Shown: positions 1-64,000 of the stretch, in pieces | How the letters are laid out: each line of letters starts with the position of its first letter | How positions within the stretch are numbered: the first letter of the stretch is position 1 | Position numbers and translations under genes: made by a program | Notes under the pieces: generated by a model | Database searches by the model: none | What the model was told of the DNA's origin: nothing | What the model saw: the letters and a program-made list of their open reading frames with translations, nothing else | Source of the DNA: Streptomyces sp. NBC_01775 | Lineage (GTDB): Bacteria; Actinomycetota; Actinomycetes; Streptomycetales; Streptomycetaceae | Length of the DNA: 64,000 bases | Direction of reading: 5' to 3' | Assembly (NCBI RefSeq): GCF_035917675.1 | Contig: NZ_CP109104.1 | Location: forward strand, 3,906,001-3,970,000

Positions 1-36
1 ACGAGCGGGCCCGGGCACTCCCCCGGGCCCGCTCGT
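1..36 (+). terminator. Strong hairpin, likely terminator of a gene left of the window
   Basis: A perfect 15-bp inverted repeat (1-15 with 22-36, 6-nt loop) is followed by a short pyrimidine stretch. It lies just upstream of the adenosine deaminase gene and most likely ends transcription of a gene outside the window. Streptomyces terminators often lack a long U tract. Confidence 0.6.
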
Positions 37-104
37 GCTTTCGGGGCCTCCCCCTTGTGGGGACCCGCTACCTCTTCGTCACCCGGATGCGGCAGGATCT
101 TGGG

Positions 105-1142
105 ATGTTGCACTCTTCCTCAGAGCGGGATCTGCGGACGCTTCCGAAGGCCCATCTGCATCTGCACTTCACGGGTTCGATGCGCTCGGGGACCCTGCTC
201 GAACTGGCTGACAAGTACGGCGTACATCTGCCCGAGGCACTGAGCGGGGGCGAGCCTCCGCAGCTGCGCGCCACCGATGAGCGCGGGTGGTTCCGCTTCC
301 AGCGGCTGTACGACATCGCACGGTCGTGTCTGCGGGAGCCCGAGGACATCCAGCGGCTGGTGCGCGAGGCCGCCGAGGAGGATGTCCGCGACGGTTCGCG
401 CTGGCTGGAGATCCAGGTCGATCCCACCTCGTACGCGCCCCGGCTGGGCGGCCTCTCGCCCGCGTTGGAGATCATCCTGGACGCGGTGGAGACCGCCTCC
501 CGTGAGACGGGCCTGGGCATGCGGGTGCTGGTGGCGGCGAACCGGATGAAGCATCCGCTGGACGCCCGTACGCTGGCGCGGCTCGCGGTGCGCTTCAAGG
601 ACAAGGGCATCATCGGCTTCGGGCTGTCCAACGACGAACGGCGCGGCTTCGCACGCGACTTCGACCGGGCCTTCGCCATCGCGCGGGAGGGCGGCCTGCT
701 GGCCGCGCCGCACGGGGGCGAGCTGTCGGGGCCGCGCAGCGTGCGCGACTGCCTGGAGGACCTGCGGGCCACCCGGGTGGGACACGGGGTGCGTGCCGCC
801 GAGGACCCGTGGCTGCTGGAGCGGCTGGCCGAGCGGGGCGTCACGTGCGAGGTGTGCCCGGCCTCCAACGTGGCATTGGGCGTCTATGAGAAGGCCGAGG
901 ACGTGCCGCTGCGGGCGCTGTGGAACGCCGGCGTGCCGATGGCGCTGGGCGCCGACGACCCGCTGCTGTTCGGCTCGCGGCTGGCGGCCCAGTACGAGAT
1001 CGTGCGGGAGGCGCACGGGTTCTCGGACGCGGAACTGGCCGAGCTGGCACGCCAGTCGGTGCGCGGCGCCTCGATGCCCGAGGACGTGCGGACCGGCGTG
1101 CTGGCGGACATCGACGCCTGGGCGGCGGCCGTTCCGGTCTAG
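105..1142 (+). CDS. add: Adenosine deaminase (metal-dependent, Add family)
   Basis: Cytosolic purine-salvage enzyme that deaminates adenosine or deoxyadenosine to inosine. The 345-residue length fits the family. The metal-binding HLHLH motif lies near residue 17, HGGE near 202 (catalytic Glu), then a GHG motif, CPASN near 255 and a DDP motif near 284, so the full set of active-site residues is visible. I chose the ATG at 105 because AGGA lies 7 nt upstream. In-frame starts at 57 (GTG) and 87 (ATG) would only add unconserved residues. The stop overlaps the convergent TetR gene by 4 nt. Confidence 0.93.
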   Translation: MLHSSSERDLRTLPKAHLHLHFTGSMRSGTLLELADKYGVHLPEALSGGEPPQLRATDERGWFRFQRLYDIARSCLREPEDIQRLVREAAEEDVRDGSRWLEIQVDPTSYAPRLGGLSPALEIILDAVETASRETGLGMRVLVAANRMKHPLDARTLARLAVRFKDKGIIGFGLSNDERRGFARDFDRAFAIAREGGLLAAPHGGELSGPRSVRDCLEDLRATRVGHGVRAAEDPWLLERLAERGVTCEVCPASNVALGVYEKAEDVPLRALWNAGVPMALGADDPLLFGSRLAAQYEIVREAHGFSDAELAELARQSVRGASMPEDVRTGVLADIDAWAAAVPV

Positions 1143-1777
1143 TGCCGCCCGGCTCCGCCCGCCTCCGTGGGCACCAGGGCGTGCATGAGGGTGCGTACGA
1201 GGCTCGCGGCGAACTCGGCGAGCGGCTGTTCCGGGCGCTCGCCCCCGGCGAAGTCGTAGAGGAACGCGCGCTGCGCGCACGCGCCCAGGAGCAGGGCCGC
1301 CGCCGCGTCGACGTCGGCGTCGGCCCGCACGGCGCCGCGCTCGCGCTCGCGGCGCAGGTAGTCGGCCAGGGCGGCCAGGGGTGTGCGGGGTCCCTGGCCG
1401 AGGGTGCGTACGCCCTCGAAGTGGCGGCGCTGGAGGGTCGGTTCGGCGTAGAGCGAGGCGGCGATCGGGAAGCTCTGCTCGTAGAAGAGGGCGGCGTGCT
1501 CGGCGATCTCGATGAGGTTGCGCTCCACGCCACGCTCCCCCGGGTCCTCGCTCAGCTCGCGCAACAGGGGGTTGAGCCGGGGCAGCCGCTCTTGCAGGAC
1601 CTGGACGAAGATCTCTTCCTTGCCCCTGAAGTGCTTGTAGAGCGCCGCCTCCGAGCATCCGGCCTCGCGGGCGATCTCCTTGGTGGTCGTACGGGCGAGT
1701 CCGATGGTGCGCAGCAGGTGCTCGGCGGCGTCGATGATGCGCTCGCGGGTGGGACGCGTTGACTTCGGGGTGGGCAT
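1139..1777 (-). CDS. TetR/AcrR-family repressor
   Basis: A 212-residue DNA-binding regulator. The N-terminal helix-turn-helix is clear at about residues 12-58 (RERIIDAAEHLL, then TTKEIAREAGCSEAALYKHF); the rest is a variable ligand-binding helical domain. It is divergent from the SDR gene at 1836, with a perfect palindrome immediately upstream of its own start. It probably represses itself and that SDR. The inducer is unknown. Confidence 0.9.
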   Translation of the reverse strand: MPTPKSTRPTRERIIDAAEHLLRTIGLARTTTKEIAREAGCSEAALYKHFRGKEEIFVQVLQERLPRLNPLLRELSEDPGERGVERNLIEIAEHAALFYEQSFPIAASLYAEPTLQRRHFEGVRTLGQGPRTPLAALADYLRRERERGAVRADADVDAAAALLLGACAQRAFLYDFAGGERPEQPLAEFAASLVRTLMHALVPTEAGGAGRH

Positions 1778-1800
1778 TCACTCACCCTAAGGGTGAGTGA
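1778..1800. promoter_or_regulatory. Palindromic operator between TetR and SDR genes
   Basis: The 23-nt sequence is an 11-bp perfect inverted repeat with a 1-nt centre (half-site TCACTCACCCT). It starts directly after the first codon of the TetR gene and ends 35 nt before the SDR start. Such sites are typical TetR operators, so it is the obvious binding site for the adjacent regulator. Confidence 0.75.
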
Positions 1801-1835
1801 ACACTTACCCACCTACCGGGAAGGGACCCATCACC

Positions 1836-2510
1836 ATGCGACTCACAGTCTTCGGAGCGACCGGTGGCGCCGGCCGGGAGGTGGTACGGCAGGCGGTGGA
1901 GGCCGGGCACGAGGTGACGGCCGTGGTGCGGGACCCGGCCCGGCTGCCGGTGCGGAACGACCTGCTGAGGGTGGTCACCGCCGACGTACGCGACGACGAG
2001 GCGCTGCGTCCCCTGGTGGCGGGCGCCGACGCGGGCCTGTCGGCACTCGGCTCCCCCACCAACAAGGGCGTGGGCATCGCCTCGGCGGGAACACGCGCGA
2101 TCCTGCGCGCCCTTCAGAAAGCGGGCGTGGAGCGCTACCTGGCCGTCAGCGCGGCTCCGGTCGGCGAGCAGCCCGAGGAGGAAAGCCCGCTCTTCCGGGT
2201 GGTGGGGACACCGCTGGTACGCAGGGTGTTCAAGGCCGTTTACGCGGATCTGGCCCTGATGGAGGAGGAGATCCGGGGCAGCGGGCTGAAGTGGACGCTG
2301 CTGCGTCCCCCGCAGCTCACGGACAAGCCGGGCACCGGGGAGTGGGTGCTGCGCGAGGGCACCGCCGTGCCCCGGCGGCACAGCATCACGCGCGCCGACC
2401 TGGCGAGCGCGATGCTGGCCATGACCGGCGACGACGCCACGGCGCGCAAGGTCTACGGGGTCGCGAACGGGCCCCGCTCCCCCCGCGCTACAGCGCGCAG
2501 CCGACCGTGA
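1836..2510 (+). CDS. NAD(P)-binding SDR, NmrA/SDR_a5-like
   Basis: A 224-residue Rossmann protein with the dinucleotide loop GATGGAG at residues 7-13, followed by the pattern VTAVVRDPARL seen in atypical SDRs related to NmrA and flavin-reductase-like proteins. No classical YxxxK is obvious, so catalysis is uncertain. The ATG at 1836 follows an AAGGGA site; an upstream in-frame GTG at 1797 overlaps the operator and is unlikely. It is divergent from the TetR gene that probably controls it, and its 3' end overlaps murB by 23 nt tail-to-tail. Confidence 0.85.
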   Translation: MRLTVFGATGGAGREVVRQAVEAGHEVTAVVRDPARLPVRNDLLRVVTADVRDDEALRPLVAGADAGLSALGSPTNKGVGIASAGTRAILRALQKAGVERYLAVSAAPVGEQPEEESPLFRVVGTPLVRRVFKAVYADLALMEEEIRGSGLKWTLLRPPQLTDKPGTGEWVLREGTAVPRRHSITRADLASAMLAMTGDDATARKVYGVANGPRSPRATARSRP

Positions 2511-3597
2511 CCGGCTCGTTGTGGAGGGTGACGCCGAACGCGCTCTCGACCCCGTCGCGCACCTCGCGGGCCAGTGCCAGCAGGTCGGCCGTGGTCGCCG
2601 AGCCCCGGTTGGTGAGGGCCAGGGTGTGCTTGGTGGAGATACGGGCCGGGCCGGTGCCGTAGCCCTTGGTGAAGCCGGCCTTGTCGATGAGCCAGGCGGC
2701 GGACGTCTTGGTGCGCCCCTCCGCCGCGGGGAAGGCGGGCGGCGCGACGTCCGGGCCGAGGCGCTCGCGCACCCGTGCGACAAAGGTGGCGAACGCGGCC
2801 TCGTCCAGGACCGGGTTGGTGAAGAACGACCCGGCCGACCAGGTGTCGTGGTCCTCCGGATCGAGGACCATGCCCTTGCCCGCGCGGAGCTTGAGGACCG
2901 TCTCGCGCGCGAGGACCGCGGGCACCCGCTCGCCGGTCTCCACGCCCAGCAGTCGGGCCGTCTCGGCGTACTTCAGCGGAGCCGAGAGGCCGCCGGCGTC
3001 CTCCAGCGCGAAGCGCACCCGCAGGACGACATGGCGCGAGGGGTCTGCTTTGAAGCGGCTGTGCCGGTAGGAGAAGCCGCACTCCGCGTTCGGGACGGTG
3101 ACGGTCTCGCGGGTGTGCCGGTCGTAGGCGACGACCTCGGTGAGGGTGCTGGAGACCTCCTGGCCGTAGGCGCCCACGTTCTGGATCGGGGTCGCGCCGG
3201 CCGAGCCCGGGATGCCCGCCAGGCATTCGACACCGGCCAGGCCCGCCTCGACGGTGCGGGCCACGGCCTGAGACCAGTTCTCACCGGCCGCCAGCTCCAG
3301 CCGCGTGCCGGAGAGCGAGAAACCGCTGGTCGCGATGCGCAGCACCGTGCCCGGGAAGCCCTCGTCGGCGATGACGAGGTTGCTGCCGCCCGCGACGATC
3401 AGCAGCGGGGTGCCGCTGTCGTCGGCCTCGCGGACCGCCTCGATCACCTCGTCGTCGGTGGTCGCCGTGATGAGCCGGGCGGCGGGCCCGCCCAGGCGCA
3501 GCGTCGTCAGCGGCGCGAGCGGGGCGGGTGCCGGGGAGGAGGCGCCGAAGCGTCCGGAGCCGGCGGGGTCAGTGGGGTCAGCGTGAAGTTCCTGCAC
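2488..3597 (-). CDS. murB: UDP-N-acetylenolpyruvoylglucosamine reductase MurB
   Basis: FAD enzyme of peptidoglycan synthesis that uses NADPH to reduce UDP-GlcNAc-enolpyruvate to UDP-MurNAc. The 369 residues show the FAD-binding segment VAGGSNLVIADEGFPG (about 67-84), the GIPGSAGATPIQNVGAYGQE signature (about 135-155), the SYRHSRFK segment and SAGSFFTNP, which carries the serine proton donor. The start is a GTG without a clear Shine-Dalgarno site. It lies downstream of the hadA/hadB-like genes on the same strand, about 90 nt away. Confidence 0.93.
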   Translation of the reverse strand: MQELHADPTDPAGSGRFGASSPAPAPLAPLTTLRLGGPAARLITATTDDEVIEAVREADDSGTPLLIVAGGSNLVIADEGFPGTVLRIATSGFSLSGTRLELAAGENWSQAVARTVEAGLAGVECLAGIPGSAGATPIQNVGAYGQEVSSTLTEVVAYDRHTRETVTVPNAECGFSYRHSRFKADPSRHVVLRVRFALEDAGGLSAPLKYAETARLLGVETGERVPAVLARETVLKLRAGKGMVLDPEDHDTWSAGSFFTNPVLDEAAFATFVARVRERLGPDVAPPAFPAAEGRTKTSAAWLIDKAGFTKGYGTGPARISTKHTLALTNRGSATTADLLALAREVRDGVESAFGVTLHNEPVTVGCAL

Positions 3598-3690
3598 GCG
3601 CTCAAGAGTACGAGAGCGGGCGCCCGCGGCCGGGAGCGGTGCGCCTCCGGACGGGACGGGGGTGGCGCTCCGGCCGGACGGGGGTGGCGC

Positions 3691-4125
3691 TCAGGCCAGC
3701 TTGACCACGGCGCGGGACATGCTGAGCACCTTCTGGCCGGCACTGGTGACCGTGAGGTCGACCTGGACCGTGCGGGCCTCGTCGTCCAGCTTGGCCGCGA
3801 CCTTCGCCGCCACCTCGATGAGCGCGCCCTGCCCGTCGTCCGGTACGACGACCGGCTTGGTGAAGCGCACGAAGTAGTCCACGAGCGCGCCCGGGTCACC
3901 CGTCCAGTCGGTGACGACCCGCGCGGCCTCGGCCATGGTGAACATGCCGTGCGCGATGACGTCGGGGAGCCCGACCTCCTTGGCGAAGCGCTCGTTCCAG
4001 TGAATGGGGTTGAAGTCCCCGGAGGCACCGGCATAGCGCACCAGCCGGTCACGGTCCACGGGGAAGGTACGGACGGGCAGTTCGGTGCCGGCCTCGACAT
4101 CCGCGTAGGCGACCTTGGCTGTCAT
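3691..4125 (-). CDS. MaoC-like hot-dog dehydratase, HadB type
   Basis: A 144-residue single hot-dog protein with the hydratase-2 motif (GDFNPIHWNERFA followed by AHGMF), which carries the catalytic Asp and His. The resemblance is to HadB of the mycobacterial (3R)-hydroxyacyl-ACP dehydratase, where HadA and HadB form a heterodimer and HadB is catalytic. I chose the ATG at 4125, which has AGGGGAG 8 nt upstream; a GTG at 4134 would overlap that site. It begins 5 nt after the hadA-like gene, so the two are co-translated. The substrate here (acyl-ACP or acyl-CoA) is inferred. Confidence 0.88.
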   Translation of the reverse strand: MTAKVAYADVEAGTELPVRTFPVDRDRLVRYAGASGDFNPIHWNERFAKEVGLPDVIAHGMFTMAEAARVVTDWTGDPGALVDYFVRFTKPVVVPDDGQGALIEVAAKVAAKLDDEARTVQVDLTVTSAGQKVLSMSRAVVKLA

Positions 4126-4130
4126 CGACG

Positions 4131-4583
4131 TCACTCCCCTTCCACCGCGCGCGCCACCAGCTTGGTGTGCACGGTCACCACCGGACGGCCCTCGGCGTCG
4201 GTCACCTCGCCACGGATGTCCAGCACCTCGTTGCCCGCCAGGGACTTGATCGACTCGATCGTGGAGGTGACCGAGAGCAGGTCACCCGCCACGAGGGGGC
4301 GCGTGTAGGCGAACTTCTGGTCCCTGTGCACCACGCGGGCGTAGTCCAGCCCCAGCTTGGGGTCCTGCACCACGCGCTGCGCCTCGCCGAAGCTGATGGA
4401 GAAGACGAAGGTCGGCGGCGCGATCACATCCGCGTGCCCCAGCGCCCTGGCGGCCTCGGCGTCCGTGTAGGCGGGGTGGGCGTCACCGATGGCCTCCGCG
4501 AACTCGCGGATCTTCTCCCTGCCGACCTCGTAGGGACGGCTGGGCGGATACGTCCTCCCGACGAAGGACTGGTCGAGTGCCAT
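4131..4583 (-). CDS. MaoC N-terminal-like dehydratase subunit, HadA type
   Basis: A 150-residue protein of the FAS1/MaoC dehydratase N-terminal family. It opens with a YPPSRPYEVGREKIREFA segment and has the GDAHPAYTD region, but not the catalytic motif of its neighbour, as expected for the non-catalytic HadA subunit. The ATG at 4583 follows a perfect AGGAGG; longer reading upstream runs through an intergenic hairpin. The order tRNA-Thr, tRNA-Met, rpmG, hadA, hadB is the same as I recall in Mycobacterium tuberculosis. Confidence 0.88.
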   Translation of the reverse strand: MALDQSFVGRTYPPSRPYEVGREKIREFAEAIGDAHPAYTDAEAARALGHADVIAPPTFVFSISFGEAQRVVQDPKLGLDYARVVHRDQKFAYTRPLVAGDLLSVTSTIESIKSLAGNEVLDIRGEVTDAEGRPVVTVHTKLVARAVEGE

Positions 4584-4628
4584 CGGCGGCGCCTCCTGCG
4601 GCGATGGTGGGTGTACGGCGAGAGGACG

Positions 4629-4658
4629 GGGCGCCGGCCCGGGACCGCACCGGCGCCC
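4629..4658 (-). terminator. Hairpin downstream of rpmG
   Basis: A 9-bp perfect stem (4629-4637 with 4650-4658, 12-nt loop) sits 91 nt beyond the rpmG stop and before the hadA-like start. It may terminate or attenuate transcription between rpmG and the dehydratase genes. Confidence 0.5.
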
Positions 4659-4748
4659 GGGAGACCCGAGGGCCGGAGAAGACCTGGGTGCTGACACAGC
4701 GCGAGGCCGACCCCGGCGAGCGGGGACGGCCTCGGAGTACGAGACGAT

Positions 4749-4913
4749 TCAGCGGGTCTCGCGGTGCACGGTGTGCTTTTTGTCGCGCGGACAGAACTTC
4801 TTCATCTCAAGCCTGTCCGGGTTGTTGCGCCGGTTCTTCTTCGTGATGTAGTTCCGCTCCTTGCACTCCACGCAGGCCAGCGTGATCTTCGGGCGGACGT
4901 CTGTGGCAGCCAC
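4749..4913 (-). CDS. rpmG: 50S ribosomal protein L33
   Basis: A 54-residue basic protein (start [10 protein letters not shown], end VHRETR). It has the zinc-ribbon cysteines of the Zn-containing L33 paralogue: CVEC near residues 14-17 and a later single Cys at 41 in KKFCPRDKK. The usual pattern would have a second CxxC, so full zinc binding is doubtful. The [20 protein letters not shown] core is diagnostic. The GTG start has AAGGAG at good spacing. It follows tRNA-Thr and tRNA-Met, as in many actinobacteria. Confidence 0.95.
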
Positions 4914-5004
4914 GTGAGTGCTCCTTGACGAACGGACGGGGTTTCAACGCAGAAAGAATAGCCGATCGGAGGACCGAGCCCACAACCGGCTACTGTCAGT
5001 GAAG

Positions 5005-5077
5005 TAGCGGTGACCGGACTTGAACCGGTGACACAGCGATTATGAGCCGCTTGCTCTACCGACTGAGCTACACCGCC
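5005..5077 (-). tRNA. tRNA-Met (CAU)
   Basis: A full 73-nt cloverleaf: acceptor GGCGGTG pairs with CACCGCT through one G-U, D-stem GCTC/GAGC, anticodon loop CTCATAA and T-loop TTCAAGT. The paired first position argues for an elongator rather than an initiator. A tRNA-Ile with lysidine-modified CAU cannot be excluded by eye. No CCA is encoded. Confidence 0.93.
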
Positions 5078-5117
5078 ACGATGCGGCGATCTTCCGGCGG
5101 AAGATCCCTCACATCAG

Positions 5118-5190
5118 AGCCCCAAAACGGAATCGAACCGTTGACCTTCTCCTTACCATGGAGACGCTCTGCCGACTGAGCTATTGGGGC
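5118..5190 (-). tRNA. tRNA-Thr (GGU)
   Basis: A 73-nt cloverleaf with acceptor GCCCCAA/TTGGGGC, anticodon stem TCTCC/GGAGA around loop ATGGTAA (anticodon GGT) and T-loop TTCGATT. It precedes tRNA-Met by 40 nt on the same strand. CCA is not encoded. Confidence 0.95.
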
Positions 5191-5395
5191 GAGCGATGAA
5201 GACATTACACGCCTGGCCGCCAAACGTGAAATCCGTATCGGCCCTGCCCGCGCCCCCGTCCGACCCCTGTCCCAACAGGCCCTGACACCACACCGATACG
5301 GCCCCGGGCACCACACCAGTACGACTATTCGCCTCCTCCCCGCTGCCGCTCACCAGGCGTCCTACTCTCATCTCCACATGCGACGTGGGAGCAAG

Positions 5396-6724
5396 ATGAC
5401 CGACGATGAGCCGCAGGAGCCGGGGAATTCCGGACGGGAATTCCGCGACGCCGCTGCCCCGCATCCTCCGCGCCCCCCTCACTCGCTCGTCCTGTGCGGA
5501 GCCCGCCTCGTCGACGGCCGCACGGTCGACGTCCGGCTGGTGTCCGACCGTATCGAGGCCGTCGGCACCGCGGGCAGCCTCCGCCCCGCGCAGGACGGCG
5601 GCACCCGGGTCGACCTGTCCGGCTATCTGCTGCTTCCCGCCCCCGCCGAGCCGCACGCGCACTACGACACCGCGCTGACCGCCGACCCCCCGCCCGAGGC
5701 CGCTGGGCGGAACGCAGCCGGGCAGAAGGCCGCTCGGCAGAAGGCGGAGGCCACCGGCGAGGACGTCCAGCGGCGCACGACCGAGGCCGCGCTGCTCCAG
5801 CTCGGCCAGGGCGCCACCGCGCTGCGCACCCATGTGCACATCGGCGGCGTCGCGGGGCTGCGCTCGCTGGAGGCGGTGCTCCAGGCGCGCAGGTCGCTGC
5901 GCGGGCTGGTGGACCTGAGCGCGGTGGCCGTACCCCGGCTGCTGACCGGAGCGGCCGGCGCCGAGGAGCTGGCCATACTGCGGGACGCCGTGAAGATGGG
6001 TGCGAGCGCGGTCGGCGGCTGCCCCGATCTGGACCCGGACCCCGGCGGCTATGTGGAGGCCGTGCTGGAGGTCGCGGCCGAGCACGGCTGCCACGTCGAC
6101 CTGCACACCGACGGGAGCGACCCCGCGCGGCTGACGCGGCTCGCCTCGGCGGCCGGCGGCCTGCGGCCCGGGGTCTCGATCGGGCCGTGCGCCGGACTGG
6201 CCCGGCTGCCGCACCAGGTGGCGCTGCGCACCGCCGACCAGCTCGCGGCTGCCGGGGTCACGGTGGTCTGTCTGCCGCAGGGCAACTGCGGAATGCTGGA
6301 GCGCCCTTCGCCCGCCTCGCCCTCCCGCGTGGCGCCCGCGCGGGTGCTGGCGGCGGCCGGGGTCTCGGTGGCGGCCGGCAGCGGGGCGCTGCGCGACGCG
6401 TCCAACCAGGTCGGCAGGGGCGATCCGCTGGAGGCCGCCTACCTGCTGGCCTCCCACGGCGAGGCCCGCCCCGAGAGCGCTTACGACGCGATCAGCGCCC
6501 TTGCCCGCGCCGCCATGGGGCTGCCCGAGGTACGCGTCGAGGCGGGCTTTCCCGCCGAGTTGCTCGCGGTGCGCGGCTCGCAGCTGGCCGGTGCGCTCTC
6601 GCTCGCCTACAGCCGCATCGTGGTGCACCGCGGCCGGGTGGTGGCCCGCACGAGCGCGGTGCGCGAGTACTGCGACCTGGCGGCGGCTCCCGAGCTGGGC
6701 CTGCCGCGTCAGTCCCAGGGCTGA
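5396..6724 (+). CDS. Cytosine-deaminase-like amidohydrolase with degenerate metal site
   Basis: A 442-residue protein with the amidohydrolase architecture: an N-terminal beta domain (LVLCGARLVDGRTVDVRLV), the EPHAHYD strand-1 metal motif, and a C-terminal region that lines up with E. coli CodA up to the final beta sandwich (SYSRIVVHRGRVVA-type end). By my alignment key residues are missing: CodA HCDE is HTDG here, the SHTTA histidine is GPCAG, and the GHDDV aspartate is GSGALRD. It is therefore either inactive or has a changed chemistry. ATG 5396 has GGGAG upstream; ATG 5378 has no site. It is followed 41 nt later by the SDR. Confidence 0.8.
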   Translation: MTDDEPQEPGNSGREFRDAAAPHPPRPPHSLVLCGARLVDGRTVDVRLVSDRIEAVGTAGSLRPAQDGGTRVDLSGYLLLPAPAEPHAHYDTALTADPPPEAAGRNAAGQKAARQKAEATGEDVQRRTTEAALLQLGQGATALRTHVHIGGVAGLRSLEAVLQARRSLRGLVDLSAVAVPRLLTGAAGAEELAILRDAVKMGASAVGGCPDLDPDPGGYVEAVLEVAAEHGCHVDLHTDGSDPARLTRLASAAGGLRPGVSIGPCAGLARLPHQVALRTADQLAAAGVTVVCLPQGNCGMLERPSPASPSRVAPARVLAAAGVSVAAGSGALRDASNQVGRGDPLEAAYLLASHGEARPESAYDAISALARAAMGLPEVRVEAGFPAELLAVRGSQLAGALSLAYSRIVVHRGRVVARTSAVREYCDLAAAPELGLPRQSQG

Positions 6725-6765
6725 GGTCCGCCGCGCTGTGATCCGCGGGGCGTACGGTCAGGGGT

Positions 6766-7434
6766 ATGCGCACAGTTATCGCTGGTGGACATGGTCAGAT
6801 CGCGCTGCGGCTGGAGCGGCTGCTCGCCGGGCGCGGGGACGAGGTGGCGGGCATCGTGCGCCGCCCTCAGCAGGCGAGCGATCTGCTCGGGGCGGGCGCC
6901 GAGCCCGTCGTGTGCGACCTTGAGTCGGCGACGGCCGACGAGGTCGCCCGGCACCTGGAGGGCGCCGACGCCGCGGTCTTCGCGGCGGGCGCGGGCCCCG
7001 GAAGCGGCAGCGAGCGCAAGCAGACCGTCGACCACCACTCGGCGGTGCTGTTCGCCGACGCGGCCGAGAACGCGGGCGTGCGCCGCTTCCTGATGGTCTC
7101 GGCGATGGCCGCCGACGCCTCGCTGTCCGGGACGCCCGAGGGCATGGACCCGGTCTTCGCCGACTACCTGCGCGCCAAGGGCGCCGCCGACGACGACGTA
7201 CGCTCCCGCGCGGCCCTGGACTGGACGGTGCTGCGCCCCGGACGGCTGACGAACGGCACCGGCACCGGCCGCGTGCACCTCGCTGAGCGGACCGGGCGCG
7301 GCGAGGTGACCAGGGACGACGTGGCCGCCGTACTGGTCGCCCTGCTGGACGCGCCGGGGACGGCCGGGCTCACGCTGGAGCTGGTGGGCGGCGAGACGCC
7401 GATCCCGAAGGCGATCGAGGCCATCGGCACGTGA
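6766..7434 (+). CDS. NAD(P)H-binding SDR, SDR_a5-like
   Basis: A 222-residue atypical SDR with the nucleotide loop AGGHGQIA at residues 6-13, the RRFLMVSAMAA region, the LDWTVLRPGRLT segment and a C-terminal NAD(P)-binding-domain fold similar to YwnB/YhfK-like proteins. Substrate unknown. It is the last core gene before the island and ends about 80 nt before a large palindrome. Confidence 0.87.
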   Translation: MRTVIAGGHGQIALRLERLLAGRGDEVAGIVRRPQQASDLLGAGAEPVVCDLESATADEVARHLEGADAAVFAAGAGPGSGSERKQTVDHHSAVLFADAAENAGVRRFLMVSAMAADASLSGTPEGMDPVFADYLRAKGAADDDVRSRAALDWTVLRPGRLTNGTGTGRVHLAERTGRGEVTRDDVAAVLVALLDAPGTAGLTLELVGGETPIPKAIEAIGT

Positions 7435-7512
7435 GGGGACCCGTCCGCGGGCGCGAGCCCGTTCAGGGGCGAGGGGTGAGGGGCTGAGGGGCTGAGAGCG
7501 CGCCTGACCTGC

Positions 7513-7538
7513 GGTGTCCGGCCGCGCGGCCGGACACC
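7513..7538. terminator. 26-nt perfect palindrome after the SDR gene
   Basis: The sequence is self-complementary along all 26 nt (GGTGTCCGGCCGC and its complement) and would fold as an 11-bp stem with a 4-nt loop. It lies 78 nt past the SDR stop and probably ends its transcription. The rest of 7435-7811 holds no convincing gene, only the repeats listed next. Confidence 0.55.
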
Positions 7539-7681
7539 CGCGCCTGCAAGCGCCGCCGCCTCGGCGGCCGTGCCCGGGCTGAAGTCATCGCGGGAGTCAA
7601 CGGCGCAGCGGATGGCGGCAGCCGTTCCGTTTCCGAGTCGATCTATCGCACTTCTGTCGCCTGGTGGGCCGTCAGGGTGGT

Positions 7682-7786
7682 GCCGCGGTAAATACCGGAT
7701 TTACTGCGGCGGAGCCTATCGTGATCATCGCGACCTGCGGCGGGACATTCCAGCCGCGAGGACGAGGTGTACGCATTTACTGCGGC
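7682..7786. promoter_or_regulatory. Three copies of ATTTACYGCGGC upstream of the integrase
   Basis: GCCGCGGTAAAT (7682-7693) and ATTTACTGCGGC (7699-7710) form an inverted repeat with one mismatch and a 5-nt spacer. A third direct copy, ATTTACTGCGGC, lies at 7775-7786. These AT-containing 12-mers stand out in the GC-rich context and precede the broken integrase. They could be a repressor operator or integrase arm sites. Confidence 0.45.
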
Positions 7787-7811
7787 AGTGCTGGAAAGGT
7801 GGGGCGGGGGC

Positions 7812-8889
7812 GTGACGATCGGAACCAGTCGGGATCGGGAGCGCGCTCCGGCTGCCGCGCGCCCGGGTGGTGCCCCTGTCCGCCCGCCGTCGTCGTACAC
7901 CGCGGCGGTCGAGCGGCACCTCACCGGGGCGGGCATCGCGAAGTCGTCCGCGCGGATCTACCGGATCTCGCTGACGACGTGGGGGTGGATGCTCACCGGC
8001 GAACCGGCACCGACCGGACACGCCCGTCGGGGGCGCCCGCCGGGGGGCGAAGCCCCCCGACTCCTCCGTCGCCACGATCGACGACCCGGCCCTGCCGGAG
8101 GTACTGGCGGATCTGGCGGTGGCGCGACAGGCGGACGAGATGGATGCCGACAACGTCAACCGGGAGCTGTCCATCGCGCGGAAGGCGATCGGCTGGTGGC
8201 AGCGCCAGGGCTGGATCGAAGGCGATCCGACGATCGGCATCGAGAGGCGGCCGGCACCGCCGGACCGCACCAAGGCCCTGGCCGAGAACCAGATCACCTC
8301 CCTTTGGCACCTGGACGTCGGGCTCCGGGGAAAGACGCAGTGGAAGGTGCTCGACGAGTCCGCCGCACGGGCCGACGAGGTGCTGTGCCTGAACGTCGAG
8401 GACCTGTACCCGCAGGACAAGCGCGGCAGGATCACCGCCAAGGGCGGGGCGACCGAGTGGATTCACTGGCAGTCCGGCACCGCCCAGCTGCTGCCCCGCC
8501 TGATCGCCCGTCGGACCCGCGGCCCGCTGTTCCTCACCGGCCACAAGGCCCCCGCCGGAACGCCGACGCTCGACGTGTGCCCGGAGACCGGCCGGGCCCG
8601 CCTCTCCTACCGGCGTGCTGAGGAGCTCTTCGAGGGGAACACCCGGCTACTGGCCGACCCGCTCGCCCCACCCGAGGACATCGACGAGGACCTGGACGGC
8701 TGGACGCTCCACCGGCTCCGCCACAGTGCGCTCACGCATGACGCCGAGGACGGTACCTCCGCCCCGATGCTGCTGGCCCGCTCCCGCCACGCCTCGGTCC
8801 GCTCCGTGGAGCGATACGCCCGCCCGGGCGTCGACGCCGTGGCCCGGCACGTCGCAGGACGCGACCCCACCGCCAGCCGCCGCAGGTGA
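7812..8889 (+). pseudogene. Tyrosine integrase, frameshifted
   Basis: The N-terminal core-binding domain reads in one frame from GTG 7812 (SYTAAVERHLTGAG, AKSSARIYRISLTTW) to about 8040. The remainder (TIDDPALPEVLADL, VNRELSIARKAIGWWQRQGW and the catalytic domain) reads in another frame to the stop at 8889. The catalytic domain looks intact: Arg in SAARADEVLCLNVEDL, HRLRH, then SRHASVRSVERYARP with the nucleophilic Tyr. The frame change coincides with a GC hairpin at 8041-8059. A shorter product could start at ATG 8119 but would lack the core-binding domain. Confidence 0.8.
8041..8059. repeat. GGGGGGC-GAA-GCCCCCC hairpin inside the integrase
   Basis: A perfect 8-bp stem (8041-8048 with 8052-8059) with a GAA loop. 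It has the style of the short GC hairpins common between Streptomyces genes; compare the element at 54014-54067. It sits exactly where the integrase reading frame changes, so its insertion or expansion is the likely cause of the frameshift. Confidence 0.6.
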
Positions 8890-8950
8890 GCCTCAAGAAC
8901 TGACCTCGCGGTTACTTGCTACCTGGTGTCCGAACCAGGACTACAGGCCA

Positions 8951-10513
8951 TCACGACGCGAGGGGCGCGGGCCGTGGGTCGGCAGGTGATTCCGTCGTGC
9001 GCGTCGTCTTGCCCGCGCCCCTCAGCCACGTGAACGAGAAGAGGGCGGCACCGGCCATGACGACGGCCGCGCCTACAGCTGCGAAGCTCATCCCGTGTGT
9101 GAAGGCGTCACGCGCGCCCGCCAGTACGGCATCTGCGGTCCCGTCCGGCAGCTGGGCCGCGGCGGCCGTCGCACCGCCCAGCGTTTCGCGGACGGCTTCG
9201 GCCTGCGGTACTCCCGAGGGCAGTGCTCCGGCCATGTCCCGGGTGTATACCGCTGCCCCGATGGATCCGAGGATCGCCATGCCCAACGCTCCGCCGAGCT
9301 CCTGGCCCGACTCCAGCACGGCCGCGGCTGATCCCGCGCGCTCCGGCGGGGCCGCGCCGAGGGCGAGTTCGTTGGCAAGGGTCATGGCGGCGACCAGGCC
9401 GCCCGCGTACAGGGAGGCGCCGGCGAGGGTGAACCAGAGTGCCGAGTCGGTGCGCACCTGGGTCAGCCAGAGGAACCCGCAGGCGGAGAGGAGGAAGCCG
9501 CCGCCCATGACGTACGCGCGGTCCATGCGCTGTGCGAGCGCCGCTGCGGCCGGGGCCATGACGGCCACTCCGGCGGCCGGTACCAGGCTCCACAGTGCGG
9601 CGTTGAACGGGCTCAGGCCGAGGACGGACTGCAGGTACTGGGTGAGGAAGACGGCCATCCCGACCGTGGCGAACATCGCGAGGAGGTTGGCGAACACCGG
9701 GCCGCCGAAGGTGCGCCGGCCGAGCAGGCCGAGGTCGATCATCGGATATGCGAGGTGTTTCTGCCGGCGCACAAAGACGAAGCCGAGCACGAGCCCCACA
9801 CTGATGGCGAGGGCGGGCAGCGGCTCGTACCCGTGCCGGGCCCATTCCTTGATGCCGTAAATGACCAGCAGCACAGCGCCGAGTGACAGCACCGCGCTCA
9901 GCAGGTCGAAGCGCTCTCGCTTCGCCGGCTTGAACTCCGGCACCAGGAACGGCACCAGCACGAGCAGCAGCACCATCGCGGGCAGGTTGATCAGGAAGAC
10001 CGCGCCCCACCAGAAGTGCTCCAGCAGCAGACCGCTGACCACGGGCCCCAGCGAGATGCCCGTCGTCATGACGGCGGTCCACAGGGTCACCGCCTTGCCG
10101 CGCTGCTTCTCGTCGTGGAAGAGGTTGCGGATCAGGGCGAGAGTCGAGGGCATCAAGGCGGCGCCGCCGAGACCCAGCAGCGCGCGCACGGCGATGAGCA
10201 GTTCAGCCGTGTGCGCGTACGCCGCGGCGACCGAGGCCGCTCCGAAGAGCACCGCTCCCGCGAGCACCAGCGTGCGCCGGCCGATCCGGTCGCCGAGCGC
10301 CCCCATCGTGATGAGGAGCCCGGCGAGGACGAAGCCGTACATGTCGAGGATCCACAACTGCTGCGTCGCGCTGGGCTGCAGGTCCTGGCTGACGTAGGGA
10401 ATCGCGAAGTACAGGACCGAGACGTCCATCGAGACGAGGAGCAGGGGCAGCATCAGGACGCCCAGGGCGGTCCATTCCTTGCGCCCCGCGCGAGGGTTGG
10501 GTGTGTTCTCCAT
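8951..10513 (-). CDS. MFS drug-efflux transporter, DHA2 (EmrB/QacA) type
   Basis: A 520-residue inner-membrane protein with about 14 hydrophobic segments. It shows the proton-antiporter motif A (GALGDRIGRR near residue 72) and the DHA2 motif C-like segment GISLGPVVSG. It probably exports a drug or metabolite in exchange for protons. It is divergent from the GntR-TetR fusion regulator with an inverted repeat between them. It is strikingly similar to the pump at 16796-18601 (shared REWTALGV and MDVSVLYFA stretches), although the two lie on opposite sides of the tRNA-Tyr boundary. Confidence 0.9.
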   Translation of the reverse strand: MENTPNPRAGRKEWTALGVLMLPLLLVSMDVSVLYFAIPYVSQDLQPSATQQLWILDMYGFVLAGLLITMGALGDRIGRRTLVLAGAVLFGAASVAAAYAHTAELLIAVRALLGLGGAALMPSTLALIRNLFHDEKQRGKAVTLWTAVMTTGISLGPVVSGLLLEHFWWGAVFLINLPAMVLLLVLVPFLVPEFKPAKRERFDLLSAVLSLGAVLLVIYGIKEWARHGYEPLPALAISVGLVLGFVFVRRQKHLAYPMIDLGLLGRRTFGGPVFANLLAMFATVGMAVFLTQYLQSVLGLSPFNAALWSLVPAAGVAVMAPAAAALAQRMDRAYVMGGGFLLSACGFLWLTQVRTDSALWFTLAGASLYAGGLVAAMTLANELALGAAPPERAGSAAAVLESGQELGGALGMAILGSIGAAVYTRDMAGALPSGVPQAEAVRETLGGATAAAAQLPDGTADAVLAGARDAFTHGMSFAAVGAAVVMAGAALFSFTWLRGAGKTTRTTESPADPRPAPLAS

Positions 10514-10558
10514 GAGCGGCAGGGAACCGGGAGCGTGGCGTACGCCGCAAACAGGTAC

Positions 10559-10617
10559 CTAGTGCACCCCGCCATTACTCGGCTTTGAGCAGCCTGAATG
10601 CCCTGTGAGTGCACTAG
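10559..10617. promoter_or_regulatory. Inverted repeat CTAGTGCAC...GTGCACTAG between pump and regulator
   Basis: CTAGTGCAC at 10559-10567 and its reverse complement at 10609-10617 bracket the divergent promoter region. Each arm contains the self-complementary GTGCAC. The right arm ends 12 nt before the regulator start. It is a good candidate for the operator of the GntR-TetR protein. Confidence 0.6.
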
Positions 10618-10629
10618 TACAGTGCGGTC

Positions 10630-11538
10630 ATGGCCATGGAACCGCCCTATCTCCGCATCGCCGGCGCCATCCGTCGGCGTATCGACTCGGGTGAGCTTGA
10701 GCCCGGTGCCCGTATCCCTTCCACCCGGAGCATCACCCAGGAGTGGGGCGTCGCCATGGCGACCGCGACGAAGGTGCTCGCCACTCTGAAGCAGGAGGGT
10801 CTGGTGCGGGCCGTGCCCGGCGTCGGCACCGTGGTCGCCGAGTCAGGACGAGAACGGCCGTCGACTCCCCACCACGGACTCACCCGGGATCGCATCGTCC
10901 GCACCGCGATCGCTCTCGTCGACGCCGAAGGTCTCGCCGCGCTCTCCATGCGCCGAGTCGCAACCGAGTTCGGCGTCTCCACCATGGCGCTCTACCGCCA
11001 CGTTCCGAGCAAGGGCGAGCTCGTACGGCTGATGTCGGAGACCGCTTTCAACGGAGAACCGCTGGGGTCGCGACCGGCCGGCTGGCGCGCGCAACTGGAA
11101 CGGGAGGCACGCTGGCTGTGGGGCCTGTACCAGCGCCATCCCTGGCTGGCACGAGCCATGGCTGCCCTCACCCGGCCGATGGCCTCGCCCCACGCGATGC
11201 GATACACCGAGCGGGTCCTCAATGCCCTGAACGGCCTGGGGCTGACGCCAACCCAGATGATCCACGTCCACCTCGCGCTTCTCGGGTACGCGCAGGGCGT
11301 CGCGGCGGCGGTCGAGCTGGAGTCGCAAGCGCGGCAGGACACCGGCATGACACCCGAGGAGTGGATGGCATCCAACGAACCGCGGATGGAGACGATCCAG
11401 ACCGCTGGGTCCTATCCGATCCTGTCCACTCTCTTCGACCAGGAGGGGTTCGACCTCGAACTCGACACCCTCTTCGAGTTCGGGCTCGCACGGATGCTGG
11501 ACGGAGTCGAATCACTCATCGGGCAACCCGGAGGCTAG
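10630..11538 (+). CDS. GntR-TetR fusion transcriptional regulator
   Basis: A 302-residue protein with two DNA-binding domains. Residues 1-70 form a GntR winged helix (YLRIAGAIRRRIDSGELEPG, ATKVLATLKQEGLVRAVPGVGT). Residues 80-135 form a TetR helix-turn-helix (DRIVRTAIALVDAEGLAALS, VSTMALYRHVPSKGELV), followed by a TetR_C_1-type ligand domain. This fusion is known in actinobacteria. It is divergent from the MFS gene, so it probably controls the pump in response to an exported compound. There is no clear Shine-Dalgarno before ATG 10630; ATG 10636 is an alternative. Confidence 0.9.
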   Translation: MAMEPPYLRIAGAIRRRIDSGELEPGARIPSTRSITQEWGVAMATATKVLATLKQEGLVRAVPGVGTVVAESGRERPSTPHHGLTRDRIVRTAIALVDAEGLAALSMRRVATEFGVSTMALYRHVPSKGELVRLMSETAFNGEPLGSRPAGWRAQLEREARWLWGLYQRHPWLARAMAALTRPMASPHAMRYTERVLNALNGLGLTPTQMIHVHLALLGYAQGVAAAVELESQARQDTGMTPEEWMASNEPRMETIQTAGSYPILSTLFDQEGFDLELDTLFEFGLARMLDGVESLIGQPGG

Positions 11539-11565
11539 GACTACTGAGATCGCACCTGGAGTTCG

Positions 11566-11769
11566 TCACGTTCGGGCCGCAGCCGGTACGGCCTCGGGGA
11601 TGCGCGGCCCGGGTACGACGGCCGCCCGGACTGCCAGGTCCAGGTCGAGGCGGCTGTCCATGTCCAGCTCGAACCGACCATAGGGATTCACATGCGTCCA
11701 GAACAGCGGGGACAGGGCCCGCCGGTCCGCGTCGGTGAGCATGTCGGCCCACTTCGTATCGGCGAGGCA
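11566..11769 (-). pseudogene. Tn3-family transposase, C-terminal remnant
   Basis: Read on the minus strand, the translation contains DRRALSPLFWTHVNPYGRF followed by ELDMDSRLDL, which matches the end of Tn3-family TnpA proteins as I know them. Only about 60 residues remain and the frame continues upstream into unrelated sequence. No terminal inverted repeats or resolvase were seen. Confidence 0.6.
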
Positions 11770-12039
11770 CCTCGCTCGTCCTCGTCGCGGTCTGGGCCAT
11801 CGCCGGATGGCACCCACCACGGCACCGGCCTCGTCATCACCGCCGGCGCGCTGCTGATCCTCAGCGTGATCATGTCGCTTCTGCTGCTCGTCCCGATCAA
11901 CAACCGGGGCAAGACGTGGACCCCCGGGAACCGGCCCGAGGACTGGAAGGAGCAGATGAACCGCTGGGACCGCTTCCACGATGTCCGCGTCGCCGTCATC
12001 ATCGCTGCCTTCGCCCTGCTGGTCGCCGCCCTCGCCTGA
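11770..12039 (+). pseudogene. DUF1772 membrane protein, truncated
   Basis: The segment encodes the last two membrane helices and the conserved tail of DUF1772 (anthrone-oxygenase-like) proteins: LVITAGALLILSVIMSLLLL, VPINNRG, NRPEDWKEQMNRWDRFHDVR. The first half is missing, replaced by the Tn3 remnant. The upstream match (TSLVLVAVWAIAGW) is in another frame, so there is also a frameshift. Not functional. Confidence 0.6.
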
Positions 12040-12207
12040 GCCCGCGGGCCCGGGAATGCAGCTGCCGCCAGAGCCCGCGACTGCGATCCCGACGAGCACG
12101 TCCCTCGATGACCTATGCGGCTCTCGACTCCGGTTCGGGTGAGGTCTTTGATCCAGATCACCGAGGCACGCAGGTGAAGCCCGGCGAGGTAGCTTTCCGG
12201 GGCCTTG

Positions 12208-12244
12208 TCGTCAGTTCCACCAGGAGTCGTCAGTTCCACCAGGA
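12208..12244. repeat. 19-bp tandem duplication
   Basis: TCGTCAGTTCCACCAGGA occurs at 12208-12225 and again at 12227-12244. The surrounding 12040-12448 carries no gene I can support; this and the DUF1772/Tn3 scraps are all I see. Confidence 0.8.
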
Positions 12245-12448
12245 GGGGGCGAACGGGCAATCCTGAGCGGCTTCCGGCAGAGGGCTTCGTGACGGCTCCA
12301 CGCTGCCTGCCGTAATCCTTTGGTGGCACCTCTCCGTCGACCGTGCGGCGGAGCCGAGTCCGCCCGCAGAGCGATTCCCAACGACCCCGCGACTGGGATC
12401 TTCATTTCCGAACGGGTCAGCCGCCGCCCACGGAACCGAGGACCGAAC

Positions 12449-13045
12449 ATGCAGTCGCTCCAGCACGCCGAAGAACCCTCTGCTGTCCGCCCCGGACGGC
12501 TCCGCGCCGCATGGCGGACGGCACACGAGCCCGTCGGCGGAGTTTCTCGACGAATAAAACTCGCCGCCTACGCCGTGCCGTTCACCGTCCTGCCCGCCGG
12601 CATCTGGCGGCTCCCGGCCGCATTCGACGACGGGATCGGGATCGGCGAGCGGGCGTACATCGTCTTCCTGTCGGTCCTGTCCGAAGTCCTCGCATTTACC
12701 GCGTTCGGCCTGATCGCCCGCTGGGGCGAGGTGTTCCCGCACTGGATTCCGTTCCTGCGCGGTCGCCGGGTCCCGACGAGGGCGGCGGTCATCCCGGCCA
12801 CCATCGGGGCCACGATCCTCACCCTCTTGTTCACCCTTTTGTTCATCGTCTCCGAGATCAGGGGCACCACGATCCGAGGCGACGCCATGTCGGCCGACTA
12901 CCCGAGCCGAGCCGGTGGCTGGGAGTCTGCCTGGTTCTATTTCTGCTACGCGCCGCTGGTCTTGTGGGGGCCGTTGCTGGCCGTACTGACCGTCGCGTAC
13001 TGGAATCGCCGTCGTGCGGCCGGGAACGTGCCCGCGGTCGCCTGA
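12449..13045 (+). CDS. Multi-pass membrane protein with RWGxVFPxWxxxLRGRRVP motif
   Basis: A 198-residue protein with about four membrane helices. Between helices 2 and 3 it has a conserved loop, RWGEVFPHWIPFLRGRRVP, which recurs almost unchanged in the neighbouring gene at 13528-14544. The family is unknown to me beyond being a recurrent actinobacterial membrane protein. ATG 12449 follows GAGGA at 7 nt; an upstream in-frame start at 12320 would add unconserved sequence. The function may be transport or sensing, but there is no direct evidence. Confidence 0.7.
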   Translation: MQSLQHAEEPSAVRPGRLRAAWRTAHEPVGGVSRRIKLAAYAVPFTVLPAGIWRLPAAFDDGIGIGERAYIVFLSVLSEVLAFTAFGLIARWGEVFPHWIPFLRGRRVPTRAAVIPATIGATILTLLFTLLFIVSEIRGTTIRGDAMSADYPSRAGGWESAWFYFCYAPLVLWGPLLAVLTVAYWNRRRAAGNVPAVA

Positions 13046-13085
13046 GCGCCGGAAGACGATCACGCCCCGCCAACCCAGGAACGGG

Positions 13086-13478
13086 ATGCTGGTCATGCCG
13101 CAGATGCCGAAGGCCGAGCTGTACCGCGGCGATCCGGCGTGACCATCGCGGCGGCATGTCGATGCGGGAGCTTGAGCGCAAGCACGGCGTGACCTGGCGG
13201 ACGGTACGGCGTGACCTGGCGGACGATACGGAAGGCGTTGGACTCGTCCTGGCCGGAGCCGCGTAAGAAGCTGCCGCCCCGAGCCACCACGCTGAACCCG
13301 GACAAGCCGGTGATCTACGAGATCCTGCGGTCGCATCCGGACGCGACGCGCAAGCAGCAGCGGTACACCGTCAACCGTCGCGCGGATCATTCATCGACTG
13401 GTCGGAGGAGCATGGGGGGGCGTCTCCTACGGGGTGGTGCGCTGTTACGTCGCCGCGGAAGCCCGAGACCCTGGTCGT
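13086..13478 (+). pseudogene. IS21-family transposase (IstA), broken N-terminal fragment
   Basis: Pieces in three frames spell an IstA-like N-terminus: MPKAELY, then IRRDHRGGMSMRELERKHGV and VTWRTVRR (helix-turn-helix), then ALDSSWPEPRKKLPPRATTL, PVIYEILRSHPDATRKQQR, and VSYGVVRCYVAA. A 22-bp tandem duplication at 13188-13231 accounts for one frameshift. The catalytic core and istB are absent, so this is a dead remnant. Confidence 0.65.
13188..13231. repeat. 22-bp tandem duplication in the istA remnant
   Basis: CGTGACCTGGCGGAC plus 7 nt (13188-13209) is repeated at 13210-13231 with a single mismatch. A second 22-nt-period duplication of GGAAGCCCGAGACCCTGG lies at 13457-13474 and 13479-13496. 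Neither period is a multiple of three. Confidence 0.85.
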
Positions 13479-13527
13479 GGAAGCCCGAGACCCTGGCCGG
13501 ATGGCCGCAGGCGGTCACGTGGCTTTG

Positions 13528-14544
13528 TCACACACCTGGTTGGCGGCGTGTCCGGAACCAGTACGAGCGGGCGGCGACGGTCAGCGCGAGGCCGTACACG
13601 CCGAACGCGATGATCCCGACCCAGCTGACCTGGAGTGCATCGTGCACGGAGGGGAAGTCTCCGCTCCGCATCGTCAGCGCGCCCGCCGAGACCAGCGTCA
13701 GATAGCCGGCTCCGACCACCCCGTACGGAGCGAGAGTGGCGGCGCCGATCAGGGCCGGGATCAGGGGGAGCCAGCGAGGGACGCGGCGGCCCCGCAGGAC
13801 CGAAGTCCAGCGCGGGAAGACCTGCCCCCACGGGCGGACCAGACCCCAGAGCAGGAACACGCCGAGTGCGGCGAGCAGTGTGGTGGCGTCCAGGCCCCAC
13901 GACGCCAGGGTGAGCCAGCTGCCCGAGGCGCCGTTGCGCTGGGAGGTCGCGAGGATCTCGTCTCCGGACGTCCCTGCGAAGGTGCCGCCGAGCGCCCAGT
14001 TCAGCTTCATCGCCGCGTACGGCACGAAGGCCACCGTGCCCGCCCAGGCGGCGCATTGGACCTGTGGGGCGGCGGACGATGCCGGGGGGTAGGCGGTAGC
14101 GGACGACGGGCGGCGATCGGCGCGGGCAGTGGCCGCGAGCAGCACCGCACCGGCCGCCGCGAGGGCGTGGTTCGTGGCTGAGGCCCAACTGTCCACACCC
14201 TGGGCGAACATCAGCGTGATGACGTCCATCAACAGGCTGAAGGCGGCGATCCCCGCAAGGCCGCACATCACCCATAGCGCCGTCCGCAGCAGTGGCCGCA
14301 GCCCGTACCGCACGCTCGCCCCGGACAGCAGCGCCGACAGTACGCCCGTCGCCACGACAGCCCACCCCAGCCGGGAGGCTTGCGCACCGCCCTTGTGGAA
14401 CGGCGAAATCCCGTTCAGTACGCATACCAGGCCGAAGCCCGCGTACATCACCGCCCAGATCATCGCGGCCCAGCCCACCCAGCACGGCCATCGCTCCCAA
14501 CACCTGCGCCACGATCGCGTCATCACCTCTGTCACCACGGTCAT
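13528..14544 (-). CDS. Polytopic membrane protein related to the 12449 gene product
   Basis: A 338-residue protein with about eight predicted membrane segments. Its second half contains RPWGQVFPRWTSVLRGRRVP followed by RWLPLIPALIGAATL, which closely resembles the loop and following helix of the 198-residue protein at 12449-13045. The two look like long and short members of one family. The start at ATG 14544 has no clear ribosome-binding site; ATG 14523 is an alternative. Function unknown. Confidence 0.7.
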   Translation of the reverse strand: MTVVTEVMTRSWRRCWERWPCWVGWAAMIWAVMYAGFGLVCVLNGISPFHKGGAQASRLGWAVVATGVLSALLSGASVRYGLRPLLRTALWVMCGLAGIAAFSLLMDVITLMFAQGVDSWASATNHALAAAGAVLLAATARADRRPSSATAYPPASSAAPQVQCAAWAGTVAFVPYAAMKLNWALGGTFAGTSGDEILATSQRNGASGSWLTLASWGLDATTLLAALGVFLLWGLVRPWGQVFPRWTSVLRGRRVPRWLPLIPALIGAATLAPYGVVGAGYLTLVSAGALTMRSGDFPSVHDALQVSWVGIIAFGVYGLALTVAARSYWFRTRRQPGV

Positions 14545-14730
14545 GTTCTGAACGTCGCATCAAGGCCGAGAGCCGACGTCCGCCCCTCGACCGATCCCCC
14601 TCCTCCTGCCGGGTGAGTCCCGTACGGCCCAGGTATGGCTCACGAAACGTGACGCCCCAACTGACCGTACGTGGGGGATTCGACGTGGCCGCTGTAACAA
14701 GCCCTGAACGGTCTGAGCTTCGGCTGACAG

Positions 14731-15820
14731 ATGGTGAAGCTCCACCACCGTCACGCCGGAGCTCTCAAGGAATGCGACGCCGTCGACGTCGTGTACGAAG
14801 AGGTCCGGTTCGCGCCATGCGATGACTACGCGAGGGATGCGGCCCGCAAAATGACGCCCCGCAGAAAGCCCCTACGGACGTGCTGGCCACACCAGCGCCG
14901 TATTTCCCGCTTGCGCGTCCGAGCCGCCCTCAACGCCGTGTCCCGGAAGCTGGACGGCAAGACAGCAGCCGCAGGGACCATCAGCCGGAAGCGCGTGATC
15001 TTCCACAACGCGCTTGAGTATGCGATCGAGGCCGTACTTCTCACGGAGAACCCCCTCACCCGCATCAAGTGGAAAGCACCTGAGCAGGTGGACGAGGAGG
15101 TGGACGAGGAGGTGGACCCGGCGTGCGTGCCGGACCCCAACAGGCGGGCGATATCTTGGCCGCAGTGCGGGAGCAGAGCGCGCGTGGTCGCCACCTGGTG
15201 GCCTTCCTGGTGGCCTTCTTCGGCTCCATGTACTACGCGGCAGCCAGGCCGGCCGAGGTCATCGGACTGCGCCTGAGCGACTGCGGCCTTCCCCGGCGTG
15301 GCTGGGGCGTACTGCGGCTGGACGAAACCCGGCCGCGCTCCGGCTCGGCCTGGACCGACAGCGGGGGAGCTCACGAGAGGCGCGGACTCAAGCACCGGCC
15401 GCGCAAGGCCGTGCGCCCCGTCCCGATTCCGCCTGAGCTGGTCGCCCGCTGCGCTGGCACGTCACCGCCTACGGCGCTGCGCCGGACGGACGAGTCTTCC
15501 GCACGTCGCGCGGCGGGCTGGTCCAGGACACCGGATACGGCGTACGGCGAGGTCTGGGCCGAGGCTCGGCGCCGAGCCCTCACGGCCGCACAGCTCGGCT
15601 CCGTACTGGCGAAGCGTCCGTATGACCTTCGTCATGCTGCGGTGTCGACGAGGCTCAGCTCGGATGTCGAGCCTCAGCTCGGGCCAAACGGGCCCGGCAT
15701 AGTGTCGCTGTGCTCTTCCGCGTGTACGCGAAGTTCCTCACGGACGGTGACGACGCGGCCAACGCGAAGATCTCGGCGCGCCTCCATGGCCCCGGGGCTG
15801 CTGCGGCGAAGCCCTGCTGA
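14731..15820 (+). pseudogene. Tyrosine integrase with several frameshifts
   Basis: Fragments in different frames reconstruct an actinobacterial integrase: VSRKRVIFHNALEYA-type core-binding helix (SRKRVIFHNALEYAIEAVLL, NPLTRIKW), then DILAAVREQ, the catalytic region around AARPAEVIGLRLSDC, PRKAVRPVPIPPELV, WHVTAYGAAPDGRVFRT, KRPYDLRHAAVST, and VAVLFRVYAKFL with the active-site Tyr, ending at 15820. At least four frame changes occur (near 15140, 15450, 15540 and 15690). It is inactive, and it points toward tRNA-Tyr, 148 nt away, as an integrase next to its attachment site would. Confidence 0.8.
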
Positions 15821-15911
15821 AGCCGGTCCACGCCTGGTCCACACACACCGAGAAACAGTGGTTCACAGCGAGACAGTGTGAGATAGCGCGCCCATCCCGG
15901 CGGGCAGACCT

Positions 15912-15958
15912 GAAAAGGTCCCCTGACCTGCCTAAATGGCTGGTCAGGGGACCTTTTC
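15912..15958. terminator. Bidirectional terminator between integrase remnant and tRNA-Tyr
   Basis: A perfect 17-bp stem (15912-15928 with 15942-15958, 13-nt loop) is flanked by AAAA on one side and TTTT on the other. It can therefore act for both the integrase strand and the tRNA strand. It lies 9 nt beyond the tRNA 3' end. Confidence 0.85.
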
Positions 15959-15967
15959 CATGTCCTG

Positions 15968-16049
15968 TGGCGGCGCCAGGATTCGAACCTGGGAAGGCTG
16001 AGCCGGCAGATTTACAGTCTGCTCCCTTTGGCCGCTCGGGCACACCGCC
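15968..16049 (-). tRNA. tRNA-Tyr (GUA)
   Basis: An 82-nt class II tRNA with a long variable arm. Acceptor GGCGGTG pairs with CGCCGCC (one G-U), anticodon stem-loop CAGACTGTAAATCTG gives GTA, and the T-arm is CCAGG/TTCGAAT/CCTGG. Its 3' end faces the island, so integration at the tRNA 3' end would leave it functional, as observed. Confidence 0.94.
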
Positions 16050-16257
16050 TTGGGATTGCTGCCTGGCACCCCGCTGGAGCGGTGCGCCGTGGCAACGGTG
16101 TAAACCATACCCGATGGCCGGGGGTGGTTCGCCACCCGGTTGATCAGTCGCCGCACGGGCCGCGGGGCGGCCGGGGGCACGCCACGGGTGGCTAGGCTTT
16201 GCGCACGGCCATCGAGGCCGCTTTCTGCCGGATCTACGTACGAGGAGCCAACTCACC

Positions 16258-16746
16258 ATGGCCGACTCCAGTTTCGACATCGTCTCGAAGGTCGAGCGGC
16301 AGGAGGTCGACAACGCCCTGAACCAGGCCGCGAAGGAGATCTCCCAGCGCTACGACTTCAAGGGTGTGGACGCCTCCGTCGCGTGGTCGGGCGAGAAGAT
16401 CGAGATGCGGGCGAACTCGGAGGAGCGGGTCAAGGCCGTGCTCGACATCTTCCAGTCCAAGCTGATCAAGCGCGGCATCTCCCTGAAGGCGCTGGACACC
16501 GGGGAGCCGCAGGCCTCCGGCAAGGAGTACCGCATCTCCTCCTCGCTCCAGGAGGGGATCTCGCAGGACAACGCGAAGAAGGTCGCCAAGGTCATCAGGG
16601 ACGAGGGTCCCAAGGGCGTCAAGGCGCAGGTCCAGGGCGACGAGCTGCGGGTGACCTCCAAGAGCCGGGACAGTCTCCAGGAGGTCATCACGCTGCTGAA
16701 GGGCAAGGACTTCGACTTCGCGTTGCAGTTCGTCAACTACCGCTGA
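16258..16746 (+). CDS. yajQ: YajQ-family nucleotide-binding protein
   Basis: A 162-residue cytosolic protein of the YajQ (DUF520) family, two ferredoxin-like domains. It has the family hallmarks SSFDIVSKV at the N-terminus, SQRYDFKG near residue 30, KRGISLKAL near 75, [14 protein letters not shown], and the end [10 protein letters not shown]. Some homologues bind cyclic di-GMP; that role here is inferred. The start ATG follows a GAGGAG site. Confidence 0.94.
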
Positions 16747-16795
16747 ACGAGCGGGCTTCGCCTGACGCACGCGGGACACGGGGACACGGAAGCGG

Positions 16796-18601
16796 TCATG
16801 CCTTCTGGGGCGTGGCCGCTTCCGTGTGTCCGGGGCCGGTGGGCCGTCCGGCGGTGGGCCGTCCGGCGGTGGGCCGTTCGTCAGCTCCCGTCCCCTTGTC
16901 CGTCGTCCCCCTGTCGGTCGTCCCCTTGTCCGCCGTCCACTTGCCAGCCGTCGGCTCGCCGACCGGCGGCTCGTCGGACACCTGCTCGGACGGCGGCTCG
17001 TCGTCCGGGAGGCGGACCGTGCGCAGTTTCCAGGCGGTGAGGGCCGCTGCCGTCAGGGTGAGGGCGATGCCGGCGAGTGCGGCAGTCTGCATGCCATGGG
17101 TGAACGCGTCCCGGGCCGTGACCAGGACCCGGTCGCCGAGTGCGCCGGGGAGGCGGCCGGAGGCGGCGACGGCGCCGCTGAGGGTCTCGCCCGCCGCGTC
17201 CGCGGCGCGGGCGGGAACGCCGGACGGGGCGCTGTCGGCGTACTCGCGGCGGTAGACGGCGGTGCCGACGCTGCCGAGCAGGGCCATGCCGAGCGCGCCG
17301 CCGAACTCCTGGACGCATTCGAGCAGTCCGGAGGCGGCCCCGGCCTGCTCCGGCGGCGCGGTGCCGACGACCAGGTCGGTGACGAGCGTCATGACGGAGG
17401 CGACGCCCATCGCGTAGATCCCGGCGCCGGTCAGGATGCCCCACAGCGGGGTACCGGCCTCGACGCGGGTGAGGACGGCGAAGCCCACGGCGGCCAGGAC
17501 GAATCCGGCGGCCATGAGATAGGCCCGGTTGATACGGCGGGCGAGCTGGACGCAGACAGGCGCGGCGACGCCGACGGCCAGCGAGGGGACGAGGCTCCAC
17601 AGCGCGGCGCGCAGCGGGCTCATGCCGAGCACCGACTGAAGGTACTGGGTGGTGAAGATCGCGAAGCCGACCATGACGAACATCGCGACGAGGTTGGCGC
17701 CCAGCGCCGCGCCGAAGCCGGGGCGGCGGAAGAGCGCGAGGTCCAGCATCGGGTGCGCGAGAGTGCGCTGGCGGTACAGGAACAGCCAGGCGAAGACGAC
17801 GCCCACCACGGCGCTGATCACATACGCGGGGTCGTAGCCCTCGGCGGCGAACTCCTTGACGGCGTAGATGACCGGGAGGACAGCGGCCAGGGAGAGCAGG
17901 GAGCTGGGCCAGTCGAAGCGGCCGGCGCCCGGGGTCTTGAACTCGGGGATCAGGAACGGCCCGAGGCACAGCAGGAGCAGCATCGCCGGCAGGTTCATCA
18001 AGAAGACCGAGCCCCACCAGAAGTGCTCCAGCAGCAGACCGCTGAGCACCGGGCCCGCGGCGACGCCGCTGACGGCGACGGCCGACCAGATGGAGATGGC
18101 GGTGGCGCGCTGCTTGGCGTCGTGGAAGAGGTTGCGGATCAGCGCCAGCGTGGAGGGCATCAGGGTGGCGCCGCCCAGGCCGAGGGCGGCGCGGGCCGCG
18201 ATGAGCATCGCGGGGCTGGTGGCGTAGGCGGCCAGGAGAGAGGCGGCGCCGAAGGCGGTCGCACCGGTCAGCAGCAGCTTGCGGCGGCCTATGCGGTCGC
18301 CGAGTACGCCCATGGTGAGCAGCAGTCCGGCCAGGACGAAGCCGTAGATGTCCAGGATCCACAGCTGCTCGGTGGCGGTGGGTGCCAGCTCGCGGGAGAT
18401 GAAGGGCACGGCGAAGTAGAGGACGGAGACGTCCATGTTGACCAGGAGCAGCGGGAGCAGGAGCACGCCGAGCGCGGTCCACTCCCGGCGCCCGGCCCGT
18501 GCGGGTGCCCTCTTCGCCGCCTCTGTCGATGCTGCTGTCTTTGCCGATGCTGCTGCCTCTGCCGCCCCTGGCGCCGATGTCGTTGGTCTCGTCGGAGTCA
18601 T
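16796..18601 (-). CDS. MFS drug-efflux transporter, DHA2 type, with repetitive C-terminal tail
   Basis: A 601-residue, about 14-helix proton-driven exporter with motif A GVLGDRIGRR and the same family-specific stretches as the island pump (REWTALGV, ATEQLWILDIYGFVLAG, ALIRNLFHD). After the last helix it has a tail of about 70 hydrophilic residues with short repeats (TTDRGTTDKGT, PTAGRPTAGRPT) encoded by tandem duplications at the 3' end. It is divergent from the TetR gene at 18687, its likely repressor. It is probably the resident chromosomal copy of the pump pair. Confidence 0.9.
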   Translation of the reverse strand: MTPTRPTTSAPGAAEAAASAKTAASTEAAKRAPARAGRREWTALGVLLLPLLLVNMDVSVLYFAVPFISRELAPTATEQLWILDIYGFVLAGLLLTMGVLGDRIGRRKLLLTGATAFGAASLLAAYATSPAMLIAARAALGLGGATLMPSTLALIRNLFHDAKQRATAISIWSAVAVSGVAAGPVLSGLLLEHFWWGSVFLMNLPAMLLLLCLGPFLIPEFKTPGAGRFDWPSSLLSLAAVLPVIYAVKEFAAEGYDPAYVISAVVGVVFAWLFLYRQRTLAHPMLDLALFRRPGFGAALGANLVAMFVMVGFAIFTTQYLQSVLGMSPLRAALWSLVPSLAVGVAAPVCVQLARRINRAYLMAAGFVLAAVGFAVLTRVEAGTPLWGILTGAGIYAMGVASVMTLVTDLVVGTAPPEQAGAASGLLECVQEFGGALGMALLGSVGTAVYRREYADSAPSGVPARAADAAGETLSGAVAASGRLPGALGDRVLVTARDAFTHGMQTAALAGIALTLTAAALTAWKLRTVRLPDDEPPSEQVSDEPPVGEPTAGKWTADKGTTDRGTTDKGTGADERPTAGRPTAGRPTGPGHTEAATPQKA

Positions 18602-18618
18602 GGCGGGGACTATACGAG

Positions 18619-18662
18619 CGTCTTAAACGCTTGTCTATGACACTTGTATAAGACGTCCGTCT
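18619..18662. promoter_or_regulatory. Operator-like inverted repeats between pump and TetR gene
   Basis: CGTCTTA (18619-18625) pairs with TAAGACG (18649-18655) across 23 nt, and AGACG-TC-CGTCT (18651-18662) forms a second small palindrome. Both lie in the 85-bp divergent promoter region and are candidate sites for the TetR protein. The region is noticeably AT-richer than its surroundings. Confidence 0.55.
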
Positions 18663-18686
18663 AGATGCTGCGGTACGGTCGTCCGC

Positions 18687-19259
18687 ATGGGACACCGCGA
18701 AGATCTGCTGGAGGGCGCGAAGCGCTGCCTGCTGGAGAAGGGGTACGCGCGGACCACGGCGCGGGACATCGTGCAGGCGTCCGGAACGAACCTGGCCTCG
18801 ATCGGCTACCACTACGGCTCCAAGGACGCGCTCTTGCAGGAGGCGCTGTTCGCATGGATGGGCGAGTGGATGGACGATGTGGAGGCCATCGTCAAGAGAC
18901 GGGCGCGACCGGAGGCGAGCCGGGCCGAGCGCTTCACCGCGGGCTGGACGGCCGTGTCCCAGCTTTTGGGCCAGCACCGGCACATGTGGACGGCCTCGAT
19001 CGAGCTGATCTTGCAGTCGTACGACAACAAGGAAATGCGCGAGCAGTTCACCAAGGCGCTGCCCGAGGCGCGCTCGGGCCTGGTGGCGCTGCTGAACGGG
19101 GTGCCCGAGGAGGAAGTGACGCAGGAGGAGCGGGATACCTTCGGCCGTCTCTACTACCTGCTGATGGTCGGGCTCGTCATGGAGGGAACGCTCGACCCCG
19201 ATACCGAGGTACCGGGGTCGATGTTGGTCGAGGCGATGCGGGGCATCTCCGGCGGGTGA
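18687..19259 (+). CDS. TetR-family regulator of the adjacent efflux pump
   Basis: A 190-residue repressor. The N-terminal helix-turn-helix is LEGAKRCLLEKGYARTTARD then VQASGTNLASIGYHYGSKD (residues 8-45). The C-terminal domain contains TASIELILQSYDNKEMREQF. It is divergent from the MFS gene, the standard arrangement for drug-responsive repression. No clear Shine-Dalgarno precedes ATG 18687, so it may be leaderless. Confidence 0.9.
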   Translation: MGHREDLLEGAKRCLLEKGYARTTARDIVQASGTNLASIGYHYGSKDALLQEALFAWMGEWMDDVEAIVKRRARPEASRAERFTAGWTAVSQLLGQHRHMWTASIELILQSYDNKEMREQFTKALPEARSGLVALLNGVPEEEVTQEERDTFGRLYYLLMVGLVMEGTLDPDTEVPGSMLVEAMRGISGG

Positions 19260-19342
19260 CCGTCAGGGAGTGCCACCGGCCGGTGCACCTCGGGGACGGG
19301 GAGGGGCAGGCGGGTGACCGTCAAGGAGAGGCGGGACGGCGG

Positions 19343-19747
19343 CTACCAGCGGTAGTGGGGGTAGGCGGCCTGGGTGCCGGCCGGCACGATCTCGCGGCCG
19401 AGCGGCATCAGGGAGATGGGGATCATCTTGAAGTGGGCCAGCCCGAAGGGGATGCCGATGATGCTCACGCACAGGGCGACGCCCAGGGTGAGGTGGCCCA
19501 GGGTGAGCCAGATGCCCGCGAAGATCAGCCATATCACGTTCCCCGCACCGGAGGCCGCGCCCGCGTCGCGGCGCTCGACGACGGTTCTCCCGAACGGCCA
19601 GAGCGCGTAGGAGGCGATACGAAAGCATGCCAGGCCCCACGGAATCGTGATGATCAGGACACAGCACACCAGCCCGGCGAGGAGATAGCCCAGGGCCATC
19701 CACAGACCGGAGAAGATCAGCCAGATGAGGTTGAGGAGGGTCTTCAC
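19343..19747 (-). CDS. YccF-domain membrane protein
   Basis: A 134-residue integral membrane protein made of two tandem YccF (DUF307) units of about 50 residues. Each runs from (N)LIWLIFxGxWxxLG through a helix ending in IPWGLACF or IPFGLAHF, then a PFGR or PLGR motif. The GTG start overlaps the htpX stop (GTGA), so it is translationally coupled to htpX. Function unknown. Confidence 0.85.
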
Positions 19748-20607
19748 TCGGTCCAGCCTGCCATCTTCTCCAGCCGCGCGACACGTTCGCTCATCGGAGG
19801 GTGCGTGGAGAAGAGCTTGGAGCGGCCCTCGCCCCTGCGGAACGGGTTGGCGATCATCATGTGACTCGCCGTCTCCAGCCGGGGCTCGGGCGGCAGGGGA
19901 AGCTGCTGGGTGCCCAACTCCAGTTTGCGCAGCGCGGAGGCGAGCGCGTGGGGGTCTCCGGTGAGCTGGGCGCCGGCGGCGTCGGCCTCGTACTCCCGCG
20001 AGCGCGAGACGGCGAGCTGGATGAGCGAGGCGGCGACCGGGCCCAGGATCATGATCAGCAGCATGCCGACCAGGCCCGGGCCCTCGTCGTCGTCGGAGCG
20101 GCCGATGGGCACCAGCCAGGCGAAGTTGACCAGGAAGAGCACCACGGAGGCGAGGGCGCCGGCGACCGAGGAGATGAGGATGTCGCGGTTGTAGACATGG
20201 CTCAGCTCGTGCCCGATGACGCCGCGCAGCTCCCGCTCGTCCAGCAGGCGCAAGATGCCGTCGGTGCAGCACACCGCGGCGTTACGGGGATTGCGGCCGG
20301 TCGCGAAGGCGTTGGGGGCCTGGGTCGGGGAGAGGTAGAGGCGCGGCATGGGCTGGCGCGCGGCCGTCGACAGCTCGCGCACCATGCGGTACAGCTCCGG
20401 GGCCTCGAACTCGCTGACGGGACGGGCGCGCATGGCACGCAGGGCGAGCTTGTCGCTGTTCCAGTACGCGTACGCGTTGGTGCCCAGCGCGACGGCCAAG
20501 GCGATGACGAGCCCCGTCGTACCGAAGAAGCTCCCGATGACGAGGATGAGGGCGGACAGCCCTCCGAGGAGCAGAGCTGTCCTGAGCCCGTTGTGCCGAC
20601 GGTGCAC
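19744..20607 (-). CDS. htpX: Membrane zinc metalloprotease HtpX
   Basis: A 287-residue M48 peptidase of the cytoplasmic membrane that degrades damaged membrane proteins. It has two N-terminal helices (residues 8-50), the NAFATGRNP substrate region, the zinc motif HELSH near 131-135, two more helices, and SREYEADA with the third zinc ligand Glu near 205. The length is normal and all catalytic residues are present. The YccF gene downstream is coupled. Confidence 0.95.
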
Positions 20608-20730
20608 AGTACGCCCTCCAGGTGGTGCGGCAGGGGGACCTCGAGCAGGGCGGTCCTTCCACCCTCCGGTGGCCCCTTCCAGTGGACCCTCCCTGCCTGG
20701 TCAACGCATCCCGGACCGGCGCAGTTCCCC

Positions 20731-20755
20731 CGCCCGGCCCGTTGCGGGCCGGGCG
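20731..20755 (-). terminator. Hairpin downstream of the Tat-exported protein gene
   Basis: A perfect 11-bp stem, CGCCCGGCCCG (20731-20741) with its complement at 20745-20755 and a 3-nt loop, begins 35 nt beyond the stop at 20791 on the minus strand. It is a likely terminator separating that gene from htpX. Confidence 0.65.
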
Positions 20756-20790
20756 TGACGGGACTCGCATCCGGCTGTGACCTGCCCCTG

Positions 20791-21438
20791 TCACACCGAC
20801 GTGGCCCTCCCGCGCGTCAGAACATACTTGCGGGTGCTGCTGACCTCCATGGCGGCCGGATTCCGCTTGTCGACCTTGTAGACGTGGCCGCTGTCGGTGA
20901 CGTAGAGCACGTTCTGGTCGGTGTAGTCGGGCTGGACGTCATGGCCGTTGCCCGCGATGGTCCACTGGCCCGCCTGGACGAGCTTGATCTCCTGGTACGT
21001 GCCCTCGACCCGGTAGGAGCGCAACACGGTGCCGCCGACCGCCCACAGGAGGTTGTAGGCCGGGTCCCACAGGACGCCGTGCGCCTGGTGGAAGGGGTAG
21101 GAGCGCAGGTACTTCAGGGAGCTGATGGAGCCGTTGGTGGGCGCGTAGAGGTGGAGGGAGCCGCCGCCCGCGACCATGAAGACCGAGCCGTCGTTGGTGG
21201 TGTCGCGGAAGCGGGTCTCCAGCACGTCGCCCCAGCCGGGGTTGAAGCTCCACTTGATGTTGGCATCGGTGAACTGGTCACCTCTGTTGAAGATACAGAC
21301 GTTGTTCCGGTTCACGTCGAGCACGGCGATCTGGTACGAGGGCGCCGCCTCGGCATGTCCCGCCGCGAGCGCGCCCAGCGGCAGCGCCGCCCCTGCGGCT
21401 GCTGTCCCCTTCAGCAGGCTGCGTCTGTCGATACTCAT
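20791..21438 (-). CDS. Tat-exported protein, probable short beta-propeller fragment
   Basis: A 215-residue protein beginning with a Tat signal: DRRSLLKG at residues 4-11, hydrophobic AAAGAALPLGALAAG, then AEA. The mature part has blade-like repeats (IAVLDVNRNNVCIFN, GSVFMVAGGGSLHLYAP, YNLLWAVGGTVLRSY, QNVLYVTDSGHVYKV), suggesting a beta-propeller like DUF6528-type secreted proteins, but short for a complete one. Function unknown. ATG 21438 gives the signal peptide its normal position; an upstream ORF extension is unconserved. Confidence 0.7.
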   Translation of the reverse strand: MSIDRRSLLKGTAAAGAALPLGALAAGHAEAAPSYQIAVLDVNRNNVCIFNRGDQFTDANIKWSFNPGWGDVLETRFRDTTNDGSVFMVAGGGSLHLYAPTNGSISSLKYLRSYPFHQAHGVLWDPAYNLLWAVGGTVLRSYRVEGTYQEIKLVQAGQWTIAGNGHDVQPDYTDQNVLYVTDSGHVYKVDKRNPAAMEVSSTRKYVLTRGRATSV

Positions 21439-21597
21439 GTCCCGTTCGTCCCCCCTCACCGTGGAATGGTCAGCCGGCCACTCTCGTACCGGAGACGTCC
21501 GGATACACCGGGAGGTTTTGCTCCGCTTATGGGGATTCACCCGGAGAGCGATGCCACGGGAGGTTTCGGACGAACGCGAGTCAGAAGTGCGCGCGCG

Positions 21598-21629
21598 CCT
21601 CTTCGGAGAGCGGCCTCTTCGGAGAGCGG
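21598..21629. repeat. 16-bp tandem duplication just after nuoN
   Basis: CCTCTTCGGAGAGCGG occurs at 21598-21613 and 21614-21629, starting 6 nt beyond the nuoN stop codon. It is one of several duplications at gene 3' ends in this window. Confidence 0.8.
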
Positions 21630-21634
21630 TCTGT

Positions 21635-23308
21635 TCAGAAGAGCGCCGTGTCCGCGAAGCGGAGGAGGAGTTGTGGCGCACCGGATGCTGCGAGGGCGAG
21701 CGCCCCGGTGAGCGCGATCGTCACGGTCAGCGGCAGCGCGAGGCGGCGTGGGCGCGGGCGGGGCCCGGCTGCCGCCGTCTCGCCCGTACGGTCGCCCTCG
21801 TCGGCTGTACGGTCGCCGTCGTCGGCCGCGCGGAACAGCAGCGCCGTCCAGCGCAGGTAGTACACCAGGGCGATCACGACGTTCACCGCCATGACGACAG
21901 CGAGCCAGCCCAGGCCCGCGTCGACGGCGGCGCCGAAGACGGTCACCTTGGCGAACAGCCCGACGATGCCCGGCGGCAGGCCCGCCAGGCACAGCAGGAA
22001 GAAGCCCATCGCGAGTGCGGTCAGGGGGCGCGCGGAGATCAGGCCCCGGAAGTCGTCGAGGCGGTGTCCTGTGACGCCTTCGTCCGCCCCGTCCGCGTCG
22101 CCGTCCGCCCGGTCGGCAGCCGTCGCGCCGCGTACGGCCGTGACGACGGCGAAGGCGCCCAGGTTCACCACGGCGTACATCAGCGCGTAGGCGACGGTCG
22201 CGCCGATCGCCGCCGAGGGGTCGTCGGCCTGGCCCGCGTACCCGGCCGAGGCGATCGGGACGAGCAGATAGCCCGCCTGCCCCACCGAGGACCAGGCCAG
22301 CAGGCGCACCGCGCTGTGGGGCCGGTCGGCACGCTGGCGCAGCGCCGCGAGGTTGCCGACGCTCATGGTGAGCGCCGCCAGCACCGCCAGCGCCGGGCCC
22401 CACAGGTCCGCGTACGAGGGGAAGGCCCGCACGGTCACCAGGATCAGCCCGGTGAAGCCCGCCGCTTTGCCGACGACCGACAGGTAGGCGGCGACCGGCA
22501 CCGGCGCGCCCACGTACGTCTCGGGCACCCAGAAGTGGAAGGGCGCGGCCCCCGCCTTGAAGGCGAAGCCGACCAGGGTGAGTACGACGCCGGTGGCGGC
22601 CAGGGTCTCCAGGCGGCTGTCGGCGGCGGGCAGGCCCTTGGCGACCGTGCTCAGGTGCATGCTCCCGGTCGCGGCGTAGACGAAACTGACGCCCAGGAGC
22701 ATCACGGCGGTCGCGGTGACCGACGAGAGGAAGAACTTCAGTGCCGCCTCGGACGAGAGCCGCCGCCCGCGCCGCAGCCCGACCAGCGCGAAGGCGGGGA
22801 GCGAGACGACCTCCAGCGCGACCACGAGCGTGGTCAGGTCCCGGGAGGCGGGCAGCAGCGCCGCACCGGATGCCGAGGACAGCAGCAGGAACCAGAACTC
22901 CCCCGCCGGCAGCCCCTCGTCCCGTACGGCCGTCATGGACAGCAGCGCCGTCACGAAGGCGCCGCCGAGAACCAGCAACTGGATGATGAGCGTAAACGGG
23001 TCGGCGACGTAGCTGCACGCCCCGTTTCCCGAGGTCAGGCAGAACGTCGAGCGGTCCTCGCCGATCAGCGGGACGATCGCCAGCCCGGACAGCGCGAGGC
23101 CCCCGGTGGCCAGCCATCCGAGCACCGGTTTGTGCCGCTCCTCCAGGAAGAGGTCGGTCACCAGGACGACCAGGGCGACGACGGCGGCGATCGCGGGGGG
23201 CGCGATCGCCATCCAGTCGACGCTCTGGACGAGGTTGTGGGCGCCCTCGGTGCTCTGGGCGCTGAGCCTTTGGACGCTCTCGGAGGCGAGAGCCGCTGGC
23301 GCTGTCAT
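21635..23308 (-). CDS. nuoN: NADH-quinone oxidoreductase subunit N (antiporter-like)
   Basis: Last gene of the partial nuo operon. The 557-residue protein has about 14 membrane helices. The proton-antiporter core is visible: FKAGAAPFHFWVPETYVGAP with the conserved Lys and the helix-8 His region, and earlier VVALEVVSLPAFALVG with the key Glu. The ATG overlaps the nuoM stop (ATGA). A hydrophilic insertion rich in D/A/G near residue 400 (ADRADGDADGADEG) looks like expansion. It would pump protons as part of the membrane arm. Confidence 0.93.
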   Translation of the reverse strand: MTAPAALASESVQRLSAQSTEGAHNLVQSVDWMAIAPPAIAAVVALVVLVTDLFLEERHKPVLGWLATGGLALSGLAIVPLIGEDRSTFCLTSGNGACSYVADPFTLIIQLLVLGGAFVTALLSMTAVRDEGLPAGEFWFLLLSSASGAALLPASRDLTTLVVALEVVSLPAFALVGLRRGRRLSSEAALKFFLSSVTATAVMLLGVSFVYAATGSMHLSTVAKGLPAADSRLETLAATGVVLTLVGFAFKAGAAPFHFWVPETYVGAPVPVAAYLSVVGKAAGFTGLILVTVRAFPSYADLWGPALAVLAALTMSVGNLAALRQRADRPHSAVRLLAWSSVGQAGYLLVPIASAGYAGQADDPSAAIGATVAYALMYAVVNLGAFAVVTAVRGATAADRADGDADGADEGVTGHRLDDFRGLISARPLTALAMGFFLLCLAGLPPGIVGLFAKVTVFGAAVDAGLGWLAVVMAVNVVIALVYYLRWTALLFRAADDGDRTADEGDRTGETAAAGPRPRPRRLALPLTVTIALTGALALAASGAPQLLLRFADTALF

Positions 23309-24909
23309 CGGGTCACTCCTGGCAGCAGGCTCTGCACGGCCGGATCGGTCAGCCCCAGCAGCGCCGCGGGCCACAGCCCGGCGAGGACGGTGAGGACGAC
23401 CAGCGGCGTCCAGGCGGCGAACTCGTAGGGCCGCACATCCGGCAGGTCCCGCGCCGAGGGCTCGGCCGCGGGGCGTCCCGGCCCTGTCCCGGCCGGGTCG
23501 CCCATGCACACGCGGCGTACGACCAGCAGCATGTAGGCGGCCGTCAGCAAGGTGCCCAGGGCGCCCAGGACCATGAAGACCAGGTAGGCGGGGCGGCTGA
23601 GCCCGCCGGCCGGATGGTAGGCGCCCAGCAGCGCCAGCAGCTCGCCCCAGAAGCCGGCCAGCCCGGGCAGTCCGAGGGAGGCGACGGCGCCGAAGGCGAG
23701 GATCCCGCCGAACCGTGGCGCCCGCCCGTAGAGCGCGGCGCCCGTCGTGCCCGCCAGGCTGTCCAGGTCGCTGGTGCCCGTACGGTCCTTGAGCGCGCCG
23801 ACGAGGAAGAAGAGCAGGCCGGTGATGAGGCCGTGCGCGACGTTGGCGAACAGGGCGCCGTTGACGCCCGTGTGGGTGAGGGTGGCGATGCCGAGCAGCA
23901 CGAAGCCCATGTGGCCGACGGAGGAGAAGGCGATCAGCCGTTTGAGGTCTCCCCCGGCTCCCTTGCGCACCAGGGCGAGGCAGGCGAGCGACCCGTAGAT
24001 GATGCCGACGGCCGCGAAGGCCGCCAGATACGGCGCGAAGGTGTGGGTGCCGTCGGGAACGGCCGGCAGGAGGATGCGTACGAAACCGTAGGTGCCCATT
24101 TTCAGCAGCACTCCGGCCAGCAGTACCGAGCCCACCGTGGGCGCGGCGGTGTGCGCGTCGGGCAGCCAGCTGTGCAGCGGCCACATGGGCGCCTTGACGG
24201 CCAGGCCGACGCCGATGGCCAGGGCCGCGATCAGTTGCGTGGTGTGGCCGATGCCGGAGCCGTGCGCCTCGGCGAGCCGCACCATGTCGAACGTTCCGCC
24301 GTTCAGCCCGATCAGGAGCAGGCCGAGCAGCATCACCACGGAGCCGAGGAGCGTGTAGAGGATGAACTTCCACGCGGCGGCGGTCCGTCCCTCCCCGCCC
24401 CACCTGGCGATCAGGAAGTACATCGGGATGAGGACCATCTCGAACGCCAGGAAGAACAGCATCAGGTCGAGCACCGCGAAGGTGGCCAGCGTGCCGCACT
24501 CCAGCGCGAGCAGAAGGGCGACGAAGGCCCTCGGGCTGGGCCCCTGCGGCATCTTGGCGTAGCTGTAGAGCGCGCACAGGAACGTCAGCAGCGCGGTCAG
24601 CACGAGCAGCGGCAGGGAGACCCCGTCGGTGCCGAAGTGCAGCCGGATGCCCAGTGCCGGGATCCAGCCGACGTTCGACTCGGCCTGCATGGTGCCGGGG
24701 TTGTCGTGGTCGAAGCCGAGCGCCAGCAGGACGGAGAGGGCGAGCACCACGCCGGTGACGGTCACTCCGTGCCGCAGGACGGCCTGGTCGGGGCTCCGCC
24801 CGCGCAGCCCCGGCGGCGCGGGCAGCAGCGCGGCCAGGGCGCCGAGCAGCGGCAGGGCGACGACGGCGACGAGGAGCGCCTGCATCACGGTCTCGTCGAG
24901 CGGGATCAC
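23305..24909 (-). CDS. nuoM: NADH-quinone oxidoreductase subunit M (antiporter-like)
   Basis: A 534-residue protein with about 14 helices. Diagnostic segments are FFLAFEMVLIPMYFLIARWGG with the conserved Glu, [20 protein letters not shown] with the pumping Lys, and GFVLLGIATLTHTGVNGAL. The GTG at 24909 has GGAGGGG upstream and lies 1 nt after the nuoL stop. It belongs to the membrane arm with NuoL and NuoN. Confidence 0.94.
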   Translation of the reverse strand: MIPLDETVMQALLVAVVALPLLGALAALLPAPPGLRGRSPDQAVLRHGVTVTGVVLALSVLLALGFDHDNPGTMQAESNVGWIPALGIRLHFGTDGVSLPLLVLTALLTFLCALYSYAKMPQGPSPRAFVALLLALECGTLATFAVLDLMLFFLAFEMVLIPMYFLIARWGGEGRTAAAWKFILYTLLGSVVMLLGLLLIGLNGGTFDMVRLAEAHGSGIGHTTQLIAALAIGVGLAVKAPMWPLHSWLPDAHTAAPTVGSVLLAGVLLKMGTYGFVRILLPAVPDGTHTFAPYLAAFAAVGIIYGSLACLALVRKGAGGDLKRLIAFSSVGHMGFVLLGIATLTHTGVNGALFANVAHGLITGLLFFLVGALKDRTGTSDLDSLAGTTGAALYGRAPRFGGILAFGAVASLGLPGLAGFWGELLALLGAYHPAGGLSRPAYLVFMVLGALGTLLTAAYMLLVVRRVCMGDPAGTGPGRPAAEPSARDLPDVRPYEFAAWTPLVVLTVLAGLWPAALLGLTDPAVQSLLPGVTR

Positions 24910-24910
24910 G

Positions 24911-27127
24911 TCACGCCCCTCCGTTCCCTGTCGCGGCCAGCACGGCGGCGATGGCGAGCACCAGTGAGCCCGTCAGAAGCGCGCCCAGATAGGTCTGCAC
25001 GTTGCCGGTCTGCGCGCGGCGCACGGCGGCGCCCAGCAGCCGGGAGCCGCGCCCGGCGCCGTTGACGTAGGTGTCGACGACCTCGCGGTCCACGAAGCGC
25101 ACGAGCCGGGCGGCGCCCTGGAGCGGGCGTACGACCAAGGCGGCGTAGACGGCGTCCAGGTGGAATCCGGCGGCGGCGTGCCGGTGCAGCGGACCGAGCA
25201 GCAGCAGACCGGGGTCCACGTCGTATTCCGGATGGAGCGCGGCGTGCGCCGTGGTGTGCCGCCAGGTCGCGTACGTCACGATGCCGCCGACCAGTGCGAC
25301 TCCGGTGGAGAGCACGGAGGTGGTCAAGGTGGGCGCCAGGGAGCGGCCGTCGAACCAGTCGGGCAGCACGAGGAAGCCCAGCCCCGCCGCGAGGGAGGGC
25401 AGCGCGAGCGCCCACAGGACGGCGGTCATCACGACGGGCTCCCGGCGCTGGCCGTCGTCCGCGCGGCCGGGCGCGGGCATGGCCAGCTCCGTCTCGGGCG
25501 CCTGCTGCGGTACCGCCTCGGGCACGTGTTCGGCGGCCTTCTCGGCGCCGACGGCGAGCGGCACGGGGCCGCTGTCGGCGGCGGCCCCGGACACGGCACC
25601 GTTACCGGCGGGGCCGGGGGCGGAGGCGGAGGCCTCGGTGGCGGAGGCTCCGGTGGCGGGGGCTCCGGCAGGGGCACCGTGCGTTTCCCGGAGCGGGGCG
25701 CCGTGCGTTTCCCGGAGCGGGGCGCCGTGCGTTTCCCGGAGCCGCTCGGGGGCGCCTGCCAGCAGCCACAGGCGGGCCGCGTAGGCGGCGGTCAGGAGCG
25801 CGGTGAGCAGACCGGCGGCGAGGACGATCCATCCGGCGCTCACCGGAACACCGGGCGCCCCCTCGAACGCCGCGTGCGCGTCCCCGAAGGCGGCGTGCTC
25901 GGCAGCGGCCAGGACGGCCTCTTTCGAGAAGAATCCGGAGAACGGCGGGATGGCGGCCAGCGCCAGCAGTGCGATGGTCATCGTCCAGAAGGCATCCGGT
26001 GCGCGCTTGGCGATGCCTCCCGTACGGGCCATCACGGTGAGGGAGTTGGTGCCCGCGGCGTGGATGACGACTCCGGCGGCGAGGAAGAGCAGCGCCTTGA
26101 ACGCGCCATGGGTGAGCAGGTGGAAGACGGCGGCGCCCCGGTCGGCGACGGCCAGTGCGCCCGCCATGTAGGCGAGTTGGCTGATGGTGGAGAAGGCCAG
26201 GACGCGTTTGATGTCGTCCTGGGCGAGCGCCGCCAGCGCGGCGCCGGTCATCGTCAGCGCCGCCATCAGCGCCAGGACGACGAGCGCGGCCGAGGAGGCG
26301 GCGAAGACGGGCAGCAGCCGGGCGACGAAGTAGATCCCGGCGGCGACCATCGTCGCGGCGTGGATCAGCGCGGAGACCGGCGTGGGGCCCGCCATCGCGT
26401 CGGGCAGCCAGGAGTGCAGCGGGAACTGCGCGGACTTGCCCGCGACCCCGGCGAGCAGCAGCAGCGCGATCACCGTCGGATGCGACAGCTCGAACCCGGA
26501 CAGGGACGAGGTCACCCGGGTGACGACCGTGCTGATGCGGAAGCTGCCCGTCTCGGAGGCCAGGGCCAGGATGCCGATCAGGAACGGCACGTCGCCGAGC
26601 TTGGTGACCAGGAACGCCTTGAGCGATGCCGAGCGGGCCGCGGTCGTCTCCCAGTAGTGCCCGACCAGGAAGTACGAGCAGATGCCCATGATCTCCCAGC
26701 CGACGAGCAGCACGATCAGGTCGTCGCTGTAGACGACCAGGAACATCGCGGCTGTGAAGAGGGAGACCAGCGCGGCGTACGAGGGGTAGCGCGGGTCCTC
26801 GCGCAGATAGCCGGTGGAATACAGCTGCACACAGGAGGCGACGACGCCGACGAGCACCGCCACGAGGACGGCGAACCCGTCGAGCTGGAGGGCGAGTTGG
26901 ACCGGGAGCGCGTCGTTGCCCGTCGGGGTCAGCTCGGTGGCGGCGCGCAGCGGCGCCCCGCCGCCTTGGCGGACCGCGACGACGACGGCGAGCCCGGCGG
27001 CGACGACGGTCGGCAGGACGGCCAGCGGCCGGACGAAGCCGGGGGCCCGGCGGCCGAGCAGCAGCCCGGCCACGGCGCCGAGAAAGGGCAGCACGGGGAC
27101 GAGCGCTGCGAGGGTCGTGGTGCTCAC
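24911..27127 (-). CDS. nuoL: NADH-quinone oxidoreductase subunit L with a repetitive insertion
   Basis: A 738-residue protein, longer than the usual 610-640. It has the antiporter core ([40 protein letters not shown] with the key Lys, and [16 protein letters not shown]), and a C-terminal amphipathic-helix region. Residues of about 460-565 form a low-complexity Ala/Pro/Glu-rich insertion containing three in-frame copies of an 8-residue unit (RETHGAPL) encoded by 24-bp repeats. The GTG start overlaps the nuoK stop (GTGA). Confidence 0.93.
25677..25748 (-). repeat. 24-bp tandem repeat, three copies, inside nuoL
   Basis: Units at 25677-25700, 25701-25724 and 25725-25748; the third diverges at its end. 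The period is a multiple of three, so the frame is kept and each copy adds the eight residues RETHGAPL to a loop. Confidence 0.9.
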
Positions 27128-27567
27128 GCGTGCTGCCTCCCTGCGGAGCCGCCCTGGTCGGAGGGGGTGTCGGGGCCGGTGTCCGCGCCGTTGTCAGTGG
27201 CGGGTGTCACACTCGCCTCATCGCTTGAACCGCCGCTGGAGACGCCCCCTGGCGGGCCGCCGTCCTCACGGAGGTCCCTGAGTCTGTCGATGTCGGAGCT
27301 GCCGCGGTTGCGGTACACGAGCAGGACGATCGCCAGACCGATGCCGATCTCGGCCGCGGCGATGGCGATGGTGAAGAGGGTGAGCGCCTGGCCCGCGTGC
27401 AGGGTGTCGCGGAGCCAGACGTCGAAGGCGACGAGGTTGAGGTTGACGGCGTTGAGCATCAGCTCGACCGACATCAGCACGAGGATGGCGTTCCTGCGGG
27501 CCAGCACCCCGTAGAGGCCCACGCAGAAGAGGAGCACGGCGAGTACGGCGGGATAGGCGAGGTGCAT
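27124..27567 (-). CDS. nuoK: NADH-quinone oxidoreductase subunit K with extended tail
   Basis: A 147-residue protein, longer than the usual 100. Three helices occupy residues 5-90. The conserved membrane glutamates are present ([16 protein letters not shown] and [17 protein letters not shown]), which are needed for proton translocation. Residues 95-147 form a Gly/Ser/Asp/Pro-rich hydrophilic tail without recognisable domain. The ATG shares one nucleotide with the nuoJ stop (TGATG). Confidence 0.94.
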
Positions 27568-28133
27568 CAGCGCTCGCCTCCCTTGTCCCGCCGGGAGAGC
27601 ACGATCGCGCCGACGAGCGCGGCCAGGAGGAGGACGGAGAGCGCTTCGAAGGGCAGCACCCAGTGCCGGAAGAGGGCGACGCCGGTGGCCTTGGACGAGC
27701 CTGCCACGGCGCCGTCGAGGTCGATCCAGGTGGAGCGGAAGGCGTCGACGACGACGGTCACCAAGGTGGCCGCCGCGGCGAGGGCGACGGTGAGCGCGAT
27801 CCAGCGGTTGCCGGAGTCGGCGTCGGGCGAGCGCCCGATGGGTGCCTTGGTCAGCATCAGCCCGAACAGAAGGAGGACGACGACGGACCCGACGTAGATC
27901 AGCACCTGCACCCAGGCGATGAACTCCGCGGTCAGGAGCAGGTATTCGACGGCGACGCCGCCCAGCGCCGCCACCAGCCACAGCGCGGCGTGCACGAGCT
28001 GCTTGGTGGTGACGGTGACCAGCGCGGCGCCGAGGGTGGCGAGGCCGACGAGGAGGAAGACGATCTCGACCCCGGTCGGGGAGAGAAAGCCGGGGTGGCC
28101 GGCGGCGAGCGGCTGCGCGGCGGCGAGGCTCAT
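27567..28133 (-). CDS. nuoJ: NADH-quinone oxidoreductase subunit J
   Basis: A 188-residue protein with five membrane helices. The family core is [33 protein letters not shown], with the conserved Tyr/Glu region and the helix-3 pi-bulge segment. ATG 28133 overlaps the nuoI stop (ATGA). It connects the quinone module to the pumping subunits. Confidence 0.94.
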
Positions 28134-28759
28134 GCGTCGCCCTCCGACTGCGGCTGTTCCGGCGGGGGCTGCTCCTGCGTCCGGGCCTGCGAGGGCTGTT
28201 CCGGCGGGGGCTGCTCCTCGGCGGCGGCGAGCTTGTCGGCGGTCTTGCGGGCCGCCGCCAGCTCCTTGGGCTCCTCGGCGGCCTCGTCCAGCGCGGGCGG
28301 CTCGGGCACGGTCCACATCCACTCGCGGAGCCGGTCACGCTCGTGCGTCAGCTCGTGGATGTCCGTCTCCGCGTACTCGAACTCGGGCGACCAGAACAGC
28401 GCGTCGAAAGGACAGACCTCGATGCAGATACCGCAGTACATGCACAGCGCGAAGTCGATCGCGAACCGGTCCAGCACATTGCGGCTGCGCTCCCGTCCGC
28501 CGGGCGCCGCCGGAGGCACCGTCTCCTTGTGGGAGTCGATGTAGATGCACCAGTCGGGGCACTCGCGCGCGCAGAGCATGCAGACGGTGCAGTTCTCCTC
28601 GAACAGACCGATGACGCCCCGGGTGCGGGGCGGCAGTTCGGGCTGCGCGTCCGGATAGTGGTCGGTGACCGAACGACGGGTCATCGTACGGAGGGTGACG
28701 GCCAGGCCCTTTGCCAGGCCCGAGCCGAAGACCCCCCGCTCGGAAGCCGCGCGTGCCAC
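28130..28759 (-). CDS. nuoI: NADH-quinone oxidoreductase subunit I (2x[4Fe-4S] ferredoxin-like)
   Basis: A 209-residue peripheral subunit. It has two complete cluster motifs, [12 protein letters not shown] (near residue 52) and [12 protein letters not shown] (near 103), which bind clusters N6a and N6b. The last 55 residues are a Pro/Gln/Glu-rich tail with the repeated PPPEQP motif from a duplicated DNA segment. The GTG start lies 2 nt after the nuoH stop. In a complex without NuoEFG this is the natural entry point for electrons from ferredoxin. Confidence 0.93.
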
Positions 28760-28761
28760 GG

Positions 28762-29718
28762 CTACATCACCACCTTGACGACGCCGGTGAGGGCGATCTG
28801 GAAGAGGGCGAGCGGCACGAGCGCCGTCCACGCCAGCCGCTGGATCTGGTCCTCGCGCAGCCTCGGGTAGCTGACCCGCAGCCAGATGACGCCGAAGGCG
28901 AGGACCCCGGTCTTGAGCAGCATCCACACCCAGCCGAGGCTGTCGGCGGCCGGGCCGTGCCAGCCACCGAGGAAGAGCACGGCGGTGAGCGCGGAGACGA
29001 CGACGATGCCGGCGTACTCGGCGAGCAGGAAGAGCGCGAAGCGCAGCCCCGTGTACTCGGTGTACGCGCCGAAGATGATCTCCGAGTCGGCCACCGGCGC
29101 GTCGAAGGGCGGGCGTTGCAGCTCGGCGAGACCGGCCGTGAAGAAGACGACGGCGCCGATGAGCTGCCACGGCAGCCACCACCACTCCCAGACGCCGAGG
29201 ATCCCGGGAAGGGAGAGGGTGCCCGCCGCCATGGCGACGGAGGCGGCGGCGAGCAGCATGGGCAGCTCGTACGCCATGAGCTGGGCCGCGGTACGCAGGC
29301 CGCCGAGGAGGGAGAACTTGTTGGCCGAGGCCCAGCCGCCCATCAGCGAGCCGAGGATGCCGACGCCCATGACGGCGAGCACGAAGAAGATCCCCGCGTC
29401 CAGGGCCTGGACGACGCCGCCGTCGGGTGCGACGGGGATCGCGACCAGCACGAGCATGTAGGGGATCAGCGCCAGCGCCGGGGCGAGCTGGAAGACGCGG
29501 CGGTCCGCGCCGTCGGGGACGATGTCCTCTTTCTGGGCGAACTTGACGCCGTCGGCGACGAGTTGGGCCCAGCCGTGGAAGCCCCCCGCGTACATGGGCC
29601 CGACGCGGCCCTGCATATGGGCCATGACCTTGTGTTCGGTCTGGCCCACCAGGAGGGGCAGGACGAGGAAGGCGAGAAGTACGGCGACGATACGGAGAGT
29701 GATGTCGAGGGCGTCCAT
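28762..29718 (-). CDS. nuoH: NADH-quinone oxidoreductase subunit H
   Basis: A 318-residue, eight-helix membrane subunit that forms the quinone chamber. Diagnostic motifs: [24 protein letters not shown] split over the first loop, [17 protein letters not shown], and the [20 protein letters not shown] loop, in which the conserved acidic residues are present. The ATG shares one nucleotide with the nuoC stop. NuoH normally docks with NuoB and NuoD, and NuoD is not encoded here. Confidence 0.95.
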
Positions 29719-30869
29719 CAGTCCTCGTCCCTCCGGTCCTCGTCCCTTTTCCCTGCGTCTCCCGCTGCCTCGGCGGGTGTCTCCGCGTCTCCCGCTGCCT
29801 CGGCGGGCGGGGAGATCTCGCTGTCGCCGTCGGCCTCGGGGGCCGGGGAGGCCTTGCTGTCGCCGTCGACCTCGGGGGCCGGGGAGGCCTCCTGGGCCGG
29901 GGTCCCCTCCGGGGCAGGGGCCGGGGGCGCCTCCGGAGCCGGAGCCTCAGCGGCGTGGTGCCAGGGGGCGTCGGTGGAGCGCGGGGCCTGTGCACCGGAT
30001 GCCTTGTCCCGCGAGGTGGCCGACTGCTCGGGGGCCGGCGGCTCGGGACTCGACGGCTCGGGGGTCGGCGACTCGGGGGCGCGGGGCTCGGAGGCCGACG
30101 CGGCGGGCTTCTCCTCGCTCCCCGTGGGCGCCGTGGGCGCCGGAGGTTCCGTGGGCTCAGCGGGCTCCGCGGGCTTCTGCTGGGAGGTCGAGCCCGCGCT
30201 CGCCGAACGGGCGCGGCGCGGGGTGTCCCTGGTCGCGGTGCGGCGGGTGCGCTCCCGGGCGGGGGCCGGGGGAAGCTGGCCCTTGAGAGGGCCCCACTCG
30301 TTGGGGTCGGGGACGCCCGGGGGCAGCATCTGGCGGCGCTTGGGGCCGCCGTGCCCCGACTCCCCCGGCTCCTTGGCGCCGGGCCACGCCTTGGCGACGC
30401 GCGCCGCGAGGACGAAGTCCTTGCGCAGCGGGTGACCTTCGAAGGTGTCGGGCAGCAGCAGGGGGACGAGGTGCGGGTGGCCGGGGAAGTCGACGCCGAA
30501 CATCTCGTGGGTCTCGCGCTCGTGCCAGGCGGCGCCCGCGTACACGCCGGTCGCGGTCGGCAGCGCGGGGGCCTCGTGCGGCACCGTCGTACGGACGACC
30601 AGCCGGCGCACCCCGGTGCCGTCCGCCGTGGGCAGCGCCACCAGGTGGGCGCAGACGCGGAATCCGGTGCCCGGCTCGTCGACGGCGCTGAGCCAGTCGA
30701 AGAAGGTGCAGCCCAGCTCGTCGCGCGCGGTCGTCAGCGCCGCGATCCACACCTCGGCGGGTACGTCGACGGTGAGCAGCTCATAGGCGTGCTCGGCCGT
30801 CGCGCCCTCGCCGAACAGGTCGTCGGCGGCGCGCGGCAGCCAGCCGGGATGCTCCGCCGGGGCGGTCAC
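29718..30869 (-). CDS. nuoC: NADH-quinone oxidoreductase subunit C with long low-complexity tail
   Basis: Residues 1-200 are an ordinary 30-kDa subunit with the signature [18 protein letters not shown] (115-131) and LRKDF. Residues of about 205-383 are a Pro/Ala/Glu/Ser-rich disordered tail with tandem repeats ([39 protein letters not shown]). NuoC normally pairs with NuoD; the gene is followed by nuoH, so nuoD, E, F and G are missing. The GTG overlaps the nuoB stop (GTGA). Confidence 0.92.
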
Positions 30870-31486
30870 GTCCGCTCCCCCTCGCCGTCCGGGCGCGCGG
30901 CCTGCGGCGGGTGCCCGGCCTGCGGCGGGTTCACCAGGCCGCTGGTGAGGGCCGCGGCCGGGGTGCGGCCCGCGTAACGGTCGGACGTCGACTCCGCGGC
31001 GATCTTCTCCTGGAGCTTCAGCACGCCCTGGAGCAGGGCCTCGGGGCGGGGCGGGCAGCCGGGCACGTAGACGTCGACGGGGATGATCTGGTCGACGCCC
31101 TTGGTGACGGCGTACGAGTCCCAGTAGGGGCCGCCGCAGTTGGAGCAGGCACCGAATGAGATGACGTACTTCGGTTCGGGCATCTGCTCGTACAGGCGCT
31201 TGACGGCGGGCGCCATCTTGTCGGTGACCGTGCCCGACACCACCATCAGGTCGGCCTGCCGGGGCCCGGGCGCGAAGGGGATGACACCCAGCCGGATGAA
31301 GTCGTGCCGGGCCATGGACGCGGCGATGAACTCGATGGCGCAGCAGGCCAGCCCGAAGTTGAAGACCCACAGGCTGTAGCGGCGGCCCCAGTTGAGCACC
31401 ACCTTCATCGGCTCGGGTGCCAGCCGGGCGAGCGGGCCGAGCCTGGGTCCGTCCGGCTGCGGTCCTTCGGTGATAGTTACGTCCAT
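30866..31486 (-). CDS. nuoB: NADH-quinone oxidoreductase subunit B (N2 cluster)
   Basis: A 206-residue subunit. All four N2 ligand cysteines are visible: the adjacent pair in [10 protein letters not shown] (near 47-48), GACSNCGG (near 112) and VPGCPPRPE (near 142). It reduces quinone in Complex I together with NuoD and NuoH. A short Pro/Ala-rich tail follows residue 180. ATG 31486 overlaps the nuoA stop by 10 nt. Confidence 0.94.
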
Positions 31487-31848
31487 TCCAGGACGCCCTT
31501 CTTGTACGCGTACAGCAGGCCGACGGCCAGGAAGCCGAGGAAAAGGAACATCTCCACCAGCGTGACCCCGCCGAATCCGGGCGCGTCGAAGATTGTCGCC
31601 CAGGGGAAGAGGAAGACGGAGTCGACGGCGAAGATGACGTACAGGAAGGCGTAGACGTAGTAGCGGATCTGCGTGTGCGCCCAGCCCTCGCCGACGGGAT
31701 CGACTCCGCACTCGTAGGTCAGCATCTTCTCGCGCGTGGGAACGACCGGCCGCAGCAGCCGGCCGGCGGAGAAGGCCACGCAGACGAAGAGCACCCCGAC
31801 AACGGCGACCAGCCCGACGACCGAATAGCCGTGGAAATAGTCCGGCAC
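31477..31848 (-). CDS. nuoA: NADH-quinone oxidoreductase subunit A
   Basis: First gene of the partial operon. The 123-residue protein has three membrane helices and the NuoA signatures YECGVDPVG and the [20 protein letters not shown] helix (with conserved Glu/Asp). I chose the GTG at 31848 ([12 protein letters not shown]); the longer reading from 31917 adds an unconserved Arg/Thr-rich stretch. Nine further nuo genes follow without a real gap. Confidence 0.92.
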
Positions 31849-32053
31849 GTCCGCCCCGTCCTGTGTGGTCTGTCGCCTGTGTCGTGTCGGTGTGTACGTT
31901 CGAGGATCTGTACGCACGGGAGTCTAGGCCCTGAGAGGGCCGACGAGGACAGCCGCGTCACACTCCGGTGGAGGTGGAAGGTGGGGGTAACCCCACCCCA
32001 GGTCTCCGACGGCCCCCATGGCGTCCCCGGGACCGGGCGGGCAGGCTGAGGCC
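31849..32053. promoter_or_regulatory. Divergent promoter region between nuoA and the first histidine kinase
   Basis: The 205-bp gap is the only place to start the ten-gene nuo transcript and probably also the histidine kinase gene on the other strand. I see no convincing operator palindrome. Clear -10/-35 boxes could not be assigned by eye. Confidence 0.4.
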
Positions 32054-33286
32054 ATGAACGCGAGCCCTCCGTCGCCCTCTTCTGCCCCGGGGGCGCACGG
32101 TGCGGCAGCCGAGGGGGCTCACGGTGCGGCGGCCGGAGTGCCACCAGGGGCGGAGGGCGCCGCGGAATCGCTGCCTCCGCCGAAGGGCGCCCTGTCGCCG
32201 CAGACGTGGCGTGAGATCGCCCACCTGCTCCTCAGTGTCTTCACTGACACTCTCGCGTTCTTCTACATCGCGGCCGGAGTCTGGGTCGGCGGGCTGCTCG
32301 CGGTGACGGTCGTCGGGCTGCCCGCGCTGGCCTGCCTGCTGCTCGGATGCCGGCAGATCGGGAAGTTCGAGCGGGCCCGCGCGCGGGTGCTGCTGCGGCT
32401 GCGCATCGACGAGCCCAGCCCGCTGCACCCGGGCCGCCCCGGGTTCCTGGGCTGGATACGGGCGCAGCTGAGTGATCCGGTGGCCTGGCGGCAGGCGCTG
32501 TACTCCTTCATCCGGCTGCCGTGGGGCTGGTTCACCGCCATCGTGACGGCGTGCTCGCTCGTGGCCTGGCCCGCGCTGCCGTGGGTGGCCAGAGGGCTGA
32601 CCAACGTCGACCGACTGCTCATACGGGTCCTGCTGTCGCCCTCGGACGTGCTGGAGCGGCGCGTCGCCGAGCTGGAGTCGGATCGGGGGGTGGTGGTGGA
32701 TACCGCGGCAGCCGATCTGCGGCGGATCGAACGCGACCTCCACGACGGAGCACAAGCCCGCCTCGTCTCCCTCGCCATGGGCCTGGGCCTCGCCAAAGAA
32801 AAACTCCACGAAGACCCCCACACAGCCGCCCAAATGGTCGACCACGCCCACGACGAAGCAAAAATCGCCCTCCAAGAACTACGCGACCTCGCCCGCGGCA
32901 TACACCCCGCCATCCTCACCGACCGCGGCCTCGGCCCCGCCCTCTCCACCCTCACCGCCCGCTGCACCACCCCCGTCACCCTCAACACCGACCTCACCCA
33001 ACGACCCGCACCCGCCATCGAAGGCATCGCCTACTACACCGCCAGCGAACTCCTCCAAAACCTCACCAAACACAGCCAAGCCCCCCACGCCACCCTCGAC
33101 ATCTGGCGCACCCCACACCACCTCCTCCTCCAAATCCACGACCAAGGAAAAGGCGGCGCCACCCCCCACCCCGGAAGCGGCCTCACCGGACTCGCCGACC
33201 GACTCAACGCCGTCGACGGACTCCTCATCATCAACTCACCCCCCGGCGGCCCCACCACCATCACCGCCCAACTCCCCTGGAGATAA
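32054..33286 (+). CDS. Sensor histidine kinase 1 (putative-sensor domain, HisKA_3)
   Basis: A membrane kinase of about 410 residues. An N-terminal Ala/Gly/Pro-rich segment is followed by a PF13796-like membrane sensor domain (helices around VFTDTLAFFYIAAGVWV, VVGLPALACLLLG and WGWFTAIVTACSLVAW). Then comes the HisKA_3 phosphoacceptor RDLHDGAQARL, and an HATPase with N-box ASELLQNLTKH and G-box GKGG/GSGLTGLADRL. From the residue pair EL in ELESDRG to the stop, the DNA is identical to kinase 2. ATG 32018 is an alternative start. It is in one cluster with a LuxR response regulator. Confidence 0.9.
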   Translation: MNASPPSPSSAPGAHGAAAEGAHGAAAGVPPGAEGAAESLPPPKGALSPQTWREIAHLLLSVFTDTLAFFYIAAGVWVGGLLAVTVVGLPALACLLLGCRQIGKFERARARVLLRLRIDEPSPLHPGRPGFLGWIRAQLSDPVAWRQALYSFIRLPWGWFTAIVTACSLVAWPALPWVARGLTNVDRLLIRVLLSPSDVLERRVAELESDRGVVVDTAAADLRRIERDLHDGAQARLVSLAMGLGLAKEKLHEDPHTAAQMVDHAHDEAKIALQELRDLARGIHPAILTDRGLGPALSTLTARCTTPVTLNTDLTQRPAPAIEGIAYYTASELLQNLTKHSQAPHATLDIWRTPHHLLLQIHDQGKGGATPHPGSGLTGLADRLNAVDGLLIINSPPGGPTTITAQLPWR

Positions 33287-33355
33287 CCCCCACCAACCCC
33301 CACCCCAACCCGAACACCCAACACACACCCCTCGACCAACAACCCCCACCCCCAC
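32669..33355 (+). repeat. 687-bp exact repeat, copy 1
   Basis: Identical by eye over its whole length, without gaps, to 34294-34980 (constant offset 1625). It covers the last 205 codons of kinase 1, its stop and 69 nt of downstream non-coding DNA. Confidence 0.95.
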
Positions 33356-33576
33356 CCGAGCACGCGCCGAGGCCGCACCCGCGTGTGCCTCCGCATCCGC
33401 GTGTACCTCCGCACGCACCCCACGCACGCACCCGCACCCACGCACTCCCACGCCCGCCCCGCCCCACGTAGTGCTGGGGGCAGCCGCGAGGTAGTGGTCG
33501 AGGTAGGGGAAACCCCCGGACCGAGACGGATGCCTGCGCTATTACCCCGCACCGGGCCACAGCGGATCCTGGAGAC
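33287..33576. other. C/A-rich spacer between the two kinases
   Basis: No gene. The first 69 nt belong to the exact repeat. The strand-skewed composition (runs such as CCCCCACC, CACGCACGCACCC, almost no G) continues to about 33470 before normal composition returns. No terminator hairpin is obvious. Confidence 0.7.
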
Positions 33577-34911
33577 ATGGCTTCAGCACCCACGATCCAG
33601 CGTCGCCCCCTGGCGCTCCTCCTGTTGCGCGCTCCGGTCAGCCGGTGGGCCGCACGCGAGATGCTCTACGTCCTCAGCGGTTTCCCGCTCGCCGTGATCG
33701 CCTTCACCTGGTCCTTCGGCGCGCTGGGCCTCGGGGCCCTGCTGCTGATCACCTTCCTGGGGATTCCGGTCCTGGCGGTCGGGCTCGCGGGATGCCGGGC
33801 GCTGGGGCAGCTGGAGCGGGGGCGGGCCAGAGCGCTGCTGGGGCTCAAGGTGGGTGAGCCGGAGCCCGTGCGCGCGCTCCAGCGCTCCAGAGGGCCGATG
33901 GCCTGGGTGGGCGCGCTGCTGCGCAGCGGTGTCTCCTGGCGGCACCTGGTCTACACGCTCATACGTCTGCCCTGGGCGCTGGTCAGCTTCATCGTCGCGC
34001 TCGCCCTCTGGTGCTGGGGCTGGGCACTGCTGCTCTACCCCCTGTGGCAGTGGCTCTTCCCCCGTTACATGGACCGGCCGGCGCTCCAGATAGGAAGGGA
34101 AGGCTTCACCATCGCCTCCCCCGGCTACAAGGGGGCCTGGGTGCCGGACGGACCCGTCGAGGTGCTGGTGGTGTCCGTGGGGGGCCTGTTGCTCACGCTG
34201 CTCACACCCTGGGTCGTCCGGGGCCTCGTCCAGGTGGACAAATTGCTGGTCAGCGGCCTATTGGGGCCCTCTTCGCTGGCGGCAAGGGTGTGGGAGCTGG
34301 AGTCGGATCGGGGGGTGGTGGTGGATACCGCGGCAGCCGATCTGCGGCGGATCGAACGCGACCTCCACGACGGAGCACAAGCCCGCCTCGTCTCCCTCGC
34401 CATGGGCCTGGGCCTCGCCAAAGAAAAACTCCACGAAGACCCCCACACAGCCGCCCAAATGGTCGACCACGCCCACGACGAAGCAAAAATCGCCCTCCAA
34501 GAACTACGCGACCTCGCCCGCGGCATACACCCCGCCATCCTCACCGACCGCGGCCTCGGCCCCGCCCTCTCCACCCTCACCGCCCGCTGCACCACCCCCG
34601 TCACCCTCAACACCGACCTCACCCAACGACCCGCACCCGCCATCGAAGGCATCGCCTACTACACCGCCAGCGAACTCCTCCAAAACCTCACCAAACACAG
34701 CCAAGCCCCCCACGCCACCCTCGACATCTGGCGCACCCCACACCACCTCCTCCTCCAAATCCACGACCAAGGAAAAGGCGGCGCCACCCCCCACCCCGGA
34801 AGCGGCCTCACCGGACTCGCCGACCGACTCAACGCCGTCGACGGACTCCTCATCATCAACTCACCCCCCGGCGGCCCCACCACCATCACCGCCCAACTCC
34901 CCTGGAGATAA
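33577..34911 (+). CDS. Sensor histidine kinase 2 (putative-sensor domain, HisKA_3)
   Basis: A 444-residue paralogue of kinase 1. The N-terminal 239 residues form a different membrane sensor (helices around LSGFPLAVIAFTWSFGALGL, LLLITFLGIPVLAVGLAG, FIVALALWCWGWALLLYPLW and VLVVSVGGLLLTLLTPWVV) with a 40-residue loop absent from kinase 1. The C-terminal 205 residues are identical to kinase 1 at protein and DNA level. Identical catalytic halves imply both feed the same response regulator, encoded 165 nt downstream, from two different inputs. Confidence 0.9.
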   Translation: MASAPTIQRRPLALLLLRAPVSRWAAREMLYVLSGFPLAVIAFTWSFGALGLGALLLITFLGIPVLAVGLAGCRALGQLERGRARALLGLKVGEPEPVRALQRSRGPMAWVGALLRSGVSWRHLVYTLIRLPWALVSFIVALALWCWGWALLLYPLWQWLFPRYMDRPALQIGREGFTIASPGYKGAWVPDGPVEVLVVSVGGLLLTLLTPWVVRGLVQVDKLLVSGLLGPSSLAARVWELESDRGVVVDTAAADLRRIERDLHDGAQARLVSLAMGLGLAKEKLHEDPHTAAQMVDHAHDEAKIALQELRDLARGIHPAILTDRGLGPALSTLTARCTTPVTLNTDLTQRPAPAIEGIAYYTASELLQNLTKHSQAPHATLDIWRTPHHLLLQIHDQGKGGATPHPGSGLTGLADRLNAVDGLLIINSPPGGPTTITAQLPWR

Positions 34912-34980
34912 CCCCCACCAACCCCCACCCCAACCCGAACACCCAACACACACCCCTCGACCAACAACCCCCACCCCCAC
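34294..34980 (+). repeat. 687-bp exact repeat, copy 2
   Basis: Second copy of 32669-33355. Divergence begins abruptly at both edges, as expected for gene conversion or a segmental duplication. Confidence 0.95.
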
Positions 34981-35005
34981 AGGGCTGGAAGCCGATCCTG
35001 GTATT

Positions 35006-35058
35006 CCAGCATCTGGGATGCTGGGCACCGCAGGAAGTGTCGACCGCAGGAAATGTCG
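35006..35058. promoter_or_regulatory. Hairpin and 16-bp direct repeats before the response regulator
   Basis: CCAGCATC (35006-35013) pairs with GATGCTGG (35017-35024). Two 16-bp direct repeats, ACCGCAGGAAGTGTCG (35027-35042) and ACCGCAGGAAATGTCG (35043-35058), follow immediately upstream of the regulator start. They may be an autoregulatory site for the LuxR-type protein, or the hairpin may be a weak terminator. Confidence 0.45.
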
Positions 35059-35076
35059 CCATGGCCGGGGGGAAAT

Positions 35077-35748
35077 GTGGAGCGCAAGGTGCGCGTGGTG
35101 ATCGCCGAGGATTCCGTTCTGCTGCGCGAGGGGCTCACGGGCCTGCTGACGGACCGGGGGTATGACGTGGTGGCGGGCGTGGGGGACGGCGACGCGCTGG
35201 TGAAGACCGTGGGCGAGCTGGCAGCCGAGGGACAGCTTCCCGACGTGGTGGTGGCGGACGTACGGATGCCGCCGACCCACACCGACGAGGGGGTGCGCGC
35301 CGCGGTGCGGCTGCGGGCGACGCACGGAGAGCTGGGGGTCCTGGTCCTGTCGCAGTATGTGGAGGAGCAGTACGCGACCGAGCTGCTGGCCGGATCCAGC
35401 CGGGGGGTCGGCTATCTGCTGAAGGACCGGGTAGCTGATGTACGTGAATTCGTGGAGGCGGTCGCGCGCGTCGCCGACGGCGGCACGGCTCTCGACCCGG
35501 AAGTGGTCGCGCAGCTGCTCGGCCGCAGCCGTAAGCAGGATGTGCTCGCGGGGCTCACCCCGAGAGAGCGGGAGGTGCTGGGCCTGATGGCCGAGGGCCG
35601 GACGAACTCCGCGATCGCCACACAGCTCGTGGTCAGCCACGGTGCCGTCGAGAAGCATGTGAGCAACATCTTCCTGAAGCTCGGCCTCTCCCAGAGTGAC
35701 GCGGATCACCGGCGGGTGCTGGCGGTGCTCACCTACCTGAACTCCTAG
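35077..35748 (+). CDS. LuxR/NarL-family response regulator
   Basis: A 223-residue regulator. The receiver domain has the acidic pair in IAEDSVLLREG, the phosphorylation site Asp in VVVADVRMPP (near 60) and the Lys in GYLLKDR. The C-terminal LuxR helix-turn-helix is LTPREREVLGLMAEGRTNSA then HGAVEKHVSNIFLKL. It is the evident partner of the two kinases upstream. GTG 35077 is chosen because GGGGGGAA precedes it; ATG 35053 would start inside the direct repeat. Targets may include nuo and kor genes on either side, which is an inference from position. Confidence 0.92.
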   Translation: MERKVRVVIAEDSVLLREGLTGLLTDRGYDVVAGVGDGDALVKTVGELAAEGQLPDVVVADVRMPPTHTDEGVRAAVRLRATHGELGVLVLSQYVEEQYATELLAGSSRGVGYLLKDRVADVREFVEAVARVADGGTALDPEVVAQLLGRSRKQDVLAGLTPREREVLGLMAEGRTNSAIATQLVVSHGAVEKHVSNIFLKLGLSQSDADHRRVLAVLTYLNS

Positions 35749-35962
35749 CGGGACGGGTACGGCGGGCAGGCGGGGCGAACGGGCGGGCAAGGGCGGGAAA
35801 AGGGGCACTTGAGGAGCGCTCCAGGGGGTGGGCCGATCGTGGCACCGCAGGGTGTACAGGTGTCTCAGAACGCCGTCCAGCATGAGAACACCTTCGGGAA
35901 GGCAACCCTTAGCGACGTACGATGGCTGGCGAGCCGCCGCCTTGAGGGAGGTCCGATCCACC

Positions 35963-37900
35963 GTGACCAGTCAGGTCAGTAGCCCAGTCGGGCAGCAGTC
36001 CGGCCCCGAAGGGGGTCAGGGCAGCGGAGGGGACGCCGGCAGTAAAGAGGTCCGGCGCCTCGACCGGGTCATCATCCGGTTCGCCGGAGACTCCGGCGAC
36101 GGTATGCAGCTCACCGGGGACCGCTTCACATCCGAGACGGCGTCGTTCGGGAACGACCTGTCGACGCTGCCGAACTTCCCGGCCGAGATCCGCGCCCCCG
36201 CCGGGACCCTGCCGGGCGTCTCCAGCTTCCAGCTGCACTTCGCCGACCACGACATCCTCACCCCGGGTGACGCTCCGGACGTGCTGGTCGCCATGAACCC
36301 CGCCGCGCTGAAGGCGAACGTCGCGGATGTGCCGCGCGGCGCCGAGATCATCGTGAACACGGACGAGTTCACCAAGCGGGCGATGGCGAAGGTGGGCTAC
36401 GAGAACAGCCCGCTGGAGGACGGTTCGCTGGACGGCTACAGCGTGCACCAGGTGCCGCTGACGACGCTGACCGTCGAGGCGCTCAAGGAGTACGACCTGG
36501 GCCGCAAGGAGGCCGGGCGCTCCAAGAACATGTTCGCGCTGGGTCTGCTGTCGTGGATGTACCACCGGCCCACCGAGCAGACCGAGGCCTTCCTGCGGTC
36601 GAAATTCGCCAAGAAGCCGACGGTCGCCGAGGCGAACATCTCGGCGTTCCGAGCAGGCTGGAACTTCGGCGAGACGACCGAGGACTTCGCGGTCTCCTAC
36701 GAGGTCGCGCCCGCCACCACCGCCTTCCCGCCCGGGACGTACCGCAACATTTCGGGCAACCTCGCGCTGTCTTACGGACTGGTCGCCGCGTCTCAGCAGG
36801 CGGACCTGCCACTGTTCCTCGGCTCGTACCCCATCACCCCGGCCTCCGACGTGCTGCACGAGCTGAGCAAGCACAAGAACTTCGGGGTGCGCTCCTTTCA
36901 GGCCGAGGACGAGATCGCCGGCATCGGCGCCGCGCTCGGCGCGGCCTTCGGCGGCTCGCTGGCGGTCACCACGACCTCGGGCCCGGGTGTGGCGCTCAAG
37001 TCGGAGACCATCGGCCTGGCCGTCTCCCTGGAGCTGCCGCTGCTGATCATCGACATCCAGCGCGGCGGTCCCTCCACCGGATTGCCCACCAAGACCGAGC
37101 AGGCGGACCTGCTCCAGGCGATGTACGGGCGCAACGGCGAGGCACCGGTGCCGATCGTGGCGCCGGCCACCCCCGCCGACTGCTTCACCGCCGCGCTGGA
37201 CGCGGCACAGATCGCGCTGACCTACCGCACCCCGGTCTTCCTGCTGTCGGACGGCTACCTCGCCAACGGCTCCGAGCCCTGGCGGATCCCCGACGTGGGC
37301 GAGCTGCCCGACCTGCGGGTGCGCTTCGCCTCGGGGCCGAACCACGAGCTGGACGACGGTACCGAGGTCTTCTGGCCGTACAAGCGCGATCCGCACACCC
37401 TCGCCCGCCCCTGGGCGGTGCCCGGTACACCCGGTCTCGAACACCGCATCGGCGGCATCGAGAAGCAGGACGGCACCGGCAACATCTCCTACGATCCGGC
37501 CAACCACGAGTTCATGGTCCGCACCCGCCAGGGCAAGGTGGACGGCATCGAGGTGCCGGACCTGGAGGTCAGCGACCCCACCGGCGGGGCCGGGCTGCTG
37601 GTGCTGGGCTGGGGCTCCACCTACGGCCCCATCACCGCCGCCGTACGCCGTATCCGCAACGCGGGTGGCGAGATCGCGCAGGCGCACCTGCGCAACCTCA
37701 ACCCGTTCCCCCGGAATCTCGGTGAGGTGCTGCGGCGTTACGAAAAGGTGGTTGTGCCCGAGATGAACCTCGGGCAGCTCGCCACTTTGGTCCGCGCCAA
37801 GTATCTCGTCGACGCACAGTCGTATACGCAGGTCAACGGCATGCCCTTCAAGGCTGAGCAGCTCGCGACCGCACTCAAGGAGGCCATCGCAAATGGCTGA
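35963..37900 (+). CDS. korA: 2-oxoglutarate:ferredoxin oxidoreductase, alpha subunit (fused gamma-alpha)
   Basis: CoA-dependent oxidative decarboxylation of 2-oxoglutarate to succinyl-CoA with ferredoxin as acceptor. The 645 residues comprise a gamma domain (FAGDSGDGMQLTGDRF near 40, VAMNPAALKANV) fused to the alpha/pyrimidine-binding domain (GNLALSYGLVAA, SYPITPASDVLHEL, QAEDEIAGIGAALGAAFGG, TTTSGPGVALKSE). The GTG at 35963 follows GGGAGG at 11 nt. It overlaps korB by 8 nt. Actinobacterial homologues such as mycobacterial KorAB are oxygen-tolerant. Confidence 0.95.
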   Translation: MTSQVSSPVGQQSGPEGGQGSGGDAGSKEVRRLDRVIIRFAGDSGDGMQLTGDRFTSETASFGNDLSTLPNFPAEIRAPAGTLPGVSSFQLHFADHDILTPGDAPDVLVAMNPAALKANVADVPRGAEIIVNTDEFTKRAMAKVGYENSPLEDGSLDGYSVHQVPLTTLTVEALKEYDLGRKEAGRSKNMFALGLLSWMYHRPTEQTEAFLRSKFAKKPTVAEANISAFRAGWNFGETTEDFAVSYEVAPATTAFPPGTYRNISGNLALSYGLVAASQQADLPLFLGSYPITPASDVLHELSKHKNFGVRSFQAEDEIAGIGAALGAAFGGSLAVTTTSGPGVALKSETIGLAVSLELPLLIIDIQRGGPSTGLPTKTEQADLLQAMYGRNGEAPVPIVAPATPADCFTAALDAAQIALTYRTPVFLLSDGYLANGSEPWRIPDVGELPDLRVRFASGPNHELDDGTEVFWPYKRDPHTLARPWAVPGTPGLEHRIGGIEKQDGTGNISYDPANHEFMVRTRQGKVDGIEVPDLEVSDPTGGAGLLVLGWGSTYGPITAAVRRIRNAGGEIAQAHLRNLNPFPRNLGEVLRRYEKVVVPEMNLGQLATLVRAKYLVDAQSYTQVNGMPFKAEQLATALKEAIANG

Positions 37901-39017
37901 GACGTCCGCAGGTGTCGCGGAGGAGGCCCCCCGTGCCGGGGAGGCCCAGGGCGCAGCACCCGAGGCGCTTTCGCTGGTGCCCCGCGCCGAGGGCAAGCAG
38001 ACGATGAAGGACTTCAAGTCCGATCAGGAGGTCCGCTGGTGCCCCGGCTGCGGTGACTACGCCGTGCTCGCCGCCGTGCAGGGCTTCATGCCCGAGCTGG
38101 GTCTGGCGAAGGAGAACATCGTCTTCGTCTCCGGCATCGGGTGCTCCTCGCGCTTCCCGTACTACATGAACACCTACGGGATGCACTCCATCCACGGCCG
38201 CGCCCCGTCCATCGCCACGGGCCTGGCCGCCTCCCGGCGCGACCTGAGCGTGTGGGTCGTCACCGGCGACGGGGACGCGCTGTCGATCGGGGGCAACCAC
38301 CTGATCCACGCGCTGCGGCGCAATGTGAACTTGAAGATCCTGCTGTTCAACAACCGGATCTACGGCCTGACCAAGGGGCAGTACAGCCCGACGTCGGAGG
38401 CCGGAAAGATCACGAAGTCGACGCCGATGGGGTCGCTGGACTCGCCGTTCAACCCCGTCTCGCTGGCACTCGGCGCCGAGGCCAGCTTCGTGGCCCGTAC
38501 GGTCGACTCGGACCGCAAGCACCTCACCAGCGTGCTGCGCGCCGCCGCCGACCACCCGGGCACGGCGCTCGTGGAGATCTACCAGAACTGCAACATCTTC
38601 AACGACGGCGCCTTCGAGGCCCTCAAGGACAAAGAGCAAGCGCAGGAAGCCGTGATCCGGCTGGAGCACGGCGAGCCCATCCGCTTCGGCGTGCCCGCCG
38701 AGGACGGGCTCGGCGTCCACGGTGTCGTGCGGGACCGCGCCGGCGAGCTGTCCGTCGTGGATGTGCGGGACGAGGGCACGGCAGATGTGCTGGTGCACGA
38801 CGCCTCCGCCGCCTCCCCGGCCACCGCGTTCGCGCTCTCCCGCCTCGCGGACGCGGACACGCTGCACCGCACCCCGATCGGTGTGCTGCGCGATGTCCGC
38901 AGGCCCGTGTACGACACGGAGATGGCGGACCAGCTCGAACGCGCCGTCGAGCAGGGCGGCAAGGGCGACCTGTCCGCGCTGCTGCACGGCAATGACACCT
39001 GGACGGTCGTGGGCTGA
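37893..39017 (+). CDS. korB: 2-oxoglutarate:ferredoxin oxidoreductase, beta subunit (TPP and Fe-S)
   Basis: A 374-residue subunit. It has WCPGCGDYAV near residue 50 with two cluster cysteines, SGIGCSSRFPYY, the thiamine-diphosphate/Mg motif GDGDALSIGGNHLIHALRRN near 129, and IYQNCNIFNDGAF, which supplies another Cys. It forms the catalytic complex with KorA. Its ferredoxin partner is not encoded in the window. The genes are next to a nuo set lacking the NADH-binding subunits. Confidence 0.95.
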   Translation: MAETSAGVAEEAPRAGEAQGAAPEALSLVPRAEGKQTMKDFKSDQEVRWCPGCGDYAVLAAVQGFMPELGLAKENIVFVSGIGCSSRFPYYMNTYGMHSIHGRAPSIATGLAASRRDLSVWVVTGDGDALSIGGNHLIHALRRNVNLKILLFNNRIYGLTKGQYSPTSEAGKITKSTPMGSLDSPFNPVSLALGAEASFVARTVDSDRKHLTSVLRAAADHPGTALVEIYQNCNIFNDGAFEALKDKEQAQEAVIRLEHGEPIRFGVPAEDGLGVHGVVRDRAGELSVVDVRDEGTADVLVHDASAASPATAFALSRLADADTLHRTPIGVLRDVRRPVYDTEMADQLERAVEQGGKGDLSALLHGNDTWTVVG

Positions 39018-39041
39018 CCCGCCCGGACCGCACCGCCCGAG

Positions 39042-39069
39042 GGCCTGGCACCCAAAGAGGTGCCGGGCC
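39042..39069 (+). terminator. Terminator of korAB
   Basis: GGCCTGGCACC (39042-39052) and GGTGCCGGGCC (39059-39069) form an 11-bp stem with one G-U and a 6-nt loop, followed by TTTGTG. It lies 25 nt past the korB stop. Confidence 0.8.
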
Positions 39070-39078
39070 TTTGTGCTG

Positions 39079-39147
39079 CCCGCGGACCAGCTCTTGTCCC
39101 ACCCGCGGACCAGCTCTTGTCCCACCCGCGGACCAGCTCTTGTCCCG
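39079..39147. repeat. 23-bp tandem repeat, three copies, downstream of korB
   Basis: Units of CCCGCGGACCAGCTCTTGTC plus 3 nt at 39079, 39102 and 39125. They are followed by about two and a half copies of a 19-20-bp unit (CCCGGACAGCCCCCGTGCTG) up to about 39205. The repeats lie between the korAB terminator and the rarD start, with no gene. Confidence 0.9.
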
Positions 39148-39301
39148 CCCGGACAGCCCCCGTGCTGCCCGGACAGCCCCGTGCTGCCCGGACGGCCTTG
39201 TGTCGCGCGGCGGCGACAGGACCAAAACTCAAAACGGGAATGACAGAGCGCCGTCCGACCGTTACCTTCTGGGAGCCGGAAGTTGTACGGAGGGGGCACT
39301 C

Positions 39302-40321
39302 GTGAGCGCACAGACATCGAGCCGCACAGGTCTGCTGTACGGATTCGCCGCGTACGGCATGTGGGGGCTGCTCCCGCTGTACTGGCACGCGCTCGCCCAG
39401 ACCGGCGCCGGTGAGGTGCTGGCCCACCGCATGGTGTGGTCGCTGCCGACGGCGCTGGTGGTCCTGGCCCTGGTGCGCCGCTGGTCGTGGATCCCCGCCC
39501 TGCTCCGGCAGCCGAAGAAGCTGGGTCTGGTGGTGCTGGCCTCGCTGGTCATCTCCGCCAACTGGGGCCTGTTCATCTGGGCCATCAGCGAGGACCGAGT
39601 ACTGGAATCGTCCCTCGGCTACTTCATCAACCCGCTGGTCTCCATAGCCTTCGGCGTGCTGCTGCTGCGCGAGAGGCTGCGCGTCGCGCAGTGGGTGGCC
39701 GTCGGCATCGGCGCCCTCGCGGTCGTCGTGATGACCCTCGCCTACGGCAGGCTGCCGTGGCTGTCACTGTGCCTGGCGCTCAGCTTCGCGACGTACGGCC
39801 TGATCAAGAAGCGCATCAAGCTGGACGGTGTGGAGGGCTTCAGCGCCGAGACCGCCGTGCAGTTCCTGCCCGCGCTCGGCTTCCTCAGCTACCTCGGCGT
39901 GCGCGGCGAGTCCACGTTCGTCTCCGACGGTGTCGGCCACACCCTGCTCCTGGTCTTCTGCGGCGTGGCGACGGCGTTGCCGCTGATCTTCTTCGGCGGC
40001 GCGGCCGTACGCCTGCCGCTGTCCACGATCGGACTGCTCCAGTACTTGGCCCCGGCCTTCATGTTCCTGCTCGGGCTCACCGTCTTCCACGAGGAGATGC
40101 CCCCCGAGCGCTGGGCGGGCTTCGGCCTGGTGTGGGCGGCTTTGTGCCTCCTGACCTGGGACGCGCTCCGCGCCGCCGGCCAGGGCCGCGCGGCGCTGCG
40201 CGCGGCGGCCGAACGGGCGCGCGAGCTGGAGGCGGAAGAGCGGGAGACGGCGCACGAGCTGGAGCCCCAGGGGCCGCCCCAGGCCCAGGCTCAGGCTCAG
40301 CCCTCCGTTTCCACGCGGTAG
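39302..40321 (+). CDS. rarD: RarD/EamA-family permease
   Basis: A 339-residue drug/metabolite-superfamily transporter with ten predicted helices. It starts with YGFAAYGMWGLLPLYWHAL and has the RarD hallmarks HRMVWSLP near 44, ISANWGLFIWAISEDRVLESSLGYFINPL near 95, and LQYLAPAFMFLLG. The end is a charged helix plus a QAQAQAQ tail. GTG 39302 has GGAGGGGG 7 nt upstream. Homologues are annotated as chloramphenicol-sensitivity proteins, but the substrate is unknown. It overlaps the convergent oxidoreductase gene by 25 nt. Confidence 0.9.
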   Translation: MSAQTSSRTGLLYGFAAYGMWGLLPLYWHALAQTGAGEVLAHRMVWSLPTALVVLALVRRWSWIPALLRQPKKLGLVVLASLVISANWGLFIWAISEDRVLESSLGYFINPLVSIAFGVLLLRERLRVAQWVAVGIGALAVVVMTLAYGRLPWLSLCLALSFATYGLIKKRIKLDGVEGFSAETAVQFLPALGFLSYLGVRGESTFVSDGVGHTLLLVFCGVATALPLIFFGGAAVRLPLSTIGLLQYLAPAFMFLLGLTVFHEEMPPERWAGFGLVWAALCLLTWDALRAAGQGRAALRAAAERARELEAEERETAHELEPQGPPQAQAQAQPSVSTR

Positions 40322-41553
40322 CCGCTCATCACGGCCAGGCTCTCGTCCCGTACCGGCCGCGAGGTGTCGCGGTCCGGACGGTACGGCTCCAGTTCGCCGG
40401 CCACCGCACCCGAGGAGATCTCGCGCGCCGCCAGCAGACCCAGCAGCGGCGCGAGGGTCACCCCGCTGTGGGTGACGACGGTGTAGAGCCCCGGCGCCTC
40501 CGGGTGCGGGCCCACCAGCGGAAGCCCGTCCTCCGGTACGGGGCGCACGCCCACCCGCAGCCCGGCCAGCGAGCCGGTGCGCAGCGCGGGCAGCACCTCG
40601 GCGCAGTGCGCCAGCAGATCGGCCCCGGCGGGGACGGCGGTCTCCGCCGACGGGTCCAGCAGCCCGTCCACCGCCCAGGAGATCGCGCACACCCTGCCCC
40701 CCGGCGCCGGGCGCAGATCCACCCCCGGGGTGGCCAGGATCGCGCCGAGCGGCCCCTCCGGCAGCGGCACCGACTCGCCCACCAGTCCGGGTATCTGCCG
40801 CAGCGGCAGCTCTACACCCGCCATCGCCGCGATCCGCCCGGCATCCGGCCCCGCGCAGTTGACGACGTGATCCGCCTCCCAGGTGCGGCCCCGCGCGACG
40901 ACCCCCAGCACCCGGCCGCCGCCCGCTCCGGAGGCCCCGCCTTCCCCGCCCTCGCGCAGCAGCCCCGTCACCGGGGTGTCGTAGCGGATCTCGGCGCCGA
41001 GTACGGCGGCCCGGTCCAGCAGGGCGCGGGCCAGCGCCGGCGCGTCGTACCAGGCGGCGTCGTCGTGCACGACCAGTTCGTCCGCACGGCAGGAGGCCGG
41101 GTCGGCGGCGGGGGCGAGAGTGCGCAGTTCGGCGGGGTCCGCCGTACGGCACGCGTGGCCCCAGCCGGCGAGGCGCTCGGCGCGCTCGCGGATGGTGCGC
41201 CGCTCGGCGTCGGTGTGGCCCCACTGCACCAGCGGTGCCGGGTGCCGCCAGGCCTCGTGGCCCTCCAGTTCGCGGTGCAGCACGGAGCTGCGGCGGTTCA
41301 GCTCGAAGTAGGAGTACGGGGTCTTCAGGTGTGTGACGTCGATGGAGAAGGTGGCACTGGAGGTGCGCTGGGCGGGGCCCGCGGCGTCGAGCACGGTGAC
41401 GCTGACACCCGCTTCGGCCAGCCGGTGCGCGGTGGCGGCGCCGATCACTCCGGCGCCGATGACGAGGGCGCGGGGCGCGCGCGCTCCGCACGCGCGGGCT
41501 CCGGACACGGCGGCTCCGGACTCGGCAGCTCCGGACCTGGGGTCTCGGGTCAT
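40297..41553 (-). CDS. DAO-family FAD-dependent amino-acid/amine oxidoreductase
   Basis: A 418-residue flavoprotein of the D-amino-acid oxidase/DadA/sarcosine-oxidase fold. The N-terminal FAD motif ALVIGAGVIGAATAHRLAEAG lies near residue 30, and the C-terminal FAD motif region is LRVGVRPVPEDGLPLVG followed by YTVVTHSGVTLAP. It probably oxidises an amino acid or secondary amine. It is the last gene of an apparent operon with the amino-acid ABC transporter (178-nt gap, same strand), which supports uptake followed by oxidation. The start ATG 41553 lacks a strong site. Confidence 0.85.
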   Translation of the reverse strand: MTRDPRSGAAESGAAVSGARACGARAPRALVIGAGVIGAATAHRLAEAGVSVTVLDAAGPAQRTSSATFSIDVTHLKTPYSYFELNRRSSVLHRELEGHEAWRHPAPLVQWGHTDAERRTIRERAERLAGWGHACRTADPAELRTLAPAADPASCRADELVVHDDAAWYDAPALARALLDRAAVLGAEIRYDTPVTGLLREGGEGGASGAGGGRVLGVVARGRTWEADHVVNCAGPDAGRIAAMAGVELPLRQIPGLVGESVPLPEGPLGAILATPGVDLRPAPGGRVCAISWAVDGLLDPSAETAVPAGADLLAHCAEVLPALRTGSLAGLRVGVRPVPEDGLPLVGPHPEAPGLYTVVTHSGVTLAPLLGLLAAREISSGAVAGELEPYRPDRDTSRPVRDESLAVMSGYRVETEG

Positions 41554-41680
41554 GAGGGTTTCTCGTGCTTCCTGTGGTTCGTGATGAGTACGGGGAGGAG
41601 CGGGAGGTTCCGGAAGCGCGGAAGGCATGGCGGGCCCGGGAGAGACGGGGCTTCACCGGGTGGCCTTGCTCAAGGCGTCG

Positions 41681-41734
41681 CAGAACCCTGCCGCTTCACA
41701 GAGCCCTGCCGCTTCACAGGACAGGGCCGCTTCA
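41681..41734. repeat. 18-bp tandem repeat ending at the ABC ATPase stop codon
   Basis: Three units (41681-41698, 41699-41716, 41717-41734) share the core CTGCCGCTTCA or GGCCGCTTCA. The unit at 41717 ends within the stop codon of the ABC ATPase gene, so the array appears to have grown outward from the gene end. Confidence 0.85.
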
Positions 41735-42493
41735 CAGCACCTTGCTCAAGAACGCGCGGGTGCGCTCGTGCCGCGGGTCGCCCAGGACGGCCTCGGGGGT
41801 GCCGGACTCGACGACGACCCCGTCGTCCATGAAGACCAGCGAGTCCCCGACCTCGCGGGCGAAGCCCATCTCGTGGGTGACGACGACCATCGTCATGCCG
41901 TCCTCGGCGAGCGCGCGCATCACATCCAGGACCTCGCCCACCAGTTCGGGGTCGAGCGCGGAGGTGGGCTCGTCGAAGAGCATCAGCTCGGGCTCCATCG
42001 CCAGGGCACGGGCGATGGCCACCCGCTGCTGCTGGCCGCCGGACAGCTGGGAGGGGTAGCTGTCCGCCTTGTCGCCGAGCCCGACCCTGGCGAGCAGCTT
42101 CTCGCCGCGCGCCCGCGCCTTCTCCTTGGGCTCCTTCTTGACCTGGACGGGAGCCTCGGTGATGTTCTCCAGCGCGGTCATGTGCGGGAAGAGGTTGAAG
42201 CGCTGGAAGACCATGCCGATGCCCTGGCGGCGCTGGGAGACGGCCTTCTCGCTCAGCTCGTGCAGCTTGCCGTCGCGCTCCTCGTAGCCGACGAGCCGGT
42301 CGCGTACGTACAGGCGTCCCCGGTCGATGCGCTCCAGGTGGTTGACGCAGCGCAGGAAGGTGGACTTGCCGGAGCCCGAGGGGCCCACCAGGCACATGAC
42401 CTCGCCGGGATCGACGCTCAGGTCGATGCCCTGGAGCACCTGGACGGCGCCGAAGTTCTTGTGGACGGCCTCGGCCTTGATCACGGATGTCAA
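41732..42493 (-). CDS. Polar amino-acid ABC transporter, ATP-binding protein
   Basis: A 253-residue ATPase of the GlnQ/GltL group. Walker A is GPSGSGKST near residue 35, the Q-loop is [18 protein letters not shown], the signature is [15 protein letters not shown], Walker B is [14 protein letters not shown] and the switch His is [11 protein letters not shown] favour the TTG start at 42493: GGAGG lies 7 nt upstream and it overlaps the permease stop (TTGA). GTG 42484 is the alternative. Confidence 0.92.
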
Positions 42494-43449
42494 CGGGTCG
42501 CCTCCGTACGGTCGTTCGCGCGTGCCGCGCCCAGTCCGGCGCGCAGCCGCTGGAGCGGGGTGGGCGGCAGCGCGCGGCCGGCGCCGCGTCCGTAGCGCCG
42601 CTCCAGGTAGTACTGCCCGACGTTCAGCACCGAGGTCGCCACGAGGTACCAGAAGCAGGCGACGACCAGCAGCGGCACCTGCTGGAAGTTGCGGGAGTAG
42701 ATGCCCTGGATCGAGGTGAGCAGCTCGGGCACGGCGATGGCGAAGACCAGCGAGGTCGTCTTCAGCATCGAGATGGCCTGGTTGCCGGTGGGCGGGATGA
42801 TGATGCGCAGCGCCTGCGGCAGCACGATGCGGCGCAGGGTCTGGGCGCGCGACATCCCGAGCGCCGCGGCGGCCTCGTTCTGCCCGTCGTCGACGGAGCT
42901 GATGCCGGCGCGGACGATCTCGGCCATGTACGCGGCCTCGTGCAGGCCCAGGCCGAGGACGGCCGCCGCCATCTGGGTGATGAGGGTGTTGGTGTCCGCC
43001 TCGATGAACGTCGGGCCCCAGGGGATGCCGAGTCCGACCTTCGGCACGATCGCCGAGAGGAAATACCAGAACAGCAGCTGCACCAGCAGCGGGGTGCCGC
43101 GGAAGACCCAGATGTAGCACCAGCTGAGGTTGGCCAGGATCGGATTCGCCGACATCCGCAGTACGGCGAGGAGGACGCCGCCGACGATGCCGATGGTCAT
43201 GGCCAACGCCGTCAGCAGCAGCGTCGTGCGCAGCCCTTCCATGATCACCGGCGAGAAGAGGAACTCCCCCACCGTGCCCCACCGCATACGGGGATTGGTG
43301 ATCCAGCCCTCCAGCAGGAAGACCAGCAAGAACAGCAGCGCGAGGGCCGCGATCCGCAGCCCGGGGCGGCGCAGCGGCACGGAGCGCAGGGAGGCCGCGG
43401 GGGCCGGTCCGGCCGGGCCCGCCGGAGTGCGGGTGAGCGCGTCGGTCAT
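42490..43449 (-). CDS. Polar amino-acid ABC transporter, permease
   Basis: A 319-residue HisM/GlnP-type permease. The hallmark region is FFWYFLS-like [17 protein letters not shown], and the coupling (EAA) loop is [24 protein letters not shown]. Five to six membrane helices run from residue 30 to 285. Start ATG overlaps the binding-protein stop (ATGA). A single permease gene implies a homodimer. Confidence 0.92.
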
Positions 43450-44384
43450 GCCGCTCCCCCGTTCACCGTGGCGCGCTCCAGGGCGCCGGAGCCGATCTTC
43501 CACTGCTTGAGGATCTTCTTGTAGGTGCCGTTGTCGATGAGCTTTTGCAGGGCACCCTGAACGGCTCGTACCACGTTCCGGTCCTCCTTGTTGATCAGGA
43601 TTCCGTACGGCAGGAAGCGGTACGGCTCCCCCGCGGTGCGGAATCTGCCGTGCGACATCTCCGCCTGGTAGTTGACGGTGGGGGTGCCGCCGACGAAGGC
43701 GTCGGCGCGGCCGGTGGACAGGGCCTGGAAGCAGCCGACCGAGTCGGGGAAGACCAGCTTCTCCAGCTTCGGCCGGCCCGCCGCCGCGCACTTGGCGGCC
43801 TGCGCGCCCACGTCGTCCACCTGCGAGGTGCCCTGCTCGACGGCGACCTTGCTGCCGCACAGGCTCTTCAGCGAGCGGACGCGGTCGGCCGCCTGTTCGG
43901 CGACGAGGATGGAGCTGCTGGTCTTCATGTAGTCGACGAAGGTGACCTGGCCCTGGCGCTCCTTCTTGTCGAGCATCGCCTGGATCGCCACGTCGTAGCG
44001 GCGCGACTGGACGCCGCCGATGATGCTGTCGAAGTTCGCCTGCACCATCTTGACCTTCACGCCGAGCACCTGGCCCACCGCGCGGATGAGGTCGGGCTCG
44101 GCGCCGATGACGGTCTTGTTGTCGATGTCGAGGAGCGAGAGCGGCGGGTAGTCGTTGCCGACGGCCGAGACGAGGGCGCCCTTGTCGCGGATCTTCCCCG
44201 GGAGCAGGGCGCGCAGCTCGGGGTCGGTGCGCTGGTCCGGCACCTTGGACTTGTTGACGGTCGCGGCGCCTCCGCACCCGGTGGCGGTCAGTGTGAGGAG
44301 CCCCGCGAGCGCGAGGGGAAGAGCGGCGGCACGGGCGCGCGTGTGCGGCCTGTGCCTCCAGTGCCTCCAGTGCTTCAGGCGCAC
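43446..44384 (-). CDS. Polar amino-acid ABC transporter, lipoprotein binding protein
   Basis: A 312-residue SBP_bac_3 protein. The lipoprotein signal ends in the lipobox TATGC (Cys near residue 35) after a [10 protein letters not shown] hydrophobic core. Family features include [26 protein letters not shown], and the [11 protein letters not shown] ligand loop. GTG 44384 has AAGGAG at 5 nt, whereas the long upstream ORF extension would displace the signal peptide. It heads the operon and is divergent from the LysR gene. Confidence 0.92.
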
Positions 44385-44503
44385 GGGGTCTCCTTCCGGA
44401 GGTCCTGGTTCCGATGGGGTGGACGCCCAATCTGCGGGACGCCGGGAGCCCAGGCAAGATGAGAGAGAGTGAGCCTTTTCGCACAAGGTGTTAAGTTCCG
44501 CTG

Positions 44504-45439
44504 ATGCTGACTCCTCCGCAGTTGCAGGCCGTCCGCGAGGTCGTCGCCACCGGTTCGTTCCGTACGGCGGCCCGTCGGCTGGGCTATACACCTTCGGCGG
44601 TCTCCCAGCAGATCGCCGGCATCGAGCGCGCCCTTGGCGTGTCCCTGTTCACGCGGTCACCGCGCAGCGTGCGCCCGACGCCCGCCGGGCTTCAGCTGGC
44701 CGGGCGTGCCGAGCGGCTGCTGGCGGACCTGTCGGCGGCGGAGGAGGAGATGCGCGGCTACGCGGCGGCCGAGCGGGGGCGGCTGCGGCTGGGCAGCTTC
44801 TGGTCGGCCGGCTACCGCCTGGTGCCCACCGTGCTCACCGGCTTCCTGCGCGACCGGCCCCAGGTGGAGGTCCGCTACGAGGAGGGTGACCCGCAGGTGA
44901 CCGTGCCCGCCGTGCTGGAGGGGCGGCTGGATCTGGCGGTCGTCTTCGAGTACGGCGTGGTGCCGCAGGAGTGGCCGGAGGGCCTGGAGCACACGCTGGT
45001 GCTGGAGGAGCCGCTCTATGTGCTGCTGCCACCGGGCCACCGGCTGGCGGGGCGCGGCCAGATCCGCCTGGCGGACCTGCGCCACGAGCGCTGGATCAGC
45101 TACCACGAGGACACCGACGCCTCGCGCTGTCTCCAGCACATCTGCGCCGCCGGAGGCTTCCGCCCCGAGGTGCTGTTCCGTACGAACGACTACAACCTGC
45201 CCTATGAGCTGGTCCGCCGGGGGCTGGGCGTCGCGCTCGCTCCGGAGCTGGCGGTCGTCGATCCGCCGGGGGATCCGGCCGCCCACCTCGTCCGCCTCAC
45301 CGGCCCCGCCCACACCCGCCGTATCTACGCCACCCGCCGCACCACGGACCCCAGCCCGTTCCTCCCCCAGGCCCTCGAACTGCTCCACAGCGCCACCGAG
45401 GCCCTTCCCCCTCGGGAGGGGCTGGCGACGGTGGTGTGA
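44504..45439 (+). CDS. LysR-family transcriptional regulator
   Basis: A 311-residue regulator with the N-terminal winged helix (LQAVREVVATGSFRTAARRL, TPSAVSQQIAGIERALGVSLF, residues 6-50) and a periplasmic-binding-protein-like effector domain. It is divergent from the amino-acid transporter operon with a 119-bp gap, so it probably controls that operon in response to the transported amino acid. The start ATG is the second gene edge of that gap. Confidence 0.92.
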   Translation: MLTPPQLQAVREVVATGSFRTAARRLGYTPSAVSQQIAGIERALGVSLFTRSPRSVRPTPAGLQLAGRAERLLADLSAAEEEMRGYAAAERGRLRLGSFWSAGYRLVPTVLTGFLRDRPQVEVRYEEGDPQVTVPAVLEGRLDLAVVFEYGVVPQEWPEGLEHTLVLEEPLYVLLPPGHRLAGRGQIRLADLRHERWISYHEDTDASRCLQHICAAGGFRPEVLFRTNDYNLPYELVRRGLGVALAPELAVVDPPGDPAAHLVRLTGPAHTRRIYATRRTTDPSPFLPQALELLHSATEALPPREGLATVV

Positions 45440-45461
45440 GGGGAATCGAAAGGGAGGGCCG

Positions 45462-45525
45462 GTCGCTCAGGCCGTGATGCCGCGGCCGGTGAAGTCGCTC
45501 AGGCCGTGATGTCGCGGCCGGTGAA
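45462..45525. repeat. 32-bp tandem duplication of the ABC-2 permease 3' end
   Basis: The unit at 45494-45525 contains the permease's last codons and stop. A near-identical copy (one mismatch) at 45462-45493 follows it downstream, including a second stop in the same relative place. Confidence 0.9.
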
Positions 45526-46458
45526 GCGGGCCCAGGCCGCCGAGGTGAAAAGGGCGGTGTAGAGGGCCTGGAGACCGAGGTTCTTGAGGACCTCGTCCCA
45601 GTAGACCGGGTCGCGCAGCAGGTCGGCGAAGCTCAGCCAGTAGTTGGGGAACAGATACGGGTGGACCGCGTGCAGCTGCGGGATGGTGTTGACGATCTGC
45701 ACGGTGATCAGCAGCCCGACCGTCGCGGCCATGGCGGCGATGCCGCTGTTGGTGAGCGTCGAGATGAACAGGCCCAGCGCGGCGAGCCCGACGAGGCTGA
45801 CGGCGACCGCGACGGCGATGGCCAGCGCACGCAACAGCCCCTCGCCGAAGGAGACGGTCATGCCGGACAGCAAGGTGACTTCGCCGGTGGGGAAGAGCAG
45901 GGCACCGGTGATCAGCGCGGAGACGGCGACGGTGAGGGTGGCGGCCAGGCAGAAGGCCAGGATGGTGGTGAACTTCGCCGCCAGCAGCCGCGTACGCCCC
46001 GCCGGGGCGACCAGCAGATAGCGCAGGGTGCCGCCACCGGCCTCGCCGGCGACGGAGTCGCCCGCGATGACGCCGACGGTCATCGGCAAGAAGAACGGGA
46101 GCGTGGCGGCCAACGAGGTGAAGACCAGGAACAGGCCGTTGTTGGTGACCTGGGAGATGAACGCGGGGCCGCCCTCCTCCCCGCCGCCGCCGATCGAACC
46201 GCCGTCACTGGTCTCGATCCTGACGGCGATGCCGACCAGCACCGGCACGGCGGCCAGCACCGCCAGCAGGGCCAGGGTGCGCCAGCGGCGGAAGGTGATG
46301 ACCAGCTCGCTGCGGAAGAGCCCCAGCGACCACAGCGGACGGGCCCGCACGGCGCCGCCAGCCGGAACCCGCGCGGCCTCCGCCCCGGCACCCGCTTCCA
46401 CGCCCGTCTCCGCGTCCGTTTCCACGCCCGTCTCAGCGCCCGTCTCAGCCCGCGACAT
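45499..46458 (-). CDS. ABC-2 type exporter, permease
   Basis: A 319-residue membrane protein with six helices. It has an N-terminal acidic repeat (ETGAETGVETDAETG), a first helix near residue 65, a large loop (GGGGEEGG) and the region GEAGGGTLRYLLVAPAGRTRLLAAKF, typical of ABC-2 permeases of the NatB/YhgE-like exporters. ATG 46458 has GGGGAGGG 5 nt upstream and overlaps the ATPase gene by 14 nt. Substrate unknown. Confidence 0.88.
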   Translation of the reverse strand: MSRAETGAETGVETDAETGVEAGAGAEAARVPAGGAVRARPLWSLGLFRSELVITFRRWRTLALLAVLAAVPVLVGIAVRIETSDGGSIGGGGEEGGPAFISQVTNNGLFLVFTSLAATLPFFLPMTVGVIAGDSVAGEAGGGTLRYLLVAPAGRTRLLAAKFTTILAFCLAATLTVAVSALITGALLFPTGEVTLLSGMTVSFGEGLLRALAIAVAVAVSLVGLAALGLFISTLTNSGIAAMAATVGLLITVQIVNTIPQLHAVHPYLFPNYWLSFADLLRDPVYWDEVLKNLGLQALYTALFTSAAWARFTGRDITA

Positions 46459-47407
46459 CGAAGCCCTCCCCGGTGAGCGAGACGAACACGTCCTCCAGCG
46501 AGGCACGCGTCATGCCGAACGAACGGACCCGGACACCGGCCGTCACGAGCGCGGTGTTCAGCTCGGCGAGCTCGCCCGGGGGCGGGTCTCCGGTGAGCTG
46601 TTCGCCGTCGGTGACCAGGTCGGTCACCCCGTGCTCCTTCAGCACCCTGGCGGCCTCGGCCGGGTCGGGCGTGGTGACGGCCAGCCTGCCTCGGGCCCCG
46701 GCCGACATCTCGGCGACGGTGCCCTGGGTGACCAGCCGGCCCCGGTTCATCACGGCGGTGTGGGTGCAGACCTGCTCGATCTCGTCCAGCAGGTGGGAGG
46801 AGAGGAAGACGGTGATCCCGTCCCCCGCCAGCTCCCGTACGAGGGCGCGGATCTCCCGCATGCCCTGCGGGTCGAGGCCGTTGGTCGGCTCGTCCAGGAC
46901 CAGCAGCTCGCGCGGCTGGAGCAGGGCCGCGGCCAGTCCGAGGCGCTGCTTCATGCCGAGCGAGTAGGCCCGCGCCTTCTTGCCCGCCGCCGCGGACAGC
47001 CCCACCCGCTCCAGCGCCCGCTCCACCCGGGCCGTACGGGTCCCGGGGTCGGCGGTGGGGTCGGCGGCGTCGTAGCGCAGGAGGTTGTCGCGGCCGGAGA
47101 GGAAGCCGTAGAGCGCGGGCCCTTCGATGAGCGCGCCCACCCTCGGCAGGACGCGCCGCACCGCGGCTGGCATGGGCTCGCCCAGTACGTGCGCGCTGCC
47201 GCTGGTGGACTCGATGAGGCCGAGCAGCATCCGGATGGTGGTGGTCTTCCCCGAGCCGTTGGGCCCGAGGAAGCCGAAGACGCTGCCGCGCGGGACGGAG
47301 AGATCGAGGGTGTCGACGGCGAGCTGTCCGCCGCGGAAGCGCTTGGTGAGTCCCTGGGTCGAGATCACGGCGCTCTCGTCGGTGCGCGCGGCGGCCGGCT
47401 CTGCCAT
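46445..47407 (-). CDS. ABC-2 type exporter, ATP-binding protein
   Basis: A 320-residue DrrA-like ATPase. Walker A is LGPNGSGKTT near residue 49, the signature is SLGMKQRLGLAAAL, Walker B is LLVLDEPTNGLDPQGM, and the switch is LSSHLLDEIEQ. A C-terminal extension of about 90 residues (RGRLAVTTPDPAEAARVL) is typical of exporters for antibiotics or lipids. ATG 47407 has GGGGAG. It is followed directly by its permease; the lolA-like gene lies 52 nt upstream on the same strand. Confidence 0.92.
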   Translation of the reverse strand: MAEPAAARTDESAVISTQGLTKRFRGGQLAVDTLDLSVPRGSVFGFLGPNGSGKTTTIRMLLGLIESTSGSAHVLGEPMPAAVRRVLPRVGALIEGPALYGFLSGRDNLLRYDAADPTADPGTRTARVERALERVGLSAAAGKKARAYSLGMKQRLGLAAALLQPRELLVLDEPTNGLDPQGMREIRALVRELAGDGITVFLSSHLLDEIEQVCTHTAVMNRGRLVTQGTVAEMSAGARGRLAVTTPDPAEAARVLKEHGVTDLVTDGEQLTGDPPPGELAELNTALVTAGVRVRSFGMTRASLEDVFVSLTGEGFDVAG

Positions 47408-47459
47408 GTGCTCCCCTCAATCCCTCTCGTCCTGCTCGGATGGCGTCACTCGGCCCGCG

Positions 47460-48695
47460 TTATTCGGCGGCGGCGTTCGCGGCCTTGACCAGGCCCTCCT
47501 TGGTCACGGCCCCGACGTAGACCTTGCCGTCGTCCGTCATCAGGGCGTTGACGAGGCGGGTGCTGAAGACCCGTCCGGTGCCGAAGTCGCCCTTGACCTC
47601 GTCGGTGAAGCTGTCGAGCATCTTCTGCCCGTCGCCCTTGCCGGAGGCGCCGTTCTTGCTGCCGACGCCGCCCGGCAGGCCGGTGTCCAGCTCGGCGACC
47701 TTGCCCCAGTCGCTCGCGCCCTTGTTGACGATGTCGAGCCCGGACAGGTCCGGCTTGCCGCCCTTCGCCGCGTCGTCCGCCTTCTCGTGCGGCTTGGCCT
47801 CGGTGACCTTGGCCCCCTTCGGGGGCTTGAAGTCGAAGGCCCCGGCGTCGGGCTCGCCGAAGTCGACCTTGGTGTAGGCCACGTCGACGGCGGGCTTGTC
47901 GCCGTCCTTCGGGGTGAGCGTGAACTTCAGCGGCACGCCGTTCTTCGCGTCGACGCCTATGCGGACCGACTCGATGGTGGAGTCGGGCGCGTTCTTGGGC
48001 TTGAGGACGAGCTGGTAGGCGTCGCGGCCCGCGATCTTCGCGGTGCCGTCGACGCTCACGGACGTGGACTTGCCGACCGCCTTGAGGGCCTGCTTGGCCG
48101 CCTTCTGCGGGGTGACCCCGTCGGGCGCCGCCGGTCCGCCCTTGCCGTGCCCGCCCTTGCCGTGCCCGTCCCTGGGCGCCTTGGCGTGCCAGGCGGTGTT
48201 GCTGGCGCTGTCGAACGCCCATACGTCCTGGGAGTTGCGGACGACGCTGTACTCGGCGGCGTCCTCGATGACGGAGAGGCGCTGCTTGTCGGGGCCGTCG
48301 GCGGCGAAGCGCAGGGTGTGCTCGCCGGAGGCCAGCTCCATGAGCTTCTTGTCGGGCGAGGCGTCCGGCTTGCCCTTGGCGCCGCCCTCGCCGCCCTCGC
48401 CGCCCTTGTGCTGGCTCTGCGGCCCGCCGCCGAAGCCGCCGCCGCCCGCGCCGCCCGGCAGGGAGGGCAGGCCGAGGTCGGTGTTGACCTTGATGGTGCC
48501 GGACATGTGGTCGACGTTCGACTTGGCCACCTTGGCGACCAGGTCCTCCGCCGTGATCTTCGGAAGGTCGGGATCACCGGAGCTGGCGAGCGCGGGGACC
48601 AGCCCGACGGTCGCCGCGGCGATACCCGCGACGGCGGCCGGTACGCCGTACCGCACCGCCTTGCGCCGGGAATTCCTCGGTTGGATCTGTGCCAT
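47460..48695 (-). CDS. Exported LolA-like / outer-membrane lipoprotein-sorting-domain protein
   Basis: A 411-residue protein with a twin-Arg-containing N-terminus (NSRRKAVRYGV) and a hydrophobic signal or anchor (VAGIAAATVGLVPALA, 20-37). The exported part has LolA/DUF2092-like features (ITAEDLVAKVAKS, HMSGTIKV, YELVLKPK-like YQLVLKPKN, SVRIGVDAKNGVPLKFTL). It has Gly/Lys-rich spacers (near 100 and 180). Monoderm actinobacteria use this fold for unknown lipid or envelope tasks. It probably shares a transcript with the ABC-2 exporter. Confidence 0.8.
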   Translation of the reverse strand: MAQIQPRNSRRKAVRYGVPAAVAGIAAATVGLVPALASSGDPDLPKITAEDLVAKVAKSNVDHMSGTIKVNTDLGLPSLPGGAGGGGFGGGPQSQHKGGEGGEGGAKGKPDASPDKKLMELASGEHTLRFAADGPDKQRLSVIEDAAEYSVVRNSQDVWAFDSASNTAWHAKAPRDGHGKGGHGKGGPAAPDGVTPQKAAKQALKAVGKSTSVSVDGTAKIAGRDAYQLVLKPKNAPDSTIESVRIGVDAKNGVPLKFTLTPKDGDKPAVDVAYTKVDFGEPDAGAFDFKPPKGAKVTEAKPHEKADDAAKGGKPDLSGLDIVNKGASDWGKVAELDTGLPGGVGSKNGASGKGDGQKMLDSFTDEVKGDFGTGRVFSTRLVNALMTDDGKVYVGAVTKEGLVKAANAAAE

Positions 48696-49065
48696 CTGTC
48701 TGTCCTACCTCCGTGATCGGCGGCGGTCTGTAGGTCGCACTCGTCCACCCCTTGCCGCCATTCTCACCCGAATCGGTGCGGGGGTGCATGCCTCCCATGG
48801 CATCAAATCCAGCGGCCCTTGGCGTCAGCCGCCGGAGGCAGATCGCCGTACTCCCCCGGGATGACGGCCCTACGCCTGCGGGTTGGCCGGCGCGGAGCGC
48901 ATCTCAGGGGTGCGGAGCCGCAGTTCAGCCGGACCGCCGGGCACTCGGCCCACCGGACACCCGGACCGCCCGGCACACGGCCCGCCCCCAGAATTCGGCT
49001 TCAGCCCACGCGGGACGCGGGTTCAGCCCACGCAGGATTCGGGTTCAGCCCACGCAGGACACGCT
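48696..49065. repeat. Intergenic region with tandem repeats at the polyprenyl synthase 3' end
   Basis: The core TTCAGCCCACGC recurs at 49000, 49022 and 49044 (period 22) and, as TTCAGCCCGCGC, at 49065, where it encodes the final residues and stop of the polyprenyl synthase. Further imprecise repeats of CCGGACACCCGGACCGCC type occur at about 48930-48985. The 5' part (48696-48800) should hold the promoter of the LolA-like gene. No gene is visible. Confidence 0.85.
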
Positions 49066-50079
49066 TCAGCCCGCGCGGTGCACCACGGACGTGCAGAGCG
49101 CCGAGAGCGCGGCCTTCGCGGCGTTGTCGGGAAGCGGGGCCAGCGTCTCGCGGGCCTCGTCGGCGTAGCGGACCGTCGCGCGGCGGGCCTGTTCCAGCGC
49201 CGGGTGCGCCCGCAGCCCGGCCAGCGCTTCCGCGAGCCGCGCGTCGTCGCTCAGGTCCCCGCCCAGGAGGGCGGCCAGCTCGCGGTCCTCGGCGGTGCAC
49301 TCCGGGGAGGCGGCCCGCTCGCGCACGTACAGCACCGGCAGGGTGGGGATGCCCTCGCGCAGGTCGGTGCCGGGGGTCTTGCCCGACTCCCGTTCGTCGC
49401 TGGCGATGTCGAGGACGTCGTCGGCGAGCTGGAAGGCGACCCCGACGCGCTCGCAGTACTGGGTCAGCACCGAGACGGTGCGCTCGTCGGCGCCGGACAT
49501 CATCGCGCCGAAGCGGCCCGCGACGGCGATCAGCGAGCCGGTCTTGCCCGCGATCACGTCGAGGTAGTGGTCGATCGGGTCCTGGCCCTCGGAAGGTCCG
49601 GCCGTCTCCAGGATCTGGCCGGTGACGAGGCGTTCGAACGCCTCGGCCTGGATGCGCACGGCCTCCGGGCCGAGGTCGGCCAGTATGTGCGAGGCACGCG
49701 CGAAGAGGAAGTCTCCGGTGAGGACGGCGACGGAGTTGTCCCAGTTGGCGTTGGCGCTGGGCACCCCGCGCCGCACGTCGGCCTCGTCCATGACGTCGTC
49801 GTGGTAGAGCGTGGCGAGGTGGGTCAGCTCGACCACCACGGCCGAGGGGACGACACCGGGCGCGTGCGGATCGCCGAACTGCGCCCCGAGCATCACCAGC
49901 AGCGGCCGGAACCGCTTCCCGCCGGCCCGCACCAGGTGCTGCGCGGCCTCCGTGATGAAGGGGACGTCGCTCTTCGTGGCCTCGATGAGGCCCTCTTCGA
50001 CGGCCGCCAACCCGGCCTGGACATCTGCTTCAAGAGCCTGGTCCCGCACGCTCAGCCCGAAGGGCCCGACGTCGGTCAC
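49066..50079 (-). CDS. Long-chain polyprenyl diphosphate synthase
   Basis: A 337-residue trans-isoprenyl synthase. It has the first Asp-rich motif DDVMDEAD near residue 93, the second QLADDVLDI near 220, GGKRFRP near 54, and LTGDFLFARAS. It elongates farnesyl or geranyl diphosphate with IPP; the probable product is the C40-C50 side chain of menaquinone (heptaprenyl- to decaprenyl-type), which cannot be fixed by eye. GTG 50079 has AGGAG at 9 nt. Confidence 0.93.
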   Translation of the reverse strand: MTDVGPFGLSVRDQALEADVQAGLAAVEEGLIEATKSDVPFITEAAQHLVRAGGKRFRPLLVMLGAQFGDPHAPGVVPSAVVVELTHLATLYHDDVMDEADVRRGVPSANANWDNSVAVLTGDFLFARASHILADLGPEAVRIQAEAFERLVTGQILETAGPSEGQDPIDHYLDVIAGKTGSLIAVAGRFGAMMSGADERTVSVLTQYCERVGVAFQLADDVLDIASDERESGKTPGTDLREGIPTLPVLYVRERAASPECTAEDRELAALLGGDLSDDARLAEALAGLRAHPALEQARRATVRYADEARETLAPLPDNAAKAALSALCTSVVHRAG

Positions 50080-50384
50080 GAGGGGTACTCCTGTCTGCGT
50101 ACGTGGAAGAACGAGTGGAAGGAACGATCAGCGGCGCTCGGATCGTGCGATGTCACGTTCTCTCATTGGCCGAGTGCCACCCAACCGGTTGAGTGCCACC
50201 GTCTTCTGGCAGCGTAACCGGTCACACAACGATCACGGTCGGCGCCTGCCCAGCAGACCTCTCTTGGCGCGCCATGCCGGGATATACGGGATATGTTGCA
50301 GGTCACCCTTTGGGTGCGGTTTGCGGATGTGCGTCCGGGAGAGCAGAGGCACTCGAATCACCGAACGTGTCAGGAGCAACCCCT
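50080..50384. promoter_or_regulatory. Divergent promoter region: polyprenyl synthase / POT transporter
   Basis: The 305-bp gap contains two direct repeats of GAGTGCCACC (50172-50181, 50191-50200) flanking the palindrome AACCGGTT, and a GGGATATACGGGATATG direct repeat near 50278. These are candidate regulatory sites. No gene seen. Confidence 0.45.
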
Positions 50385-51935
50385 GTGTCCCCCAGATCCA
50401 GCCGAGAGCCCGACCGGGAACGGGACCCGGACAGCAGCGAGCCTACGGGCAACGGCGATCAGGCGGCGGACGAGCGCGACGAGCGCGATCACCGGTTCCT
50501 GGGCCACCCGCTGGGCCTGCTGACCCTCTCGGGGCTGGAGGTCTGGGAGCGCTTCTCCTTCCTGGGCATGCAGGCCATCCTGGTGCTGTTCTTCTCCGCC
50601 TCCGAGGCCGACAACGGCCTCGGCATGACGCCCGGCGCCGCCGCCTCGGTCGCCGCCGGCTACAGCACCCTGGTCTATCTGCTGTCGGTGGCCGGCGGCT
50701 GGATCGCCGACCGGATGCTGGGCTCGTACCGCTCGGTGCTCTACGGAGGCGTGCTCATCGCCTGCGGCCACTACGCGATGGCCGTACCGGTGGACGCCCT
50801 CACCTGGATCGGCCTCGGCCTGATCAGCGCGGGCACCGGCATGCTCAAGCCGAACGTGGCCGCCATGGTCGGCAAGCTCTACAGCGCCACCGACGAGCGC
50901 CGCGACGCCGGGTTCTCCCTCTACTACATGAGCATCAACGTGGGCGCCTTCTTCGGTCCCATCGTCACCGGGCTGCTCGGCGAGGACATCGACTGGCACT
51001 GGGGCTTCTCGGCGGCGGCCGTCGGCATGACCCTCGGCCTCATCCAGTACGTCGCCGGGCGCCGCCGGCTGGCCGGGCGCAAGGAGAGCGCCGAGTTCGC
51101 GCTGCCCCCGGCCGCCATGCGGCGCGCGACATGGCTGATCGTGGCCGGCGTCCTGGTGTGCGCGGCGCTGTGCGTGGCGCTGTCCCTGGCGGGCGCGCTG
51201 ACGCTCTCGGGCTTCGTGGACGCGCTCACCTACGCGTCGATGGCCGCGCCCCTCGTCTACTTCACGGTGATCTGGCGCAGCCCCCGGGTCAGCGCCGCCG
51301 AGCGCGGCAGGCTGCGGCCGTTCCTGGTGCTGTGGCTGGCCTCGGTCGCGTTCAACTTCGTGCTCTTCCAGTCCTACACCGTGCTCGTCCTGCTCACCGA
51401 CGCCCATGTGAACACCAGCGTCTTCGGCTACCACGTGCCCTCCAGCTGGATCAGCTCCGCGCTGGGTGCCGTCTCGGTGCTCTCGGCGCCGTTCATCGCG
51501 GGCACCTGGCAGCGGATGGGCCCGCGCCAGCCGCACGCCTCCAACAAGCTGGCGCTCGGCGTCCTCCTGGGCGGCCTGGGCTTCTTCGTCCTGGTGCCGC
51601 CGCTGCTGGGCGCCTCGGGCGACGGCTGGCGGCTGAGCCTGGTGTGGATCGTGCTGGCCGTGCTGTTCATCGGTGTCGGCGATGTGCTGCTGGAGTCCAC
51701 GGGGCTGTCCGCGACGAGCAAGCTGGCGCCCGCCGCCTTCAGCAGCCAGGCGCTGGCCCTGTGGTTCCTCTCGCTCGCGCTCGCCACCGGCGTCCAGGCC
51801 CAGACCGTGAAGTTCTACGGCGAGATCTCCGACAGCCTCTATTTCACGCTCAACGGCGCCGTCGCCGTCGTGGTCGCGCTGGCCGTCTTCGCCGTCGCGC
51901 CCTGGCTGCGCCGCACGATGCACCCCGTCCACTGA
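50385..51935 (+). CDS. Proton-dependent oligopeptide transporter (POT/PTR2 family)
   Basis: A 516-residue MFS-fold peptide/proton symporter. Family motifs are present: LTLSGLEVWERFSFLGMQAI (the ExxER-like ExWERF near residue 55), GGWIADRMLG, GTGMLKPNVAAMVG and the PTR signature FSLYYMSINVGAFFGPIV. A hydrophilic, Asp/Arg-rich N-terminus precedes helix 1. GTG 50385 has AGGAG 8 nt upstream. It is followed 30 nt later by the CocE/NonD hydrolase, suggesting uptake and hydrolysis of di- or tripeptides. Confidence 0.92.
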   Translation: MSPRSSREPDRERDPDSSEPTGNGDQAADERDERDHRFLGHPLGLLTLSGLEVWERFSFLGMQAILVLFFSASEADNGLGMTPGAAASVAAGYSTLVYLLSVAGGWIADRMLGSYRSVLYGGVLIACGHYAMAVPVDALTWIGLGLISAGTGMLKPNVAAMVGKLYSATDERRDAGFSLYYMSINVGAFFGPIVTGLLGEDIDWHWGFSAAAVGMTLGLIQYVAGRRRLAGRKESAEFALPPAAMRRATWLIVAGVLVCAALCVALSLAGALTLSGFVDALTYASMAAPLVYFTVIWRSPRVSAAERGRLRPFLVLWLASVAFNFVLFQSYTVLVLLTDAHVNTSVFGYHVPSSWISSALGAVSVLSAPFIAGTWQRMGPRQPHASNKLALGVLLGGLGFFVLVPPLLGASGDGWRLSLVWIVLAVLFIGVGDVLLESTGLSATSKLAPAAFSSQALALWFLSLALATGVQAQTVKFYGEISDSLYFTLNGAVAVVVALAVFAVAPWLRRTMHPVH

Positions 51936-51965
51936 GCCCGCCCCCTGGTGTCCGAGGATTTTCTT

Positions 51966-54011
51966 ATGCACATCCGCACAGCTGATCAGTTCCCCCACCA
52001 GGTCGTCCGTGAGGACCTGTGGATTCCGCTCCCGGACGGGAAATATCTGTACGCCCGGGTCTGGCGACCCGTGACGGACGAGCCGGTCCCCGTCCTGCTG
52101 GAGTACCTCCCCTACCGGCTCAGCGACTGGACGGCCCCGCGCGACGCGCAGCGCCACCCCTGGTACGCGGGCCACGGCTACGCCTCCGTGCGCGTGGATG
52201 TGCGCGGCCACGGCAACTCCGAGGGCCTGCCCGGCGACGAGTACGACGAGACGGAGCTGGCCGACGGCGAGGCCGTCATCGCCTGGCTCGCCGACCGGCC
52301 CTGGTCCAGCGGCAGGGTCGGCATGTTCGGCATCTCCTGGGGCGGCTTCAACAGCCTCCAGCTCGCGGCCCGCGCCCCCGAGGCGCTCAAGGCGATCGTC
52401 ACCGTCTGCTCGGCGGACGACCGCTACGACAACGACGTGCACTACATGGGCGGCTCCGTCCTCGCCGTCGACATGCACGCCTGGGCCTCCACGATGCTCG
52501 CCTTCGTCTCCCGCCCGCCGGACCCGGCCCAGGTCGGCGAGGGGTGGCGGGAGATGTGGCAGCGCAGGCTGGAGGCCGTCGACCCGTTCATCCACACCTG
52601 GCTGGGCCACCAGTCCCGCGACGCGTACTGGCGGCAGGGCAGCGTGTGCGAGGACTACTCCACGGTCAAGGCCGCCGTCCTGGCCGTCGGCGGCTGGCAC
52701 GACCCCTACCGCGACACGGTCCTGCGGCTCGTGGAGCACCTGCCCCGCGAGAGCGGCGCGCCGGTACGCGGGCTGATCGGCCCCTGGTCGCACCAGTATC
52801 CGGACCGCGGCCTGCCGCCGGGACCGGCCATCGGCTTCCTCCAGGAGACCTTGCGCTGGTGGGACAAGTGGCTCAAGCCCGAGGAGAGGACGGCGGCACC
52901 GGCCGGCGAGAAGGACGTCATGGACGAGCCGCTGCTGCGCTCGTGGATCAGCGAGTCGCACCCGCCCGCCACCGTCTACCCCCAGCTGGCCGGACGCTGG
53001 GTCGGCGACGGGGCCTGGCCCTCGCCCGCCGTCGCCATGACCCCCTACGAGCTGCCCGGCAGCGGCCCCGTACTGGTGCGCTCACCACAGCAGACCGGCG
53101 TGGACGCCGGCCGCTTCTTCCCGTTCGGGAACGACTCGGACCTGCCGCCGGACCAGCGCGAGGAGGACGGCCGCTCGGTCTGCTTCGACTCCGGCGCGCT
53201 GGAGGGCCGCGTGGAGGTGCTGGGACGGCCCCGGGTGCGGCTGCGCATCACCTCGGACGTGCCGCGCGGACAAGTCGTCGCACGGGTGTGCGACGTGGCG
53301 CCGGACGGGTCCTCGACGCTGGTCACCCGGGGCGTCCTCAACCTCGCCGCGCGGCACGGGCGCGACCAGGTCGTCGAGTGGGAGCCCGGTACCACCGAGG
53401 ACGTCACCTTCGAACTGAACGGCATCGGGCACGCGTTCCCACCCGGCCACCGCATCCGCCTCGCCCTGTCCTCCGCGTACTGGCCCTGGATCTGGCCGCA
53501 GCCCGGAAGCGAGGCAGGCTGGGTCCTCGACCCCGGCGCCAGCACCCTGGAGCTGCCCGTACGCGACCCCGCCGCCGACGCGGGAAGCCCGCCGATCCGC
53601 TTCGCCGAGCCCGAACAGGCCGAACCCCTCGGCGTCCGCTACCCGGAGCCGGAGAACCAGCGGCCGGAACGCGTCGTCGTCCGCGATGTAGCCGCCGGCG
53701 AGTGGCGCCTGGAGGTCGACCCCCGCTACGGCGGCACCCGTGTCTACCCCGACGGCCTCGAATTCACCGAGGACGCGTTGGAGAGCTATGTCGTCCATGA
53801 GGGCGACCCCTTGAGCGCCTCGGCCCACTCGGCGTGGGAGATCCGCCTCCGCCGCCCCGACCTGGGCTGGGACGCCCGAGTCACCACCCGCTCCCGTTTG
53901 CGGGCTGACGGGGCGGACTTCATCGCCGTGAATGAGGTGCGCTGCGAGGACGGTGACGAGGAGGTGTTCCACCGGGTGTGGGAGCGGCGGATTCCGCGTA
54001 CTGCGGGCTGA
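51966..54011 (+). CDS. CocE/NonD-family hydrolase (X-Pro dipeptidyl-peptidase-like)
   Basis: A 681-residue serine hydrolase. The alpha/beta-hydrolase part has the oxyanion region YLPYRLSDW, VRGHGNSEG, the nucleophile elbow GISWGGFNS near 121, the Asp in GGWHDPYRD and the His in GPWSHQYPD. It is followed by a C-terminal jelly-roll domain (PXPC-like: RVRLRITSDVPRGQVVARV, IRLALSSAYWPW). It may hydrolyse Pro-containing peptides or esters. ATG 51966 has GAGGA at 8 nt. It probably forms an operon with the POT gene. Confidence 0.9.
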   Translation: MHIRTADQFPHQVVREDLWIPLPDGKYLYARVWRPVTDEPVPVLLEYLPYRLSDWTAPRDAQRHPWYAGHGYASVRVDVRGHGNSEGLPGDEYDETELADGEAVIAWLADRPWSSGRVGMFGISWGGFNSLQLAARAPEALKAIVTVCSADDRYDNDVHYMGGSVLAVDMHAWASTMLAFVSRPPDPAQVGEGWREMWQRRLEAVDPFIHTWLGHQSRDAYWRQGSVCEDYSTVKAAVLAVGGWHDPYRDTVLRLVEHLPRESGAPVRGLIGPWSHQYPDRGLPPGPAIGFLQETLRWWDKWLKPEERTAAPAGEKDVMDEPLLRSWISESHPPATVYPQLAGRWVGDGAWPSPAVAMTPYELPGSGPVLVRSPQQTGVDAGRFFPFGNDSDLPPDQREEDGRSVCFDSGALEGRVEVLGRPRVRLRITSDVPRGQVVARVCDVAPDGSSTLVTRGVLNLAARHGRDQVVEWEPGTTEDVTFELNGIGHAFPPGHRIRLALSSAYWPWIWPQPGSEAGWVLDPGASTLELPVRDPAADAGSPPIRFAEPEQAEPLGVRYPEPENQRPERVVVRDVAAGEWRLEVDPRYGGTRVYPDGLEFTEDALESYVVHEGDPLSASAHSAWEIRLRRPDLGWDARVTTRSRLRADGADFIAVNEVRCEDGDEEVFHRVWERRIPRTAG

Positions 54012-54013
54012 AA

Positions 54014-54067
54014 ATCAGCCCCTCCGGCGTTTGAGGAGCGGGGGTGTGGGGGGGCGGAGCCCCCCAC
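54014..54067. repeat. Streptomyces-type intergenic repeat element
   Basis: The sequence CAGCCCCTCCGGCGTTTGAG leads into a GC stem (GGGGGGGC-GGA-GCCCCCC, 54048-54065). I know this as a very common intergenic repeat in Streptomyces, often next to gene ends. It lies 3 nt beyond the hydrolase stop and may act as a terminator. Confidence 0.8.
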
Positions 54068-54110
54068 GAAAAAGGGAAGGGGCGAGGCGGGGGAAAAGGA
54101 GTCAGCGCCG

Positions 54111-55364
54111 TCAGGCACCAACAGCGGACCCAATTCGCCGGGAGGCGAACCCCGTGCCGACTACGAACCGCATCAACGGCCCGAACGAAGCCGCCGCGGC
54201 CAGCCCGGTGAAGTACAGCCCCGGCACGGACGAGGCGAACCCCGCCCCCAAGAGCGGCGCACCCCCCGACCGCACCAGCGCCGCCCGCAGCGCGGGGCCG
54301 AGGAAGCCGAGCGTGCCCAGATCCGCCCGGTATCCGGTGGCGGCGATCACATGGTCGCCCTCGACGGGCCCGCCGCCGCCCCCCAGTTCCAGCTCGACCC
54401 GCCCGTCGTCCCGCACACGGACCCCCGTCGGCGGACGGCCCTGGGTCACCCCGACCCGTCCGGTGAAGCGCTCCCGCAGCCACCAGGCGCCGAGCGGTCC
54501 CAGGACGCGGCGTACCAGTTCGTGGCGTACGGGCTCGGGCAGGTGCCGGAAGCCGCCCGCGCCGTGGGTGAGCCCGTACAGCGACCAGGCCCGCCCGAAG
54601 GGCGACTCGGGGCGGAGGCGGGGCTGGTGGTCGGGCGGTGCGCCGAAGCCGACGGCCCGCCGCCCGCGCGCGACCACCCGCACCGAGGCGGCCCCGGCCT
54701 CCGCCGCGAGCACGGCGGTCTCCAGCGCCGACTGGCCAGCGCCGACGACCAGCAGGTCGCGGCCCGCGAACCGGCCCAGGTCGCGGTGGTGGGAGCTGTG
54801 CGAGACGGGTCCGGCGGGCGAGGGCCCGTCGGGCACGGCGGCGGCCAGCTCGCGCGGCACGTACGCGGCGCCGCTCAGCCCGGTCGCGACCACCACGGCA
54901 CGCGCGGCGCACACCTCGCCGCCGTCGAGCTTGACCTCGAAGCCGCCGGTGGCCCGCCGGTCGACGGCGACGACGCGCTCGGTCTCCAGCCCCGGCACCA
55001 GGCGCTGCTGGAACCACTGGCCGTAGCGGGCGAACGTCTCCACCGGCACCAGGTCCCAGTCGGACTCGTAGCGCCGCTCGCCCGCCGCGCGGCAGTAGTC
55101 GATGAGGGTGTGGCCCGGCTGTGGCGCGTCGATGTCCGAGGCCGCCGGGGTCGACTTGAGCAGCATTCCCGCCGGCATCTGCTCCCGCCACCCGGCCATC
55201 GGTTCCCCGAAGACCCGTACCCGCGCCCCGCGTGCGCGCAGATGTGCCGCGGCCGACAGCCCGTAGGGCCCCGCTCCGATCACCACGACGGCTTCCTCGT
55301 GGCGACGTACCCGGCCGGGTACCCGGCCGGGTACGCCCCCGGATACGCGGCGGTGTCCACTCAT
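54111..55364 (-). CDS. FAD/NAD(P)-binding flavoprotein (monooxygenase/lysine-hydroxylase-like fold)
   Basis: A 417-residue protein with two nucleotide-binding motifs: the FAD motif VVVIGAGPYGLSAAAHLRARG near residue 25 and the NAD(P) motif LLVVGAGQSALETAVLAAEAG near 220, plus the ATGYRADL motif near 365. This is the layout of class B flavin monooxygenases and related oxidoreductases. It begins 2 nt after the ATP-grasp gene ends, so the two are co-translated. Its N-terminal residues are encoded by a palindromic repeat (55307-55334). Substrate unknown. Confidence 0.87.
   Translation of the reverse strand: MSGHRRVSGGVPGRVPGRVRRHEEAVVVIGAGPYGLSAAAHLRARGARVRVFGEPMAGWREQMPAGMLLKSTPAASDIDAPQPGHTLIDYCRAAGERRYESDWDLVPVETFARYGQWFQQRLVPGLETERVVAVDRRATGGFEVKLDGGEVCAARAVVVATGLSGAAYVPRELAAAVPDGPSPAGPVSHSSHHRDLGRFAGRDLLVVGAGQSALETAVLAAEAGAASVRVVARGRRAVGFGAPPDHQPRLRPESPFGRAWSLYGLTHGAGGFRHLPEPVRHELVRRVLGPLGAWWLRERFTGRVGVTQGRPPTGVRVRDDGRVELELGGGGGPVEGDHVIAATGYRADLGTLGFLGPALRAALVRSGGAPLLGAGFASSVPGLYFTGLAAAASFGPLMRFVVGTGFASRRIGSAVGA
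55307..55334. repeat. 28-nt perfect palindrome (12-bp repeat) at the flavoprotein 5' end
   Basis: GTACCCGGCCGGGTAC is itself a palindrome; it overlaps a second copy with a 12-nt period, so the whole 28 nt is self-complementary. It encodes the PGRVPGRV residues after the start. It could be an internal operator or a translation-affecting hairpin. Confidence 0.75.
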
Positions 55365-55366
55365 CC

Positions 55367-56710
55367 TCACCTGGTGTCTCCTTTGCGTCGGACGACTGAC
55401 GAACTCCCGCGCGGGCCCCACAGCTGCCACAGGTGGCGGGCTCCCGGGCGGGCGAGCCGGACCAGCAGCACGGCGGCGGGCAGCGGGTCGTCCGCCGCCG
55501 CCCAGGCCAGCTCGGTGCCCTGCGCGCGGGTGTGCGACGGCGCGTGGGGCGTGCGGTAGCCGCGCCCGCGCCCGTACAGATAGGCGAGCCGCGCCGCCGG
55601 GTCGATGTGCTCCACGAGATAGCGGCGGCCCTCGCGCTGGACGCCCCCGGGCACGGCCCGCCCGGTCAGGTCCAGGTGCAGGGCGCGTACGACGTCCACG
55701 CCCGACTCGCTCTCGAACATCCGGAACTGGGCGCCCGTACGCGGGTTGAAGTCCAGCAGCTTGTAGCGGCCGTCGCGGCGGTCGAAGCGCCAGTCGAGGT
55801 CGAGGACCCCGGTGAAGCCGAGCCGCTTGACGAACCCGGCGGTCAGCTCGGCCAGTTCGGGGTTGGCCACGGTGCGGGCGGACGCCGTCATGCCCGCGTG
55901 CGGCGGCCACGAGCGGACCTTCACGCCGGTGAACAGCGCACGCGGCTCGCTCTCCGGGCTGAAGTAGCCGTGCACGATCCAGTCCTCCGCCTCCTCCAGC
56001 GGCAGGTACTCCTGGAGGAGCACACCGGGACTGTCCCCCCAACCACGGGCCATGGCCAGCAGTTCCCGCGCGGAGGAGACACGGGTGGTGCCGCCCACGG
56101 CGGGCCGGGCGCGGCGTACGAACGCCTCGCGGTTCTTGGCCACCATGGGAAAGCGGGCCCGCGCCGCGAACCACTCCACCTCGGCGTAGGTGCGCGGGGA
56201 CACGCTGACGGGCGTGGCGATCCCGTGCTCCGTGCACAGCTCGTGCAGGCCCTGCTTGCTCGCCAGCCGCCGGGGCAGCTTGGGGGGCACCGGCGGGAAG
56301 AGGAAGTGGGCGCTCAGCTCGCGCTGGTGCTCGGCGATCAGGACCGCGGCTTCCTCGTCGGTCGGTATCAGCACAGCCGGGCCGCCCAGCCGCCGCGCCG
56401 TGGCCAGCAGCCCGGCCAGCAGCCGTTCGGCGGGCTCCCTGCCGGTGGTCGGCCACACGAACGCCTCCCGCAGATAGCGGGAGCGGGCGGCGGGGGTCCA
56501 GCGGTCCTCGGTGATCGCGTACATCGGCACCCCGAGCCGCCCGAGGCTGCGGATGGCGCCGACGCCGCCGTGGTGCAGCGGATAGTTTCCGATCTTCACG
56601 ACCAGTCCGGGAACGGACCGGTCGGGCTCGGGGCTCCGGGCCCCTCCGGCGTCCCGTCCGAGCTTGCGCCGTGCGCGCCCTGGACCGCCGTGTGCACGCG
56701 TGCTCGCCAC
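55367..56710 (-). CDS. ATP-grasp family ligase-like protein
   Basis: A 447-residue protein. It has an N-terminal pre-ATP-grasp domain (GNYPLHHGGVGAIRSLGRLG), ATP-binding strand VLIPTDEEAAVL, the central FPMVAKNREAF lysine, and the metal/catalytic region YKLLDFNPRTGAQFRMF with the Asn-Pro-Arg typical of ATP-grasp ligases. Homologues are uncharacterised carbamoyl-phosphate-synthase-like proteins. It probably activates a carboxylate for ligation to an amine. The GTG at 56710 has GGGGAG upstream; V38 is another possible start. It is coupled to the flavoprotein gene. Confidence 0.85.
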   Translation of the reverse strand: MASTRAHGGPGRARRKLGRDAGGARSPEPDRSVPGLVVKIGNYPLHHGGVGAIRSLGRLGVPMYAITEDRWTPAARSRYLREAFVWPTTGREPAERLLAGLLATARRLGGPAVLIPTDEEAAVLIAEHQRELSAHFLFPPVPPKLPRRLASKQGLHELCTEHGIATPVSVSPRTYAEVEWFAARARFPMVAKNREAFVRRARPAVGGTTRVSSARELLAMARGWGDSPGVLLQEYLPLEEAEDWIVHGYFSPESEPRALFTGVKVRSWPPHAGMTASARTVANPELAELTAGFVKRLGFTGVLDLDWRFDRRDGRYKLLDFNPRTGAQFRMFESESGVDVVRALHLDLTGRAVPGGVQREGRRYLVEHIDPAARLAYLYGRGRGYRTPHAPSHTRAQGTELAWAAADDPLPAAVLLVRLARPGARHLWQLWGPRGSSSVVRRKGDTR

Positions 56711-56973
56711 TCGTACCCACTCCCCCCAACGGGCACGACCCGTGGCATCACCAGGCAGCCGGACCGTCGAGAACAGCCCGGCACCGCCTGCGCCGCCGCG
56801 AAGCCCCCCTCCGCGCCGCCCCCTCCGTGCCCCGGCTCAGCACGCTAGGGCCGGACGTCCCGATCCGCCAGACCATTCGGGGCAATTGAGGCCACATGAG
56901 GTCACAGAGGCCATACCTTTGCCCCGCCTTTGCGTGCTTCACCACCGGGGTACGGGCCCATAACCTGACCCGT

Positions 56974-58185
56974 ATGAGTGACACAGCCCTCTTCGGCCCG
57001 GACAACCTTCCGTACGGCCTCTTCAGCACACCGGACAGCCCCGGCCACCGCCGACTCGGTGTCCGGTACGGCGACGACGTGCTCGACGCGGGAGCCGCCG
57101 CCGTCGCCTTCGGCTCCGCACACGCCGACCTGCTCCAGCAGCCCTCGCTCAACCCCCTGATGGCCGCCGGGCGGAGCGTGTGGCAGTCCGTGCGGGCCGA
57201 GCTGCGCTCCTGGCTGACGGACGATGCCCACCGTGAGACGGCGGCCCGCCAGCTGCTGCCCCTGTCCGGGGTGCGGCTCCACCTGCCGTTCGAGGTCGCC
57301 GACTACGTCGACTTCTACGCGAGCGAGCACCACGCCACCAACGTCGGCCGCATCTTCCGCCCCGACAGCGACGCGCTCACCCCCAACTGGAAGCACCTGC
57401 CGATCGGTTACCACGGCCGCGCGGGCACCGTCGTCGTCTCCGGCACACCCGTCGTACGGCCCCACGGGCAGCGCAAGCCGCCGAACGAGCCGCTGCCGCT
57501 CTTCGGGCCCTCGCAGCGGCTGGACATCGAGGCCGAGGTCGGCTTCGTCGTCGGCACCCCCAGCGAGCTGGGCACCCCGGTCGGGCTCGACGGCTTCCGC
57601 GACCACGTCTTCGGCGTGACGCTGCTCAACGACTGGTCCGCGCGGGACCTGCAAGCCTGGGAGTACGTGCCGCTAGGCCCCTTCCTCGGCAAGTCCTTCG
57701 CCACCTCCGTCTCGCCGTGGATCACCCCGCTGGAGGCCCTGGACGCGGCCCGCGTGGCGCCTCCGCCGCGCGACTTCCCGCTGCTGCCCTACCTCGACGA
57801 CTCGGCGGAGGGCGTCACCGACGGCGGGATCGACCTGCGGCTGACGGTGCGGCTGAACGGCCATGTGATCGCGGAGCCGCCGTTCTCCACGATGTACTGG
57901 ACGGCGGCACAGCAGCTCGCCCACCTGACCGTGAACGGGGCCTCGCTGCGCACGGGCGACCTGTACGCGTCGGGCACCGTCAGCGGCCCTGAGCCCAGCC
58001 AGTTCGGCTCCCTCCTCGAACTGACGTGGGGCGGGCGCGAACCCCTGGAGCTCCCCGACGGAAAGCGGACGTTCCTCGAAGACGGCGACGAGGTGACCCT
58101 CAGCGCCTGGTGCCGGGGCCCGGCGGGCACCCGCCTGGGTCTTGGCGAGGTCAAGGGGCAGGTGCGGCCGGCCGCGGGCGGGTGA
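56974..58185 (+). CDS. Fumarylacetoacetase
   Basis: Last enzyme of tyrosine/homogentisate catabolism, hydrolysing fumarylacetoacetate to fumarate and acetoacetate. The 403 residues show the N-terminal domain and the FAH core: YVDFYASEHHATNVGRIFRP near residue 115, WKHLPIGYHGR, LDIEAEVGFVVG, LNDWSARDLQAWEYVPLGPF, and FSTMYWTAAQQLAHLTVNG. ATG 56974 is preceded by a CATAACCT-like sequence but no Shine-Dalgarno, so it may be leaderless. It is divergent from the ATP-grasp gene across 263 bp. Confidence 0.94.
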   Translation: MSDTALFGPDNLPYGLFSTPDSPGHRRLGVRYGDDVLDAGAAAVAFGSAHADLLQQPSLNPLMAAGRSVWQSVRAELRSWLTDDAHRETAARQLLPLSGVRLHLPFEVADYVDFYASEHHATNVGRIFRPDSDALTPNWKHLPIGYHGRAGTVVVSGTPVVRPHGQRKPPNEPLPLFGPSQRLDIEAEVGFVVGTPSELGTPVGLDGFRDHVFGVTLLNDWSARDLQAWEYVPLGPFLGKSFATSVSPWITPLEALDAARVAPPPRDFPLLPYLDDSAEGVTDGGIDLRLTVRLNGHVIAEPPFSTMYWTAAQQLAHLTVNGASLRTGDLYASGTVSGPEPSQFGSLLELTWGGREPLELPDGKRTFLEDGDEVTLSAWCRGPAGTRLGLGEVKGQVRPAAGG

Positions 58186-58327
58186 GCGCAAGCCGCGGGT
58201 GCGTGAACCGCGAGCCGCAGGGGTGTGACTCACGAGTGGAGCAACCTTTTTCGCCCGGGCGGCGACGGAGGTGCGGGTGCGCGCGGACAGTCGCGCGCAC
58301 CTGTTCACCCCCACAGAAGGAGCACCA

Positions 58328-59527
58328 GTGACAAGCACACCGAAGCACCGTCGAAGAAGGAGCCTGACGGCGATAGCCGTGGCGGCCTCGGCCGCCGGTG
58401 GCACCGGGGGCTACCTCGCGATCGCTTCCCCCGGCGGTGCCGAGGCCGCGGCGGCCCGCGCCGTCGTCGTCGCCACGAACGGCAGCGACGACGGCGCGGG
58501 CACCGCGGCCGACCCCTACGCGACGCTGGAGAAGGCGTTCGACATCGCGAAGGCGGGCACCACCATCCAGGTCAAGGGCGGGACGTACTACCCCAGGAAG
58601 AGCCTGAAGAGCCAGGAGAACGGCACGGCGCGGGAGCCGATCACGCTGAAGCCGTACGGGACGGACCGGGTGAAGGTCGACGGGTCGAAGCTGCCCGAGG
58701 GCCAGTGGATCGTCGGGCTGGGCGGGGACCACTGGCACGTGAGCGACATGCGCTTCCGGAACGGCCCCGCGCACGGCTTCGTCGCCACCTCGTCCACCGG
58801 CGGGGTCTTCGAGAACCTCACCACCGAGGGCAACGGCGACTCCGGCTTCACGCTGCGCGGCGAGGGCACCGTGAACAACCTCGTCAAGAACCTCGACTCG
58901 TACGGCAACTACGACCCGGCCAACCACGGCCAGAACGCCGACGGTCTCGCCGTGAAGTTCGGTTCGGGCAAGGGCAACAAGGTCACCGGCGCACGGCTGT
59001 TCAACAACTCCGACGACGGCGCCGACCTGTGGAAGTTCGGGACCGGTCTGACGATCGAGCACTCCTGGGCCTACGGCAACGGGAAGAACCGCTGGAACGA
59101 CGGCGCCTTCGAGGGCAACGGCAACGGCTTCAAACTCGGCGGCGACGGCACAGCCGCCGGCCACGTGGTGGACTACAACGCCGCCTGGGACAACCACCAG
59201 CACGGCTTCACCGAGAACAGCAACCCCGGCGCGATGCGGCTGAGCCGTAACACCGCCTATGCGAACGCCTCCGCCGGCTTCTACTTCGCCGAGGGCTCGT
59301 CCGAGCTGAGCCGGAACCTCGCCGCGGAGAACACGGCCGAGGCGGCCAAGACCGGCGGCTCCACCGTCTCCTCCGGCAACAGCTGGGACGACGGGGTCAC
59401 CACCCCGCCCTTCGCCGGCACCGACCCGGCCTCTGCCACGGGCGCGCGGGGCGCGGGCGGCGCGCTGCCGGTCACGAAGTTCCTGACGGTGGACGCGGCG
59501 GCCGAGATCGGCTCGCCCATGAAGTGA
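58328..59527 (+). CDS. Secreted right-handed beta-helix protein, polysaccharide lyase family 9-like
   Basis: A 399-residue exported protein with signal RRRRSLTAIAVAASAAGGTG ending in AEA near residue 40. The mature part begins with the AVVVATNGSDDGAGTAADPYATL repeat that opens many beta-helix lyases. A cluster typical of PL9 pectate lyases follows: NADGLAVKFGSGKGNKVTGA, NNSDDGADLWKFG, IEHSWAYGNG and DGAFEGNGNGFKLGG. It probably cleaves pectate-like polymers; catalysis by the family Lys is inferred. GTG 58328 has AAGGAG at 6 nt. Confidence 0.85.
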   Translation: MTSTPKHRRRRSLTAIAVAASAAGGTGGYLAIASPGGAEAAAARAVVVATNGSDDGAGTAADPYATLEKAFDIAKAGTTIQVKGGTYYPRKSLKSQENGTAREPITLKPYGTDRVKVDGSKLPEGQWIVGLGGDHWHVSDMRFRNGPAHGFVATSSTGGVFENLTTEGNGDSGFTLRGEGTVNNLVKNLDSYGNYDPANHGQNADGLAVKFGSGKGNKVTGARLFNNSDDGADLWKFGTGLTIEHSWAYGNGKNRWNDGAFEGNGNGFKLGGDGTAAGHVVDYNAAWDNHQHGFTENSNPGAMRLSRNTAYANASAGFYFAEGSSELSRNLAAENTAEAAKTGGSTVSSGNSWDDGVTTPPFAGTDPASATGARGAGGALPVTKFLTVDAAAEIGSPMK

Positions 59528-59570
59528 CGGCTCGAACGCCTCTCTTCGGCTGACGCGCTCTTCTCGTCCC

Positions 59571-59611
59571 TGTGCCCCGGGTCCCCCCTCGCCGAGGGGA
59601 CCCGGGGCACA
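59571..59611 (+). terminator. Terminator after the PL9-like gene
   Basis: A perfect 16-bp stem, TGTGCCCCGGGTCCCC (59571-59586), with its complement at 59596-59611 and a 9-nt loop. It lies 43 nt past the stop and between convergent genes, so it may serve both. Confidence 0.85.
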
Positions 59612-59658
59612 GCGTCAACGGGCTCCGGCCGACCGTGGCGTGGCCGACCCTGGCCTGG

Positions 59659-60384
59659 TCACCCGATGCCACCGCCGACCGTGCGCTCGTGTCCTTCGGC
59701 TGTGGCCGAGACCGTGTACGAGTCGCCCTTCGCGTTCCGCTTTCCCGCCGAGTGGTCGAACTGGCCGGCGAAGACGTGCTTGCCGGGCGGGACGGTCCGT
59801 CCCTTCCTGAGCGTCCAGCGGTAGACGAGCGCGCCCTCCTCGTGCTTGACGGAGACGTCGTAGTCCTGGGGAGGGCGGGTACGCCAGGAGCCCGTGGAGG
59901 CCAGCTTCCGTGCCTTCTCCGCGATCCGCAGCTCCACCGTCAGCGCGGTGAGCCGCGTCGTGGAGGCGACGGTCACCTCGGTCTGTGACCAGTAGTCGTT
60001 GCTCCCCGGGTCGACCGCACCGCGCGAGGTGAGCGGGCCGGCGGCCCGCCCGGTCCCGGCCGGTCCCGCCGAGGTCCGGACCGTCGGAGGGTCCGCGGCA
60101 CCGTCGCCGCCCTGCGCCCACAGCGCGGTCGTGGCGCCGGTGCCGAGCACCACCACGAGAGCGCCCACGGCGCTCGCCACCCGTGGCCAGGTCCTGGGAG
60201 CCCCGGGTCCCCAGCGGAACGGCGCCATGGTGGCGCGCCGGGTCCGCCGCTTGCTGCCGGGCTCCTCGACGGCGCGCGCGATCCGCGCGGCCATCCGCGC
60301 GCGGTCCGGCTGATGAGCGTCCGCGGCGGCACGCAGCCGGGCGCGCACCCACTCCCGCTCCTCGGCGTCCTCCGTCGCATTCAC
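59659..60384 (-). CDS. Membrane protein coupled to the sigma-factor gene (putative anti-sigma/partner)
   Basis: A 241-residue protein. Residues 1-70 are cytosolic and charged (AEEREWVRARLRAAADAHQ, ARIARAVEE). One membrane helix follows at about 73-95 (VASAVGALVVVLGTGATTAL). The external domain is about 140 residues (TEVTVASTTRLTALTVELRI, YDVSVKHEEGALVYRWTL, AGQFDHSAG). There is no HxxxCxxC zinc anti-sigma motif. Its GTG overlaps the sigma-factor stop (GTGA). This suggests it regulates, or is regulated with, that sigma factor. Confidence 0.75.
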   Translation of the reverse strand: MNATEDAEEREWVRARLRAAADAHQPDRARMAARIARAVEEPGSKRRTRRATMAPFRWGPGAPRTWPRVASAVGALVVVLGTGATTALWAQGGDGAADPPTVRTSAGPAGTGRAAGPLTSRGAVDPGSNDYWSQTEVTVASTTRLTALTVELRIAEKARKLASTGSWRTRPPQDYDVSVKHEEGALVYRWTLRKGRTVPPGKHVFAGQFDHSAGKRNAKGDSYTVSATAEGHERTVGGGIG

Positions 60385-60941
60385 CAGGTGTACCGCTCCG
60401 CCTTCTCGCCACGCAGTGCCAGTACCGCGTCCACGTTACGCGGCACGCCCTGCTCCTGGGGCTTCAGCAGCCGCTCCAGCTCGGCCATCCCGCGCGACGC
60501 CTGGCTCTTGACCGTACCCGTCGAGATGCCGAGGGCGCGGGCCGTGTCCCGCTCCGACAGATCGAACGCGTGCCGCAGGACCACACAGGCACGCCTGCGG
60601 AACGGCAGCCGCCCGAGCGCCTCTCGTACGTCCAGTACGGCGGGGACGTCAGTGCCCTCGCTGGGCTCCGCGTGCCGCGACCAGAACAGGGCGATCCTGC
60701 GCCGCTCGCGGGTACGGCTGCGGATGTGGGAGCGCGCGAGGTTGGCGACGACGCCACGGGCATACGCCGCGGGGCGGTCGGCCCCGCGCACCCGGTCCCA
60801 CTTGTGCCAGATCGCGACGAAGGCGTCCGACGCGAGGTCATCGGCCTCATCGGCCTCGCCGAGCAAGAGGTGGGCCAGGCGGGCGAGTTCGGCGTGATGC
60901 TGCTCGAAGAAGGCGTGGAACTCGTCCGTTGAGGAACGCAC
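60381..60941 (-). CDS. SigE-family ECF RNA polymerase sigma factor
   Basis: A 186-residue group-IV sigma factor of the actinobacterial SigE family. Region 2 is DEFHAFFEQHHAELARLAHL through DDLASDAFVAIWHKWDRV, and region 4 is VREALGRLPFRRRACVVLR, then LSERDTARALGISTGTVKSQ (helix-turn-helix) and SRGMAELERLL. GTG 60941 has AGGGG close by; the longer ORF upstream is unconserved. It is followed by a coupled membrane protein without the canonical anti-sigma motif. Confidence 0.92.
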   Translation of the reverse strand: MRSSTDEFHAFFEQHHAELARLAHLLLGEADEADDLASDAFVAIWHKWDRVRGADRPAAYARGVVANLARSHIRSRTRERRRIALFWSRHAEPSEGTDVPAVLDVREALGRLPFRRRACVVLRHAFDLSERDTARALGISTGTVKSQASRGMAELERLLKPQEQGVPRNVDAVLALRGEKAERYTW

Positions 60942-61326
60942 GCTACCCCTCGGTGTTCGAAATCCCGGTCGTCTGTCGTCATTCCGTACCCCCGTGCGAG
61001 CGGTGAGGCTACCAAAGAGCCCGCGCGGCGATCCCCGCCGCGCGTGACAACCGCCAGACGACGGTGGCGTGTTCGCGTCGGCACTGGCGAAACCGGCTCG
61101 GAGACCGGCCCCGACGGTGGCGTCCCCTGCTGTCCGACCGCGACCTCTCGCCACCGGCAGCGCCGCCCGCCCTCGCCCACCTCACCCTGGACGGACTGCC
61201 GCACCTCACCGACGTGACGGACCTCTCCCGGCTCACCGGGCTGACGGGGGGCTCCGCCCACCGGGGCACCGACACCCCAACCTTGCTATTTTGGCGCGGA
61301 CTTGACGGGTGACGGAAGGGCACGGG
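60942..61326. promoter_or_regulatory. Divergent promoter region between sigma factor and small membrane protein
   Basis: The 385-bp gap contains TTGCTATTTT near 61284, the most AT-rich stretch here and a possible -10 element for the gene at 61327. A short open frame with a Leu/Thr periodic stretch (LTDVTDLSRLTGLTG) exists at 61064-61312, but I do not support it as a gene. No other structure is evident. Confidence 0.4.
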
Positions 61327-61830
61327 GTGGGGCCCGAAGCACGAGGAGCCGCTGCCGCCACGGCGGCAGCGACTGCCGCGCGTGCGCTCTTACGGCGGCT
61401 TACGGTAGGAGCCCTCGCCGTAACGCTTCTGGCCGGGGGCCTGGCCGCCGGGCTGTGGGCGGCGTCAGCCGTCCGTACCGTGCCGGAGGACACCACTCCC
61501 CCGGTGCGGACCCAGCCGCCGCCCCCGCCCGACCCGGCGGCGGACAAACGGGCCGCCGAGGACTCCGCGAGGCTGCGCGAACACATCGTCGGCGTACACG
61601 AACGCGGCCACGGCCGGGGAACCGTCATCGCCACCGACCTGGCGGGCACCGAGGCGGACGACAGGGCGGCCCAGCAGATCTCCGACGACTACCTCCAGCG
61701 CCAGATCCAGCGGTGCCGGAAGGTGAAGGACATCACTCCGGTCACCGTCACCGGCAAACACGGGGACCGGCTCGGCGAGCGCACCCAGCACCTCGTCGTG
61801 ACGGTGGGCCGGTCCGGGTGCGACCGCTGA
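61327..61830 (+). CDS. Small membrane-anchored protein of unknown function
   Basis: A 167-residue protein with an N-terminal Ala-rich stretch, one hydrophobic segment (LTVGALAVTLLAGGLAAGLWAA), a Pro-rich linker (RTQPPPPPDP) and a C-terminal extracytoplasmic domain of about 95 residues with two cysteines (QRCRK, SGCDR) that could form a disulfide. I do not recognise the family. GTG 61327 follows GGAAGGG at 6 nt; GTG 61309 is an alternative. It ends 34 nt from the convergent recQ gene. Confidence 0.7.
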   Translation: MGPEARGAAAATAAATAARALLRRLTVGALAVTLLAGGLAAGLWAASAVRTVPEDTTPPVRTQPPPPPDPAADKRAAEDSARLREHIVGVHERGHGRGTVIATDLAGTEADDRAAQQISDDYLQRQIQRCRKVKDITPVTVTGKHGDRLGERTQHLVVTVGRSGCDR

Positions 61831-61864
61831 CCTCCGCCCGCCAGGACGCGGGCTCCGGCTCCTC

Positions 61865-63826
61865 CTAGGACGCGGGCTCGGGCTCGGGCTCCGGCTCCGG
61901 GTCTGGCTCGGGCTCCTGTTCCGGCTCCGGCCCCGACGGCCCCGCGAGCACCTCCAAGATCCCTTCCCCGTAGTTGGCCAGCTTCTTCTCGCCGACGCCC
62001 CCGATTCCGCCCAGCTCGCCGAGCGTGCCGGGCCGCTGGGTGGCGATCTCGCGCAGCGTCGCGTCGTGGAAGACGACGTACGCCGGGACGCCCTGCTCCC
62101 TGGCCTGCTCGCCGCGCCAGGCGCGCAGCGCCTCGAACAGCGGCTTGGCCTCCTCCGGCAGGTCGGCCGCCGCCGCTGCCGCCTTGCCGCCGCCGCGCCC
62201 GGAGCGCTCACCGCGCCCGCCGCCCTCGGCCTTGGCGGGTGCCGTGTCCTTGCGCAGCCGTACCTCCCGCTCGCCGCGCAGCACCTCCGCGCTGGCATCG
62301 GTGAGCACCAGCGTGCCGTGCTCGCCCTCGACCTCCAGGAGGCCCTGGGCGAGCAGCTGCCGGACGATGCCGCGCCATTCGGCCTCGCCCAGATCGGCGC
62401 CGATACCGAAGACCTTCAGCCCGTCGTGGTCGAACTGGATGACCTTGGCGGTCTTGCGGCCCAGCAGAATGTCCACGATCTGGCCGGCGCCGAACTTCTG
62501 GCCGCGCTCCCTCTTGAGCCGTACGACACAGGAGAGCGCCTTTTGGGCGGGCACCGTGCCGTCCCACGTCTCGGGGGGCGTCAGACAGGTGTCGCAGTTC
62601 CCGCAGGCGACGTCCGTGGTGCCCGCCGCGGGCTCCTGGTCGAAGTACTCCAGCAGCTGTGCCCTGCGGCAGCGCACCGACTCGCACAGCGACAGCATCG
62701 CGTCGAGGTGGGCCCGCGCGCGGCGCTGGAAGGCGGGGTCGCCCTCGCCGCCCTCGATCAGCTTGCGCTGCTGGACGACGTCCTGGAGGCCGTAGGCGAG
62801 CCAGGCCGTGGAGGGCTCGCCGTCCCGCCCGGCGCGGCCGGTCTCCTGGTAGTAGCCCTCGACGGATTTGGGCAGGTCGAGGTGGGCGACGAAGCGCACG
62901 TCCGGCTTGTCGATGCCCATGCCGAAGGCGATCGTGGCCACCACCACCAGCCCCTCCTCCCGCAGGAAGCGGGACTGGTGCGCCGCGCGCGTGCCCGCGT
63001 CCAGGCCCGCGTGGTAGGGCACCGCCTCGATGCCGTTGCGGCACAGGAACTCGGCGGTGCGCTCCACACCGTTGCGCGACAGGCAGTAGACGATCCCCGC
63101 GTCGCCCGCGTGCTCCTCCTTCAAGAAGCGCAGCAACTGCTTCTTCGGGTCGCGCTTGGGCACGACGCGGTACTGGATGTTGGGGCGGTCGAAGCTGGCG
63201 ACGAAGTCGCGGGCGCCGCTCAGGCCGAGGCGCTCGACGATCTCGCGGTGGGTGGCGCGCGTCGCCGTGGCCGTCAGCGCGACACGGGGCACCTCGGGCC
63301 AGCGCTCGCCGAGCATCGACAGCGACAGGTAGTCGGGCCGGAAGTCGTGGCCCCACTGGGCGACGCAGTGTGCCTCGTCGATCGCGAAGAGCGACACCTT
63401 GCCGCGCTCCAGCAGAGCGGTCGTCGCCTCCAGGCGCAGCCGCTCGGGGGCCAGATACAGCAGGTCCAGCTCACCGGCGAGGAATTCGGCCTCCACCACG
63501 CGGCGCTCGTCGAAGTCCAGCGTCGAGTTGATGAACCCGGCGCGCACACCCAGCCCCCGCAGCGCGTCCACCTGGTCCTGCATCAGGGCGATCAGGGGCG
63601 AGATCACCACGCCTGTACCTGGTCTGACCAGCGCCGGGATCTGGTAGCAGAGCGACTTGCCGCCGCCGGTCGGCATCAGCACGACCGCGTCGCCACCGCG
63701 CGTCACGTGCTCGATGACGGCTTCCTGCTCGCCGCGGAACGCGTCGTAGCCGAACACCTTGCGCAGCACGCGCAGCACGTCCGGCTCCGGCGCCCCGCCG
63801 GACTCCTCGGCACTCTCTCGAAGCAT
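61865..63826 (-). CDS. recQ: ATP-dependent DNA helicase RecQ
   Basis: A 653-residue 3'-5' helicase of DNA repair. Motifs: [10 protein letters not shown] (motif 0), [16 protein letters not shown] (Walker A), [18 protein letters not shown] (DEAH), [20 protein letters not shown] and [10 protein letters not shown]. The zinc-binding RQC domain has [10 protein letters not shown] and CGNCDTC. A Gly/Lys/Ala-rich linker precedes an HRDC domain ([36 protein letters not shown]). The C-terminus is a Glu-Pro repeat (PEPEPEPEP) from tandem hexamers. ATG 63826 has a weak GGCGG site; upstream in-frame sequence is repetitive. Confidence 0.94.
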
Positions 63827-63865
63827 GCCGCCACGATATGCGCCACCACCGACAGGCCGCGCCGC

Positions 63866-63941
63866 TTCCGCCGGACGGCACCGCTTCCGCCGGACGGCAC
63901 CCCCTCCGCCGGACGACACCCCCTCCGCCGGACGGAAGGCC
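63866..63941. repeat. 19-bp tandem repeat upstream of recQ, four copies
   Basis: The core TCCGCCGGACGRC recurs with period 19 from 63866, 63885, 63904 and 63923. A separate 8-bp hairpin, GCCCCTTC/GAAGGGGC, lies at 63956-63975. No gene is seen between recQ and the window end. Confidence 0.85.
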
Positions 63942-64000
63942 CTTGGGGCCCGCCGGCCCCTTCGGCGGAAGGGGCACCACCGGCGGAGGGGGCCGCTGCT

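Follow-up and report, generated by a model that had tools for sequence, protein, structure and literature searches.

A strand-skewed, homogenised repeat in the two kinases of an abrC-type Streptomyces locus and its likeness to the GRINS of PKS genes

The AbrC system of Streptomyces coelicolor comprises two sensor kinases, AbrC1 and AbrC2, beside one LuxR/NarL-type response regulator, AbrC3 (SCO4598/4597/4596), and passages of PMC3098853, PMC4428217, and PMC9739842 describe antibiotic production as under its control. According to the same passages, AbrC1 and AbrC2 share 57% amino acid and 83% nucleotide identity, both autophosphorylate, and probably act on AbrC3 with a different kinase/phosphatase balance. 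The other described system that resembles the present locus is GRINS. In passages of PMC10394414 and PMC9899208, GRINS are repeats of more than 500 bp and high identity, with GC and TA skew above 0.25 and a link to gene conversion, and PMC10394414 places them in assembly-line PKS genes.

An exact repeat in an abrC-type locus

Within the window (the whole stretch of 64,000 nucleotides from Streptomyces sp. NBC_01775 that was analysed), two kinase genes and one LuxR/NarL-type regulator gene lie in a row. The features are as follows.

32054..33286, + strand: first kinase (AbrC1-like), an ORF with PF13796 Sensor and PF07730 HisKA_3; the start codon is uncertain, and the ORF opens at 32018
32222..32566, + strand: PF13796 sensor domain of the first kinase, not part of the repeat
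32669..33355, + strand: repeat copy 1 (catalytic core, stop, and 69 nt tail), 687 bp, exact
32735..33480, + strand: A/C-rich (keto-poor) stretch that begins inside copy 1 and runs past its end
33577..34911, + strand: second kinase (AbrC2-like), an ORF with PF13796 and PF07730
33667..34263, + strand: PF13796 sensor domain of the second kinase, not part of the repeat
34294..34980, + strand: repeat copy 2, 687 bp, exact
34360..34980, + strand: A/C-rich stretch of copy 2, which ends with the repeat
35083..35748, + strand: response regulator (AbrC3-like) with a receiver and a LuxR/GerE domain; the start is uncertain, and the ORF opens at 35053

The locus looks like an abrC-type locus, which is a known layout; this assignment rests on the layout and on the conservation of the locus in the genus. 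The three genes are flanked by what I take, by eye, to be nuo genes on one side and a 2-oxoacid:ferredoxin oxidoreductase pair on the other. A NuoL-like ORF (24911-27127, minus strand) carries three tandem LRETHGAP units inside an Ala-rich stretch.

It was found that the two copies are spaced by 1625 and that each holds 618 nt of coding sequence (205 codons and the stop) and 69 nt beyond. In each kinase, the repeat spans the catalytic core, namely the HisKA_3 and ATPase domains in Pfam, while the PF13796 sensors lie outside. The ATPase domain (PF02518) was matched with an E value of 2.4e-4, just under the Pfam cut-off, and the cores of three unskewed relatives gave 3.8e-6 to 1.7e-4. The sensor halves share 0.62 nucleotide identity in a gapped global alignment and 0.27-0.40 in ungapped 45-nt windows taken from 300 to 30 nt upstream of the core. 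A chance origin of the repeat is excluded. An assembly artefact is unlikely because the host genome (9.34 Mb) is in 2 contigs and because a single-contig relative (G290, locus L177) has two cores that are 100% identical to each other. A plasmid search returned only partial matches, none of which extended over as much as 80% of the query.

The coding strand is A/C-rich from about 32735, with a GC skew of -0.53 and a TA skew of -0.48 (-0.44 and -0.43 for the whole repeat). Since the two skews have the same sign, the change amounts to a loss of keto bases (G, T) and a gain of amino bases (A, C). At third codon positions of the core, the base fractions are G 0.03 (2.7%), T 0.00, C 0.78, and A 0.20, while third-position G outside the core is 0.48-0.51 in the sensor halves and the regulator. 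The 69 nt non-coding tail after the stop is also skewed. The skew of copy 1 continues past the repeat to about 33480, while that of copy 2 stops at the repeat end; this overrun at copy 1 hints that copy 1 was the last donor. Over the rest of the window, double skew beyond 0.25 is confined to four isolated 150-nt windows.

With 687 bp and 100% identity, the repeat lies above the GRINS length and same-locus identity (at least 500 bp, more than 80-90%), its GC and TA skews lie beyond the 0.15-0.25 limit, and its link to gene conversion appears as concerted evolution of the cores but not of the sensors. However, the GRINS described in PMC10394414 sit in assembly-line PKS genes, while this repeat sits in sensor kinases. 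Thus, I call it GRINS-like and not a member of GRINS. Other differences are that the present case is a kinase pair at a two-copy locus, with graded states over 101 genomes and with a polarity tied to replication. It also differs from the S. coelicolor AbrC kinases in that the cores are identical and recoded. Since the cores are identical, any difference in output between the two kinases would have to stem from the sensor halves or from expression.

A sequence-only reading of this DNA had claimed the exact 687-bp repeat (205 codons with their stop and the following 69 nt) and clearly different sensor halves, and the measurements above bear out both. It had also argued that selection on the protein cannot explain the identity, with which the identical and skewed non-coding tail agrees. 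Its proposal of two inputs to one regulator fits the AbrC system, for which this arrangement is already known from publications. Of the two origins that it offered, gene conversion is supported and recent cassette duplication is not. It missed the strand skew, as well as the way in which this skew is tied to conversion and replication.

Homogenisation and keto loss among relatives

I compared the locus in two sets of relatives. The first consists of 80 loci upstream of KorA in 79 genomes, hand-picked among the matches listed (194 of 200 genomes matched) and mostly from few-contig genomes. The second consists of 40 further loci in 39 other genomes, which are top matches picked for likeness to the skewed repeat. 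Including the window, 101 pairs have two full cores (72 + 29). Nine loci of the first set (L030, L031, L032, L060, L075, L087, L098, L100, and L109, with L100 and L109 truncated by contig ends) and eleven of the second (L164, L165, L170, L173, L184, L186, L188, L191, L192, L197, and L200) lack two full cores and were dropped. L167, which has Ns, is out of the ungapped 45-nt window and residue-composition comparisons. Seventeen named loci and L127-L161 enter no count and stand only as listed places and scores. Two measures were used: kappa gives the excess of synonymous identity between the two cores over the value expected from the pair's own codon usage, and G4 is G/(G+C) at 4-fold sites.

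Both cores, with both sensor types, are present in 71 of the 80 KorA-upstream loci of relatives. Among the first 72 pairs, which include the window, the two cores of a genome show a median identity of 0.836, and 0.95 is attained by the window alone. Ten pairs of the likeness-picked set have identities of 0.952-1.000 (L162, L163, L166-L169, L171, L172, L174, and L177). Between those lineages and the window, first cores are 0.78-0.89 identical, two sister pairs reaching 0.93 and 0.94, and no core of another genome in the set exceeds 84% identity to the window core. The nearest nucleotide neighbour of core 1 is the genome's own core 2 in 14 of the 15 genomes with G4<0.25. In the protein trees, the sensors are split by gene (0.995) and are within-genome sisters in 0 of 101 cases, while the cores are within-genome sisters in 17 of 101, which are 12 of the 15 genomes with G4<0.25 and 5 of the 86 others. 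These results show that gene conversion keeps the cores alike while the sensors stay different. The sequence-only reading had expected that the two kinases of each species would match each other and differ between species. This holds for the homogenised lineages, where cores sort by species and sensors by gene, but not for most genomes, whose two cores are non-identical.

Several relatives lack part of the locus. G083 and G131 (L030 and L031) have the most similar KorA (93%) and no abrC kinase upstream of it; their best kinase matches elsewhere are only 44-46% identical, so that the abrC kinases are apparently lost. Three KorA-anchored loci with one full core (L032, L060, and L075) have G at 4-fold sites of 0.07, 0.17, and 0.25, respectively. 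In L032 (G070) and L060 (G066), a sensor nearer type 1 stands directly before the regulator, as would be expected from a deletion of the DNA that separates the cores, and a chimeric AbrC1-AbrC2 kinase that arose through deletion is known in S. coelicolor from a passage in a review. The sensor is also nearer type 1 in the single-core loci L186, L188, L191, and L197, and nearer type 2 in L200. Together with L032 and L060, these five loci have 4-fold G of 0.07-0.30, and five of the seven had been picked for skew likeness.

Some loci are affected by incomplete matches or assembly. One of the two kinase cores is matched piecewise or cut in L170 (G340), L184 (G041), and L192 (G224). The draft G356 breaks at or beside the skewed core (contigs C64 and C22; L164 and L165). 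Thus, homogenised pairs may be under-counted in short-read assemblies.

Is the loss of G and T related to the degree of homogenisation? It was found that kappa correlates negatively with G4, with a rho of -0.72 in the 72 pairs not picked for skew (-0.70 minus the window) and -0.84 in all 101. Composition as the cause of the high identity is controlled by kappa itself, from which the synonymous identity expected from codon usage is subtracted. Weakly homogenised pairs follow the same trend, with a rho of -0.61 in the 35 that have kappa<0.3. In contrasts on a tree of sensors and regulator, which took in 100 of the 101, the correlation amounts to -0.51 (72) and -0.62 (100), and 0 of 2000 shuffles were as strong. 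Low G4 occurs on several separate branches of the tree.

Over six rising bins of kappa (11, 24, 19, 25, 14, and 8 genomes), the keto fraction at 4-fold sites of the cores falls from 0.69 through 0.62, 0.51, 0.41, and 0.26 to 0.04, while that of the sensors and regulator stays at 0.57-0.63. The control correlations for keto are -0.18 for the regulator and -0.12 for sensor 1, both not significant, and a weaker but significant -0.37 for sensor 2; for G4 of both sensors they are -0.36 (101) and -0.32 (72), not significant in the contrasts. G falls from 0.65 to 0.04 and C climbs from 0.30 to 0.85, so the main change is a G to C transversion, and GC content at 4-fold sites barely tracks kappa in the 72 (0.07). 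Keto bases also drop at first codon positions, from 0.58 to 0.45. Lys, Asn, Thr, Pro, Gln, and His together rise from 0.17 to 0.28 of the residues (35 low vs 7 high genomes), mainly by Thr and His; thus, the protein is recoded. In summary, the cores of the most homogenised lineages are GRINS-like, and their coding strand is depleted of keto bases to a degree that increases with homogenisation.

I also counted contests, meaning sites at which the two copies of near relatives disagree and both copies of a genome carry one of the competing bases. The counts partly restate the final composition and are therefore supportive only. At third positions, amino bases win amino/keto contests in fractions of 0.40, 0.57, 0.65, 0.77, and 0.91 over rising kappa bins, and A vs G contests shift from 2:52 to 25:0 in the top bin. 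C beats T at third positions throughout, and C is ahead of A in each bin of the few A/C contests (5 to 14 per bin). Over all sites, the amino:keto count is 2123:1107 for the 29 genomes with high kappa, compared with 868:945 for the 20 with low kappa. No gain of C over T with homogenisation was found over all sites (216:34 low, 333:99 high), which the mechanism proposed below does not predict.

Polarity of the skew in PKS regions

With dnaA at 4.70 Mb and the window at 3.94 Mb, the abrC locus lies on the left arm and is transcribed head-on to the fork, so that its coding strand carries lagging-strand sequence. The same orientation is found in all 9 of the other genomes for which both positions are among the matches listed (G006 is not listed there). 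Because abrC does not flip among these genomes, PKS regions were used to examine polarity. The sample comprised 49 polyketide synthase (PKS) stretches from seven genomes of the same genus, with the gene strand taken from ketosynthase matches and L208 left out, and arms were assigned on the assumption that replication runs both ways from near dnaA.

Among 135 PKS runs exceeding 0.25 in both skews, there were none of mixed sign. All left-arm runs (65 with genes on the minus strand and 3 with genes on the plus strand) are A/C-rich on the plus strand, and all right-arm runs (37 with genes on the plus strand and 24 on the minus strand) are G/T-rich on it. Six runs of G105, where dnaA is far off centre, were set aside as unsure of arm, and G086 yielded none. 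Once collapsed, the runs of known arm gave 17 clusters, all of which agree with replication; 11 of the 17 come from one genome (G158). Skew oriented by transcription was rejected, since all 12 clusters where transcription predicts the opposite sign follow replication (two-sided p 0.0005). These results show that the polarity of PKS repeat skew follows the replication arm, the lagging-strand sequence being A/C-rich.

The lagging-strand A/C fraction of PKS windows correlates positively with the best repeat identity in four of four genomes (rho 0.26-0.48). It rises from 0.46-0.505 in windows without a match to 0.69-0.73 at 98% identity or more in three genomes, and it is 0.54-0.585, on 8 windows, in the fourth (G199). 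Double-skew windows make up 1493 of 17626 in the PKS stretches and 8 of 5106 in 260.7 kb of background. All 8 background windows fall in one Pro/Ala-rich simple-repeat gene of the host genome (L218 13.7-14.5 kb, near 3.41 Mb), whose skew sign is opposite to the PKS/abrC repeat rule.

A proposed NucS-filtered exchange and its alternatives

To the observed conversion and polarity I add a NucS step, which I infer. Newly made lagging-strand DNA of one copy would pair with the lagging template belonging to the second copy, and NucS/EndoMS would reject the incoming strand at G-G, G-T, and T-T mismatches, while C-C, A-A, and A-C mismatches would get through. If only amino-amino mismatches pass, only keto-to-amino replacements would survive on that strand; exchange would swap G or T for C or A on the strand with lagging sequence, rarely the reverse, and both copies would ratchet towards A/C saturation. 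Such a filter would predict which base classes are lost and gained, which way the skew points, that a repeat is required, and the dose-response. For abrC and PKS repeats, I regard this combination of conversion, keto loss, replication polarity, and NucS-filtered ratchet as somewhat more probable than not. The wider claim, that the skewed repeats of Streptomyces regulators and antibiotic synthases are the footprint of one such lagging-strand ratchet with an amino-amino mismatch filter, seems to me evenly balanced.

The filter is modelled on mycobacterial work. In M. smegmatis, a passage of PMC11551767 reports that NucS lowers the recovery of G-G, G-T, and T-T more than 500-fold with oligonucleotides directed to the lagging-strand template, and that the other mismatches tested escape it. 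A passage of PMC8228993 reports that loss of NucS raises recombination between 90%-identical sequences 10-fold, so that NucS limits recombination of diverged sequences. The host genome has NucS (a PF01939 match) and no MutS_V (PF00488) match, and the 17 of 17 clusters agree with fork direction. Among 392 genomes of the genus searched for a natural nucS knock-out, 391 have NucS, with weak matches in G132 and G176, and only G108, a draft of about 800 contigs, has no match; thus, no natural knock-out comparison is available. Several points stand against the NucS model. According to a passage of PMC10394414, GRINS occur, less often, in phyla beyond Actinobacteria, some of which have MutS in the control genomes. 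A preprint argues that NucS acts more weakly during recombination in mycobacteria, and a passage of another paper holds that NucS cannot a priori act strand-specifically. The correlation of sensor 2 with kappa and the large share of one genome in the polarity clusters also count against the explanation.

The order of cause may instead be reversed, as stated for GRINS in a passage of PMC9899208: low-complexity, strand-skewed sequence would promote recombination and hence conversion, the origin of the skew being left open. This predicts the same correlation at the high end of homogenisation. However, the relation is already present in the weakly converted pairs of ordinary composition, and the replication polarity is not predicted, so that I consider this order unlikely, although a feedback between skew and conversion is possible. 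Another candidate is a mutation bias between the replication strands that repeated copying amplifies with no mismatch filter involved, deamination of exposed single-stranded DNA being one example. The observed polarity agrees with the leading-strand surplus of G and T that the abstract of PMC3174206 describes as usual in bacteria. But PKS windows without a repeat partner show no comparable bias, the main change is a transversion that deamination does not give, and GC content at 4-fold sites hardly tracks kappa. I therefore regard it as quite unlikely.

Selection on codons or on the kinase protein might keep the copies alike and skewed, since both catalytic cores would have to fit one regulator. 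This was rejected as highly improbable, because the non-coding tail is identical and skewed, co-directional PKS genes show opposite coding-strand skew, and the regulator and sensor 1 of the same genomes do not follow. The perfect identity of the copies would also be expected from a recent cassette duplication, as the sequence-only reading had offered, or from an assembly artefact, with no lasting process. However, most relatives have both cores with both sensor types, and near-identical pairs recur in other lineages with different sequences, including the single-contig genome. A recent duplication or artefact was thus also rejected, as almost certainly wrong.

The proposed NucS-filtered exchange resembles GC-biased gene conversion in being a recombination-linked bias able to mimic selection. 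It differs in that GC-biased conversion turns AT to GC on both strands, while here keto turns to amino on one strand, as in the top-bin contests of A and G. A partial literature search (titles, abstract openings, and passages, with the founding GRINS paper outside it) did not find the link proposed here for GRINS. The founding paper (2021) reportedly calls the mechanism unknown in its abstract, and it may discuss polarity.

That conversion goes together with a one-strand loss of keto bases points to a cause, open to testing, of the skewed repeats in antibiotic genes. Nature offers here a graded series at a locus of only two copies, and this, together with a polarity without exception in the clusters examined, makes the mechanism of GRINS testable at the bench. 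If the proposal is true, Streptomyces would have a strand-specific, replication-oriented, biased gene conversion that is strong enough to recode proteins, and the specificity of mismatch repair would shape how the proteins of antibiotic synthases, and those of their regulators, evolve.
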